Positions 1 to 64,000 of a stretch of DNA of 64,000 nucleotides are shown here, in pieces; the stretch's first letter is position 1, and each line of letters begins with the position of its first letter. A program made the position numbers and the translations under genes. This DNA comes from Halichondria panicea (taxonomy: Eukaryota; Porifera; Demospongiae; Suberitida; Halichondriidae), in NCBI RefSeq assembly GCF_963675165.1, contig NC_087377.1, positions 10,898,632 to 10,962,631 of the forward strand. The letters are read 5' to 3'. Below the pieces are notes generated by a model. It was not told where the DNA came from, did not search any database, and saw only the letters and a program-made list of their open reading frames with translations.

Positions 1-1036
1 TGTAATAAGCAATAATGAAGAATACTGCATGGGAACAGCTACATTGCTATGACAACTTCCCACGTTGCACATGCACATGTTCACAGGTACGTGCATGTCC
101 AACAACTACTTATATATTATCTTTAACAAAAGATTACAGGACGATGACAAATTAATCAACGTCACATTTATCTTATCATTAATTAATGTACTATGTATTG
201 AAAAAGAAAGGGAATCAAAACTAAAAAACATTTGCATTGTGAACGTTGCTATATAGGATTGCCAGGAAAAGAAAAGCGCGAAGAAACAATAAATTCGGTG
301 AGTGCATAACTCCAATCCGTTACAACGTCATGAACATGTACAGCTGAGTGGCCTACTATTGATAAGGAATATTAGAATCAAAATACAGGTTGGTTAAAAT
401 GCACAGTCATTGCAATACAATAGGAAATAAGGATTCAGACATAAACGTGACAGTTCTACATAAGAATACACCTTTGGACAGTGAAACAATGGTTTAAAAA
501 TAATTCACTTTCTATACACTATTTGTGTTCCTTTCACTGATAAAAAATAACACAGTATACACAGTTGTTGTAGAAGTAGTTATCTTCTCGAAAGTGGGTC
601 TGGTCAATAGGGTGATTTCCCTATCTGAATTTCATCTTACATTTACATGCATAGTGTTTGTGGTTTGTATATAATTATGTAACAGGAGAAGGTTACAGAA
701 ATTACTTGTATCTATGGTAATTTTTGTACCTATATAATTATGGTTGTAACAATGTGAATTTGCCAAGTTATAGTCAAAACATTCAAACAATGTTGCTGTA
801 CGTAGCAATTGCAGCTTGACGACTGGAGTGCTCCACCTGGCTGCCGATGCCTGCGTAATGTTGAGGCGAAACCTGTCGATCGAAGACGGTCTATGGCTTA
901 GATAACAACAAGGGACCCTGAGATGTGATCAAGAAACTACAGCAGGTGAATGCTATAGCTATACAAACGAAGGCCTATATATTTTACAAACTAAAGATAA
1001 ACATTAGTTTTGCTTGACTGAATGTGTTGCACTATA

Positions 1037-1494
1037 CCGTATTCACCCAAATTACCGGGACATAAAAAAATAATTACGGCTTGCAGTGTCCCTTGGAATA
1101 GAGCAAGAAAAATTACGTTAAAGTCAAAGTGTCCCTTTAGGGTGTCCCGTAGTAATTAGAACCCCATTTAAGGTAAGTACACGGCCTCAATTCCAGGCCG
1201 AGGCTAGCTCTGCAGCTAAAATGTCTTTCGTGCAGTTTAGAAGCTGTGTACGCAGGTTCCATGCATGTCTACAAAGGTGTCTTCAACCGTTAGTGACATA
1301 TTACGGTGCCAGAGAGTAGAATCCAGAGAGTTTTGAGTCTCTATCGAGCTAACATGCTCTTTTTCGTTCTAATTAGATCGGGACGTCTAAAAATATTTAC
1401 ATTTCCTGTTGTTCCTTAATATACAATGAAAAAAATTACGTAAGTCCGAAGTGTCCCTTAGAATAGAGTGTCCCGGTAATTCGGGTGAATACGG
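1037..1494. mobile_element. TA-flanked MITE, CCGTATTCACCC family (copy A)
   Basis: Terminal inverted repeats begin CCGTATTCACCC and end GGGTGAATACGG, extending about 25 bp through ACCGGGACA. TA dinucleotides flank both ends, as expected for Tc1/mariner-type insertion. No transposase is present, so it is non-autonomous. It contains a fragment of the CCTCAATTCCAGGCCG repeat family near 1179. The same element sits at the equivalent place in copy B, so it predates the duplication. It ends about 30 bp before the orphan TM exon. Confidence 0.8.
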
Positions 1495-1524
1495 TAGAAA
1501 ACAGTCTTTCTTTTGGAGTCTCAG

Positions 1525-1652
1525 TTGCTCTTGCTATTATTCTGACATTCCTGTTGACTCTGGCTCTGGGAATTTCCATTGGTGTTCTCATTGTACTGGC
1601 AGTAAACAAGTGCAGGAGGTCCGAGAATACAACGCTAGTAAAGCCCAACTGA
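1525..1652 (+). CDS. Orphan terminal exon: transmembrane helix and short basic tail (copy A)
   Basis: A typical acceptor (GTCTCAG, 1518-1524) precedes an open stretch with two phase-completing bases. It then encodes a hydrophobic helix beginning VALAIILTFLLTLALG, followed by a short tail starting NKCRRSENTT and a TGA stop at 1650-1652. Phase 1 entry is the same phase used by the TM exon of the Ig-FN3 receptor at 23558, so this looks like the last exon of a related type I receptor. Its upstream exons would lie outside the window. It could be a stranded relic, because a MITE ends immediately upstream. Confidence 0.6.
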
Positions 1653-3996
1653 CCATTTATTTTATATAAACAAAAATGTATTAGCTACATATTATAGATC
1701 TAAATAATTATATTGCCTATCCAGAATATTTGCATTAATTTGCACTGTTTAGTTAATTAGTTAGGATATCATGTTTACTACACTTTTGTCTTTGGATCAC
1801 TTTATATTGTGTATATACCGACTTAAAATGAAAGTACCGTGGGTGCTGATGCCTCGATGAAGGTACCAAAACTATACACACAATTATTATAATTATCATG
1901 ATGAATATTTTTGCATACAAACTCAAGGAGTGGGTAATAATCGACCATGATTGTTATTAAAAACGATTGATGCCAAAACAAGTCTAAAATTAATGGCTGC
2001 ATGTGTGATGATGTAGAGCATTTTTGGGGGGGAAGGTTCACCCCTGCACCCCCCCACTAGATAAAATCCTGAGGGAGATGTGTCCATTAGTATACCACAC
2101 CCACTTCACACACGGTATTAGGGTGGAAGTTACAAGAACTAACCTTCTCTTTCTGTGATTTCTTATTCTTATATGAACACCGGCACACACACTTGAGAGT
2201 CCTGAGGAGAGAGAGAAGGAGGTTACAGCTGCACTCACCAATATCCACAACACACTATAAGAAACTTGCTCTCAAAAACAAACTTTCGATTTGGAACAAA
2301 ATGTATACACTATACATGCATGACATAAAAATATGATAACTATAGTTTATAAGTAAAATTACAAGTAAAATTGATTACATTGCTTGTGTCAAAGAGGACT
2401 TGAGGGTGTGGGTGAGTGTATGACGAAGAGAAGGGTGTGGTCTTGTAGTACACATGTCCATATGATCTCCGGAAGACAGGCCACCATCACATTGACTTAG
2501 GGTGAACCCTGCAAGTGATAGGGGAGAGGGAAGGGAGGTAATACTATACGAGTGTTGCCATGACTACATTAAAAGAACGTACCACTCTAACATTCTGAGC
2601 TGTTACAACTAGATTATAACTCATGCACTGTAAGTGAGTCAGCGTGTTGTGGACGGTGGAGGCCACACCCACAAGATAATAACCCACTGAGTCCTTGATC
2701 CTGTGGAATACTAGTCACTGTCTGCGATTGGAACGCCAAGACTGGAACTTAAACCGCCGCTATTATAATACCTCTTTTAGTACTACAGTGGAACCTCTGT
2801 TAAAGGCCAGCTGCTATATAACGGCCAGGGTTAGAATGCTGGCTATTAACTGTAGCTGCAAGAGTGAGAAAAGAGTTCTACAAAATTAACAGCCTTTAAT
2901 TATGGACTTTAAAACTTTTAGCCAAGATTCCCCATACAGTTATAAATGTTCAGGCGCCCTCGCGGTGTTATCATAAGCATTCTAATTAATAACAATGTCC
3001 GATGGTGTGTTGATAATTAATTTTCTCTTTTGCTAATAATTAAACCATATATACCCTATGTATTTTTGTGTAACTCACCAACAGAGCGGAGAAACCAGAG
3101 CATATGAGTGCCATCCTCACTCGTTTCCTGGGAGTCGATCCCTTGGTGCCTCAACTCAGTCATCACCTGCTCACTTCTGTTCATCAAGGCCATTAGTTTC
3201 CCAGACAATTAACACCATGTCCGAGTCTCACTTGGCTAGCTCAAAGCAGCTACATGCATGTACATCTCATCGCTAGCAGGTACTTCAGCTGTGTAGTGTT
3301 TTGCATGAGCTGCCTTTTCCTTCATTTTTGTGGCCATGTTGAAGAAAGTTCTTCACCGTTTTCTTCTCCCGCTTCTCCTAAGACTGCGTCCTCCTGCTCC
3401 GATGTTAATGGTTTGTCATCTGCATCACTTTATACAACACCTGAAACAAAGTTTGTTGTACGTGTCACTTATTCAACTCAGCTAATGAACAGATGGATAA
3501 CACGTACATACTGAATAACATCAGTGTCCCTCAGAACTAAAAACATGTCATCCAGCTTCAGACTGGGGCGGCATATAAAGATCATCACTACTCTTACTCA
3601 AAGATCACCCTATATAATTATGCGTAAGACTTGGGTGTGTCGAAACTTATGATGCACATAGTTACATTTAGGGTAATTCTTAATGCTGACCACACCCACC
3701 TGGTCGGTAATGGCAACAGTGGCATCTTGTCTCGTATATTTCCAAACGGTAGCTCAAAGTAGAATGATGCATGGCCTCACAATATCCACTTTGGTATTGT
3801 ACAAACGTGTCCAACACTTTAGCAGTAGCTCACCACCGTGACCAGGCATCTGAGATAATATGACGTCATATGACATCATAGTATTTGTACTAATTACATG
3901 TGCATAATTTGTACGTATATATAAACTTTAGTGACTGAGTGTCCAATATTTAATTTGCATATCTCTTATCAGAACGGTTTAAAATCTACGTATATA
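1653..3996. other. Non-coding spacer, duplicated
   Basis: I see no supported gene. At 1828-2010 there is a dispersed repeat with the core GTGCTGATGCCTCG, also present near 12490, 26430, 44000 and 58938. Short open frames occur in all frames without conserved domains or splice logic. The segment 2810-3175 recurs in eroded form at 24180-24500. Confidence 0.6.
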
Positions 3997-4415
3997 CCGT
4001 ATAGGCGGTAATTTCAGGGGACAAAATATTCGTGGTTCAGCAATATTTAGATATTTCGTAGATACTGTATAGCGCGAAATTTTCGAGGCACTTATATTTC
4101 GTGGATTGGCCTCTAAAAGCCATTTCGTTGCACACTGTTCGCGGAATGACTGCTTACCGGAAGCCACGCCTTTAAATATTTGCATGATAGCAGGTAATTC
4201 TAATTAAAGAACGATTTTCGTAGACTTAATTTTCGTGTAGAATTCTAACCCACGAAATCCGCGAAAACTAAGCCCCTAGAAAATTTCGCGCTATACAGTA
4301 ATATGGTTGCTGATTGCACTGCAGGTAAAGCTAGTCAAGATCGTTTCATTCTTGGTCAGAGCTTCAACCACAAAACCACAAATATTTTGTCCCCCGAAAA
4401 TTACCGGCTATACGG
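3997..4415. mobile_element. CCGTATA-type MITE carrying a nested MITE
   Basis: The outer element has ends CCGTATAGGCGG and CCGGCTATACGG, with the interior signature ACAAAATATTCGTGGTT mirrored near the other end. In copy B it is 184 bp (46154-46337). Here it is longer because another element occupies 4065-4298. The left flank is TA; the right flank has drifted to TC. Confidence 0.8.
4065..4298. mobile_element. 234-bp MITE, CTGTATAGCGCG family, with readable empty site
   Basis: Perfect 20-bp terminal inverted repeats begin CTGTATAGCGCGAAATTTTC. TA lies on both sides (4063-4064 and 4299-4300). Copy B keeps a single TA at 46220-46221 in otherwise matching sequence, so this copy has the insertion and B has the empty site. 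There is no coding capacity. It is Tc1/mariner-like by target choice. Confidence 0.93.
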
Positions 4416-4824
4416 TCGGTATATATATATTTTGTGCAGAAACCTCCGCGATGTCCTTGCTATACTGTCCTCTGGGTAGAGCCTCTTGACAAGCCCAAAG
4501 CAACAGTCTGGTGAAAACGTAGTGCGCCCAACTACGACAAACGAGGGAGTGATGTCAGTGTGGCGGTTGGTAGCAGGTATTGTACCCATGAACAGTTGTT
4601 GGCATGAATATACACACTGTCTTCTCACCTGTAAACAGCATAATTATCTTTACCTTCGTTACAGTTTGACTTATGTGTATAAGAAATCTGAGGATCTCAC
4701 CTAGGCCATGGTTATCAAAGCAGTACCGGTAGTGTAGCTGGCTAACCACGATGTTCACCTCCTTGCCACAGTTTCCTGCCTCGTCACAGAGGAAGTTCAC
4801 TTGGCGGGGGATTGCCTCAAATAA

Positions 4825-5159
4825 AAAGCATTTCCTTGGTACCAAAAGGTTGATGGGACCAGGTTGGGGGGTTGCTGGGATAGTGTACCTGTGAAATATT
4901 AAATAGCAACGACATGGTAAATTGCAACGCTTTTAATACATTGTCAAAGAGGAAACGTTATAAACGTACTATGTAAACGGAACGGGAACTTGATATAAAG
5001 CATTTCCTTGGTACCAAAAAGTTGATGGGACCAGGTTGGGGGTTTGCTGGGATAGTGTACCTGTGAAATAATAAATAGCAACGACATGGTAAATTGCAAC
5101 GCTTTTAATACGAGGAAACGTTATAAACGTACTATGTAAACGGAACGGGAACTTGATAT
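4825..5159. repeat. Tandem duplication of about 170 bp (copy A)
   Basis: Two adjacent units (4825-4996 and 4997-5159) both start AAAGCATTTCCTTGGTACCA and end GGGAACTTGATAT. The second unit lacks a short internal segment (ATTGTCAAAG). Copy B has the same pair at 46741-47075. The spacer copy at 33912-34073 has a single unit, so the tandem arose before the A/B split but after separation from that older copy. Confidence 0.85.
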
Positions 5160-5225
5160 TGGGCGCTACTGTGAAAAAGACAACTTGAAATCAGTGTCCC
5201 TCAAAACTAAAAGCCTGTCATTCAC

Positions 5226-5802
5226 TAGCCTCGGTCCCAGGCCGATTGTTTTTTAATAGAACGAAGTTGAAAAATACGGCCTGGTATTGATTGTATCTGG
5301 GCATGGCAGGAACCGGAAACCAAAGCAGAGATTCTTCACACTTTGTTTCCTGTCATATTTCACCGTATAAGTTTAATACCGTAATTTAGCTCCGTGTATG
5401 CTCTGAAGTAACTGAAATCTAGCCATAGATTATCTAGCTAGCTAGCTACTGCAAGTTTAAGTTGTTCAGATTAACGTATACATTGTCTGCTTCACAAGAA
5501 GGCCCCACTCTCATTGCAGAACAGGCCCAGCTCTTGTCAGAAGGAAGAAACGTCTTTGCCATGGTTTTCAACATGGTATGGCAAGTCTCTTGCTTTCACT
5601 CACTGCCCTTTGTGATGGACTACAAACTAGTAGGTAGGACCAACACTGCCGGCCCATGTAGATAGGTGTGTGTTGTTCTTGCAAATCTCTCTGCTTCCGG
5701 TTTTTTGGTTCCTAACCATGCCCAGATACACGCCCAGATACAATCAACACCAGGCCTAGTTGTCGGCCTAGCTAGAAACAACTCGGGCTGGAATCGAGGC
5801 TA
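5226..5802. mobile_element. 577-bp TAGCCTC-type element with 9-bp target duplication
   Basis: The ends are TAGCCTCGGTCCCAGGCC and GGCTGGAATCGAGGCTA, flanked by the 9-bp direct repeat GTCATTCAC (5217-5225 and 5803-5811). Copy B holds one GTCATTCAC at 47133-47141, which is the empty site. An inner inverted pair (around CTGGGCATGGCAGGAACC and its complement near 5708-5745) makes most of the element foldback. No transposase is visible. A 9-bp duplication is typical of Mutator-like elements. Confidence 0.9.
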
Positions 5803-7492
5803 GTCATTCACCAGCTTCAGATTTATTCCAAATACTTAGGAGTTCTCGTCTTTTTCTTACACCACTTTCAAATTAAACGATACGAACATACTTAAAGACA
5901 TACTACGGAAACAGTACGGGAATTTATTTATTTACTGCTAGTGTATGCTAGACAACTCACTATCAGTGTGTCAGAGTAGTCCACCTCTGAGATGGTGTGG
6001 TGTAAGTCGGTCATGGCTTGTCTTATAGCACTGCGTCCAAAACAAGAGGTGTGCATGGTCAACACTGGCGGCAGCCACTGACGATAGCACCTGACTAGCT
6101 AGCAGCTGCATGTGCGGATGGGGACAAGAGAGAAGACCAGGTAGCTCCGTTTTGTAGATCTGCATGTGTGAGTTTGTGTGGATCGTGATTGTGTGAGTGT
6201 GTGTTTGGAAGGGAGGTAGTATAAAGCACAAAGCTAACTGGATTGGATGGAATCGCAAGGCTGCTGAAGCATACTATTTTCAAAAGGAATGTTAAAGGTT
6301 GCTAGTCCAGAAGTTTTGATCTTTTAATTTCTTGACTTGTGGGTAGCTCAGGGAGAGGTGAGAACACTCCCATTTATGCGGAGTCTAGGTGATTGCCAAA
6401 CCATACTCATAGACTCTCTAATTATGGCTACAAACAATTATTATTTTTACCACAAAGCACCCAGTTAAAACAGGAAAGTTAACTGGTTTATATAGTAGAC
6501 ACTTCAATAATTTCAGCTACAGTAGTATTAAGCAAACAATAACCCACATGATTGTGATTGTGATGACGTATTGTCCTTTGACTTCTCTATTCTGAGGATG
6601 CTTTCAGATTCTTGCAGCTCTTTACAGTTTTACAATGTGTTTGGTCCTTGCATGAGGATCATGTGATTCCTCTATCTGGATTTCATCTTACATTTACATG
6701 TAGTCTTGTAGACTTAGTGTTTGTGGCTTAATTGTACAAGTACTTGTAGCATTTCAGAAGCAGATTGCAGAAACTGCTTCTGAATGTGGATTCGCCAATT
6801 CTGCACAAATAATAATGCATGGGTGAATTAAAAAACAGTATCTGGGTAAGGATATCACAATTCGCTAAGAAATTGTTTTAGGCTGTTGCCTGCTTCCAAA
6901 GCTAGATTATAGATTCCAGCTCATCTCTAACAAGGCACATTTTTTGGGTGAAAATTATGCTGGCATAATAGGCAGGTTTTGGAAATACAGGCCAGTACAA
7001 ATCATAGTATAAACATTTGTAGGCCTGATGGAAGTATACAGGTGGATAATTATCTCCTTGGCATTCTACATTAGATAGAGTCGTGTGGCCATTATTTATA
7101 GTTTGATGCTACTTGTGCAACGACATGGTGTATGATGTGCTTTGGAGGGCAATTGAAAAGGCTGTTAACTTGAGCATAAAAGAATAGCGTAATAGGCAAT
7201 ATCTCGAGCATAATCTACCAACCCCTATACACATGAGCGAAGTGTATATACACTGAACACTACTATGCTTATTTTAAAGTGCCTTGAGATATTTGCTCCA
7301 CTGGTAGCTAAGATCGTCACATTTGTACCATTGCATGCTACAGAGAACATCTTCACACTGTCCGAGACTTGATACCCCATAAAAAGTGTGTGTGTTATTC
7401 ACCGCAACTGGGATACTTGAGAGCAGTCCATTTTGCACAGCATTTGTGATTTCACTCACAATTTATTTTAGTCAATGTTGTACCGTATAGCG

Positions 7493-7688
7493 GGTAATTT
7501 TAATGGCGCAAAATATTCGTGGTTTTCGTGGTTGGAGGTCTGACCACGAATATTTTACCCACAAATGAAGCGACCTTGCCTACCTTTACCTGCAGTGCAA
7601 GCAGCTACCACAAAAATATTACCCACGAAATGTCTCAATATTGCTGAACCACGAATATTTTGTCCCCCGAAAATTACCTGCTGTACGG
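7493..7688. mobile_element. CCGTATAGCGGG MITE (copy A)
   Basis: The ends are CCGTATAGCGGGTAATTTTA and CCGAAAATTACCTGCTGTACGG. TA is on both sides. The interior carries inverted CACGAATATTTT motifs. The same element is in copy B at 48831-49026 and an unlinked relative at 40704-40874. Confidence 0.85.
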
Positions 7689-8249
7689 TATGCATTATCT
7701 ACTTGATTGGTGGGAATGTTCAGTGAAGCCAAGCTAAGTGTTTTGTGTCTTGACATCACGATGCTTGTGTTGGTTCGGATCATCTTCTGAGCGATCAACA
7801 AAAGGGAACAATCTAATTCCTTTCGTAGCTTATTTGCATTATAGCTCGTTATCTCGGCTATGTCCAAGCAGTCTGCCCTAGACCCCCAGTTTTCAGTAGT
7901 TGACAAAACAGGAAATATGTATTAGCTAACTTTTGTTCTTTACTTCACTCGCAAATGTATGATAAATAAGCATCGAACATCACTTGCCATAGCAAAAGTT
8001 AGTATTCTCTTTTGAAAATGATCGCAGCCTGAAAAGTAGCAATTTAAAAGGCAATAAACGGACAGTGACGACCAGTTTCGGATTTTACAATAGTTGCGAC
8101 TTCAACAGGCTGAAAGATGACACAGCAGAGGTCACTGGCCGGAAATAGCTGGCAACTACTTCCAGATAAAACTATAAGATTCATTTTTTGGCTATGGTCC
8201 GCCTAATACTTTCGTCCGGGAATATTCCCCCAGTACTCTAATGAGATTA

Positions 8250-8415
8250 CCGTATTAGCGGGGAAATGTTCATGGGTGCAAATTTTCGCTATTTGGCTCC
8301 AGAGCCCTCAGCAGAAATGTTCGTGGGTTCTAATATTTGCGTTATAATGCCAGGAAACCACACCCACCAATAGCAAAATACCGGTGCGTGGGAGTTTATT
8401 TTTGTGTCTGTACGG
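8250..8415. mobile_element. Short TA-flanked MITE, CCGTATTAGCGG type (copy A)
   Basis: The ends CCGTATTAGCGGGG and GTGTCTGTACGG form a weak inverted pair flanked by TA. Inner motifs such as GTTCATGGGT and TTCGTGGGTTC recall the CCGTATA family. It is conserved in copy B at 49588-49753. Coding potential is absent. Confidence 0.55.
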
Positions 8416-10233
8416 TATCTCTAGATTCATAATGATGACACCACAACAACCATAAGCGCATGAAGGGTGATTATTTCCGGACTTCCAAAGCTCATAACAC
8501 GGACCATTATTTTACTAAGCTAGAACTTAGATCATAATTATAGATAGAGGGATTGGAAACGGTTAACTAACACGAGGGCTAGCATGAATAGTTGATGAGA
8601 ATTATTCTGCTGTCTGTAAGAAGTCTACGAGCAATTCTACTGCTAAACATCAACTTTCATCCCATACTTGAGGCCATTTGGGACACAGCACACTATTTAG
8701 TAACACAGCTTAGCTATATCATATACGTACAATATAGGAACACATGAAGAGGCGCTCTGTGTACCTCTAGCTACTTCACGACAATCAAGATTATATTTTC
8801 TTCGTTTCCAATGGCATGTGATGGGGTAGCTCTGAGATGTATACATTGGACACAATAAGTTCCTGGACTTTTGCGGGAGTTATGAAGAGATACAAGGATG
8901 GTCCCATGCAGAGCCATACTTCATTGTAAAACATCACGTGAATCATTTCCGTTTGTAATCCCTCTTCTACTCTATCTATGCATGTGGTGGAACTAAATGG
9001 CCCCTACGGGCTTCCGTATAATTATATGCATTATTATCCAATCTAATTATATACCTATACGTAGGCCCCACCGGAAAAATATTGGTGCTCAATTGGAACA
9101 GAATATATTTAGGGCTAAGCGAAAAAATGATGGTACACATAGTTATACCCATACACATGCAGACGCCCTCCTATACTCATGCAACTCACGTGGTTCTATT
9201 CTCTGCATGCATGTGCTCCTACAGTTGATGTGGACAGTACAAGACTGGATCGGATGAGTCATGACACTCATGATTGCCCTACGTACAGCATGAACACATT
9301 ATAACGCTCAACCACATCAAAGGACGACTGGTTACTTTGGTGATGGTCAGAGGAATTGCAGCTTTATCACTAGCAAACACATTGTTCCTTAGCTTCATGC
9401 ACACAGCCTTCAATTACCTATAATTATATACACAAGTGAATCAACGTATTTAAATTGACTCGATATTGTGTCATAAACGCGTGTCTTGCACACGCGGCCA
9501 TCAGAAATGTCACAGAGAGGGCACAAAGTTGCTAAAATCGAAGCATGTAGCAAAGTGTGATTTTTCACCCGGCGCACCCCCTCGCCCAAGGGGGGGCGGG
9601 AAAGCCCCCCTTAACCGGGGTTCAATCCCTTAATTTGTTTATGCACTTTTTAAGGTTTCAGTATCCCCAAGATGTCATTTGGCGGTAGCCGAGGGTGTAC
9701 GGTACAGTTTGGTACCAACCTCATCATGCATGTTCTGATATAGGTGTCGTTCTGTACATAGTTCCAATACTTTGAGGCTGCTGAAAACATAAAGAATCCG
9801 CTGCACATTCCGGCCATTATGTAGAAAAAAGAAGTTGTTTCACTAGGGTATTGGGTGTGACTGGATTCAGTTACCAATGGGGAAATAGGTGGACAAAATT
9901 GAGCATGAGAGCTTGTGGCAGAAATCTGCATGAGAAATAAATCATTCGGCAGGTAAAGGGTTAAGAGCTATAGTAACATGGCTTCGTGTCAGTGTGTCAA
10001 CAATGAAAGTGTGCATATACAAATTGTGTCAACAATGAGGAGATCACAATGATTTGTTACCTAATATGGGATTAAAAACTAGGATACGTATGTATACATA
10101 TACTATATACTGTGAAACGCAAGAATAACATGCAGCGAGAAGGTTTTTAATATTGAGTATAATTTCAGTGTCAAAAGAGACGACACAGTGACACCCTCTT
10201 CAGGTACGAAAAGACAAGACTATCAAGAAAATA
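8416..10233. other. Spacer upstream of TRAF-like gene
   Basis: No coding region is supported. A GC-rich patch at about 9565-9630 (runs of C and G ending in GGGGTTCAATCC) stands out from the AT-rich surroundings. It is shared with copy B, where one base in the G run differs. The promoter of the TRAF gene should lie here, but I recognise no specific element. Confidence 0.5.
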
Positions 10234-11559
10234 ATGGCAGCACTGAACCCCAATAACCAGCAACAAGATGACAAGAGAATAATAGGATTTGATTGTGAGT
10301 TTGTGAAGCCACCATCTTCGGAATTTGTCCAGTCAGAGTGTCCAGTTTGTCTCCAGATCATTCGAGAGCCCCGCCAGGTCACATGCTGTGGAAAGAAGTT
10401 TTGTAAAGCTTGTATTGAACACATCATAGTAATTCGAAAGCTGTGCCCAACTTGCAACGAGAAATTTTCAAGTTTTGCCGACAAAGCTTTGAAACAATCG
10501 CTCTACAGTTTAAAAGTTCATTGCAGTCACCAGAAAGACGGGTGTGAGTGGACGGGGGAACTGAGACAGCTTGATGAGCACCTCAACACAGATCCACAGC
10601 CAAAACGACTCGATAGATGTCAGTTTGTCGAGATCGATTGCATCTTTAATTGTGGGGACAAATTGCAGGTAAGAAACATTGAAAATTACCAAAGTGAGGA
10701 TTGCCCCAAACGACCATTTGGTTGTGAGCACTGCCATAGTTACGAGTCTACCTTTGATGATGTCACCAACAACCACTGGCCTATGTGTGGGTCCTTCCCT
10801 GTCCCCTGCCATAACCAGTGTGGTTCAACTATCCAATGTCAAAATATAGACAGCCATGTTACCGATGAGTGCCTCCTGACCACCATCAACTGTGACTTCC
10901 ACCACGTAGGCTGTGTTATGAAACTTCCTCGACAAGACATGCCAGAACACCTGAGAGAGAACCTACTCATACACATATCTCTATTAGCCACTAGTCATGC
11001 CGAGCAACAAGCGGACATTGCTACTTTAGTAGAAGAGAATAAACAACTAACGATGAAAATTATTGAGTTGATGCCATTGCAACAAATGATCATCGTGAAC
11101 TCCAAACCTCCTCTTGGTGCCCCTGTCCTTACAGTGACCAACTTCCAACAGCACAAGAGAGATGCCGATATTTGGTTTTCCCCTCCAGTCTACACCTACC
11201 ATCAGGGCTACAAGATCTGTCTCTGTGTGTATGTTAACGGTGAAGGCAAAGGTAAAGGAACACATGTCTCTGTGGGTGTGCACTTTATGAGAGGAGAGTT
11301 TGACAGTTCTCTGATATGGCCGTTTCGTGGTGCGATTTCATATCAACTACTGGACCAAGTCAATGGCAAGGATCATAAAACAGGCACACTCACTTATAGT
11401 GACAAAACACATAACAAGTACTGTGGCAGAGTGACAGAGGGAGAGATATCACCAAGTGGGTGGGGAAGACCACAGTTCATTGCTCACTCTGAACTGGAGC
11501 CCAAGTATTTACGAAACGACACCCTTCTTTTTCAAATAAACAAAGTAGAACTTAAGTAG
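10234..11559 (+). CDS. TRAF-like adaptor: RING, TRAF zinc fingers, TRAF-C domain (copy A)
   Basis: This single-exon frame of 441 codons has an AUG in a good context (AAATAATGGC). Residues 36-74 form a RING-like treble clef (CPVC, CCGKKFCKAC, CPTC). About 93-250 hold Cys/His-rich TRAF-type zinc fingers. About 250-280 are a short predicted coiled coil (ATLVEENKQLTMKIIELM). About 290-441 match a TRAF-C/MATH beta-sandwich ending FQINKVELK. TRAF proteins couple surface receptors to ubiquitin and NF-kB/JNK signalling in the cytoplasm. The usual RING histidine is a lysine (K54), so E3 activity is uncertain. It sits about 5 kb upstream of an Ig-FN3 receptor and is duplicated with it. A vertebrate-like TRAF number cannot be assigned. 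Confidence 0.93.
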   Translation: MAALNPNNQQQDDKRIIGFDCEFVKPPSSEFVQSECPVCLQIIREPRQVTCCGKKFCKACIEHIIVIRKLCPTCNEKFSSFADKALKQSLYSLKVHCSHQKDGCEWTGELRQLDEHLNTDPQPKRLDRCQFVEIDCIFNCGDKLQVRNIENYQSEDCPKRPFGCEHCHSYESTFDDVTNNHWPMCGSFPVPCHNQCGSTIQCQNIDSHVTDECLLTTINCDFHHVGCVMKLPRQDMPEHLRENLLIHISLLATSHAEQQADIATLVEENKQLTMKIIELMPLQQMIIVNSKPPLGAPVLTVTNFQQHKRDADIWFSPPVYTYHQGYKICLCVYVNGEGKGKGTHVSVGVHFMRGEFDSSLIWPFRGAISYQLLDQVNGKDHKTGTLTYSDKTHNKYCGRVTEGEISPSGWGRPQFIAHSELEPKYLRNDTLLFQINKVELK

Positions 11560-12559
11560 TTACTTAGAAGAGTGATAAATAGTTATACACAAACATATAT
11601 ACCAGACGTACGTGCATGGTATAGAGACAAATTAAAATTATATGTACTGACTATACAATAATATTTTGTACATGATTGTTCTTATTTACAACGTATATAG
11701 GTGCATGGTGGTGTCGGTGGGTGAAGCAATTGGTTGGGATGGCAACTACCTTAATTGAGGTGACACATTTTCGCGGGTATTAATTTTTGCTATTTCTGCA
11801 AATGAGAGTAAAATCGCAAACATCTGTAACTCGCAGATAATTTGAAAATGCAATGAACTCATTAAAACCACTTGCGAGTGATTAGAAACGACGCTATGAA
11901 TAATAATTATTTCACAATTTGAGCAGTAAAGAATTTAAGCTATGATTTCTCGTGGTGCATGGATAGAATATTTTTACAGTTAGGTGCTTATAATTGTAGT
12001 TTTCATAGCTGGCGAAGCTGTTCCCTCTAGTACGTACTCCTCTCTCTTCTATTGGCTCATGTTCTATAACTGAGGAAAGCACCGCAGTCTCGGTGGAGGT
12101 GTCAAAACTACATAACATAAAGCTACTAATAGCTTTTACACACAAATTATCATGATGATGTTGCATTACTAAATTTTGCTGCATACAAAGGCAGAATCCA
12201 GTATCACAGAGAAACTCAAAGAGTCGGTAATGATTTGCAAATCCAAGAAATAAAATCCATGACTAGAAACTCATACTTGCACTTCATTGATCCTTGAGCA
12301 GCTGTATAGCAGTCTACATAGACACATGCACAGACACACAGACAGACTCACACAAACACACTACCATATACCTCGCTTGCATATGCGCACCAAGGCATAA
12401 TTATAGTATAATCTATAATTATAGGCAATACCGTTCCTTGAGGTTATAGATAATGGAAATGAAGAAAAGTTCCCAGGCGGGATCGATTCCCACAGAAAGC
12501 ACTACGGGTGCTGATGCCTCGGTGGAAGTTTATGTTATGATAACAGAAAAGCTACTATA
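11560..12559. other. 3' flank of TRAF-like gene, repeats
   Basis: There is no further gene. About 12040-12110 and 12490-12530 hold copies of the GATGCCTCGGTGGA repeat. The stretch ending at 12400 (TATGCGCACCAAGGCATAAT) is a dispersed repeat end also seen at 26975-26985 and 53700-53720. No canonical AATAAA lies close to the stop codon. Confidence 0.5.
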
Positions 12560-14183
12560 GCTATTGTATAGCAATATATATATATAGCTTTTACACACAC
12601 ATTAATTTATCATGATGAACTAATTGCTGCATGCAGAATCACAGAGAAACTCAAGGAGTGGGTAATGATCGACCATTTGTGTCTTCCGTTAGCTAAGCAT
12701 TTCGTGGACCTAATTTTCGTGTAACCCACAAATACAGCGAAAATTAAGCCTCTCGAAATTTCTAACTGTTTCGAAGATCCTGACGACCATATTATTTTTA
12801 GGTAAAATGCAGAGTACTTGTCCAGCTCAAATTACTTGAGCCCTGGTGCCACTGGAACCCCCCTTACAAGAATCCTATTAGATCTACCACTGAATCTTCT
12901 TACACAATTCAATTCAGTAAACATGGCTGATGCACCCACCGCTGCAGTTTAGTGTGTTAGGATTGACTGGCATTACAGTGCAACAGTGAGTAGGCTTGAA
13001 GCAGGGCTCAGGAACCTTGGGAACACATGCATGCTTCATGAATGCAAGTCTGCACTAGACAAAGTGTAACGTGCATTGTAAAATTGAGCGATAATTTAAC
13101 AAACAAGCCATCAAGAGGTGGCAATAATGCTGCTATCCAGATCTCTGCTCTGCATAATTATGATAATTTCTGTTTGTAGCTCTATTCTAACTACCGTATT
13201 TACAAAAATCCCAGGTATTTATCTCCTAGCAACGTCCGTAGAGAGGCAGGGCGTTTAAATGAGATGAGTGATTATTTGAAACGGGCATTTTTTTGTTTAA
13301 ATATGTCTACTCCAAACTCTTGCTCAGTAGTTATTGTTGGTTGCTGTCTCAACTTAAATCTTAAATCATAGAGTGGTGCTTCTGTGTCAGTATCTCTCTC
13401 TCTGCCATCATCTATTATTCTATATGCTTCCATGCTTGCAACTGGTTCCACGTGCTACTTCAGCTCCATTCAATGTTATGTGCATGCACACATGCAGCAT
13501 GATGTATGCAGGCTTTAGACTTGGCCACACCCATTAATAGTGCTTTCTGTAAGGCTATCTTCTTATGGCTAGATGCTGTCGTTAAAAACAAACAGGCAAT
13601 TTAATTTGACTTCAAAAATTGCAGCTTCAGTAGCCAGGAAATGGTAATTAAAGCAAACCATAACCCACATGATCGTGACGACAGTGTTGTTCTTTGAGTT
13701 CTCCATTATAATTCTGAGGAGGATCAGATTCTTGTAGCTCTTTACAGTTTTACCATGTGTTATGTAGACTTTACATGTAGAGTAGGAGCAGATTACAAAA
13801 ATTAATCCTGTATATAGCTACTTGTTGCCTAGTGAGTGGGCAGATCAAAGCAATCCAGTGCTCAGTATATGGCATGTTGCATCACTGCCATGGCTACCAT
13901 ATATTGCACTGCATTATATGGCATAATGCACTGGATTATATGCACTTCCACTGTGTGTAAATGCAGTAGATTTCTTTAAGAGATATCCATTTGGGACTTA
14001 TGCCCCACCATTCCACCCAATACTCATTTGGTCCCTTTTATAGGCTACTACTCTTAATATAGTGGTATAAGAAAACCTAAAAATTTACTATGGAATTCAG
14101 CAAACTTATGAATACACTAACACATGTCTTTTATTACGACTTATATGACCAGTCAGACGAGTTTAATGTCATTGGGCAACAAG

Positions 14184-14300
14184 TTAGTTATTGCAGGCGC
14201 CCTCGTGCAACATGCCATATATTGCACTGGATGACATAATGCCCTCGGGCATTATGTTGCTCCAGTGCGGCATGTTGCACTCTGGCTGGGCAATAACTAA
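14184..14300. repeat. Foldback with CCCTCGGGC centre
   Basis: Arms beginning TTAGTTATTGC and ending GCAATAACTAA pair imperfectly. Inner segments CAACATGCC, TATTGCACTGGA and their complements also pair. The centre is the palindrome GCCCTCGGGC within ACATAATGCCCTCGGGCATTATGT. It resembles the foldbacks at 54298, 54432 and 57882. Confidence 0.7.
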
Positions 14301-14308
14301 TACATGTA

Positions 14309-14669
14309 GGCCCTGGAAAAATAATTATGCTCCTTTTTCTGCCTATTAGGCTTATATATGCTTTTGAGCAGTGCCCCAAATTCAGCCTATTATGCTCGTC
14401 GAAAGAACCCATTATGCCCCATATTGACGTCATAAATAATATTTTTTCAGCAGTATAGTAACACCCTTGTGGTATTGTATATTTCAATACAACAAGAGAT
14501 AATTTCATTTGTAACATAACTGAAGACTAAAGATTCTTCTACAGATGTAAAAGAGGCATTTAAAAGAGAAAAACACGTTCAGCAGCAGCAGAGGAACGTT
14601 GCATTTTCACCAAACTGACCAAATTCACCCTATTATGCCCCAATTATGCCGGCATAATTTTCCAGGGCC
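14309..14669. mobile_element. TIR element, GGCCCTGGAAAA family
   Basis: Inverted ends GGCCCTGGAAAAATAATTATGC and GCATAATTTTCCAGGGCC are flanked by TA. The inside has several TATTATGCC motifs. Related fragments occur near 6945-6985 and 17940-18030. It is non-coding. Confidence 0.75.
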
Positions 14670-14736
14670 TAGCTACATGTGTAGACCTAACCTTGTGGAT
14701 TCGCCTTTAGTCAAAACAAATTGATGCCATGCAGTG

Positions 14737-14756
14737 TGTGTGTGTGTGTGTGTGTG
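14737..14756. repeat. (TG)n microsatellite
   Basis: About ten uninterrupted GT dinucleotides followed by GCATGTGCG. Confidence 0.9.
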
Positions 14757-16515
14757 CATGTGCGTTGGATTGCTTTATCAACACAATACATTTTGCACGT
14801 GTGTGTGGGTAGGGGTGCATGGGGGTGTACAGTCTTGCAGCCAGTTTGGTCACTGGCAGTGAGGGCCGGGAATGAAGACTGTCTGTGGAACTGTTGATCC
14901 CTCTTCTTCTTGTTTTTATTGGCCTTGGTCTGAACCATCTGCAAGTTCTGATAATAGTGATAGGAATCTGGCCACTGGTCGGGACCAAAATAACCCCCCT
15001 CTTAGGCTAGTCTCGCAGGACATACTTTGAATACTGATACTACGTATGGTGACTAGCCAGGTTTTTGTATCACAATGGATTGCGTCCCGTCATGTACTGC
15101 ATTAACCGCAATGTTGCCGCACAAAACCCACTCCACAGAAGAAGTAAGATAGACACTCTACAGCAACTGAAAGTGTTTAAAGTGGAAGAAGTTATTAAGT
15201 GGTGGATGAACATACGTATATAGACAATGGATGATCCATGCATACACAACAATTGTAGATTTAGATCTGTAGAGCTGCACGTCAAGAAACATGTTGTCTA
15301 TTGCACTGATTTCTGTTTCCATATCACACATGTAATGTTCAATATCTCAAGGGGTCTTGGCTTTTTTTGCCTGGAATAATGAAACCATGCATAGTTTGCT
15401 AACTTTTAGGCTCCCTGTTCTTTCTTTTCACTCTTGACTGCAGCTATCCATCAGCTAGATATTCAAGAAAGCAATACAATGATAGTCTTGATCCTTTAGA
15501 GTGCCTGATTGTACAACCAACTGCATGTACTGTACAACTCATTTTTGTGTCCACACATACACACCAATCATTCTTAATTAGTCTATATACCTCTGGCTGC
15601 GCGCTACGCACGCATGGGGTAGTTATACACTATATATTTTGGCATTCTGCTGTGATGCACCTCTTTACCCATGCAATCATAGAAAAGCACTTAAAACTGC
15701 ATCACACCATTCTGTTATACTCACTACTTTGACAAACAACTGTTGATTCAGAAATGTTATTCAGGAAACCATAAAAACAAAAGGGGCATTCAGTCCTATA
15801 TAATTATTCACCACTCAATTGAAACATGTTGTCGATCTGCATTGTCAACTATACATGTATACATATAGCTATAGATCTATTTACAGCTAAGGTTTCTAAG
15901 TATAATTATCGTCTACTTGTCCTCACCTGAAATTTTAGTTATTCTGATTCACAGCTTCGATTGAACTTATTGAGCAGAGTCCCACAACAGGTAGAACGAG
16001 TGATCAAGCTGGTGCTGTGCTAATGCCTCTCCCCATGATACGCTTTCGCTCAAAAAGTATATTAGAGTGTTATAGAAGAGTTTGCTTTTAATACAGAAAG
16101 TATAGTATCTATATAACAATTAAGTAGTCTGTAAAAAAAAAATGAGAAGAAAGTGTATAAAATAATGTATCTATAACTGCATGATTTATGTACACACATA
16201 TAAAATATCTATTGTATATTATGGATCATTGTAGTGTTTTGTGGCTTACCTAGACATCAAGAAAGCAAGCTTTCACTCAAAAAGTATTATAGAGTGTTAG
16301 AAGAAAGTGTATATAATTATCCTTAACCGAGAAGAAAAGACTTGTGTACATGCATCTACTGTTATCTAGAACCAACTGAGAAGAATGCATGCATCTATAT
16401 TGTTTATTATTATAACTGAGAAGACTTGCGTGCATCTATATATTGTATATAATGTATACCCTCAAAATATACCCGCTATATACAGTAGCTAATTAGCTAG
16501 ATTAACAAACTTTTC

Positions 16516-17896
16516 CTTTAATACAGAAAGCAGTATCTATCGGTGTAGAAAGTCTAGGGAAACATGATGAAATTAAGACTTATTCTTCTCCTATGGACTG
16601 TGCTTTTCTTCTCTGGAAATAGTGCACAAGCACAGACAGCTCCTACTGCTGTCCTCAACCCAGCAGAAGGTGTCAATGCAAGTCTAGGATCCACTGTCAC
16701 CTTCACTTGCATCATTAATGGCACAGAGGATGCTCTGTGGATAGTAGACGGAATGTCAGATCCCACAGTGCAACGTCAGATGGGGATTACTCAAAACAGT
16801 ACATTCAGACAATCTGACGGAACTTTTATCTCTCGCATTTATGTTTCATCCACGATGGAGAATAATGGTATTGAGATTGTATGCCGTGCAATAGGGACCT
16901 TATCGAATGGACAAAGTGAAACAGTCACTCTATTTGTCCAAGGACTGCTGAGCTCTCCAACAGCGCTTGGTATTTCCGACTCAGAGGGACCTACTCGGAG
17001 ATTGAGCTGGACACCACCACCAACACTAGACCTCACCAATGTCCATCCAGACATTAGCCACTACAATGTATGCTCTTCAATCTTGAATGAGGTGTCTTGC
17101 AATGATGTCCAAGGAACAGAATTATCATTTTTAAACATCAGAATTGGGATTGAGTTTTCTGTTGTCGCAGTTAATGTGGTTGGTGAAGGCAATGCTAGCA
17201 CTATCAATCATGAGCCTTGTGACTCTACAACAGGTGAGTTCATGTGTATACTTATGTGTGAAAAGTATAATTATTTCATTCACTTCTATGGAATTTTGAT
17301 GAATGTTCGTTGACCTCTCAATGTAGCACCTACTCAAGTTGATGGAGATCTTGTTACAAGTGATATCTCTCTGCAATCTAGTGGGACTACTCCCTCTGTT
17401 ACTTTCTCTTTTGGAAAAGTGAGTCATTACTAATACATGCCAAAATGTAGAGGTTCCAATCCTCAAAGACGAGATACAAAATTGTATTTTTCTCATGTGC
17501 AGGGAGGTGGAGATGCCAATTGTTTTAACCTGTATCGGATTGAAGCATCACCGTCCAATCAAGGTACTCCCCTCACCCAGGGACCAATGTTCCCAACAGT
17601 GAGTGGAGGGGAGGATAATTCTGTCAGTGTGACTTCTGGCCTTGTGAGAAACACAGTCTACAGCGTCAGCATTGTATCAGTGAACGTCAATGGAGAGAAC
17701 CCCTCAAAGGGAGACATACAATTGAGTAAGTTAGTTAGTAAGATATTGCTAGAGCAGGTCCGGATCTAGGGGGTGGGTTTCAGGGGTTGCAATCCCCCCA
17801 AACACTCACAAAAACTAGCTCAACCAACACTTGTGTTGCTTGTGGCTAAATGAGCAATGTGGTTAACTTAAAAATTGTGAACTATGAAGTATTAGT
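16516..17896. repeat. Second co-linear duplicated block, copy A side
   Basis: This matches 56422-57784 from just upstream of the receptor start to a point 170 bp beyond exon 3. The block is less similar than the TRAF block. Differences cluster in the Ig domain and two FN3 loops, while the 155 bp at about 16885-17037 is identical. The shared right end contains an old element end (GGTCCGGATCTAGGGG). Confidence 0.9.
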
Positions 17897-20800
17897 ATCT
17901 GTTGGAATGAGGAGAAGTCCAGGACTATATAGGCCTAATTGCCCAATTATGCTAGCATAATTTTGGTGCGGTGGAGCATTGAGCATTATGTCAGCCTAAT
18001 AGGCAAAAAATGTTAGCCTATTAGGTCAAGAAAGTATGATTTTATAGAAGCACTATAGCCTCAATAGCATGAGTATGCTATAATACTGAGTATATAATTA
18101 TGTATGGAAGGTGCTAGTAGTACTACTAGATCAGATATCATGCAGTTAACTCTTTTCTAAGATTTCTTTCACCAATATAGTTCCTTAGAAGATTATGTAG
18201 AAGCGGCTGTGATGTTGCAGTATAATTCTGATTGATGATTTTTAATGGGTAATAATTAAAGACTAATTGGAGACTAATAGGTGCAATGCATGCATGAGAC
18301 TTGGTATCCAGGACACACTAAGTAGTACATTCCACACATACCATTCACATGTGTTATGTATACATGACAATCGAAGGAAGTACATTTCGATTGAAGGTTT
18401 CTAGTCCATCGAATAACATTCTCTGATAGCATTTCATCTCATTTCCAATCGTTTATACTGAAAATCATCATTAAATACGGAAAAATGAGCTGATTAATAC
18501 TGAAAAGAAAAGTTTCTACTTGGAGGCTCTGAGAGCTTATGTGGACAGGCCACGCCCATCTAACACTAACTTTGGTGAAAGTCTACTAATAACTATACTA
18601 CTGCTATACTAACTCTATCAGCAAGAAAAATAGCTGTAACACAAACATACAGCTCTGTCTCTAGCTACAGCTAGCTATATAGCTTTGTGTATGACTTTTG
18701 GCTGATAAATTCTGTATTATAGGACATTAATTTTACGGGGGAAAATATCTGCGCATGCGCAAGCAGTTGATAGCAGGCCTTTTTTTCTCTTCGAAGGCCG
18801 GTGAAGGAGGCTATAGTGTTAACCTTGCATTGTTGTTAGGTATATCACCTCAAATAATAATCGCAAAGAGTGAGGATGGCATGCGCATGCAATTTCCCGT
18901 GCTTTACATGGAATAGAAATGTAATCCAGCTTATATATACATGCAGTGCATGTCACTCACAATTATTCTTGCAATATATACGATGCATGGTAGATTACTT
19001 GTTCATGCGATGCTTTTACATTGAGTGTACACAGATGGGCCTCAGTGAAGCCATCTGTGCTTTGCCCTAAAACTCTTGCGAAAACCCGGGAAACTTATTG
19101 TGTCTAATGCATACTTCTCAAAGACCCCTCCAACACCTAAACACATGCCCCTTGATGGTAGGTATCATTTGGAAATGATAATCTTGATTTCGTGAAGTAG
19201 CTAGACTGAGGTACACAGAGGCATTTTCATGCTTGTGTTCCTATAGCACCCGGCCCTCGATCCCAGGCTGAGTTTTTGTTTTTCCTTTTTTAACGGTTAG
19301 GCGAACAACTAGGCCTGGTACTAATTGCTTGCACATGTGTCAAATTTTCATTGTATTTGTGGTCGGCAAAAATATTTAATTAACCAATAATTGACACAAA
19401 GAGTAAAGATGCACATATACACATGTATATATATATGGAGCTGCCGGTTGTGCTGCAGCATGATTATAGTGACCCAGGGCAACTTTAGGATGATTGAATG
19501 CCTTAAATTACTTTGTTTAGAAGGTTTAGCAGGCTAGGCCCCTATTTAACTCAGGTAAATCGCGCAAAATCCGGTGTCACGCCCCCTTTTGACGTCATTT
19601 TCGGTAGGTGCGGTGTCAACAATGACATTAGAGTCTTTTGCAAGTACGTGTGTGTACTGCACTCTATTAGTTGTCGAGTCTACTAAGTCTGCACTGCTTT
19701 TAAAAGACACTACCGTACTAGATAGGTTTGCAGCTACTCAGCTAGCTAGTACAAAGTCTGAGTGATTTCCATCAGCCAATGAGTGAGACACAAATATATT
19801 AACTTGTCCAAGGTCAGGGGGGTGCTTGAGCACCCGCTACCTGCTAGATCCGCCCCTGGAGTCTACCTACTAAAACACTGCTAAAACTTAATTGTGAACA
19901 TGTGGCATTCAGCTACTGCATGCGCATGCTCAAACCCTTCATTTCTGCGTGAGTGGGTGTATAATCGAGTCAAAATACCCTTGTGCAAGAACTTTGAAGC
20001 AAAAGAGGGGATCGAAGTTTATTCAAGACGGGTTTATTTTCGCGAGGGTACCGCATAACCGTCCGTGTGGTACGGTATAACTGTTTGTGTGCATGCATGG
20101 CATTTATTGCTTCCTTTAAGCCAATTACTCTTCTACGGAAGAGAAAGGGATTGGAAACGATGGGCGCGGTTGAATCCATGCAGGTGCGTTACAGTGATGT
20201 AATTGTTATTCAGTGAGACATCATTGCGCGGGAGATTGGCACATAAATAAGGTACAAGTGAAGATGGCTGTGGAAATTGTCACTGCCTCGCTAGTAGCAG
20301 TAAAACAAAACAGGTCTTTTTGCCATGAAAGGTCTACTAAGGCAAGGCATGCAGCACAACTCATATTGGACAAGCAGAGCTATGGCTTATTTTGAGAATT
20401 TCAGCTCAAAACTCGTAAATAAAGTCTTCCACAGCAAGACTACGATCATTGACCTCGAAGAAGGAAAGGCTATATAATTATGGTCTAGAATAAGAATAAG
20501 AGACACTCCCATGCTCTTCTAAGTAGCTACATCTACAGCATCAGCATCAGCTAAAAAAACATGGGGATGTCATACTATCACATAATTGTACAAGCCATCT
20601 TAATTATACATGCTTCATGGATGCAAGCGGGTCTTTTTTGTGAAAATCTAAAAAAACTCGCAACCACCCATTCCGTACCTTACTTGTGACCACAACTTAC
20701 CAGTGTGGTTTGGGAAGCCTAAGAGTCTATAATTATACATGGAAAAACTTCAATTTTTAATGAGGTTTATTTTTATCACCCGGCCTGGTCTGTAAATTGT

Positions 20801-23800
20801 TGATGAAATTGGCTTGGCCTAATAATACAAATTATGTGTTTATTCCAGTCCTATTCACTCCTTGAACTTCTTTGATTCTTAATTGATGTTCCTCTTAGGC
20901 ATTTCACATTTCATTATTGATATACTGAAAAAATAAAGGAATCGACTTAATGAGAAACGTTGCTAGTACATGTGTGTGTTGGCCAGGAAAAGCACGAAAA
21001 AGCGTAATAACAAAAAAATTCGGCGAGTGCATAACTCCAATCTGCTACAACGTTATCAATAATTATGTACAGTTAGTGTTGATACATTACAAGCACAAAT
21101 TGACAATTGGAATTGTAACTAGGGGCTAGACTGTGTTCCATCCACCAGTCCACATCATCACTTCCACATGTCACCACGCGGATGGACCGTGTATGCTTGT
21201 GCTCAACACTGTATTAGGGAATATATCAGCATGGTCATTATGTCACACAAAATATATCAAAATGTATACTAAATAGCGGCGTGAAAGCAAAAACCTTAAT
21301 TGCGAACAATGTACATATGAATGACGTTGGAGTTATGCACTCGTTGAATTTCTTGTTTCTATATGCTTTTTCGTGTTTTTCCTGGCCAATCCTAGCAACG
21401 TTTCACCATACATTTAATTCGATTGTAGACACAATTAAGGCGTATAGACATATAAAGCACACAACTAACACAAGATATAATTTATTATCTCCAGTCGTAA
21501 AAATTATCAGCTCGTATTTTGTTATTGCTGTGTCAGTTGAAAATAGCCCAGCAGTCTCTGTAGCAGCCTAGACGTAATGCGCTTAGACTTCAAGGGTTTA
21601 TGCCCACACAACGTACAGTTATAGTAAAACGTGACGTCAATGACGTGCATTTCCAATCCCTTTCTCTTCATGATTCTACTATACATGTATACAGGTACCT
21701 ATGATGTCCAGTCTATTCAGAGTTCTACTCGCCCTGGGGTAATAGCCGTCACATGCAGTTTCACAACTGGCTCAGTAGCTAGTAGTTGTATTGTGAGGAT
21801 ATGTGAGGTCATCAATGGAAATGTATCGATGATGTGTCAAGATCTCTCTGTTCCAAGAAGCCCTTCCGCTTCTGAAACAACTCAAGAGCTCAATGATGTA
21901 CAGCCATGGAGGTGTCTATGCGATTGTAAGTGTCACAGTGAATAGTGGTGGGGAAATGATTCCTTTCATTAGTGGAGATTTGAGGTTCCTTCAACTTCAA
22001 AACATAAACGTTACAGAAGAATCACCAACCACCCCCATAATGGCTACTGAAGTCACAGTTGGTAGGTTTACTTGCTGTGCATGTTAAGTTTGTGGGAGTT
22101 ATCATTATATCCATCAGAGGGGCATCGTATGAGATATGGCTTATTACATTAAACAGGTTCCACTATGGATTCTTCAGCCAATGTGGGAGTCATAGCAGGT
22201 GAGTAGTCACAATGATATATTTAAATCTGATTTACAACACTAATTGAAGTTGATATGTTATTTGCCTCGTTTACACAAGGCCTTTAATCTCAGTTGGAAT
22301 CCGGTTAAACCGCTAACCGCGTTTTTGTACATGGCCCTTATCCGGATTAGCCAACCCACCTCTGGAGGTGATGCAGATTGTGTCAGTAAACACAAAGAGC
22401 TAATTCTGAGGTGTTGTACATGTTTGTGGGTGCTATATAAAGTAAGCCTGTAGCTTCCTATCAGCCAATGTTTGTGCAAATGAAGTCAGATTATATTATA
22501 CCCACTTTTTAACTGGATTAGGTGTCGTGTAAACGGGACTATAGTTATAATACGGGCACGAGAGCGAGAGGGATGTATGGCATGTGGGACTCCGCCCAGG
22601 GGGTGGATGTGGGAGGGGGATGGAAATGTTTGCATTAGCAGAGCTTCCTGCGCATGCTCAGTATATATGACAGTCCAGGCCTCGAAATCACTGTCTGACA
22701 CCTGACAAAATCCGGTCATTATGTGCACGTGTCCGATCATTGCACATTTTAAAAAGTCAGACATGTTGTCGGAGCATACATGTAGAGCTAGCCAGAGATC
22801 GCTTATAGGGGTAGCACTACGTAGTATGAGCCCTTGTCAGAATTCTAGTAGCTTAGAACAAGAAGTGTGGATAAATGGATCAGTGAAAATGACCAAGAAT
22901 TACAAATTGCCTCGTGGCTGTACATTGAATAGTTAGCTAGGTAAGCGAATTGTCTGAAGTTCTTAGTTTATTCTCTCTCTCTGGCTGAATGGTCTCTACA
23001 AAGTTTCGCTATCAAACCTAAGAAACTTGAACGAGTTTATTGATGGCTCAAGGAATATTCGAGCATCCAACTTCGAAGATCATGCTGCCAACCTCATGCA
23101 CAAGAACCAATGACTGTGTGCTTATAGAAATTGTATAGCCAACAGAGCAAAATTACATGTTGTCGGATCAAAACATTAATTGGACTGACATTTTAACAAC
23201 CATGCTAATATTATTAGCACGAGCCCTGTAGTCTATACTAGATAATCATCAGATTCTAACTTGAATAGCGGCCAGTTTTTGCAGTAGCTAAGCAGAATTT
23301 AGCTATATAGACAACTACTGCATGGTAGACTATATCTATAAAGACAAGCTACAAATATTGATCAGGCGTTTGCCTTATTGCAGCTCAGGCAAACACTCAT
23401 AAAAAGCACTGGCAGATTTAATAGCACTCGGCTACCCCTCGTGCAATTAGTATCCTTGCCATTGCTTGTTACTCGTGCTATTAATCCCATATTGCACTCT
23501 TAGCCATACTATTAATTATGAGCTTATAATTATAATGCTTTTTACTCGGTTACACAGCTGGAGTTGTTGGAGGAGCCATTGGTGTTGTTTGTATTGGCTG
23601 CATATCCACAGTGACTGTTGGAGCTATCCTCAGAATGCTATCTTCCAAAAGAAGATTGAAAGAACTAGTTGACGATAATATAAATTTTCAACTTCATCCC
23701 AATGAAGCATATTCTCTTCAGTTAAAAAGAAATGAAGCATATTATACAGCAGGCAAACCTCCTGTATCTCAAGAGAACACTGACGCCCATTTGTATGAGG

Positions 23801-23871
23801 AGATGACACTGCCAGCACAAAACGACGAGCCGATGAAAGTAATCGCAAAGTTTTCTCATAGTATAATGTGA
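16564..23871 (+). CDS. Ig-FN3-FN3 type I receptor, six exons (copy A)
   Basis: Exons by splice sites and phase are 16564-17233, 17327-17418, 17503-17725, 21695-22061, 22157-22198 and 23558-23871; phases agree at every junction. The signal peptide is MKLRLILLLWTVLFFSG. The Ig domain runs from the FTC to the EIVC cysteine. A first FN3 begins SSPTALGISDSEG, a second is split over exons 2-3, and exon 4 encodes a further Cys-containing domain. The TM is AGVVGGAIGVVCIGCISTVT. The cytoplasmic tail has NEAYS, NEAYYT and LYEEM. Such receptors act in adhesion or recognition; the ligand is unknown. Exon 4 needs a one-base shift near 21890-21905 to stay open, a possible break or assembly error. Confidence 0.8.
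17726..21694. other. Large third intron of receptor, filled with repeats
   Basis: The donor GTAAGT at 17726 and the acceptor ATACAG before 21695 bound it. It is about 4 kb, whereas the neighbouring introns are 84-95 bp. Contents include a GGATCTAGG...CTAGATCCGCCCCTGG element (ends near 17757 and 19858), a decayed TAGCCTCGATCCCAGG fragment at about 19255-19320 and a long-TIR element at 20951-21406. A short + frame beginning MAVEIVTASLVAVKQ at 20264 has no supporting features. Confidence 0.55.
20951..21406. mobile_element. Long-inverted-repeat element
   Basis: The left arm reads GAAACGTTGCTAG, GGCCAGGAAAAGCACG and GCGAGTGCATAACTCCAAT. The right arm carries the complements in reverse order, ending CTAGCAACGTTTC. 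The arms are about 120 bp. One-armed relatives are at 200-340 and 42400-42510, and a second subfamily is at 35037-35574 and 63474-64000. There is no coding potential. Confidence 0.75.
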
Positions 23872-23876
23872 TGATT

Positions 23877-23882
23877 AATAAA
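23877..23882 (+). promoter_or_regulatory. Polyadenylation signal AATAAA
   Basis: AATAAA lies six bases after the receptor stop codon (TGA 23869-23871). It supports this as the true 3' end of the gene. Confidence 0.6.
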
Positions 23883-23983
23883 TTTACTGATTACACTAGC
23901 GCCTATAATTATAATTTCCTGTCTGTATTGTAATGTATTGTATAGCCACATGTGACACACATGCGGCGGACATGGCACCTTCT

Positions 23984-26900
23984 CGGCCACCGTAGGTACG
24001 TATCCAACTACCACTTATATATTATCTTCAGATTACAGGATGATGACAAATTAATCAACGTCACATTTATCTTATCATTAATTTAAAAAAGAAAAGCGCG
24101 AAGCTAGTTTTTTGCTTACTTTGAAGGCTATTGCAGTCTCTTCATCTGTTGATACTATAATCTACCTATAATGTATAGGTACTGTAGCTCTGCACTAGAA
24201 TGCTGGCTATTAATACAGAACTATAGCTGCAAAAGTAAGAACAAAATTAACAGCCTTTAATCATGGACTATGAACTTTTAGCCCAAGATTCCCCATACAG
24301 TTATAAATGTTCAGGTGCCCTCGCGGTGTTTTCATTTAAGCATTCTAATTAATAACAATGTCCGATGGTGTGTTGATAATTAATTCTAGCTTTTAAACCA
24401 TATATCCTATGTTTTTTTGTGTAACTTACCAACAGAGCGGAGAAACCAGAACATATGAGCGCCATCCTCACTTGTTTCCTGGGAGTCGATCCCTTCAACT
24501 CAGTCATCACCTGCTTAGCTGCATGGTGAAGGTGGGGACATGAGAGGAGACCAGGTAGCTCCGTCTTGTACGTAGATCTGCACGTGTGTGTGAGTTTGTG
24601 TGGATCATGATTGTGTTTGTTAGCCTCCTTCGCAGCCTCTCCTTTTTCTGTTCTTTGTCACAGAAGAGAAATATTGGAGGAACAAAGAAAGAAAGAAGGA
24701 AGCAACTAAGAAAAAGGAGAGCCTGCCTTGCTAAGTCGCGTGATCCCCTACTGACGTAGACAAATTTTAACGAGCGTGGGCGAGAGAAAACCTCAATAAC
24801 TGTCCTCCCACACAGTACTTGGAGCGCATTTACCAGGAACATAATCTGTTATGAACAGTACAGTACAGTGCAGTAGAGTCAGCCTTCGTGAGACCTTTAG
24901 TCAGTAGAGGAAGTATGAAAGACTAGAGTAGAGTAGACTATACTGCTGTAATAATTATATCTACTAATCAAGTGGGTCTGTTCTGAACTCAGGAAAAAAA
25001 ACTGAGCTAAATTTAGATATTTAGTCTCTTTAGTCTTTACTAGGTAAGCCCTCGTCTACGATGTTGATTCTGGCTTACTATCTACGATGCTAACAGCTTT
25101 TATTTAGAGTTTGCAATGCGTAGGCATGCTGTAGCTTTTTGCTCTGTCAGGCTCCGCCCAGCTAGTGATTGCCCACGTTCACTTGTCTACCACTCGTCTA
25201 CCGTCACGCGACTTAGCAAGGCAGGCTCTCCTTTTTCTTAGTCTCTTCCTTCTTTCTTTCTTTGTTCCTCCAATTAGTCCCGTATTTTATCTTATTGAAC
25301 TATGACAAAGAATAGAAAAAGGAGAGGCTGCGAAGGAGGCTATGTGTTTGTTTGGAAGGGAGGTAGTATAAAGTACAAAGCTAACTGGATTGGATGGAAT
25401 CGCGAGGCCGCTGAAGCGTACTATTTAAAAGGAATGTTAAACGTTGCTACTCCAGAAATTTTTATATTTTAATTTCTTGACTTGTGGGTAGCTCAAGGAG
25501 ACTTGAGACCACTCCCATTTATGCGGAGTCCAGGTGGTTGCCAAACCATAGTCATGGACTCTCTAATTATGGCTACAAATATTATCACAAAGCACGCAGT
25601 TAACTTGTTATAGTAGGCACTTCAATAATTTCAGCTACAGTAGTATTAAGCAAACAATAACCCACGTGATTGTGATTGTGATGACGGTATTGTCCTTTGA
25701 CTTCTCTATTCTGAGGATGCTTTCAGATGGAGAACAGCTGGAGCATACCGTTCCTTCCACTTGGTCTGTGGTGGGTTTTATAGGCAGGATTTGGTATCAC
25801 GGCTCTCTGCCAAAAAGCCTGCACATAGCGTTACTTTTCGCCAGAGAAAAACGAACTAAGATGCAGTTCCCTGAGGGTGTCCATCTGCTTCCTAAATCAT
25901 CATTATACTTGGCTGCCGCCACACAGTGGTATAGTCCCTCGAACACTTTACGATGGTGGCCATGTGCATATAATTATGTCATCACCTTTTCTGGGATCGG
26001 CAACATGTCTTCCCCATTGTAACCACCAGCCGGAACAATCATGCCTGAGTCTGCCACACTGGGGTTAGCTACATGTAATTATGAGACATCCATGCAAACA
26101 AAGTGCTATGTTGTAGGAATGGTATGATGTCATTGCGTACTGAGTTAAATTAATGTTATCGACATTAATGTTATCGACATTCAAAATATTTCCATAAAAG
26201 TTAAGCCATTTAGGTGTAAGCGGGGGTAATTGTAAAAGTGTGTAACTATTAATTATCTCCAGAAACTAAAGTCTTTCTAGAGTAATTTTCGAACCTTAGC
26301 CGCTAGATATTCTTCAAATCTCTCCTTAACTAGCAATTTTGAATGTGCAGATATCTAATCACAAGACTAACTAAGTCCCAAAGTTTAGCCAGAAAACGTT
26401 GGTCTTTTCTCTCACACTAAAACTATAACAATGAAAGCACCGCGGGTGCTGATGCCTCGGTGGAGGTGCCAAAGCTACATAAAAGCTAGCTTTTATACAC
26501 ACATTGATTATAATTATCATAATGAACATCTTTTATTTTGCTGCATGCAATCAACCAAATCAACCATGATTGTTGTAAACGATCGATGCCAAAAGTTCAA
26601 GTCTAAAATTAATGGCTGCAAGTCAGCAGAGCCTTGCAGCTCTCTGCTCACTCTTGCAGCTACCAATAGCTAGCGTTCTAGTGCAGAGCTAACTACTAAG
26701 TAGAGTAGTAACACTCGGTGAACAAGTTTTGCTACGGACTCTTCTGAAAACGCTGCAATGGCATTCCAAGTAAGCAAAACTAGGCATAACTCGAGAACGA
26801 AGCATTATTTTGCAAATCCACGAATTAAAATCCAAGTAAACATGACTAGAAGCCTATACTTGCACTTGATTCCTCCTTGAGCAGCTGTAGCGGTCTACAC

Positions 26901-26990
26901 ACACACACATGCACACACACAGACACACAAACACACTATAGTCTACCGTATACCTCGCTTACGCATGCGCACCGAGGCATAATTAATCAT
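23984..26990. repeat. Eroded mosaic copy of the duplicated spacer
   Basis: Separate pieces match copy A in order with large deletions: 23990-24085 with 100-190, 24180-24500 with 2815-3175, 24525-24612 with 6105-6195, and 25350-25720 with 6205-6600. The pieces 26430-26600 (1828-2000) and 26800-26985 (12235-12400) follow. This suggests an older round of duplication of the whole unit immediately 3' of the receptor. No TRAF gene remains. A 118-codon + frame at 25666-26022 has no recognisable domain and I leave it uncalled. Confidence 0.75.
24621..25342. mobile_element. 722-bp foldback element with 9-bp target duplication
   Basis: The ends are TAGCCTCCTTCGCAGCCTCT and AGAGGCTGCGAAGGAGGCTA. The direct repeat TGTGTTTGT lies at 24612-24620 and 25343-25351. 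Inner arms pair again (GCCTGCCTTGCTAAGTCGCG with its complement near 25206-25225), leaving a short unique centre. It is Mutator-like by its 9-bp duplication and has no transposase. The undisrupted site is visible as GTGTGTTTGGAAGGG at 34529-34543. Confidence 0.88.
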
Positions 26991-27261
26991 CACAAACTCA
27001 CCACCACAGCTTATGTTGCCATCGAAATATTTTTGGATATGCTGTAGCTTATTCATTCACCTACACAATGCCGGGTATCCAATGCAATCATAGGTTTAAG
27101 TACAATAATAATTATTACTACTAACAAATTGGTGGTAATAATATTATTTACTCTGTATAATTATAGAGACTGAATGTATAACATGTTCACATGGTTGAGC
27201 CCTTGAGCCACTAATAGTCAGCCAATATGAGTGCATGCGTGTGTACTGTAACAGTTAGTGT

Positions 27262-27267
27262 TTTATT
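27262..27267 (-). promoter_or_regulatory. Polyadenylation signal (minus strand)
   Basis: AATAAA on the minus strand lies about 125 bases after the stop of the large beta-helix gene. Confidence 0.5.
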
Positions 27268-27390
27268 GAGCTTACTTACATGTAGATCTATACATATGCA
27301 TATACATACTAGTTTCTTTATAGCTAGATCTATACTAGGTATGAGTACTATAGTGTGTTATAGATGCTATACAACTGGTTATTTAGAGGT

Positions 27391-30300
27391 TTAACTAGAG
27401 GCCTCTAATAGTGGTTCTTTAAGCTCCACAATAGTGAATGTTGGCTTGCTTGTTGTGTTTGAGCCTGTTAGGATGTATGGGTCCAAATGACATGTTTCTT
27501 TTTGTGGTTTTGAAGATAATGCGCCAGCTCTTTTTATGAGCTTCTTGAAAGCTGGGTACTTTAAGCAGAAATTGTAACAGTGATAAATTAATATCAGTAA
27601 GCATACAGCAAATGCACTGCCGACCATGCAAGACGTAAGAATAGCTTGCCCCTTGATTTTATGTGTTTTGTTTGAAAGAAGAAATTGTGAGGACAATGTG
27701 AGAACTAGCAGATTACCGAGAAAGAATAGTTCGAGACAATTTTGGAGTTTGTTTCGATATACCTTTGTTATTTGGAGCGTCATAGACATTAGCAATACCA
27801 GAGAAAGTACGAGGCTTATTAAGAATAAGTTTACGGCTTTGTTTCTAGTCACATTCAAAGCCACAGCAGTTAGAATAACCAGTCTAATGAGTAGTTGAAG
27901 TCCACTCCAATAGCGAATGTTATTTTTGTATGGTCCCTGATAGGCATCTAATAGAGGTTTCACTTTGTTGACCCATCGCAGTGGCTTGTGGTGTGAGTAT
28001 CGCTGGAGAAATGGTGCCATAAATAGCAAGATGGTGAATGGCAGTATGTGAGCTAATAATGTGACAAGCCCAACAATAAAGAGCAAGCTGTGTGGCCACT
28101 CTAGGAATTGGTACCTGCCATCAAGCAGCCAGAGAGTAGTGGGTGTGCCGTTGACGTTTGTGAGCGTGATTGGTGAAAATGTATCGAATGTTGTTCGTAA
28201 CAGTTTAGCATACGATAGTAGGAAGAGTGTAGCTAGAACTGATACTGTGTTTGAGCCAGTCCATTTAGAAACGGTAATAGAGTATCTACTGATAACAATC
28301 AGTAAACCTACCAATGTCCAAATGTACACAGGGAAGACAAACTGCAACCAAGTTTTGTAGTATGTGTTTAGCCCTTCCACAAAGCATGTTTCTATTCCTA
28401 GGTCGAGATTTAGCCAAGCAACAAAAATGGAGAGAACATATATAGGTTTACTGTTGCTGTTAGCTGGATAGAAAGTAGTTTGTGTTGCTCCTACAATATT
28501 TGCATAGAAGATGAGACCATTGATAGTTCCTGTAGAAACAGTTAGGTTGCATTTAAGCAATACAACAATCAACACAACTCCAGCAAGTGCAAACGGTATG
28601 AGTAGGAGAAGGTAGACATTGGAGCATTTCTTACACTGGGATGTACCTAAAACTAGACTGAGACCTGGTGGACAAGTTCCACACAGGATACCAGTGCGAT
28701 TGAAGTTACACTGCTCGTGCTGATTACGTGGATCAATGGTAGTGTAATTGCTTTTACAGTAGTCAAATGGGCAAGTTTGATGTGCAGTGACATGTCCACC
28801 ATAATTACCAACCCACATTGACAAGGCTTTGTGCAATTGTCCATCAGTTACGCTGCAAGTTACACCCTTTTCAATGAGATGGCTGGTACAAATGCACTTC
28901 CCAGTGTTACTGTCTTGTATAAAGCCAGGCAGGCAAGCTTCTATCCAAACATCAATTATCACTGGAATCACTTTTTTCTCCCAATTATATAGTTCCACAA
29001 TCGAATCTTGAATTGTCAAAAACAATGATACAGTAGCTTCAGTTTCAAATGTATCGATTGAGTAGGATACATTTTTGCACTCTAAACCTAAATCTTTAAC
29101 TTTCCAAGTGTCTGCAATGCTGTTGTTAGTGTTTTTCAAATCTGCTCTCACAATGCAAGGAGAAGAATAATTGTACTGACCAACGCACACAAGTGGGACT
29201 TGAAAAATTTGCCCAGGGAAAGTCCTAATCTTTAACGAGTGTGAGCAACTATGTGTTTGTGGGAAATCTATAGAACAAATGCACACTTTGTTTGGAGGAG
29301 AGGAAATTGCTGAGGATGTGTTTATTTCAGCAATGTAGACTTTCGACCAAAAACTTAATGGGCAATTTTCAAGATTTCCACCAAAAACTGAATTTCCTCC
29401 AAATTTGGCTGTGTTATCCATCATTGTAACTACGGTGTTATCCATCACTTGTGTGCTAATAAAGCATTTGTCTTGTATTCCACAACTGTGCCTGATTGCA
29501 ATACCTCCACCAACACCATCAGCCTTGTTTCCATTAACAATAAGATGATTGAATGTCTGTTCGTCAAATTCGAGAAAACTAGTATGAATTGTTTGTAAAA
29601 CTGAATTGGTAATTTTGATTGAGCAGTCAAAAAAGATTCCACCTCCATCTGATTTTATAGCAGAATTATTTTCGATGTTAACGATGCCAGATATTGTTAG
29701 CCATGATTCAAAAAGGTACAAAGCTCTGCAAGTGTTGTTCACCATACTCACATTACTAAGCAGAAGTCCCTCTTGCCTATGAATAACAATAACACTACCT
29801 TCTGTGTCACCATGGCTGTTTGTTGTAGCAACCTGGAAGATTGAGTTACCTTCAAATTTTGAATTTTTGATTTGACTAGTGTGACGCGTTTTAGATCTAA
29901 AATAAAATGCTGCTCCACTTTTAGCTTTATTTGCTGAGAATATACAGTCCTGGACTTCGTACAAATACTCAACAATGAATATAGCTCCGCCATATTTGGC
30001 AGCTGAGTTAAGTATGAAAGTAGTTTTAGATATGACAATTTCAGTGTCTTTGATGTATGTAGCACCGATATTATCGTCTTCAGACACATACATTGCACCA
30101 CCATCAGTAATTGCTGTGTTGCCAAAGAAAACAGACCTGATAATTCTTACTGTAACACCGTAATTATAATATTGAGAATAAAGATAACGATGGGTAGAGG
30201 TATGAAAACTCGGCCAGTATGAGCTCTGAAATCTAAATGAAGAGAAAAGATTTTGTGAATGTAAGAACTCAGTAAAACTCTTGTAATCCTCTAGTTTCAC

Positions 30301-31284
30301 TAGTACAATCATTCCTCCACCAACAATCGCTTGGTTATTGCTAAATGTGCAATTTTCTATGTCAAGATGAATACTCTGTTGGAATGAATCAATCACGATT
30401 GCCAGACCACCTGAAGTGCATCCATGAAAGTCTTGTGCATTTCTTTCGTGACAGTTTCCAATGCCATTTGAAAAATTGGAATTTACGATTTGAATGCTGC
30501 TGCTGCTGCTTTTTTCTTTGTAGGCGTTAGTGAAGGCGTTAGTGACAAGAATGTATGCATTTCCTCCCATCATCTCTTTGTTCTGTTCATTGTTGCTACC
30601 ATTTATCATAACATGATCAATCTGTAATTTCCACTTTTCATATTCGCCGAAGTTAATTACTAGCAGACCAACTCCTAAACTGTTGCTAATTGTGATGTCA
30701 CTGGCTGCCATCTCTGGTACGTTCATGACACCGATTGAGGTTGTTGTCTCCACTAGTAAACTCATCTCCTTTCTCGGGAGATGGAGGCCATAACCACAAT
30801 TTTGTATCTCAAAGTGTTTCAATGATAGTGACGAGACACGAAAGAACAAGAAACTAATCGCAAATCCTTGTGCACAGTCAATCAGAACTTGCTCTACCCC
30901 TCCTTGAGACACATTGAATTGAGCAGGTAGACCAGTAACAACTGCTGATACATGAACGTCGACGTCTGAATCCTTTCCATTCAGCTCTCCGATGATAATC
31001 CAACCGCTTTCACGAGGAATGTGAATACCTGGCAGAAAATTCAATGTTATGTTTCTGTTTCCATTGATACTTGCATTACCTGTGGTGGCATTTGATACAA
31101 GGTCAGATATAGTCACACACTGGTCTTGGGGTATGGAATGAGGACACACTGACATTGTATCCGGTCTCACCCAGTACTCAATAGCTACTTTAAGCCGACC
31201 ATCATCATCGTAAACCCATGAGGGAAGAGGATATGTTAGAAACAAAAAGATTATTGTCGGCGCAAATAATTTTTTTCCCAGCAT
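27391..31284 (-). CDS. Intronless beta-helix / multi-pass membrane protein, about 1297 residues
   Basis: The frame opens at 31428, but the Met at 31284 starts a clean signal peptide (MLGKKLFAPTIIFLFLTYPL), so I place the start there. Residues about 90-680 are repeated right-handed parallel beta-helix turns (ENCTFSNNQAIVGGGM, AITDGGAMYVSEDD, AAKYGGAIFIVE). About 830-885 are Cys-rich and EGF/laminin-like (CNFNRTGILCGTCPPG). About 885-1245 contain eight or nine membrane helices, then a cytosolic tail. It is probably a surface protein with an extracellular repeat sensor. I recall this architecture as an expanded, uncharacterised demosponge family; ligand and signalling are unknown. No frameshift is seen. 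Confidence 0.85.
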   Translation of the reverse strand: MLGKKLFAPTIIFLFLTYPLPSWVYDDDGRLKVAIEYWVRPDTMSVCPHSIPQDQCVTISDLVSNATTGNASINGNRNITLNFLPGIHIPRESGWIIIGELNGKDSDVDVHVSAVVTGLPAQFNVSQGGVEQVLIDCAQGFAISFLFFRVSSLSLKHFEIQNCGYGLHLPRKEMSLLVETTTSIGVMNVPEMAASDITISNSLGVGLLVINFGEYEKWKLQIDHVMINGSNNEQNKEMMGGNAYILVTNAFTNAYKEKSSSSSIQIVNSNFSNGIGNCHERNAQDFHGCTSGGLAIVIDSFQQSIHLDIENCTFSNNQAIVGGGMIVLVKLEDYKSFTEFLHSQNLFSSFRFQSSYWPSFHTSTHRYLYSQYYNYGVTVRIIRSVFFGNTAITDGGAMYVSEDDNIGATYIKDTEIVISKTTFILNSAAKYGGAIFIVEYLYEVQDCIFSANKAKSGAAFYFRSKTRHTSQIKNSKFEGNSIFQVATTNSHGDTEGSVIVIHRQEGLLLSNVSMVNNTCRALYLFESWLTISGIVNIENNSAIKSDGGGIFFDCSIKITNSVLQTIHTSFLEFDEQTFNHLIVNGNKADGVGGGIAIRHSCGIQDKCFISTQVMDNTVVTMMDNTAKFGGNSVFGGNLENCPLSFWSKVYIAEINTSSAISSPPNKVCICSIDFPQTHSCSHSLKIRTFPGQIFQVPLVCVGQYNYSSPCIVRADLKNTNNSIADTWKVKDLGLECKNVSYSIDTFETEATVSLFLTIQDSIVELYNWEKKVIPVIIDVWIEACLPGFIQDSNTGKCICTSHLIEKGVTCSVTDGQLHKALSMWVGNYGGHVTAHQTCPFDYCKSNYTTIDPRNQHEQCNFNRTGILCGTCPPGLSLVLGTSQCKKCSNVYLLLLIPFALAGVVLIVVLLKCNLTVSTGTINGLIFYANIVGATQTTFYPANSNSKPIYVLSIFVAWLNLDLGIETCFVEGLNTYYKTWLQFVFPVYIWTLVGLLIVISRYSITVSKWTGSNTVSVLATLFLLSYAKLLRTTFDTFSPITLTNVNGTPTTLWLLDGRYQFLEWPHSLLFIVGLVTLLAHILPFTILLFMAPFLQRYSHHKPLRWVNKVKPLLDAYQGPYKNNIRYWSGLQLLIRLVILTAVALNVTRNKAVNLFLISLVLSLVLLMSMTLQITKVYRNKLQNCLELFFLGNLLVLTLSSQFLLSNKTHKIKGQAILTSCMVGSAFAVCLLILIYHCYNFCLKYPAFKKLIKRAGALSSKPQKETCHLDPYILTGSNTTSKPTFTIVELKEPLLEASS

Positions 31285-31428
31285 ACTTGGTTCAATCGAT
31301 GTACGTTGTCTTGAATAATGTAAAATAACTATAATTATAGTACACCTGTGAATGCAAGCTATCACACAGGACAGTTTAGCTGAAATACAACGAGTTGAAT
31401 TATTACTGTGAATTAAATTAACAAGCAC

Positions 31429-32207
31429 GGGCTATTCACTAGATTCTAAGTCATGACACCATGCATGAAACAAAAGCTATTATGACTGAAAGCATAAGCT
31501 GATAATAACTGATAACTATAAATGTACATGCCATTACTTTCACTTTACAATTGGGCCTTATTCCCAATGCCATTCAAAAGCAAGGTATCAAAACCATTGG
31601 CAATGGTTTTGATATCTTGCTCTTTAAATGTAATTTGGATGTAGGGAAGTTTAATATAGATACTCATGTGTATCATAATTAGCAGGCAGTCCCAAATGAT
31701 ATGCTTAGATTCTATTCTGGGTATGGCCTATAATTATATAACAAAGGTAAATTTCTGGTACCATATCAGGATAGTGCAAAATTTCCTGTATATATACTTT
31801 CCTTTATGTGTCCACACATCTCTTGAACTTCTTCAGGATTGGTAAAACTGTACGGGAAATTTTGCACTATCCTTCAGTATCTACAGTGCATCTAGCCTCA
31901 ATTCCAGGCCGATTAATCGGCCTTGAATCGAGGCTACAGTGCATCCAGTCTAAGAGTAGAATACTGAAATAGGTGAGTAGTTGTACTTAAATGTATCTCA
32001 AGATTGAAAAATTTTAAAGAAATTGTGCTGACACCATTGTAGCTACTAATTTTGGCGGATTTGTAGCAAATTCATAACCACAATATATCTCACAAGTGTT
32101 AAGGTTGAATGGAAAGTTTTGAGTGTCAGATACAGATGAAAAAAGGGCTAGCTTGCTTAGCATACTCTCAAAAGTACATTACATTATACAGAAGTACATT
32201 AGAAAAA
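31429..32207. other. Spacer with minimal MITE
   Basis: No gene is supported. A short inverted repeat ATCAAAACCATTGGCAATGGTTTTGAT at about 31588-31614 could form a hairpin; it is shown here only as a local palindrome. The segments 31769-31785 and 31847-31872 repeat AGTGCAAAATTTCC/GGAAATTTTGCACT in inverted order. Confidence 0.5.
31893..31936. mobile_element. 44-bp minimal TAGCCTC element (two inverted repeats only)
   Basis: TAGCCTCAATTCCAGGCCGA is followed directly by its near-complement, ending TTGAATCGAGGCTA. A perfect 9-bp direct repeat CAGTGCATC flanks it (31884-31892 and 31937-31945). It has the same ends and duplication length as 5226-5802 and 56081-56218, so it appears to be a member reduced to its ends. 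Confidence 0.88.
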
Positions 32208-32362
32208 CTAGTGGACCTTGTTGTCCCTGTGCACCTGGTGGACCGTGTTGTCCCTGTACTCCAGGTGGGCCTTGTTGTCCCTGTGCACCTGGTGGACCTT
32301 GTTGTCCCTGTGCTCCAGATGGGCTTGTTGTCCCTGTGCACCTAGTAGGCCTTGTTGTCCCT
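32208..32362 (-). pseudogene. Collagen-like Gly-X-Y relic
   Basis: The minus strand reads as repeats of GAQGQQGPP with a 27-bp DNA period, the Gly-X-Y pattern of collagen. One base is missing near 32318 (GGACAACAAGCCC where GGCCC is expected), which breaks the triplet frame. The stretch is short (about 50 residues). No signal peptide, NC domain or further exons are visible, so I treat it as a relic or isolated exon. Confidence 0.6.
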
Positions 32363-32827
32363 TAAGACTTCATAATTTTTTAATTGCGTTTTATTATTAG
32401 TGCGTACTTAATTTAGCATTAATTATACAAATTCACTAAAATTCGCCTGTTTATAATAGTAACAATAAGGTAGTGTATATACACACATGCCGCAATACAT
32501 ATTGTCAAGATTCTTCCTATCACTGGAGGAAATAAGATTATAACAATAGTGCCTGGAGGATAATAATATTAAAATCACTGGACATCACCTAGGATACAGA
32601 GTGAATCCAGAATAAACTATAGTAACCCAACTACCAGCACCAATTAAGAATAAAGAGTGTAATACTCAGCACTCTTACAAGGAGACTACTTCAAGAAATT
32701 CTTAGCAGTCATAAAACCATAACAGTATATTTAACAGATGACCAATACACCACATACATATATATGTACGTGTACATACCGGAGTTAAAGACAGACTTCA
32801 CAGTAACTAAGACTGGCTGCATTCTTA

Positions 32828-33021
32828 CCAGAACACAGTGACCAGAAGTTCGATGAAGAGAGACCCGGTCTCCCACAGCAACCACCACGCTCAAGGAGAA
32901 ACCCCTCTAGCAGCCAATGCCAGGGACGTGGTGGTGAACGTAGTAGTCCTAGTCCTGGTGCTGGTGGCAGAGGAGCTGGTGGTGTTGTAGGTAGCACGGA
33001 GGTGCCACCAGGTCCACTGTA
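32828..33021 (+). CDS. Low-complexity coding-like exon, Pro/Gly/Arg-rich
   Basis: After a possible acceptor (TTCTTACCAG) the + strand reads a plausible low-complexity sequence with PEHSDQKFDEERPG, QQPPRSRRN and GAGGRGAGG, closing at TAG 33019-33021. The GAGGRGAGG segment resembles the 63-bp repeat at 41631-42090. The minus strand is also open and proline-rich here, so strand and reality are uncertain. Confidence 0.25.
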
Positions 33022-33242
33022 GGAGCTGCCACCAGACCTGGAGGAATTGGAGGTGGTGGAGATAGCAGTCCAGGAGCCGGAGCAGGAGCTACAAGCACAC
33101 AGAAAAGAAACACCTGTGATTTTGTGATGAGATTGTTTATAAGCAACCAACAACTGATTAGTAATACTGCAAAAACAGCAAAACAGTCATTTGAACATCC
33201 ATGAACACATAATTATGCCTCCTCTCAAACGACATTTTAGGA

Positions 33243-33431
33243 AATCCAGTAATTTTCGGGGACAAAATATTCGTGGTTTAGCAATAATTATTTAGACGTT
33301 TCGTAGATAACATTTTAGTGGTTGCTGATTTGCACTGCAGGTAAAGGTAGTCAAAGTCGCTTCATTTGTGGTCAGAGCTTCAACCCACGAAAACGAATAT
33401 TTTGTCCCCCGAAAATTACCGGCTATACGAT
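33243..33431. mobile_element. Decayed CCGTATA-type MITE
   Basis: The left part (TTTTCGGGGACAAAATATTCGTGG) and right part (AATATTTTGTCCCCCGAAAATTACCGGCTATACG) match 3997-4415. The left end is degraded. It marks the left side of the third spacer copy. Confidence 0.65.
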
Positions 33432-35036
33432 AATATGACTGAACTGATATATTTTATGCACAAACCTATACGATGTCCTTGAGGCTTCTAATTACCGTCC
33501 TCTGGGTAGAGCCTCTTGACAAGCCCAAAGCAACAGTCTGCATAGTGAAAACTTAGTGTGCCCGGCCCAACTACGACAAACAATTAAGGGATTGGTGGCA
33601 GTGTGGCGGTTGGTTGTTGAGCGCCATAGCAGGTATACTGTACCCATGGTGTTGTTCTTATTCTGCCCTGAACAGTTGTTGGCATGAAGACATACTGTAA
33701 CACTGTCTTCTCACCTGTAAACAGCATAAGTATTGGTTCCTTCGTTATTTGACTTAGTATAATTATATAAGAAATCTGAGGATATCACCTAGGCCATGGT
33801 TATCAAAGCAGTACCGGTAGTGTAGCTGGCTAACCACGATGTTCACCTCCTTGCCAAAGTTTCCTGCCTCGTCACAGAGGAAGTTCACCTGGCACCTTGT
33901 ATCAAATAAAGAGCATTTCCTTGGTACCAGAAAGTAGATGGGACCAGGTTAAACGGTTCCTGGGATAGTGTACCTGTGAAATAATAAATAGCAACGACAT
34001 GGTAAATTGCAACGCATTGTCAAAAGTAAACGTTATAAACGTACTATGTAAACGGAACTTGATATATTGGGCGCTACTGTACATATACTGAGTAAGATAA
34101 TTTGAAATCAGTGTCCCTCAGAACTAAAAGCCTGTCATTCACCAGCTTCAGATTTAATCCGAATACTTAGGAGTTCCCGTCTTTTTCTTACACCACTTTC
34201 GAATTAGACAATACGAACATACTAAAGATATACTACGGAAGCAGTACGGGAATTTTTTTATTTACAGCTAGTGTATGCTGAACAACTCACTATTAGTGTG
34301 TCAGAGTAGTGCACCTCCGAGATGGTGTGGTGTAAGTCAGTCATGGCTTGTCTTATAGCACTGCGTCCAAAACTAGAGATGTGGTCAACACTGGCAGCCA
34401 CTGACGATTGACGATAGCACCTGACTAGCTAGCAGCTGCATGGTGAGGGTGGGAACACGAGAGGAGACCAGGTAGCTCCGTCTTGTACGTAGATCTGCAT
34501 GTGAGTGCGAGTTTATGTGGAGTGTGATTGTGTGTGTTTGGAAGGGAGGTAGTATAAAGTACAAAGCTAACTGGATTGGCGAGGCCGCTGAAGCGTACTA
34601 CAAAAGAATGTTAAAGGTTGCTAGTCTAGAAGTTTTGATCTTTTAATTTCTGATATGTGGGTAGCTAGCTCAAGGAGAGGCGAGACAACTCCCACGTGGA
34701 GTCCAGGTAATAATAATTATTATCACAAAGCACGCAGTTAAACAGGGAAGTTAACTTATTTTTTGGGTTATAGTAGGCACTTCAATAATTTCAGCTGCAG
34801 TATAGTAGTATTAAGCAAACAATAACCCACATGATTGTGATCGTGATGACGGTATTGTCCTTTGACTTCTCTATTCTGAGGATGCTTTCAGATTATTGCA
34901 GCTCTTTACTGTTTACAGTTTTACCTTGTGTTTGGTACTTGCATGAGAGGATCATGTGATTCCTCTATCTGGATTTCATCTTACATTTATATGTATGTAG
35001 ACTTAGTGTTTGTGGTTTAATTGTACAAGTACATCC

Positions 35037-35574
35037 GACTAGAAAAACATTTGCAATGTGAAAAATTGCTAGGATTGGCCAGGGGAACCACAAAAAAGCG
35101 TGGAAACAAGAAATCCGACGAGAGCATAACTCCAATCCGTTACAACGTCAATCACATGTACTGGTAGTTTTCCATGTTTTCCCGGCCAATATAATATAAA
35201 TACGCAATTTTTACTGGTGGGTGATGACCAATCCTTTTATTATACATCCATTTTGGAATGTGCGGGCATATAATCATGATGATTTGTGATGAATTGATGT
35301 TCTAATACATGCAGTGTTGAGCACAGGTACACACAGTCCATCCATGCGTAGTAACATGCACGGACCGTACTGGTGACCTGCATGGAATGATGTGGTGGAT
35401 GGAAGCTGGTAGATGGATCTGGAACACAGTCTATATACTATGTATTGTACATGTTCATGACGTTGTAACGGATTGGAGTTATGCTCTCGTAGGATTTCTT
35501 GTTTCCACGCTTTTTTGTGGTTCCCCTGGCCAATCCTAGCAATTTTTCACATTGCAAATGTTTTTCTAGTCGGA
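35037..35574. mobile_element. Long-inverted-repeat element
   Basis: Arms of about 130 bp run from ACTAGAAAAACATTTGCAATG to its complement CATTGCAAATGTTTTTCTAGT. Both include GCTAGGATTGGCCAGG and ACTCCAATCCGTTACAACGT. It is highly similar to 63474-64000. It inserted into the spacer copy between segments matching 6745 in copy A. Confidence 0.85.
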
Positions 35575-37211
35575 TTCCCTTTCTTTTTCAGTACAAGTGG
35601 AACGTCAAGAGGCAGTACAGAAGTTCAAGAAGAGAAGACAGGACTAATCAGATATCTTCTCGAATATCTCTGGACTAATTATAATCATAGTAATGAGTAA
35701 TATTGCTTGATATGTTGAATTTGTGAGTCAGTATTAAATGACAGCCATTTTAAGAGCATGATATATAGCCAGTGCATATAGCATGCTTGTCAGAGAAAGG
35801 GAGCTGGAGCTGAACAGTGTGAAGAAAAGCAACACCTCAGGCTCTGGAAAAGCCTGCACTCATCACCCAGTGATTTTAGGCGCACGGTTTCTTAACCACG
35901 CCTATCTATTATTAATTTTGCAATTGTTGCTGAGTCATTAAAGATGGCGGAATTTTCTAGGTAAGAGAAATAGAGACTGAGAGGTCATCTGCCTCGTGGA
36001 AGCAATCGCAAATCTGAAGAAGCGCTTTGTAATCCAGGTTGTAGTCGTTTGGAAACCCTGTGCAGAATGTCCTGGAGAGGGCTGTACTTGGAGTAAATGC
36101 TGGGCAAGAAACTTACTTACTTACTCACTCACTTACTTAGTCAGACAACAAGAGGTGAAACATAGAAATAGTGCAATTTTTAAAATGACAATATTCATAC
36201 ATTTAAAACGTTCATGGTTATGAAATGAGAGATACAAAGAGAGAAAAGGCTAAATAAACTATCTGTCTATTCAGTTTCTTTATGTGGCCTTTCCCTGCAG
36301 AGATAGAACAGTTTGAACACAAGTCAAAATAAGTAAAATATTGCTAAACACGGGCAAACCCACTGCCAATCCTATGTAAAACCTACTGGTTTTACTAATA
36401 CTTGTAGCATTGCAGAAGCAGATTGCAGAAACTGCTTCTGAATGTAGATTATGTCGCCTTAAGGCAATCAAAATTCTGCACAAATAATAATGCAGGGGGA
36501 AATTAAAAACTGTATCTGGGTAAGGTTATCACAATTCACTGAGAAATTGTTTTAGGCTGTTGCCTGCTTCCAAAGATGATAGATTCCAGCTCATCTAACA
36601 AGGCATCTAACAGCCTTTCTTGAACTGCTCTAACTCCAAAGTTGCATCTAACGATGAGATAGCTTCTCCCTTATCGACACGTTAGGGGATGGAGCGTGCA
36701 GGTTCAGGGCAATGTCGGTGATCATTACCGGCTATCAAAGTCAACACCACGCTGTCAGACAAGCCATTGTAAAGCATATAAATTATGTGTGATTTCCAAC
36801 ATTAATTTGTCAATAATAAACACTGGTTGATGGATGTAGGTTACAATTAATGACATATGGAGTCCTACGTGAAGGACAAGCAAATGGACACAGCATATGC
36901 CTGGGGAACTAACTAGGAGCTCTTTGCATTGGCCCATATCTGCTCGGACGAAGGGTGTTTGTCTGCTCAACAATAGCACGCAATGCATGGCTGTGTCACT
37001 GTCCCAGCAAAATTGACCCCAACATCGCCCCTCCCCGGGACAAAAAGGGTCTGTATATACGTATCACACCAGGAGTGTAGCCAGGATTTTTTTGGAAGAT
37101 GGGGCAAACTTATCAGCCGCGCAGCGCCGAAATTTTGATCGGAAGCCACGCCTCTTAATTATGACGTCATAATTATTTAGTTGGGTGTGGCCTGATGCAT
37201 AGAAGAAGCTA

Positions 37212-40200
37212 CACAGCCAAAAATCCACGGGGCGTGTCAGGTCCGTTACATGTCCGTTACAGGACGTTGTGAACTTCCTGATACGGGACCGTTGGGTATA
37301 GACACTACTAAACAGGCCGGCCGTTCTAACAGGTGCTTCACATGCCGTTCTATCAGGTGCTTTACAGGCCGTTCTACAGGTGCTTTACAGGCTGTTGTGT
37401 TACCTATCATGCTATCATGATCATATTCAGCTACTGAATTGAGAAAACAATTGGCACACTTAAAATCTTTGAAGTGGTAATGACAATAGATATAAAAACT
37501 AAATAGGAAAAACTAAATAGAACTCATGCAGTATTGTTAATGCATAATGGTAATCGTGTTGTACTGAGAAGTACTTGTCAGTGTTTATCTCTTCCTTTTC
37601 TTTTGTGACTAAAGCTGTGGTAGTGATGGTGCAATTCTTGTTGCAGTCATGTACAATTGACACGGTCTTGATTAGGGTGAATCTTTATTAAGTGATTGGT
37701 TGTCTCCACTAGCTCACAATTTTGCTCGCTCATTCGTCCCACTTCCTTGTAGGGCAGCACCACCGCTACCTGCGTGTCGTCAGAAAACTTCAAAAGGGTT
37801 GTTAGTAGTCCATATGCAATCTGCAATGAGGAGACTGATGACAATGCAATAGTTAGTTGTGTTTTACCTTGTTATCATTTTCTCTTCTGTATAGGCCACG
37901 CTTTCTCCCAAGCTTCCCAACTTTCCGTCTATAGGTAAACTGATTTGTATATCAGCATCGGGATGTCTCTGTTTACACCTATGAAGAAGACATAGCCAGC
38001 CATTCTTAGTTCTCCTAGTGTTGTTTCCCCTTTCGGTAAACTGAACGTCACTTCTTTCAATGGTACTGCCTTAGACTGTTCCTGTAATGAAAATAATGTG
38101 CATTGAGCAATAGTACTGTATATACACTGTACCTTCCTCAGAGTTCCATGCTGGTAGATCTCCTTGGAAGAGTTGAGTGTGTGAGGGTGAATATTGAAGG
38201 CATACTGCCGCACTTCTTGAGAGGTGAGTAGCTAGATGGACTATAGATCATCTCCAATTCTAAGTGTGTGGGGAAAATAATCCATTTGATTAATTGATTT
38301 TATACTTAGGCCACATAACCCAGGCATATTCTATTAAAAATCGAAGATGGGAGGAGGCTTTTTTTCTTGGTAGGGCAAAAACTTCCGGCCACAACTTGGC
38401 CACTCCTCCTTACATGTCAGGAAAAGTACATACAAAAGTAGAAAAAAGAAAGGCACCATGTGAAGAGATGGTAATTAAACATGGCCATATTAAAGCAAAT
38501 AAAAGGATCCACGCATGTGGCCCATGAGGGGTCAAAAAATTTAGGCGGGAGGGCCTGAGAAACAAGTCATTAACTTTGTGTGGCCTTATGCCCAATAAAA
38601 CTAAAAGGTCCAGCTGTAGTGTATAAAGAGTACAAGTACATAATTATTATACTTTAAATGAATGCGTTATCTAGTCTGTTATACAATGTACCTTACTCTT
38701 ACTGTAGCATCTTCTGGTGCTACACCCTTGTTCACTAGGAAGTAGAGTTGCTCCATTACTGCAAATCTCTTGGCAATGTTACGACTCGATGACTGCCGAT
38801 TGGTGTGCAGGTTGTTGAGCTTCAATGGGGTTTTCTCTTGCATACTTTCTCTGTGCAAAAAGATTATAATTATGATGTTTCTTAAAACCCCTAAAGTCAA
38901 TTAATGTATACTCACTAGCAGGGCTAAATTATGGGTGTATGCTGTCTCGATCTCTCGGTCCATGGGAGCCTTCAAAGTTCTCACAGTCTCTTTGGCTAGG
39001 TTGCTAGGGGAAATCCTTTGTAAGGTTGGCAACCTAGCACCTATATAAAACCATGCTTTTGTGACAGCGTAATATTTTTTGTAACAGAACATATACCTTG
39101 CGCCTTTCATCGATACGCATGTCGCTCAACCTTTTTTGCACCATTTTAGAGTTATTGACAGTACCTCCGTGTCTGTCCTATCATCCATGTCCATACATAC
39201 TCTCATTTGTGCCTAGGTTTGTATAAATAACAATTCTGATTAATAACCTTGATGGCTTCGTCTCCTATTTCTCTACTTTCAGACATTAGGAATAGTTTAG
39301 CCAAATTCGAACTCAGAGAAACCTGCAATTATTGGATTATAATGTCAAGTTTTGAGAATGCTATCATGTACTTACACTCCACGACGTGCTTTCCACGGCA
39401 AAAACGTGAGAGTTTTTCTCAATCATCGTTTTTTAATGTGTCAATGGCCTTCTTGCTGTTTTGTTGTTCTTCTTGAACTTGTCTTAGTTTAGCTTTAATT
39501 TCCTTCAATTCCTTCAGCACTTCCTATGTGTTAGTAAAACTTAAAAATACATCAAATCACTGTCAGAATAGGATTGTGTGAGTGCTTGGTTGGGTGATTT
39601 GTGGAGGGTGCATTGCCTAGATGGTATAACCCCGCCATTAATCAGTTTTGTAGGAGCCAGTATACCCTCTGTATTTAACAAACATGTTGTCGATTGTATT
39701 GTGCACATATAGTTTATACCTTCTTTCTGTCTTGAATGACTTTGCAAGCAATGTCAAAACTTATGCTTGTGCTTAATTCACACAGAGCTCTCTCAACTGT
39801 GGTGGCTTCGATTTTGGCAGGTTCCAAACCCACAAAGTAAATTAGTACCAACGTTTTCCTACATTACGAATGTATTGTGTGCATTTGAGAAGGATACTTT
39901 TGTCACAATAAGCAATAATACTTACTTTCGTTCTTTTGTTTTGACTGTAGGTACGTCTGACGTCTTGAATGGAGCAGCAAATACCTGGCAAATGAATATT
40001 AACTACTGTGTATTCTATCTATAATTTTTACTTTAGATGTACTTGGAATGTTTGTATCCATATTCATTTGATTCATTAATGGTGTGGGTATGACAGCTGG
40101 AACTTGCCTCACCAAAAGTATGCACATGCTCAGTAATTATTATTATTAACGTGCCGTGTACAGGACGTGGTGGGTGCTACACCCTGATACAGGCCCGTAT

Positions 40201-40312
40201 TTACAGGCTGTAAACAGGATGTAGCCCCACGTCCTGATACAGGTCTGTTCACGGGCCTGTAACGGCCCGTTTTAACCTACGGCCTGAAATGGACTAGTGG
40301 ATTTTGGCTGTG
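37212..40312. mobile_element. 3.1-kb TA-inserted transposon with CACAGCCAAAA ends
   Basis: Ends CACAGCCAAAAATCCAC and GTGGATTTTGGCTGTG are flanked by TA on both sides (37210-37211 and 40313-40314). The relative at 62500-63473 has the uninterrupted AGCTAGTTT with one TA (62644-62645). Subterminal zones carry reiterated GTTCTACAGGTGCTTTACAG / ACAGGCCCGT motifs (about 37225-37400 and 40150-40290), possibly transposase-binding sites. It contains a multi-exon minus-strand gene rather than a recognisable DDE transposase. Confidence 0.85.
37647..40076 (-). CDS. Unrecognised 11-exon gene inside the 3.1-kb transposon
   Basis: Exons (transcript order) are 40032-40076, 39926-39984, 39720-39858, 39376-39523, 39248-39322, 39097-39212, 38916-39040, 38703-38850, 38133-38215, 37868-38081 and 37647-37820, about 400 residues in all. 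The start is MNQMNMDTNIPSTSK. Exons 3-4 hold a charged coiled coil (EVLKELKEIKAKLRQVQEEQ). Exon 8 has NIAKRFAVMEQLYFLVNKG and the last exon SDDTQVAVVLPYKEVG. Introns are GT-AG. Several exons stay open only with one-base shifts at homopolymers, notably A6 near 39417, A-runs near 39135-39150, C4 near 39011 and C4 near 38829. No family is recognised; it could be a novel transposase, an accessory protein or a captured host gene. Confidence 0.5.
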
Positions 40313-40703
40313 TAGTTTAGCAAAGAACAAGAACTGTCTATAGATTTAGACCAGAATTGCTCACAGTATAGGGACTAAATCGTTTTGCTTGCCTACTAGC
40401 TAGCTAACTGCAGCAAGATTCGGAAGAAAGGGAGTGCTCAGCAAGATAATCAGCTACACTAACCTGAGCTGAGTATAGTAAAGATCCAGAAAAAGGGGGG
40501 CATTTGCCCCCTTTCCTCCCCCTGGCTACGCCACTGCACACTGGTAACCATTACCAAGTAGTACAATCAGTGACATGTATGTGTAGAACTGTCCCGTTCA
40601 CTGTTTAACACGTACGTATACGTACTCTCTGTGCGTCGGTTGCCCGTGGTTGTTACGTACAGGAGACTAAAAAATCAAAAATGGTTTACTGGCCCATGCA
40701 CTA

Positions 40704-40874
40704 CCGTATAGCGGGTAATTTTCGTGGGGCAAAATATTCGTGGTTGGAGGTCTGACCACGAATATTTTACCCACGAATGAAGCGACCTTGTCTACCTTTC
40801 TGCAGTGCAAGCGGCTACCACGAATATTGCTGAACCACGAATATTTTGTCCCCCGAAAATTACCCGCTATACGG
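40704..40874. mobile_element. 171-bp CCGTATAGCGGG MITE, intact
   Basis: Nearly perfect ends CCGTATAGCGGGTAATTTTC and GAAAATTACCCGCTATACGG are flanked by TA (40702-40703 and 40875-40876). The interior has inverted CACGAATATTTTAC motifs. It is the cleanest member of the family in the window. Confidence 0.92.
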
Positions 40875-41630
40875 TATTGCATGCCGAGCCTATAAGAGTA
40901 TCTATTTGTGTCACTGAAAAGCGCGGTAAAAAAAGACTTTAAAGCTAACAAACACACAAACAAATAATCATGGGCAGCCACCTTTTTCATTTCGTTATTA
41001 CTTTTACTTAAACATTTTCTGTTGACTCCTCAATTCGGTAAGTGACAACGCAATTGACTGTGTGTGTTTATCCTCTGCAGGTAATGATGCATGTGAGCGG
41101 GGTGTAGAGCTCTAGGGCGATCATTTCGTTTAATTATCTAAGTAACTTTTAATGGTGGCAGATGTCGCAGCTATAGCTACTGTAGTACATTCAATCGATC
41201 GATCGCAACATTATGTTGTGGCCAATAATTATAATACATTATATAAGACAATAAACATTATAAGACAATATAAACAACAATAAAATAATAAGAATTGTAA
41301 ATGTTCACTTGACCGTGATATAATTATCTGTAAGGAAAGTAATAATTAATAATGCACATGCATGAAACAGATATTCACAAGAGCTAGACAGCTAGCTAAC
41401 ATTTACAGTCTTTTCGGGCCAGGGTACCGGTGGCAGCATTTGGGGTGGCCATGGCCCCCTTCCATGTCCTCCGCGGCCAGCTCCACGACGACGTCCACTG
41501 GCACCACCTCCACGCCCACGTCCCCTGGCCCTGCCTGCGCCTCTTCCTGCGGCCCGAGCCCTGGCGGTGAGCTGGAGGTCGTGGCAGTGGTGCAGGAGCT
41601 GCAGGAGGAGGCAGTATAGTCCTGCGGCTG

Positions 41631-42090
41631 GTGGTGGCAGAGGAGCTTGAGGTCGAGGCAGTGGTGCAGGAGCTGGAGCCAGTCCTGCGGCTGGTGGTGG
41701 CAGAGGAGCTGGAGGTCGAGGCAGTGCATGGTGCAGAAGCTGGAGCCAGTCCTGCGGCTGGTGGTGGCAGAGGAGCTGGAGGTCGAGGCAGTGGTGCAGA
41801 AGCTGGAGCCAATCCTGCAGCTGGTGGTGGCAGAGGAGCTGGAGGTCCGAGACAGTGGTGCAGAAGCTGGAGCCAGTCCTGCGGCTGGTGGTGGCAGAGG
41901 AGCTGGAGGTCGAGGCAGTGGTGCAGAAGCTGGAGCCAGTCCTGCATGCGGCTGGTGGTGGCAGAGGAGCTGGAGGTCGAGGCAGTGGTGCAGAAGCTGG
42001 AGCCAGTCCTGCGGCTGGTGGTGGCAGAGGAGCTGGAGGTCGAGGCAGTGGTGCAGAAGCTGGAGCCAGTCCTGCGGCTGGTGGTAGTGG
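41631..42090. repeat. 63-bp GC-rich tandem repeat
   Basis: About seven units of a 63-bp repeat (GGTGGTGGCAGAGGAGCTGG... GCCAGTCCTGCGGCT) in an otherwise AT-rich region. Read on +, each unit gives a Gly/Ala/Arg-rich 21-mer (GGGRGAGGRGSGAEAGASPAA). Read on minus it is proline-rich (PPAPLPPPAAGLAPASAPLPR). Small indels shift the frame between units. Flanking 41400-41630 is also GC-rich. The coding strand cannot be decided. It ends about 80 bp before duplication copy B starts. Confidence 0.85.
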
Positions 42091-43212
42091 GTTCATTCTG
42101 TAACAGAGTTGTACAAAATGGTATGCAAGCACAGAGAAAAGAAGTCACCTCTTTCAATTCTCTTTCAACTGTAATAAGCAATAATGAAGAATACTGCATG
42201 GGAACAGCTACATTGCTATGACAACTTCCCACGTTGCACATGCACATGTTTACAGGTACGTGCATGTCCAACAACCACTTATATATTATCTTTAACAAAA
42301 GATTACAGGACGATGACAAATTAATCAACGTCACATTTATCTTATCATTAATTAATGTACTAATGTATTGAAAAAGAAAGGGAATCAAAACTAAAAAACA
42401 TTTGCATTGTGAACGTTGCTATAGGATTGCCAGGAAAAGAAAAGCGCGAAAAAGCGAAGAAACAAGAAATTCGGTGAGTGCATAACTCCAATCCGTTACA
42501 ACGTCATGAACATGTACAGCTGAGTGGCCTACTATTGATAAGGAATATTAGAATCAAAATACAGGTTGGTTAAAATGCACAGTCATTGCAATACAATAGG
42601 AAATAAGGATTCACACATAAACGTGACAGTTCTACATAAGAATACACCTTTGGACAGTGAAACAATGGTTTAAAAATAATTCACTTTCTATACACTATTT
42701 GTGTTCCTTTCACTGATAAAAAATAACACAGTATACACAGTTGTTGTAGAAGTAGTTATCTTCTTGAAAGTGGGTCTGGTCAATAGGGTGATTTCCCTAT
42801 CTGAATTTCATCTTACATTTACATGCATAGTGTTTGTGGTTTGTATATAATTATGTAACAGGAGAAGGTTACAGAAATTACTTGTATCTATGGTAATTTT
42901 TGTACCTATATAATTATGGTTGTAACAATGTGAATTTGCCAAGTTATAGTCAAAACATTCAAACAATGTTGCTGTACGTAGCAATTGCAGCTTGACGACT
43001 GGAGTGCTCCACCTGGCTGCCGGTGCCTGCGTAATGTTGAGGCGAAACCTGTCGATCGAAGACGGTCTATGGCTTAGATAACAACAAGGGACCCTGAGAT
43101 GTGATCAAGAAACTACAGCAGGTGAATGCTATAGCTATACAAACGAAGGCCTATATATTTTACAAACTAAAGATAAACATTAGTTTTGCTTGACTGAATG
43201 TGTTGCACTATA

Positions 43213-43665
43213 CCGTATTCACCCGAATTACCGGGACACAAAAAAATAATTACGGCTTGCAGTGTCCCTTGGAATAGAGCAAGAAAAATTACGTTAAAGT
43301 CAAAGTGTCCCTTTAGGGTGTCCCGTAGTAATTAAAACCCCATTTAAGGTAAGTACACGGCCTCGATTCCAGGCCGAGGCTAGCTCTGCAGCTAAAATGT
43401 CTTTCGTGCAGTTTAGAAGCTGTGTACGCAGGTTCCATGTCTACAAAGGTGTCTTCAACCGTTAGTGACATATTACGGTGCCAGAGAGTAGAATCCAGAG
43501 AGTTTTGAGTCTCTATCGAGCTAACATGCTCTTTTTCGTTCTAATTAGATCGGGACGTCTAAAAATATTTACATTTCCTGTTGTTCCTTAATATACAATG
43601 AAAAAATTACGTAAGTCCGAAGTGTCCCCTAGAATAGAGTGTCCCGGTAATTCGGGTGAATACGG
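43213..43665. mobile_element. TA-flanked MITE, CCGTATTCACCC family (copy B)
   Basis: Counterpart of 1037-1494. Ends are CCGTATTCACCCGAATTACC and GGTAATTCGGGTGAATACGG, better preserved than in copy A. TA flanks both sides. Confidence 0.82.
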
Positions 43666-43695
43666 TAGAAAACAGTCTTTCTTTTGGAGTCTCAG

Positions 43696-43823
43696 TTGCT
43701 CTTGCTATTATTCTGACATTCCTGTTGACTCTGGCTCTGGGAATTTCCATTGGTGTTCTCATTGTACTGGCAGTAAACAAGTGCAGGAGGTCCGAGAATA
43801 CAACGCTAGTAAAGCCCAACTGA
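43696..43823 (+). CDS. Orphan terminal exon: transmembrane helix and short basic tail (copy B)
   Basis: Sequence-identical counterpart of 1525-1652, with acceptor GTCTCAG, a phase-1 start, the same hydrophobic helix and a TGA at 43821-43823. No exon upstream in this copy could splice to it: the preceding 1.5 kb is repeat and MITE, then the GC-rich tandem repeat. In copy B at least, it is therefore likely a stranded relic. Confidence 0.55.
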
Positions 43824-46153
43824 CCATTTATTTTATATAAACAAAAATGTATTAGCTACATATTATAGATCTAAATAATTATGTAGCCTATCCAGAATAT
43901 TTGCACTGTTAGTTAATTAGTTAGGATATCATGTTTACTACACTTTTGTCTTTGGATCACTTTATATTGTGTATATACCGACTTAAAATGAAAGCACCGC
44001 GGGTGATGATGCCTCGATGGAGGTACCAAAGCTATACACATAATTATTATAATTATCATGATGAATATTTTTGCATACAAACTCAAGGAGTGGGTAATAA
44101 TCGACCATGATTGTTATTAAAAACAATTGATGCCAAAACAAGTCTAAAATTAATGGCTGCATGTGTGATGATGTAGAGCATTTTTGGGGGGGAATGTTCA
44201 CCCCTGCACCCCCCCACTAGATAAAACCCTGAGGGAGATGTGTCCATTAGTATACCACACCCACTTCACACACGGTATTAGGGTGGAAGTTACAAGAACT
44301 AACCTTCTCTTTCTGTGATTTCTTATTCTTATATGAACACCGGCACACACACTTGAGAGTCCTGAGGAGAGAGAGAAGGAGGTTACAGCTGCACTCACCA
44401 ATATCCACAACACACTATAAGAAACTTGCTCTCAAAAACAAACTTTCGATTTGGAACAAAATGTGTACACTATACATGCATGACATAAAAATATGATAAC
44501 TATAGTTTATAAGTAAAATTACAAGTAAAATTGATTACATTGCTTGTGTCGAAGAGGACTTGAGGGTGTGGGTGAGTGTATGACGAAGAGAAGGGTGTGG
44601 TCTTGTAGTACACATGTCCATATGATCTCCGAAAGACAGGCCACCATCACATTGACTTAGGGTGAACCCTGCAAGTGATAGGGGAGAGGGAAGGAAGGTA
44701 ATACTATACGAGTGTTGCCATGACTACATTAAAAGAACGTACCACTCTAACATTCTGAGCTGTTACAACTAGATTATAACTCATGCACTGTAAGTGAGTC
44801 AGCGTGTTGTGGACGGTGGAGGCCACACCCACAAGATAATAACCCACTGAGTCCTTGATCCTGTGGAATACTAGTCACTGTCTGCGATTGGAACGCCTAG
44901 ACTGGAACTTAAACCGCCGCTATTATAATACCTCTTTTAGTACTACAGTGGAACCTCTGTTAAAGGCCAGCTGCTATATAACGGCCAGGGTTAGAATGCT
45001 GGCTATTAACTGTAGCTGCAAGAGTGAGAAAAGAGTTCTACAAAATTAACAGCCTTTAATTATGGACTTTAAAACTTTTAGCCAAGATTCCCCATACAGT
45101 TATAAATGTTCAGGTGCCCTCGCGGTGTTATCATAAGCATTCTAATTAATAACAATGTCCGATGGTGTGTTGATAATTAATTTTCTTTTTTGCTAATAAT
45201 TAAACCATATATACCCTATGTATTTTTGTGTAACTCACCAACAGAGCGGAGAAACCAGAGCATATGAGTGCCATCCTCACTCGTTTCCTGGGAGTCGATC
45301 CCTTGGTGCCTCAACTCAGTCATCACCTGCTCACTTCTGTTCATCAAGGCCATTAGTTTCCCAGACAATTAACACCATGTCCGAGTCTCACTTGGCTAGC
45401 TCAAAGCAGCTACATGCATGTACATCTCATCGCTAGCAGGTACTTCAGCTGTGTAGTGTTTTGCATGAGCTGCCTTTTCCTTCATTTTTGTGGCCATGTT
45501 GAAGAAAGTTCTTCACCGTTTTCTTCTCCCGCTTCTCCTAAGACTGCGTCCTCCTGCTCCGATGTTAATGGTTTGTCATCTGCATCACTTTATACAACAC
45601 CTGAAGCAAAGTTTGTTGTACGTGTCACTTATTCAACTCAGCTAATGAACAGATGGATATATACTGAATGAAATCAGTGTCCCTCAGAACTAAAAACATG
45701 TCATCCAGCTTCAGACTGGGGCGGCATATAAAGATCATCACTACTCTTACTCAAAGATCACCCTATATAATTATGCGTAAGACTTGGGTGTGTCGAAACT
45801 TATGATGCACATAGTTACATTTAGGGTAATTCTTAATGCTGACCACACCCACCTGGTCAGTAATGGCAACAGTGGCATCTTGTCTCGTATATTTCCAAAT
45901 GGTAGCTCAAAGTAGAATGATGCATGGGCTCACAATATCCACTTTGGTATTGTACAAACGTGTCCGACACTATAGCAGTAGCTCACCACCGTGACCAGGC
46001 ATCTGAGATAATATGACGTCATAATTTTGACATCATAGTATTTGTACTAATTACATGTGCATAATTTGTACGTATATATAAACTTTAGTGACTGAGTGTG
46101 CAATATTTAATTTGCATATCTCTTATCAGAACGGTTTAAAATCTACGTATATA

Positions 46154-46337
46154 CCGTATAGGCGGTAATTTCAGGGGACAAAATATTCGTGGTTCAGCAA
46201 TATAGAGATATTTCGTAGATAATATGGTTGCTGATTGCACTGCAGGTAAAGCTAGTCAAAATCGTTTCATTCTTGGTCAGAGCTTCAACCACAAAAACCA
46301 TGAATATTTTGTCCCCCGAAAATTACCGGCTATACGG
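46154..46337. mobile_element. CCGTATA-type MITE, uninterrupted (copy B)
   Basis: Counterpart of 3997-4415 without the nested 234-bp element. The single TA at 46220-46221 is the pre-insertion site. Confidence 0.85.
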
Positions 46338-46740
46338 TCGGTATATATATATTTTGTGCAGAAACCTCCGCAATGTCCTTGCTATACTGTCCTCTGGGTA
46401 GAGCCTCTTGACAAGCCCAAAGCAACAGTCTGGTGAAAACTTTGTGCGCCCAACTACGACAAACGAGGGAGTGATGTCAGTGTGGCGGTTGGTAGCAGGT
46501 ATTGTACCCATGAACAGTTGTTGGCATGAATATACACACTGTCTTCTCACCTGTAAACAGCATAATTATCTTTACCAGTTTGACTTATATGTGTATAAGA
46601 AATCTGAGGATCTCACCTAGGCCATGGTTATCAAAGCAGTACCGGTAGTGTAGCTGGCTAACCACGATGTTCACCTCCTTGCCACAGTTTCCTGCCTCGT
46701 CACAGAGGAAGTTCACTTGGCGGGGGATTGCCTTAAATAA

Positions 46741-47075
46741 AAAGCATTTCCTTGGTACCAAAAGGTTGAAGGGACCAGGTTGGGGGGTTGCTGGGATAGT
46801 GTACCTGTGAAATAATAAATAGCAACAACATGGTAAATTGCAACGCTTTTAATACATTGTCAAAGAGGAAACGTTATAAACGTACTATGTAAACGGAACG
46901 GGAACTTGATATAAAGCATTTCCTTGGTACCAAAAAGTTGATGGGACCAGGTTGGGGGGTTGCTGGGATAGTGTACCTGTGAAATAATAAATAGGAACGA
47001 CATGGTAAATTGCAACGCTTTTAATACGAGGAAACGTTATAAACGTACTATGTAAACGGAACGGGAACTTGATAT
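46741..47075. repeat. Tandem duplication of about 170 bp (copy B)
   Basis: Units 46741-46912 and 46913-47075, as in copy A. Confidence 0.85.
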
Positions 47076-48830
47076 TGGGCGCTACTGTGAAAAAGACAAC
47101 TTGAAATCAGTGTCCCTCAAAACTAAAAGCCTGTCATTCACCAGCTTCAGATTTATTCCAAATACTTAGGAGTCCTCGTCTTTTTCTTACACCACTTTCA
47201 AATTAAACGATACGAACATACTTAAAGACATACTACGGAAACAATACGGGAATTTTTTTATTTACTGCTAGTGTATGCTAGACAACTCACTATCAGTGTG
47301 TCAGAGTAGTCCACCTCTGAGATGGTGTGGTGTAAGTCGGTCATGGCTTGTCTTATAGCACTGCGTCCAAAACAAGAGGTGTGCATGGTAAACACTGGCG
47401 GCAGCCACTGACGATAGCACCTGACTAGCTAGCAGCTGCATGTGCGGATGGGGACAAGAGAGGAGACCAGGTAGCTCCGTTTTGTAGATCTGCATGTGTG
47501 TGTGAGTTTGTGTGGATCGTGATTGTGTGAGTGTGTGTTTGGAAGGGAGGTAGTATAAAGCACAAAGCTAACTGGATTAGATGGAATCGCAAGGCTGCTG
47601 AAGCGTACTATTTTCAAAAGGAATGTTAAAGGTTGCTAGTCCAGAAGTTTTGATCTTTTAATTTCTTGACTTGTGGGTAGCTCAGGGAGAGGCGAGAACA
47701 CTCCCATTTATGCGGAGTCTAGGTGATTGCCAAACCATACTCATAGACTCTCTAATTATGGCTACAAACAATTATTATTTTTACCACAAAGCACCCAGTT
47801 AAAACAGGGAAGTTAACTGGTTTATATAGTAGACACTTCAATAATTTCAGCTACAGTAGTATTAAGCAAACAATAACCCACATGATTGTGATTGTGATGA
47901 CGTATTGTCCTTTGACTTCTCTATTCTGAGGATGCTTTCAGATTCTTGCAGCTCTTTACAGCTTTACCATGTGTTTGGTCCTTGCATGAGGATCATGTGA
48001 TTCCTCTATCTGGATTTCATCTTACATTTACATGTAGACTTAGTGTTTGTGGCTTAATTGTACAAGTACTTGTAGCATTTCAGAAGCAGATTGCAGAAAC
48101 TGCTTCTGAATGTGGATTCGCCAATTCTGCACAAATAATAATGCATGGGTGAATTAAAAAAGAGTATCTGGGTAAGGATATCACAATTCGCTAAGAAATT
48201 GTTTTAGGCTGTTGCCTGCTTCCAAAGCTAGATTATAGATTCCAGCTCATCTCTAACAAGGCACATTTTTTGGGTGAAAATTATGCTGGCATAATAGGCA
48301 GGTTTTGGAAATACAGGTCAGTACAAATCATAGTATAAACATTTGTAGGCCTGATGGAAGTATACAGGTGGATAATTATCTCCTTGGCATTCTACATTAG
48401 TGTTAATAGATAGAGTTGTGTGGCCATTATTTATAGTTTGATGCTACTTGTGCAACGACATGGTGTATGATGTGCTTTGGAGGGCAATTGAAAAGGCTGT
48501 TAACTTGAGCATAAAAGAATAGCGTAATAGGCAATATCTCGAGCATAATCTACCAACCCCTATACACATGAGCGAAGTGTATATACACTGAACACTACTA
48601 TGCTTATTTTAAACAAGTGCCTTGAGATGTTTGCTCCACTGGTAGCTAAGATCGTCACATTTGTACCATTGCATGCTACAGAGAACATCTTCACACTGTT
48701 TGAGACTTGATACCCCATAAAAAGTGTGTGTGTTATTCACCGCAACTGGGATACTTGAGAGCAGTCCATTTTGCACAGCATTTGTGATTTCACTCACAAT
48801 TTATTTTAGTCAATGTTGTACCGTATAGCG

Positions 48831-49026
48831 GGTAATTTTAATGGGGCAAAATATTCGTGGTTTTCGTGGTTGGAGGTATGACCACGAATATTTTACCCAC
48901 GAATGAAGCGACCTTGCCTACCTTTACCTGCAGTGCAAGCAGCTACCACAAAAATATTACCCACGAAATGTCTCAATATTGCTGAACCACAAATATTTTG
49001 TCCCCCGAAAATTACCCGCTGTACGG
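48831..49026. mobile_element. CCGTATAGCGGG MITE (copy B)
   Basis: Counterpart of 7493-7688, same TA flanks; ends CCGTATAGCGGG and CCCGCTGTACGG. Confidence 0.85.
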
Positions 49027-49587
49027 TATGCATTATCCACTTGATTGGTGGGAATGTTCAGTGAAGCCAAGCTATAAGTGTTTTGTGTCTTGACATCACG
49101 ATGCTTGTGTTGGTTCGGATCATCTTCTGAGCGATCAACAAAAGGGAACAATCTAATTCCTTTCGTAGCTTATTTGCATTATAGCTCGTTATCTCGGCTA
49201 TGTCCAAGCAGTCTGCCCTAGACCCCCAGTTTTCAGTAGTTGACAAAACAGGAAATATGTATTAGCTAACTTTTGTTCTTTACTTCACTCACAAATGTAT
49301 GATAAATAAGCATCGAACATCACTTGCCATAGCAAAAGTTAGTATTCTCTTTTGAAAATGATCGCAGCCTGAAAAGTAGCAATTTAAAAGGCAATAAACG
49401 GACAGTGACGACCAGTTTCGGATTTTACAATAGTTGCGACTTCAACAGGCTGAAAGATGACACAGCAGAGGTCACTGGCCGGAAATAGCTGGCAACTACT
49501 TCCAGATAAAACTAAGATTCATTTTTTGGCTATGGTCCGCCTAATACTTTCGTCCGGGAATATTCCCCCAGTACTCTAATGAGATTA

Positions 49588-49753
49588 CCGTATTAGCGGG
49601 GAAATGTTTATGGGTGCAAATTTTCGCTATTTGGCTCCAGATCCCTTAGCAGAAATGTTCGTGGGTTCTAATATTTGCGTTATAATGCCAGGAAACCACA
49701 CCCACCAATAGCAAAATACCGGTGCGTGGGAGTTTATTTTCGTGTCTGTACGG
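49588..49753. mobile_element. Short TA-flanked MITE, CCGTATTAGCGG type (copy B)
   Basis: Counterpart of 8250-8415 with a few substitutions. Confidence 0.55.
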
Positions 49754-51552
49754 TATCTCTAGATTCATAATGATGACACCACAACAACCATAAGCGCATG
49801 AAGGGTGATTATTTCCGGACTTCCAAAGCTCATAACACGGACCATTATTTTACTAAGCTAGAACTTAGATCATATAGATAGAGGGATTGGAAACGGTTAA
49901 CTAACGCGAGGGCTAGCATGAATAGTTGATGAGAATTATTCTGCTGTCTGTAAGAAGTCTACGAGCAATTCTACTGCTAAACATCAACTTTCATCCCATA
50001 CTTGAGGCCATTTGGGACACAGCACACTATTTAGTAACACAGCTTAGCTATATCATATACGTACAATATAGGAACACATGAAGAGGCGCTCTGTGTACCT
50101 CTAGCTACTTCACGACAATCAAGATTATATTTTCTTCGTTTCCAATGGCATGTGATGGGGTAGCTCTGAGATGTATACATTGGACACAATAAGTTCCTGG
50201 GCTTTTGCGGGAGTTATGAAGAGATACAAGGATGGTCCCATGCAGAGCCATACTTCATTGTAAAACATCACGTGAATCATTTCCGTTTGCAATCCCTCTT
50301 CTACTCTATCTATGCATGTGGTGGAACTACGGGCTTCCGTATAATTATATGCATTATTATCCAATCTAATTATATACCTACGTAGGCCCCACCGGAAAAA
50401 TATTGGTGCTCAATTGGAACAGAATATATTTAGGGCTAAGCGAAAAAATGATGGTACACATAGTTATACCCATACACATGCAGACGCCCTCCTATACTCA
50501 TGCAACTCACGTGGTTCTATTCTCTGCATGCATGTGCTCCTACAGTTGATGTGGACAGTACAAGACTGGATCGGATGAGTCATGACACTCATGATTGCCC
50601 TACGTACAGCATAAACACATTATAACGCTCAACCACATCAAAGGACGACTGGTTACTGTGGTGATGGTCAGAGGAATTGCAGCTTTATCACTAGCAAACA
50701 CATTGTTCCTTAGCTTCATGCACACAGCCTTCAATTACCTATAATTATATACACAAGTGAATCAACGTATTTAAATTGACTCGATATTGTGTCATAAACG
50801 CGTGTCTTGCACACGCGGCCATCAGAAATGTCACAGAGAGGGCACAAAGTTGCTAAAATCGAAGCATGTAGCAAAATGTGATTTTTCACCCGGCGCACCC
50901 CCTCGCCCAAGGGCGGGCGGGAAAGCCCCCCTTAACTGGGGTTCAATCCCTTAATTTGTTTATGCACTTTTTAAGGTTTCAGTATCCCCAAGATGTCATT
51001 TGGCGATAGCCGAGGGTGTACGGTACAGTTTGGTACCAACCTCATCATGCATGTTCTGATATAGGTGTCGTTCTGTACATAGTTCCAATACTTTGAGGCT
51101 GCTGAAAACATAAAGAATCCGCTGCACATTCCGGCCATTATGTAGAAAAAAGAAGTTGTTTCACTAGGGTATTGGGTGTGACTGGATTCAGTTACCAATG
51201 GGGAAATAGGTGGACAAAATTGAGCATGAGAGCTTGTGGCAGAAATCTGCATGAGAAATAAATCATTCGGCAGGTAAAGGGTTAAGAGCTATAGTAACAT
51301 GGCTTCGTGTCAGTGTGTCAACAATGAAAGTGTGCATATACAAATTGTGTCAACAATGAGGAGATCACAATGATTTGTTACCTAATATGGGATTAAAAAC
51401 TAGGATACGTATGTATACATATACTATACTGTGAAACGCAAGAATAACATGCAGCGAGAAGGTTTTTAATATTGAGTATAATTTCAGTGTCAAAAGAGAC
51501 GACACAGTGACACCCTCTTCAGGTACGAAAAGACAAGACTATCAAGAAAATA

Positions 51553-52878
51553 ATGGCAGCACTGAACCCCAATAACCAGCAACAAGATGACAAGAGAATA
51601 ATAGGATTTGATTGTGAGTTTGTGAAGCCACCACCTTCGGAATTTGTCCAGTCAGAGTGTCCAGTTTGTCTCCAGATCATTCGAGAGCCCCACCAGGTCA
51701 CATGCTGTGGAAAGAAGTTTTGTAAAGCTTGTATTGAACACATCATAGTAATTCGAAAGCTGTGCCCAACTTGCAACGAGAAATTTTCAAGTTTTGCCGA
51801 CAAAGCTTTGAAACAATCGCTCTACAGTTTAAAAGTTCATTGCAGTCACCAGAAAGACGGGTGTGAGTGGACGGGGGAACTGAGACAGCTTGATGAGCAC
51901 CTCAACACAGATCCACAGCCAAAACGACTCGATAGATGTCAGTTTGTCGAGATCGATTGCATCTTTAATTGTGGGGACAAATTGCAGGTAAGAAACATTG
52001 AAAATCACCAAAGTGAGGATTGCCCCAAACGACCATTTGGTTGTGAGCACTGCCATAGTTACGAGTCTACCTTTGATGATGTCACCAACAACCACTGGCC
52101 TATGTGTGGGTCCTTCCCTGTCCCCTGCCATAACCAGTGTGGTTCAACTATCCAACGTCAAAATATAGACAGCCATGTTACCGATGAGTGCCTCCTGACC
52201 ACCATCAACTGTGACTTCCACCACGTAGGCTGTGTTATGAAACTTCCTCGACAAGACATGCCAGAACACCTGAGAGAGAACCTACTCATACACATATCTC
52301 TATTAGCCACTAGTCATGCCAAGCAACAAGCGGACATTGCTACTTTAGTAGAAGAGAATAAACAACTAACGATGAAAATTATTGAGTTGATGCCATTGCA
52401 ACAAATGATCATCGTGAACTCCAAACCTCCTCTTGGTGCCCCTGTCCTTACAGTGACCAACTTCCAACAGCACAAGAGAGATGCCGATATTTGGTTCTCC
52501 CCTCCAGTCTACACCTACCATCAGGGCTACAAGATCTGTCTCTGTGTGTATGTTAACGGTGAAGGCAAAGGTAAAGGAACACATGTCTCTGTGGGTGTGC
52601 ACTTTATGAGAGGAGAGTTTGACAGTTCTCTGATATGGCCGTTTCGTGGTGCGATTTCATATCAACTACTGGACCAAGTCAATGGCAAGGATCATAAAAC
52701 AGGCACACTCACTTATAGTGACAAAACACATAACAAGTACTGTGGCAGAGTGACAGAGGGAGAGATATCACCAAGTGGGTGGGGAAGACCACAGTTCATT
52801 GCTCACTCTGAACTGGAGCCCAAGTATTTACGAAACGACACCCTTCTTTTTCAAATAAACAAAGTAGAACTTAAGTAG
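51553..52878 (+). CDS. TRAF-like adaptor (copy B)
   Basis: This 441-codon intact paralogue of 10234-11559 has the same domain order: RING-like residues 36-74, TRAF zinc fingers, short coiled coil and TRAF-C. By eye there are six base differences from copy A, of which five change residues (28 S to P, 47 R to H, 150 Y to H, one C to R in the third zinc finger, and one E to K before the coiled coil). The C-to-R change (IQCQN to IQRQN) may remove a zinc ligand and is the one most likely to matter. The upstream 1.5 kb and downstream flank are also shared. Role as for copy A. Confidence 0.93.
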   Translation: MAALNPNNQQQDDKRIIGFDCEFVKPPPSEFVQSECPVCLQIIREPHQVTCCGKKFCKACIEHIIVIRKLCPTCNEKFSSFADKALKQSLYSLKVHCSHQKDGCEWTGELRQLDEHLNTDPQPKRLDRCQFVEIDCIFNCGDKLQVRNIENHQSEDCPKRPFGCEHCHSYESTFDDVTNNHWPMCGSFPVPCHNQCGSTIQRQNIDSHVTDECLLTTINCDFHHVGCVMKLPRQDMPEHLRENLLIHISLLATSHAKQQADIATLVEENKQLTMKIIELMPLQQMIIVNSKPPLGAPVLTVTNFQQHKRDADIWFSPPVYTYHQGYKICLCVYVNGEGKGKGTHVSVGVHFMRGEFDSSLIWPFRGAISYQLLDQVNGKDHKTGTLTYSDKTHNKYCGRVTEGEISPSGWGRPQFIAHSELEPKYLRNDTLLFQINKVELK

Positions 52879-54297
52879 TTACTTAGAAGAGTGATAAATA
52901 GTTATACACAAACATATATACCAGACGTACGTGCATGGTATAGAGACAAATTAAAATTATATGTACTGACTATACAATAATATTTTGTACATGATTGTTC
53001 TTATTTACAACGTATATAGGTGCATGGTGGTGTCGGTGGGTGAAGCAATTGGTTGGGATGGCAACTACCTTAATTGAGGTGACACATTTTCGCGGCTATT
53101 AATTTTTGCTATTTCTGCAAATGAGAGTAAAATCGCAAACATCTGTAACTCGCAGATAATTTGAAAATGCAATGAACTCATTAAAACCACTTGCGAGTGA
53201 TTAGAAACGACGCTATGAATAATAATTATTTCACAATTTGAGCAGTAAAGAATTTAAGCTATGATTTCTCGTGGTGCATGGATAGAATATTTTTACAGTT
53301 AGGTGCTTATAATTGTAGTTTTCATAGCTGGCGAAGCTGTTCCCTCTAGTACGTACTCCTCTCTCTTCTATTGGCTCATGTTCTATAACTGAGGAAAGCA
53401 CCGCAGTCTCGGTGGAGGTGTCAAAACTACATAACATAAAGCTACTAATAGCTTTTACACACAAATTATCATGATGATGTTGCATTACTAAATTTTGCTG
53501 CATACAAAGGCAGAATTCAGTATCACAGAGAAACTCAAAGAGTCGGTAATGATTTGCAAATCCAAGAAATAAAATCCATGACTAGAAACTCATACTTGCA
53601 CTTTATTGATCCTTGAGCAGCTGTATAGCAGTCTACACAGACACATGCACAGACACACAGACAGACTCACACAAACACACTACCATATACCTCACTTGCA
53701 TATGCGCACCAAGGCATAATTATAGTTTATTTACTGATTCAGTCCGTATCCTAGGTGATGTCCAGTAATTATATTATATGGTAATTACTTCCCCCAGGCA
53801 CTATTCTTATAATGTACTTCCCCAGCAGATTTGAATTGCATCTTGACAAAATTTGGTACATGCAAGCAATAAAATTCAAAAATGTTGTGTAAGCTTGACA
53901 GTATTGAACTGAGCTAGCTGAATCTTGTAGTTAAATTCTTGCTCTGTGCTTTCTTAGTAGTCAAGGCTGTGACTCAGAAGTAGAGGATTACAAGCATACT
54001 GTGGTGTTGTTGACAATAACAGACTAGTTCAGAGCTACAGTATAGTACAGCTAGCTAGCTAGCTACATGTACAAACCTCAGCAAAGTGCAGCTGCATTTA
54101 GTGGTGGGCGGGTCTGGTCAAAGTTTATGCATGGCTTCCAGCTAGCTGAACCTAGCTAGTTAGCTAGCTCATGTAGCTCCAGCTCCACAGTAGTACTGCT
54201 AGTTCTGTGCCTGTAAAACTGCGCTGTGAGAGCAAGTTTGACTGTCTCCACTGATGTTCAAATGACTGTTTTGCTGTTTTTGCAGTAAATAAATCAG

Positions 54298-54408
54298 TTG
54301 TTGACTGGTTGCCTAGTAATTATGGTTTATAAACAACCTCAGCCTCGGGCTGCGCCCTCGGCATTGGTTGTTTATAAGCCATAATTACTAGTCAACCAGT
54401 CAATAACT
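54298..54408. repeat. Foldback with CCTCGGGCTGCGCCCTCGG centre
   Basis: The arms TTGACTGGTTGCCTAGTAATTA and GGTTTATAAACAACC are followed by a GC-rich loop and then the complements, ending TAATTACTAGTCAACCAGTC. Confidence 0.85.
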
Positions 54409-54431
54409 ATAACATAATCTATAAATAATAG

Positions 54432-54564
54432 TTAGACACTGTTTAGGAAGTTTCTACATGATTTAGAAGCCCAAAGGGCTGGTTGTAGTATCCCGAACGC
54501 AGTGAGGGTTCTACTAGCCCTGAGGACTTCTAAATCATGTGGAAACTTCCTAAACAATGTCTAA
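54432..54564. repeat. Foldback, TTAGACA...TGTCTAA
   Basis: Arms of about 50 bp contain GTTTAGGAAGTTTC and CATGATTTAGAAG with complements on the right, and a loop with GAACGCAGTGAGGGTTC. Confidence 0.85.
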
Positions 54565-55135
54565 GCATTTTAGATCATAGCAACCATGAGTATTTAGCCA
54601 ATCAGATTTGAATGTTCTTATCTAATCTTTGCTACATGATTTTCTAAGTGAAGTACATGATTTTCTATTGAAGTACATGATTTTCTAAATTGGATAGAAC
54701 ATTTCCTCTAACCAACCAGATTGCAGTATTTTTATGACAAACATGATCTAATTATAGGCAATACCGTTCCTTGAGGTTATAGATAATGGAAATGAAGAAA
54801 AGTTCCCAGGCGGGATCGATTCTCACAGAAAGCACTACATTTACGGGTGCTGATGCCTCGGTGGAAGTTTATGTTATGATAACAGAAAAGCTACTATAAT
54901 ATGACTGCTATAATATCTCTGCTTTTGAGAAACTAAAATTTGACCCCTGTGTTTTTTAAGCTCTTAAAGTATATGTAGTAGAGTCTGCAAGAGAAGTACG
55001 TTGATTAGCATGCAGAAAAGATTTTTTTGAAAACAACACCATTATATATGGTGGAAGCAAGTAGATGATAGGATTATAATAAAAAAAGAACAGTGTATGT
55101 AAAATAGTGTGTACATGAAGTAAACAGTTAGTTTG

Positions 55136-55921
55136 CTAGTTTTGCTGCAAGCTGCTATAACCAGGTCCAGGTGACAGCTTCATAGCGTGGCCTCTTGATG
55201 AACGAGCGCCACGTATGCACTGAATGGCGGACCTGAGCAGGCTGAAAGAGAGGGAGCATCTCAGCCAGTGCAGAGTGGTGCTGTAAGGTTGGTCCCATTT
55301 GTCTGCTAGCAGGGAGGCCAGTCGTTTGTAGAAGTTTGTAGCTTGTTTTGAAAGGCCGCCTGTCGCAGACATCACAATGGGGACGAAAGTAGCATGCTCC
55401 ACTTCTCTCACCCTTTGTCCGTATGCACGGATCTTTTCCCTCTCGTGCTTCCTGAAGCATTGGTCTAGGGTTGTGTTGCGATTTGAGGGAGCAAAAGGGT
55501 TGAAGACTCTGACGTCCACCAGAGTTTTCTCACGTCTGCCTCCCCAGAGACCACTGGCAGCAACATCAAGCCTAGCACCTATGGTAGTATTTGCGCTTCT
55601 CCCGGACATGGTCTCTGTGGTGATCTCCTGAAGCTCTGGTTCAATTTGCACATCATTGCATACTTCAGTTAAGAGTATCGCTGTTAAATCTCTTATTTCA
55701 TTGTGACGCAGGGAAGGAAACCCACCACGTGGGCAAGAAAGTATATGATCCACAACAAACGCGGCTCCACAGGCACAGTGTGTGGGGGTCTTGATGGGTG
55801 TCCAGCCATAGCGTAGGGCCATGGCATCAACAAAGGCACCCTTGTGGAGACAGAAGCCATGTTCCTTGATTGGCAGTGAGGTCAGCCAGCTTGAGGCACC
55901 TGATTGGCTAGCGAGGTCCAT
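55136..55921 (-). pseudogene. Non-LTR retrotransposon C-terminus: CCHC knuckle and restriction-like endonuclease
   Basis: A 261-codon open frame lacks any reverse transcriptase. Near residue 50 is a CCHC knuckle (CACGAAFVVDHILSC), then the conserved SLRHNEIRDLTAILL stretch. Next come ARLDVAASGLWGG and LVDVRVFNP, fitting a PD-(D/E)XK-type endonuclease core, then the KHEREKIRAYGQRVREVEH and WLRCSLSFSLLRSAIQCIRGARSSRGH tail. I recognise this combination from site-directed (R2/CRE/HERO-like) non-LTR elements of marine invertebrates. A stop lies just upstream, so this is a 5'-truncated copy, as expected from incomplete reverse transcription. It is absent from the copy-A position. Confidence 0.75.
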
Positions 55922-56080
55922 AGTGTCTACTGTGTACTTCTGCTAGTCTCTATTTTAGCCGCCCTCTAAAAGTTGGGCGACGTAATCACGAGTCTATGTT
56001 ATAGAGGGCGATAGATTGATGAGACAATATTTTTCTGTCGCTGAATCTGTTGACAGCTAGTTGTGTTTGGTCTATGATGG

Positions 56081-56218
56081 TAGCCTCGATCCCAGGCCGA
56101 TCCGTCTCTAATTGAACGCTAGGTCGAGGCGACCTAGCGTTCAATTAGAGACGGATCGGCCTGGGATCGAGGCGACCTAGCGTTCAATTAGAGACGGATC
56201 GGCCTGGGATCGAGGCTA
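56081..56218. mobile_element. 138-bp TAGCCTC element with internal duplication
   Basis: Ends TAGCCTCGATCCCAGGCCGA and its perfect complement are flanked by the 9-bp repeat CTATGATGG (56072-56080 and 56219-56227). The right arm, including GACCTAGCGTTCAATTAGAG, is present twice in tandem. Confidence 0.92.
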
Positions 56219-56421
56219 CTATGATGGTTACTGAATATTTGGCCTGGAATGTCATTAAAAGGTCATAATTAGAGTGATGTCCTACCTCTGGCCGCTCCCC
56301 CTCTGGTTTCAATCGCTCGATGGGCCATAATTTAGCGCATGTGCATAGAATGTCTATCTATTATTAATTAATTTTTGTTAGCTTCCTGTGATGTGGTTTA
56401 GTTACACAGCCAAATAGAGAG

Positions 56422-57784
56422 CTTTAATACAGAAAGCAGTGTCTATCGGTGTAGAAAGTCTAGGGAAACATGATGAAATTAAGACTTATTCTTCTCCTAT
56501 GGACTGTGCTTTCCTTCTCTGGAAATAGTGCACTAGCACAGACAGCTCCTACTGCTGTCCTCAACCCAGCAGAAGGTGTCAATGCAAGTCTAGGATCCAC
56601 TGTCACCTTCACTTGCATCATTAATGGGACAGAAGATGTTTTATGGACAGTAGACGGAATCTCAAATCCCTCAGTGCAACGTGAGATGGGGATTACTCAA
56701 AACAATACAGTCGGACAACCTGACGGAACTTTTATCTCTCGCATTCATGTTTCATCCACGATGGAGAATACTGGTATTGAGATTCTATGCCGTGCAATAG
56801 GGACCTTATCGAATGGACAAAGTGAAACAGTCACTCTATTTGTCCAAGGACTGCTGAGCTCTCCAACAGCGCTTGGTATTTCCGACTCAGAGGGACCTAC
56901 TCGGAGATTGAGCTGGACACCACCACCAACACTAGACCTCACCGATGTCCATCCAGACATCAGCCACTACAATGTATGCTTGAATGAGGTGTCTTGCAGA
57001 AATGTCGAAGGAACAGAGTTATCATTTTTAAACATCAGAATGGGGATTGAGTTTTCAATTGTCGCAGTTAATGTGGTTGGTCAAGGCAATGCTAGCACCA
57101 TCAATCATGAGCCTTGTGACTCTACAACAGGTGAGTTAATTCATATAATTATGTATGTGCGAAAAGTTCATGCACTTCTATGGACTTTTGATGAATGTTC
57201 GTTGACCTCTCAATGTATAGTACCTATTCAAGTTGATGGAGATCTTGTCATGAGTAATGTCTCTCTGCAATCTAATGGGACTACTCCCTCCGTTACTTTC
57301 TCCTTTAGAAAAGTGAGTAATACATGCCAAAATGTAGAGGTTCCAATCCTTAAAGACGCAATGAAAAATTGCCATTTTTCTCATGTACAGGGAGGTGGAG
57401 ATGCCAATTGTTTTAACCTGTATCGGATTGAAGCATCACCGTCCAATCAAGGCACTCCCCTCACCCAGGGACCAGTGATCCCAACAGTGAGTGGAGGGGA
57501 GGACATTTCTGTTAGTGTGACTTCTGGCTTTGTGAGAAATACGGTCTACAATGTCAACATTGTATCGGTGAATGTTAATGGAGAGAATTTCTCAAGGGGA
57601 GACATACAATTGAGTAAGTCAGTTAGTAAGATATTGCTAGAGCAGGTCCGGATCTAGGGGGTGGATTTCAGGGGTTGCAATCCCCCCAAACACTCACAAA
57701 AACTAGCTCAACCAACACTTGTGTTGCTTGTGGCTAAATGAGCAATGTGGTTAACTTAAAAACTGTGAACTATAAAGTATTAGT
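56422..57784. repeat. Second co-linear duplicated block, copy B side
   Basis: Counterpart of 16516-17896. Only about 1.5 kb separates it from the main duplicated block here, against 4 kb in copy A. Identity stops at 57784, inside intron 3 of the receptor. Confidence 0.9.
56470..57613 (+). CDS. Ig-FN3-FN3 receptor (copy B), 5' exons only
   Basis: Exons 56470-57130, 57221-57312 and 57391-57613 keep the same phases as copy A; the donor GTAAGT follows at 57614. The signal peptide, Ig domain and two FN3 domains are present. Compared with copy A, the Ig core has about 13 amino-acid changes in about 52 residues against three silent codons. The first FN3 lacks three residues (YNVC-LNEV). No equivalent of copy-A exons 4-6 (membrane helix and tyrosine tail) is visible in the remaining 6.4 kb, so the gene is truncated, uses other exons or continues past the window. 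If unspliced, the frame reads on to a stop at 57655. Confidence 0.75.
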
Positions 57785-59370
57785 GCTGATCACATGATCT
57801 CCAGCCAATCAGCTTATCTGAAAGTAGTCAGGTGACCATGGATTAAATAACTTAATCCACACGTAAGTGTGCTTTAAGTTATAGTTGTGACACATGCACA
57901 AGTGCCACATGGGATATATTGGCTCAGTAGTGACTTAGGCCCGAGGGCCGCAGGCCTCGAGGGCAAAGGCACTATACTGAGCCAATATATCCAATGTGCG
58001 CACTAGTGAGCTGTGTAACAACTGATTTGTTGCATTCCTTGTGCATTCCTTTCCGTGTACACATCACTCGTTTTATAGGACAACTAGTTTCAACTACTTG
58101 TGGTGGCTGTGGAATGCACCCAGACGCATGAAAAATGTTTTTTGCCTACCACTGAATCTGTTGACAGTGTTATACTATAAAAGGGACCGTTTCTTCAGCC
58201 ATACTATGCCAGTATCTAGATAGTGGCACAGTTCAAGGCTTGACCTGTGCCATATGGCAGATATTGGCACAGTGTTTCCTTTGATCTGCCCACTCAAAAT
58301 GCAACAAATATATATATATTATTATAATATACTATACTAGACTATGGGTAAGCAGCTCCTATACTTTGGGTATAAGCACTTTATGAGATTCAGTCAGCAA
58401 GGGACATCTAGATTTTACTCACAGCCTGAGCTGAGCGGGCAAACATAAAAATTACTATAGTGGGGCCCTACTTCACTAGCACTTTGAGGCCCCTCCATGC
58501 AGCGATATGGGGCCCAGAGGACGTTAATTAGAAGGATGTTGTAGCTTAATTGATTTTTTCGCACATGATCTCAACATCCTTCCAACTCTGTCGGGGCCCC
58601 AGTCATAATTTGCTAGTCTCGGGTCCAGGCCGCGTTTTAGTCTTGCACCATATCCCTGAAAGAGAATTTTTTATCAACGAGTTGTGTACTAAGGCCATTG
58701 CAATGAGATACGTTGTTTCTCATCACTTGTGAACTATAAAAAGGCATGAGGGGGCGAGGGTGCACTCATTACTCAATTAAAATTCCACTAACAACAGACA
58801 TTTATAGTAATAAAAAAATGACTGTGTTAGCTATCTCTTTTTGATTCTAGCCTGGGTTTTATGCCATTAGTTACTGTTGCACTCACAAAACAAGCCATTG
58901 ATCTATCAACATTTTAACAAATAGAAGCTGTATAAATGAAAGTGCTGATGCCTCGGTGGAGGTGTCAAAGCACATATCCTGCATAACAATATAGCTTTAA
59001 TACACACCTCAGGGGCGTAGGCAGGGGGGGACTCATGGTACTCAAGCACCCCCTTTCTATCTGAGATTGTACACAAAGTGTACCTGATTGCACCCCCTTC
59101 TCTTCCAGATCTTGCTGCAGTTAGCTAGCTAGTATAGGCACAAGCACAAGGCCTAGGGGAATTAAATCTACTATGACTTGAGGGATAGGTTGAAAACCTT
59201 GATAGTCTCCTATCATCTCATCTCAAAGCAAAGCCAAAGGCCATGCACTGTTAGACTTGGTACACGTAGATATATTATATTCAAAAGCTTCTAGTATATA
59301 AGTGCAATTAATGCAGCAAGAAAATATGAGCACTATATACATCAAACAGAACATTTGAAAGGGGGGTGAG
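57785..59370. other. Repeat-rich region downstream of receptor B
   Basis: It holds a foldback at 57882-58023, a fragment of a TAGTCTCGGGTCCAGG end near 58614, the GATGCCTCGGTGGAGGTG repeat at 58948-58965 and an element start CAGGGGCGTAGGCAGG near 59010. No gene is supported. Confidence 0.5.
57882..58023. repeat. Foldback with GCCCGAGGGCC centre
   Basis: The arms (TAGTTGTGACACA, GGATATATTGGCTCAGTA) pair with complements to the right (TACTGAGCCAATATATCC, TGTGTAACAACTG). The centre is GGCCCGAGGGCCGCAGGCCTCGAGGGC. Confidence 0.85.
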
Positions 59371-59704
59371 CAGGGGCGGATCCAGGATTTAGGGAAGGGG
59401 GGTTCTTACTTCTTGGCCGCGCAAAGCGCGGACAAGAAGTGTCACTCGGCGCATAGCGCCGAAATTTTTGGCTGACCACGCCCCCTTTTACATGCCACGC
59501 CCATTAATTAACCACATTCCCCTTCAACAAAAACATTATACAAAAACATAAATTATATAATATCTGAAAGAACACAAGGCAAAGCCATTCTCATGCTCTG
59601 GGATAGTGATTGCACTTTCTTCTCTTTCAGGAGAGCACCAATGTCCATTGGCTGATCCTCAGCGGAAGATCTCGTTGCTTGCTTCGATGAACATGGAGGG
59701 GTGA

Positions 59705-59850
59705 TGGAGGTGGCTGGTGGTTCCAGTGGAGAGATAGTTGTGACTGGAGGAGATATGGTTGTGACTGGAGGAGAGACGGTGGTGGCTGGAGGAGAGACGT
59801 TAATGACTGGAGGAGAGACGGTGGTGGCTGGTGGTTCTCTTGAAGAGGAG
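59705..59850. repeat. 30-bp-type minisatellite inside the CAGGGGCGG element
   Basis: Imperfect repeats of GTGACTGGAGGAGAGAYGGT / GTGGCTGGAGGAGAGACGG. In one frame they give reiterated VVTGGE/VVAGGE. Confidence 0.75.
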
Positions 59851-60194
59851 ACTGGCTGTAGACTTGACGCATCATCTAGATTATTATATTAGTGAATATA
59901 ATTATTATAGCAATTATAATTAATCTATACAGTGTCTATCATTCAGTATGCAGTGCCATGAACTCTCCCTTACCTGAAACTTTACTCTTCTTAAACCAGG
60001 AGTCAATGGAGGGTTGCAATCTAGACCTTTTGTTAGGATTCATGGCCAGGCTCAATTATCACTGTGACCATGGCTGGACAAGTCAATATAGCCAGCCCCA
60101 CCCTCATATTATGCAGAGAGTACCAGCCCCACCCTCACATTATGCAGAGAGAACTTTGTACCCTATTGTCATGACAGTAAGCTAGCTAGCTAGC

Positions 60195-60490
60195 TTAGAC
60201 TCGCAAGCCCTCACTGTTGCAGGCAAACAGTAGACTGGTCAAACTCCGTGTTGAGACTCGTGTAACGTTTGCCACGATATTTGTGGCAACTAACCGCATG
60301 CGGTTACCACAAGATCAATGATAGTGACGTTTCACTAGAAAATTCTACGTATCACATGCAGTATACTGACGTCACGAAAACCGCAGCCACTTAAAATATT
60401 TTCTGATATGCTGACTGTGCAACACGAGTCTCAACACGGAGTTTGACCAGTCTACTGTTCGCCTGCAACAGTGACGGTTTGCGAGTCTAA
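60195..60490. mobile_element. 296-bp long-TIR element nested in the CAGGGGCGG element
   Basis: Arms of about 70 bp begin TTAGACTCGCAAGCCCTCAC and end TTTGCGAGTCTAA. The 14-mer GCTAGCTAGCTAGC flanks both sides (60181-60194 and 60491-60504). Because that flank is itself repetitive, the true duplication length is unclear. It is non-coding. Confidence 0.85.
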
Positions 60491-60590
60491 GCTAGCTAGC
60501 TAGCCAGGTTGTAATATAAAGTATCAACTTAGTGGAAGGGTAGTTCGTACGAACCCAACGAACTACCTCTGGATCCGCCCCTGGGTGAGG

Positions 60591-62094
60591 GGAGTTAGTT
60601 TTTGAGTGCACAATTCCACAGATACAGATGACAGTCGCCCACTGACTCTTCTGGAATCGTGGACGGATGGAACGGAATAACATCACTGTTATGCATTGCT
60701 GAAACTCGGCAGTTGAATTGTCAGTTTGGTCATAATACTACAAAAAGAAAAATTAAACACGAATATTAGTCAATGGTAGTAGGAAATAGGGAATACGCAT
60801 ACGCATACATGCTATGCACACATTACATCAAAAAATACAACTTCGAGTATATACAAAGTTGAGCGGTAACTAAAGTGTACGATTTGCGACAAGAAAATGT
60901 TTGATGGAAACTGACAGTGTGTAACAACATGTACCCTCTATTTTGTTTCACTGCTAACAGAAGAATGCCACACTGGTCATCCTATACAGGGGTAAGAGAA
61001 TAGATAAACGACGGGTAGCTGCAGAATTAGTGAGTGAAGAATCACAGAATCACAAAAGTTCGAAGAACGACATTTTTAATGAAAAATCTATGTAGAGAAT
61101 GCATTCCAGACCCCAATGACACAGTTTTACTATCGACAATGACCTATACTCAGGGGCATTAAGGACTGTCCAAATTAAAATTACAAGGAATTTTGTTATA
61201 ATAATATTCATACACAAGTGTCATCGCATTGGAATGTTTATCACGTGCGTGGGTGGAAAACATCTGCAATTACTAGTGGGGGTGGAGCTTCGGTCACATG
61301 ACACTGTACTTAGCTTTCTGAAGTTGACCGTAGCTAGTTGATCGTGTAGAACCCTGAAAAACTATTTGTTGTAAGCTACCTAGTAGTTATTAAAGGCCTT
61401 AACTAAGACTATTAGATAGTAGAGAACTTGTTTCCTGCTGCGCAAGACAGAGTGCAACCAAACAAGAATGTTAGGAGGAGATCTCGGGGACAATTCAGGT
61501 AAATCTTAGCATGTTGTTTGTGTAGACCATGATTACCTATGAATCTGCTTTTGCGCAGCAGGATTTCATCAGTATATGATATGTGCATCAGGATTCCAAG
61601 AAAAGATAGGATCTAACTAAGCTGGAACAAATAGTTTTTTTATAATTTAGTTTTACAAGGAAATTTCATGTTAATTGGTCACATGATAGTCACATGATCT
61701 GTTTTTTCATTAAGGAAACTTAAATTATTATGACAAAACAAAATGTGCAATTACTATGTTTAATATTGAATACTTTTTGATATATGTGACGTTGGCTGTT
61801 CTTGATTCTGGACGTGCCTTAATACACCTGAGTAAAGAATCATATTTAATATTTACTTGCAATTGGCTAAAAGAGCCCTTCAATTTATCCATACAGGCTT
61901 GAAGCTGGGTACGGGTACCGGGTAGCAATGCTACCCGCTTAGTACACATGCTTGTACACTACTTGTACACTATAATAATATAGTAAATAGGCTCTGGATC
62001 AAACTATATCTGGCTACTCAGTACTTTAAGTCAGTCAGTGACACCACACTCTCTGCTAGCCTAAGACTATATGTATATACCTGCTATCAATACA
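60591..62094. other. Spacer without supported gene
   Basis: Short frames only. A possible small exon start (ATG at 61469 with MLGGDLGDNSG followed by GTAAAT) is too short to support. Confidence 0.45.
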
Positions 62095-62097
62095 TTA

Positions 62098-62363
62098 GGC
62101 CACTCCAAGTGACACTCTGGTTTCTGGTCCTGAAGTTTTTCTAATTGCATGCGGGCGGGCGGCTTTTCTCATTATGTCATTATCAATTTCACCTCATTAT
62201 TTTGCAAATGAATATCATTATCACACTATTTTGTACCACATGGACCATTCTGCGCATGCGTAGTAGAAATAATGAGATAGAAATCCAATAATGAGATAGA
62301 AATCCAAGAATAAAATCTGATGCGGGCGGTGGACCAGAAACCAGAGTATCACTTGGAGTGGCC
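62098..62363. mobile_element. 266-bp Harbinger-like MITE
   Basis: Inverted ends GGCCACTCCAAGTGACACTC and its complement (GAGTATCACTTGGAGTGGCC) are flanked by TTA on both sides (62095-62097 and 62364-62366). A three-base TWA duplication is the PIF/Harbinger signature. There are no coding regions. Confidence 0.85.
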
Positions 62364-62499
62364 TTACTAGTCCTACCCTCACAAAAGTGAGCAAGTTCCT
62401 CCAGTGAGCAAGGTCCTCCAGCTAGGCGTAAGCATCCCTCTGAGTCTCTACTGGCCCTGTATGAGAGCTCGAGACTGTATAATTATTATATCCGACTTA

Positions 62500-63473
62500 G
62501 GAGCGTAGCCAGGATTTTTGGAAGAGGGGGCAAAACGTAGCAGCCGCGCAGCGCCGAAATGTTGACTGGAAGCCACACCTCTTAATTATGACGTCATAAT
62601 TGATTTCTCTATTTAGTTGGGTGTGGCCTGATGTTTAGAAAGCTAGTTTAGCAAAGAACAAGAACTGTCTATAGATTTAGACCAGAATAGCTCACAGTTT
62701 AGGGACTAAATCGTTTTGCTTGCCTACTAGCTAGCTAACTGCAGCAAGATTGGGAAGAAAGGGAGTGCTCAGCAAGATAATCAGCTACACTAATCAGGGG
62801 CGTAGCTACCATTGTTTCCTGGTTGCCCAGAAACCCCCCCAGGAGCTGCTGAGAAAATTGGGCAGGGCTCCCCAATAATTGAAATCAAGCAGCCCTGCCC
62901 ATCTTTTCATGCACGTGGCTGCAAATCATGTAGAGATAGCACCGTGAATCGTTTCACGTTGGCTAGCTTTGTCTCAGCTAGCTAGCTAGCTACCTCAAAC
63001 AAAGAAGACCAAGACTTAAGTTCTAGTATCAATCCTGCATGCTCCAGTATTCTCAGACTCAGCTCTAAGCACAACTTTATTCGATATTCAGGAAGGACAA
63101 GTTTAGAACAATCTCAGCCACATGAAACCTCTCAGGTAAATGTAATGGTGCTCAGCTAGACTAGCAATACACAATTGACACCTGCCTTTTAGAATGTCTA
63201 TAGCTAGCTAGACTAGCTAGTCTAGCTAGCTTCTCACAAACAAGTAAAAAAGTCATTACAAACAATGAGCAGTAGGTGTGCCCCAATCAAGAGGGTGTGG
63301 CACAGGAAGTGGGCGTGGCTAAAATTTCCCGGCGCTACCGCGCCGCTGGTTTTTCAAAGGAAACCCCTATGTCAAAAGTCTGGCTACGCCCCTGACTAAC
63401 CTGAGCTGAGTAGTAGAGATCCAGAAAAAGGGGGGGCATTTGCCCACTTTGCCACCCCCTGCCTACGCCACTG
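62500..63473. mobile_element. GTAGCCAGG-ended element, with nested CAGGGGCGTAGC element
   Basis: Same family as 37071-40536. The left flank CGACTT and right flank CGACTA suggest a short target duplication. It lies within the start of a long-inverted-repeat element continuing at 63474. It keeps the empty TA that the 3.1-kb transposon occupies in the other copy. Confidence 0.8.
62795..63394. mobile_element. 600-bp CAGGGGCGTAGC element (nested)
   Basis: Ends CAGGGGCGTAGC and GGCTACGCCCCTG lie between ACTAAT and ACTAAC. The relative at 40461-40478 has uninterrupted CTACACTAACCTGAGC. There is no coding capacity. Confidence 0.85.
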
Positions 63474-64000
63474 CGACTAGAAAAACATTTGCAATGTGAA
63501 AAATTGCTAGGATTGGCCAGGGGAACCACAAAAAAGCTTGGAAACAAGAAATCAGACGAGAGCATAACTCCAATCCGTTACAACGTCAATCACATGTACT
63601 GGTAGTTTTCCATGTTTTCCCGGCCATAAATACGCAATTTTTACTGGTGGGTGATGACCAATCCTTTTATTATACATCCATTTTGGAATGTGCGGGCATA
63701 TAATCATGATGATTTGTGATGAATTGATGTTCCTAGTACATGCAGTGTTGAGCACAGGTACACACAGTCCATCCATGCGTAGTAACATGCACGGACCGTA
63801 TATACTGGTGACCTGCCTGGAATGATGAGGTGGATGGAAGGAACCTGGTAGATGGATCTGGAACACAGTCTATATACTATGTATTGTACATGTTAATGAC
63901 GTTGTAACGGATTGGAGTTATGCTCTCGTCTGATTTCTTGTTTCCAAGCTTTTTTGTGGTTCCCCTGGCCAATCCTAGCAATTTTTCCCATTGCAAATGT
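63474..64000. mobile_element. Long-inverted-repeat element, reaching the window edge
   Basis: Nearly the same as 35037-35574: the left arm begins CGACTAGAAAAACATTTGC and the right arm is cut by the window end at GCAAATGT. Confidence 0.85.

Follow-up and report, generated by a model that had tools for sequence, protein, structure and literature searches.

An intron-rich element inserted at TA in the sponge Halichondria panicea is very probably an internally deleted CACTA/EnSpm-like transposon

We analysed a window of Halichondria panicea DNA (the window is the whole stretch of 64,000 nucleotides) and found that the element with its TA flanks at positions 37210-40314, whose gene is read from the minus strand, is very probably the dead remnant, shortened by an internal deletion, of an animal-type CACTA/EnSpm DNA transposon (CMC/CMCT clade, Transposase_21). 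What made its gene look unfamiliar is the loss, in this copy, of the catalytic part of the transposase; most of that part is preserved in a fuller copy of the same genome, called L007. Judged by this core, the element would belong to the CMCT clade and presumably works like other members of it. If the family is a guide, complete members would encode, in a gene of many exons, a DDE transposase that binds the terminal and subterminal repeats, excises the element and inserts it at a TA. The window copy itself could be mobile only with transposase from another copy.

Ends, insertion sites and short relatives

The element is 3.1 kb long and is bounded by two terminal inverted repeats: CACAGCCAAAAATCCAC at 37212-37228 on the plus strand and, at 40297-40312 on the minus strand, the same sequence minus one A. 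A TA stands outside each of them (37210-37211 on the left, 40313-40314 on the right), just as an earlier note, which described a TA-inserted transposon with clear ends, had it. The subterminal repeats which that note had pointed out are also found: those of the left side, of the CCTGTA/CCGTTA type, extend approximately from 37231 to 37409 and those of the right side approximately from 40150 to 40290. Over the terminal 300 bp at either end of the window copy, the motifs number 6 + 6 against shuffle means of 0.39 + 0.43 (largest value 3), while the interior contains one motif against a shuffle mean of 1.76. The corresponding numbers in L007 are 5 and 3, the right end being weaker, with a count equal to the largest shuffle value.

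The window element is inserted in a dispersed host repeat, another copy of which, at 62516-62765 on the plus strand, has a single TA and no element. When the joined flanks were searched in the genome, 43 match rows were obtained and 40 of the 258 candidates were scored; seven of the 43 rows were aligned, one for the copy at 62516-62765 and six for other loci, and all seven read through with a single TA, so that the empty site announced by the earlier note can indeed be demonstrated. Because the seven aligned empty sites carry one TA only, the target duplication of the element is TA. A TA is present at both sides in every one of eight further copies that have both ends.

The search for other copies by their ends, which had been proposed along with the element, was fruitful: when up to one mismatch is allowed, the 131-Mb genome contains 143 instances of the 19-mer TACACAGCCAAAAATCCAC (75 forward, 68 reverse) and, as a control, 0 of the same pattern read backwards. 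The exact sequence CACAGCCAAAAATCCACNNG has 120 sites, of which 100 were listed; the exact TA list includes 90 of these and lacks 10. Most of the relatives among the listed end sites are short, because 21 of 30 plus/minus neighbour pairs are only 1.8-2.0 kb apart; such short elements, numerous and sharing these ends, would be mobilised in the same manner, as non-autonomous companions. Two short elements with the ends of the window element (L040, C12:2197654-2200270, and L041, C6:2285253-2287667) are about 97% identical to each other and contain internal repeats some 105-115 bp long, a picture suggestive of fairly recent movement.

Beside the window element, at 40695-40883, we noticed two inverted repeat arms of 51 bp, 94% complementary and 87 bp apart, which look like another small transposable element.

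The deletion and the transposase core

The copies obtained from genome searches are L006, L007 and the partial copies L008 and L009. L006 (C1:10892601-10898112) lies 42 kb upstream of the window copy and is 92-93% identical to it. Comparison with window positions 36897-41650 reveals a duplication: element and flanks are present twice, about 42 kb apart and at 93-95% identity. Since the flanks match as well, L006 is the same insertion, copied by segmental duplication. The left end of L006 differs and has no TA, and about 790 bp of other sequence precede it. L006 shares the core deletion of the window copy and has more lesions than that copy.

L007 is on another contig, measures 4565 bp, and is 88% identical to the window copy on both sides of about 1.43 kb present only in L007. 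At the junction, the six bases ACAACC occur once in the window copy and at both edges of the additional stretch in L007, and the 1.43 kb were thus lost from the window copy by deletion across this 6-bp microhomology. The converse, an insertion into L007, was ruled out: the 1.43-kb stretch, examined for terminal repeats of its own, has none, and the reading frames of L007 run on through it.

The minus-strand exons of this stretch contain ICDNPRAS, HYCRICM, KFHLFLHLHE and ERCESFNGLM, and with them the second catalytic D, C(2)C, H(3)H and last E of a transposase core. The only Pfam match of the stretch is Transposase_21 (tnp2), with an E-value of 1.7e-5 and 24.6 bits against a cut-off of 28.6; a longer model of the L007 gene scores 22.4 bits and the exon of a relative, L022, 16.8 bits against the same cut-off. 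Four intronless ORFs of the same genome (L019, L033, L034 and L035, of 541-861 residues) pass the cut-off and are other EnSpm-like families. With hhalign, the core profile of L007, L022 and a further relative, R7, was linked to the profile of these ORFs with a probability of 98.5% and an E-value of 2.8e-15 over 308 columns, the profiles being small (3 sequences against 4). CDNP, CRIC, HLFLH and CESFNG of L007 are in register with the intronless ORFs at the second D, C(2)C, H(3)H and last E respectively. The genome relatives linked by profile have Transposase_21 scores of 45.5-76.4 bits, and this genome has 26 Transposase_21 matches against none in 14 control genomes. Intronless and intron-rich genes of the Transposase_21 type coexist in this genome, which could serve the study of intron gain and loss in transposases.

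The first D, in a motif DDTSGN, was found in upstream exons of R7 and L022 only and is missing from L007. A 13-bp exon of our initial L007 model was dropped, as the frame fits only when it is skipped. Because L008 has a longer exon at this position, and R7 and L022 have the first-D exon there, L007 is itself internally deleted at that point; in the genome search the full catalytic triad was not found in any copy of the exact window family. Solved structures compared with the L007 core gave at best an E-value of 0.58 (single sequence) or 1 (profile), NCBIfam models matched the core at chance level only, and 37 pattern matches in viral contigs yielded 0 confirmed by tblastn.

The core of R7 is 53-55% identical, its 19-base ends are identical to those of the window element, and nested inside it is a further element having those ends. 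In a related element with identical ends (L025/L021, C7:6357246-6365632), which has a same-ended element nested inside, the open stretch just after the nested element contains a C2H2-like zinc finger, with a zf-met match there of E 4.2e-4 and 21.0 bits against a cut-off of 21.2.

The remaining exons and their origin

Gene models were based on splice signals and alignment. About 12 exon-like segments of the window gene are left, all on the minus strand. They are exon 1, the first of the model (40032-40066), exon 2 (39926-39984), exon 3 (39720-39858), exon 4 (39376-39523), which has a 1-bp insertion relative to L007 plus a stop, exon 5 (39248-39322), exon 6 (39097-39212), with a 1-bp deletion relative to L007, exon 7 (38916-39040), with a 10-bp deletion, a fused exon (38697-38850) joining the start of exon 8 to the end of exon 13, out of frame at about 38810, and the C-terminal exons at 38133-38231, 37979-38081, 37868-37928 (with indels relative to L007) and 37647-37820 (the last, with a stop), whose limits were set by eye from the alignment. 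The lost 1.43 kb contained exons 9-12, together with the remainder of exon 8 and the beginning of exon 13. The earlier note had described an 11-exon gene: an intron-rich minus-strand gene is indeed there, but the "exon" at 38697-38850 is an artefact of the deletion and the frames are broken at other points as well. The segment 38321-38588, in the intron before the C-terminal exons, recurs at many genomic places where the remainder of the element is missing.

Compared with L007, exons 1-8 and 13 are identical at 802 of 841 positions (95.4%) and the introns at 458 of 502 (91.2%), and the exon mismatches fall 12/6/21 on codon positions 1/2/3. Because the exons are more alike than the introns and the mismatches are so distributed, the window exons must formerly have been coding. 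The gene is now dead: it has lost its core, carries two 1-bp indels and a 10-bp deletion, and has a fused exon out of frame.

Where do these exons come from? It had been suggested that the element is a non-autonomous transposon which captured a host gene with its introns, and the high number of introns, as well as the want of a catalytic domain in the window copy, would agree with this. The N-terminal 289 residues have 31 matches in the genome, and 26 of them are in the window copy, L006, L007 and L008; three are in related loci, namely one in R7 and two in L026, a relative in which one end is similar (2 differences); the last two are in a fragment, L012 (C1:5682449-5682614), beside which no element end was found. 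Thus the single-copy host homologue that had been proposed as a check did not turn up: none of the 31 matches is a separate conserved host gene with these exons outside the element, which for one genome is not a proof of absence. The C-terminal exons, for their part, recur in R7, L022 and L023, where they adjoin the DDE core. Because the N-terminal matches, apart from those in the fragment L012, lie in copies and relatives of the element and the C-terminal exons in R7, L022 and L023, both sets of exons are, on the evidence of this one genome, part of the transposon. Capture is therefore very unlikely; the element is non-autonomous, as had been supposed, but by internal deletion.

The other suggestion was a transposase family of a new kind, unrelated to known ones and encoded by the 11-exon gene as it is seen in the window. 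It is true that the window exons, taken by themselves, have no transposase model among their matches in a Pfam search (the best E-value, 0.012, is for an unrelated family of coiled-coil type). The catalytic exons are simply missing from the window copy, and in L007, another copy of the same element, they are present and Transposase_21-like; with the score of 24.6 bits and the link at 98.5% to ORFs above the cut-off, we hold an unrelated family to be extremely improbable. The element would be a new member of the known animal CACTA-like transposons, and a new transposase family is not supported. Caution is called for, since a copy with a deletion can be mistaken for a novel gene family as long as no more complete copy is known.

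There is next to no chance, finally, that the deleted copy was domesticated and that its leftover exons still make a protein useful to the host: the better conservation of exons than introns and the excess of third-position changes would fit this, but the conservation can predate the deletion, the window copy has the two 1-bp indels, the 10-bp deletion and the out-of-frame fusion described above, and the duplicate L006 carries the same core deletion and more lesions.

Comparison with known systems

Plant CACTA/EnSpm transposons resemble the preferred reading, a deleted CACTA-like transposon, in that their DDE transposase is encoded in several exons, and differ from it by ends of the form CACTA..TAGTG and a 3-bp duplication (PMC4158355). 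The element therefore falls outside CACTA in the narrow sense (CACTA end, 3-bp duplication), as it has a CACAG end and a 2-bp TA. The earlier note had held it to be unusually intron-rich for a transposon. Many exons are not unusual, because up to eleven are reported for maize CACTA transposases; the 64 transposases of the study itself have one to six exons (PMC4158355).

In animals and fungi, the TRC group of the CACTA superfamily is described with Transposase_21, 2-bp duplications and spliced transcripts (PMC1636069). According to the same description SmTRC1 resembles the window element by its Transposase_21, inverted repeats, 2-bp duplications (7 of 14 SmTRC1 copies), several exons and animal host; it has a 54-bp inverted repeat against 16-17 bp here, and the ends proposed for animal TRC begin with CCC, whereas ours begin with CAC (PMC1636069). 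Spongebob_HMa / EnSpm-4N1_HM of Hydra shares the 2-bp duplication, and its end CCCAGCCAACATTGAC resembles CACAGCCAAAAATCCAC by eye only, the first bases of the Hydra element being CCC (PMC4298943). ENS1_Cis, from a tunicate, and CMC-NA are CACTA-type with CAC..GTG ends and 2-bp duplications, a likeness which is one of description only; the CMC-NA elements differ in being short and non-coding (PMC6004678).

In fungi, the Plavaka and ESTA elements encode EnSpm-like transposases that contain C(2)C and H(3-4)H; the duplication is of 2 bp in PlavakaA and of TA in ESTA (PMC12730594). Plavaka ends, as given there, are TGT..ACA or CATCA..TGATG, against CACAG..CTGTG here (PMC12730594), and no match to a Plavaka model was listed in the Pfam search of the L007 stretch and the window exons. 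It is conceivable, if rather doubtful, that the element stands for a distinct, unnamed animal CMCT lineage with TA-specific insertion, CACAG ends, the first-D motif DDTSGN, a transposase gene of at least 13 exons (by the gene model) and long N- and C-terminal regions matching no described domain. For the CMC/CMCT group as a whole, which comprises EnSpm/CACTA-Mirage-Chapaev-Transib and relatives, the available description gives CA..TG ends with duplications of 2-5 bp and, in its definition of the CMCT clade, names C(2)C and H(3-4)H (PMC12730594); the CACAG..CTGTG ends and the TA of the window element agree with such ends and duplications.
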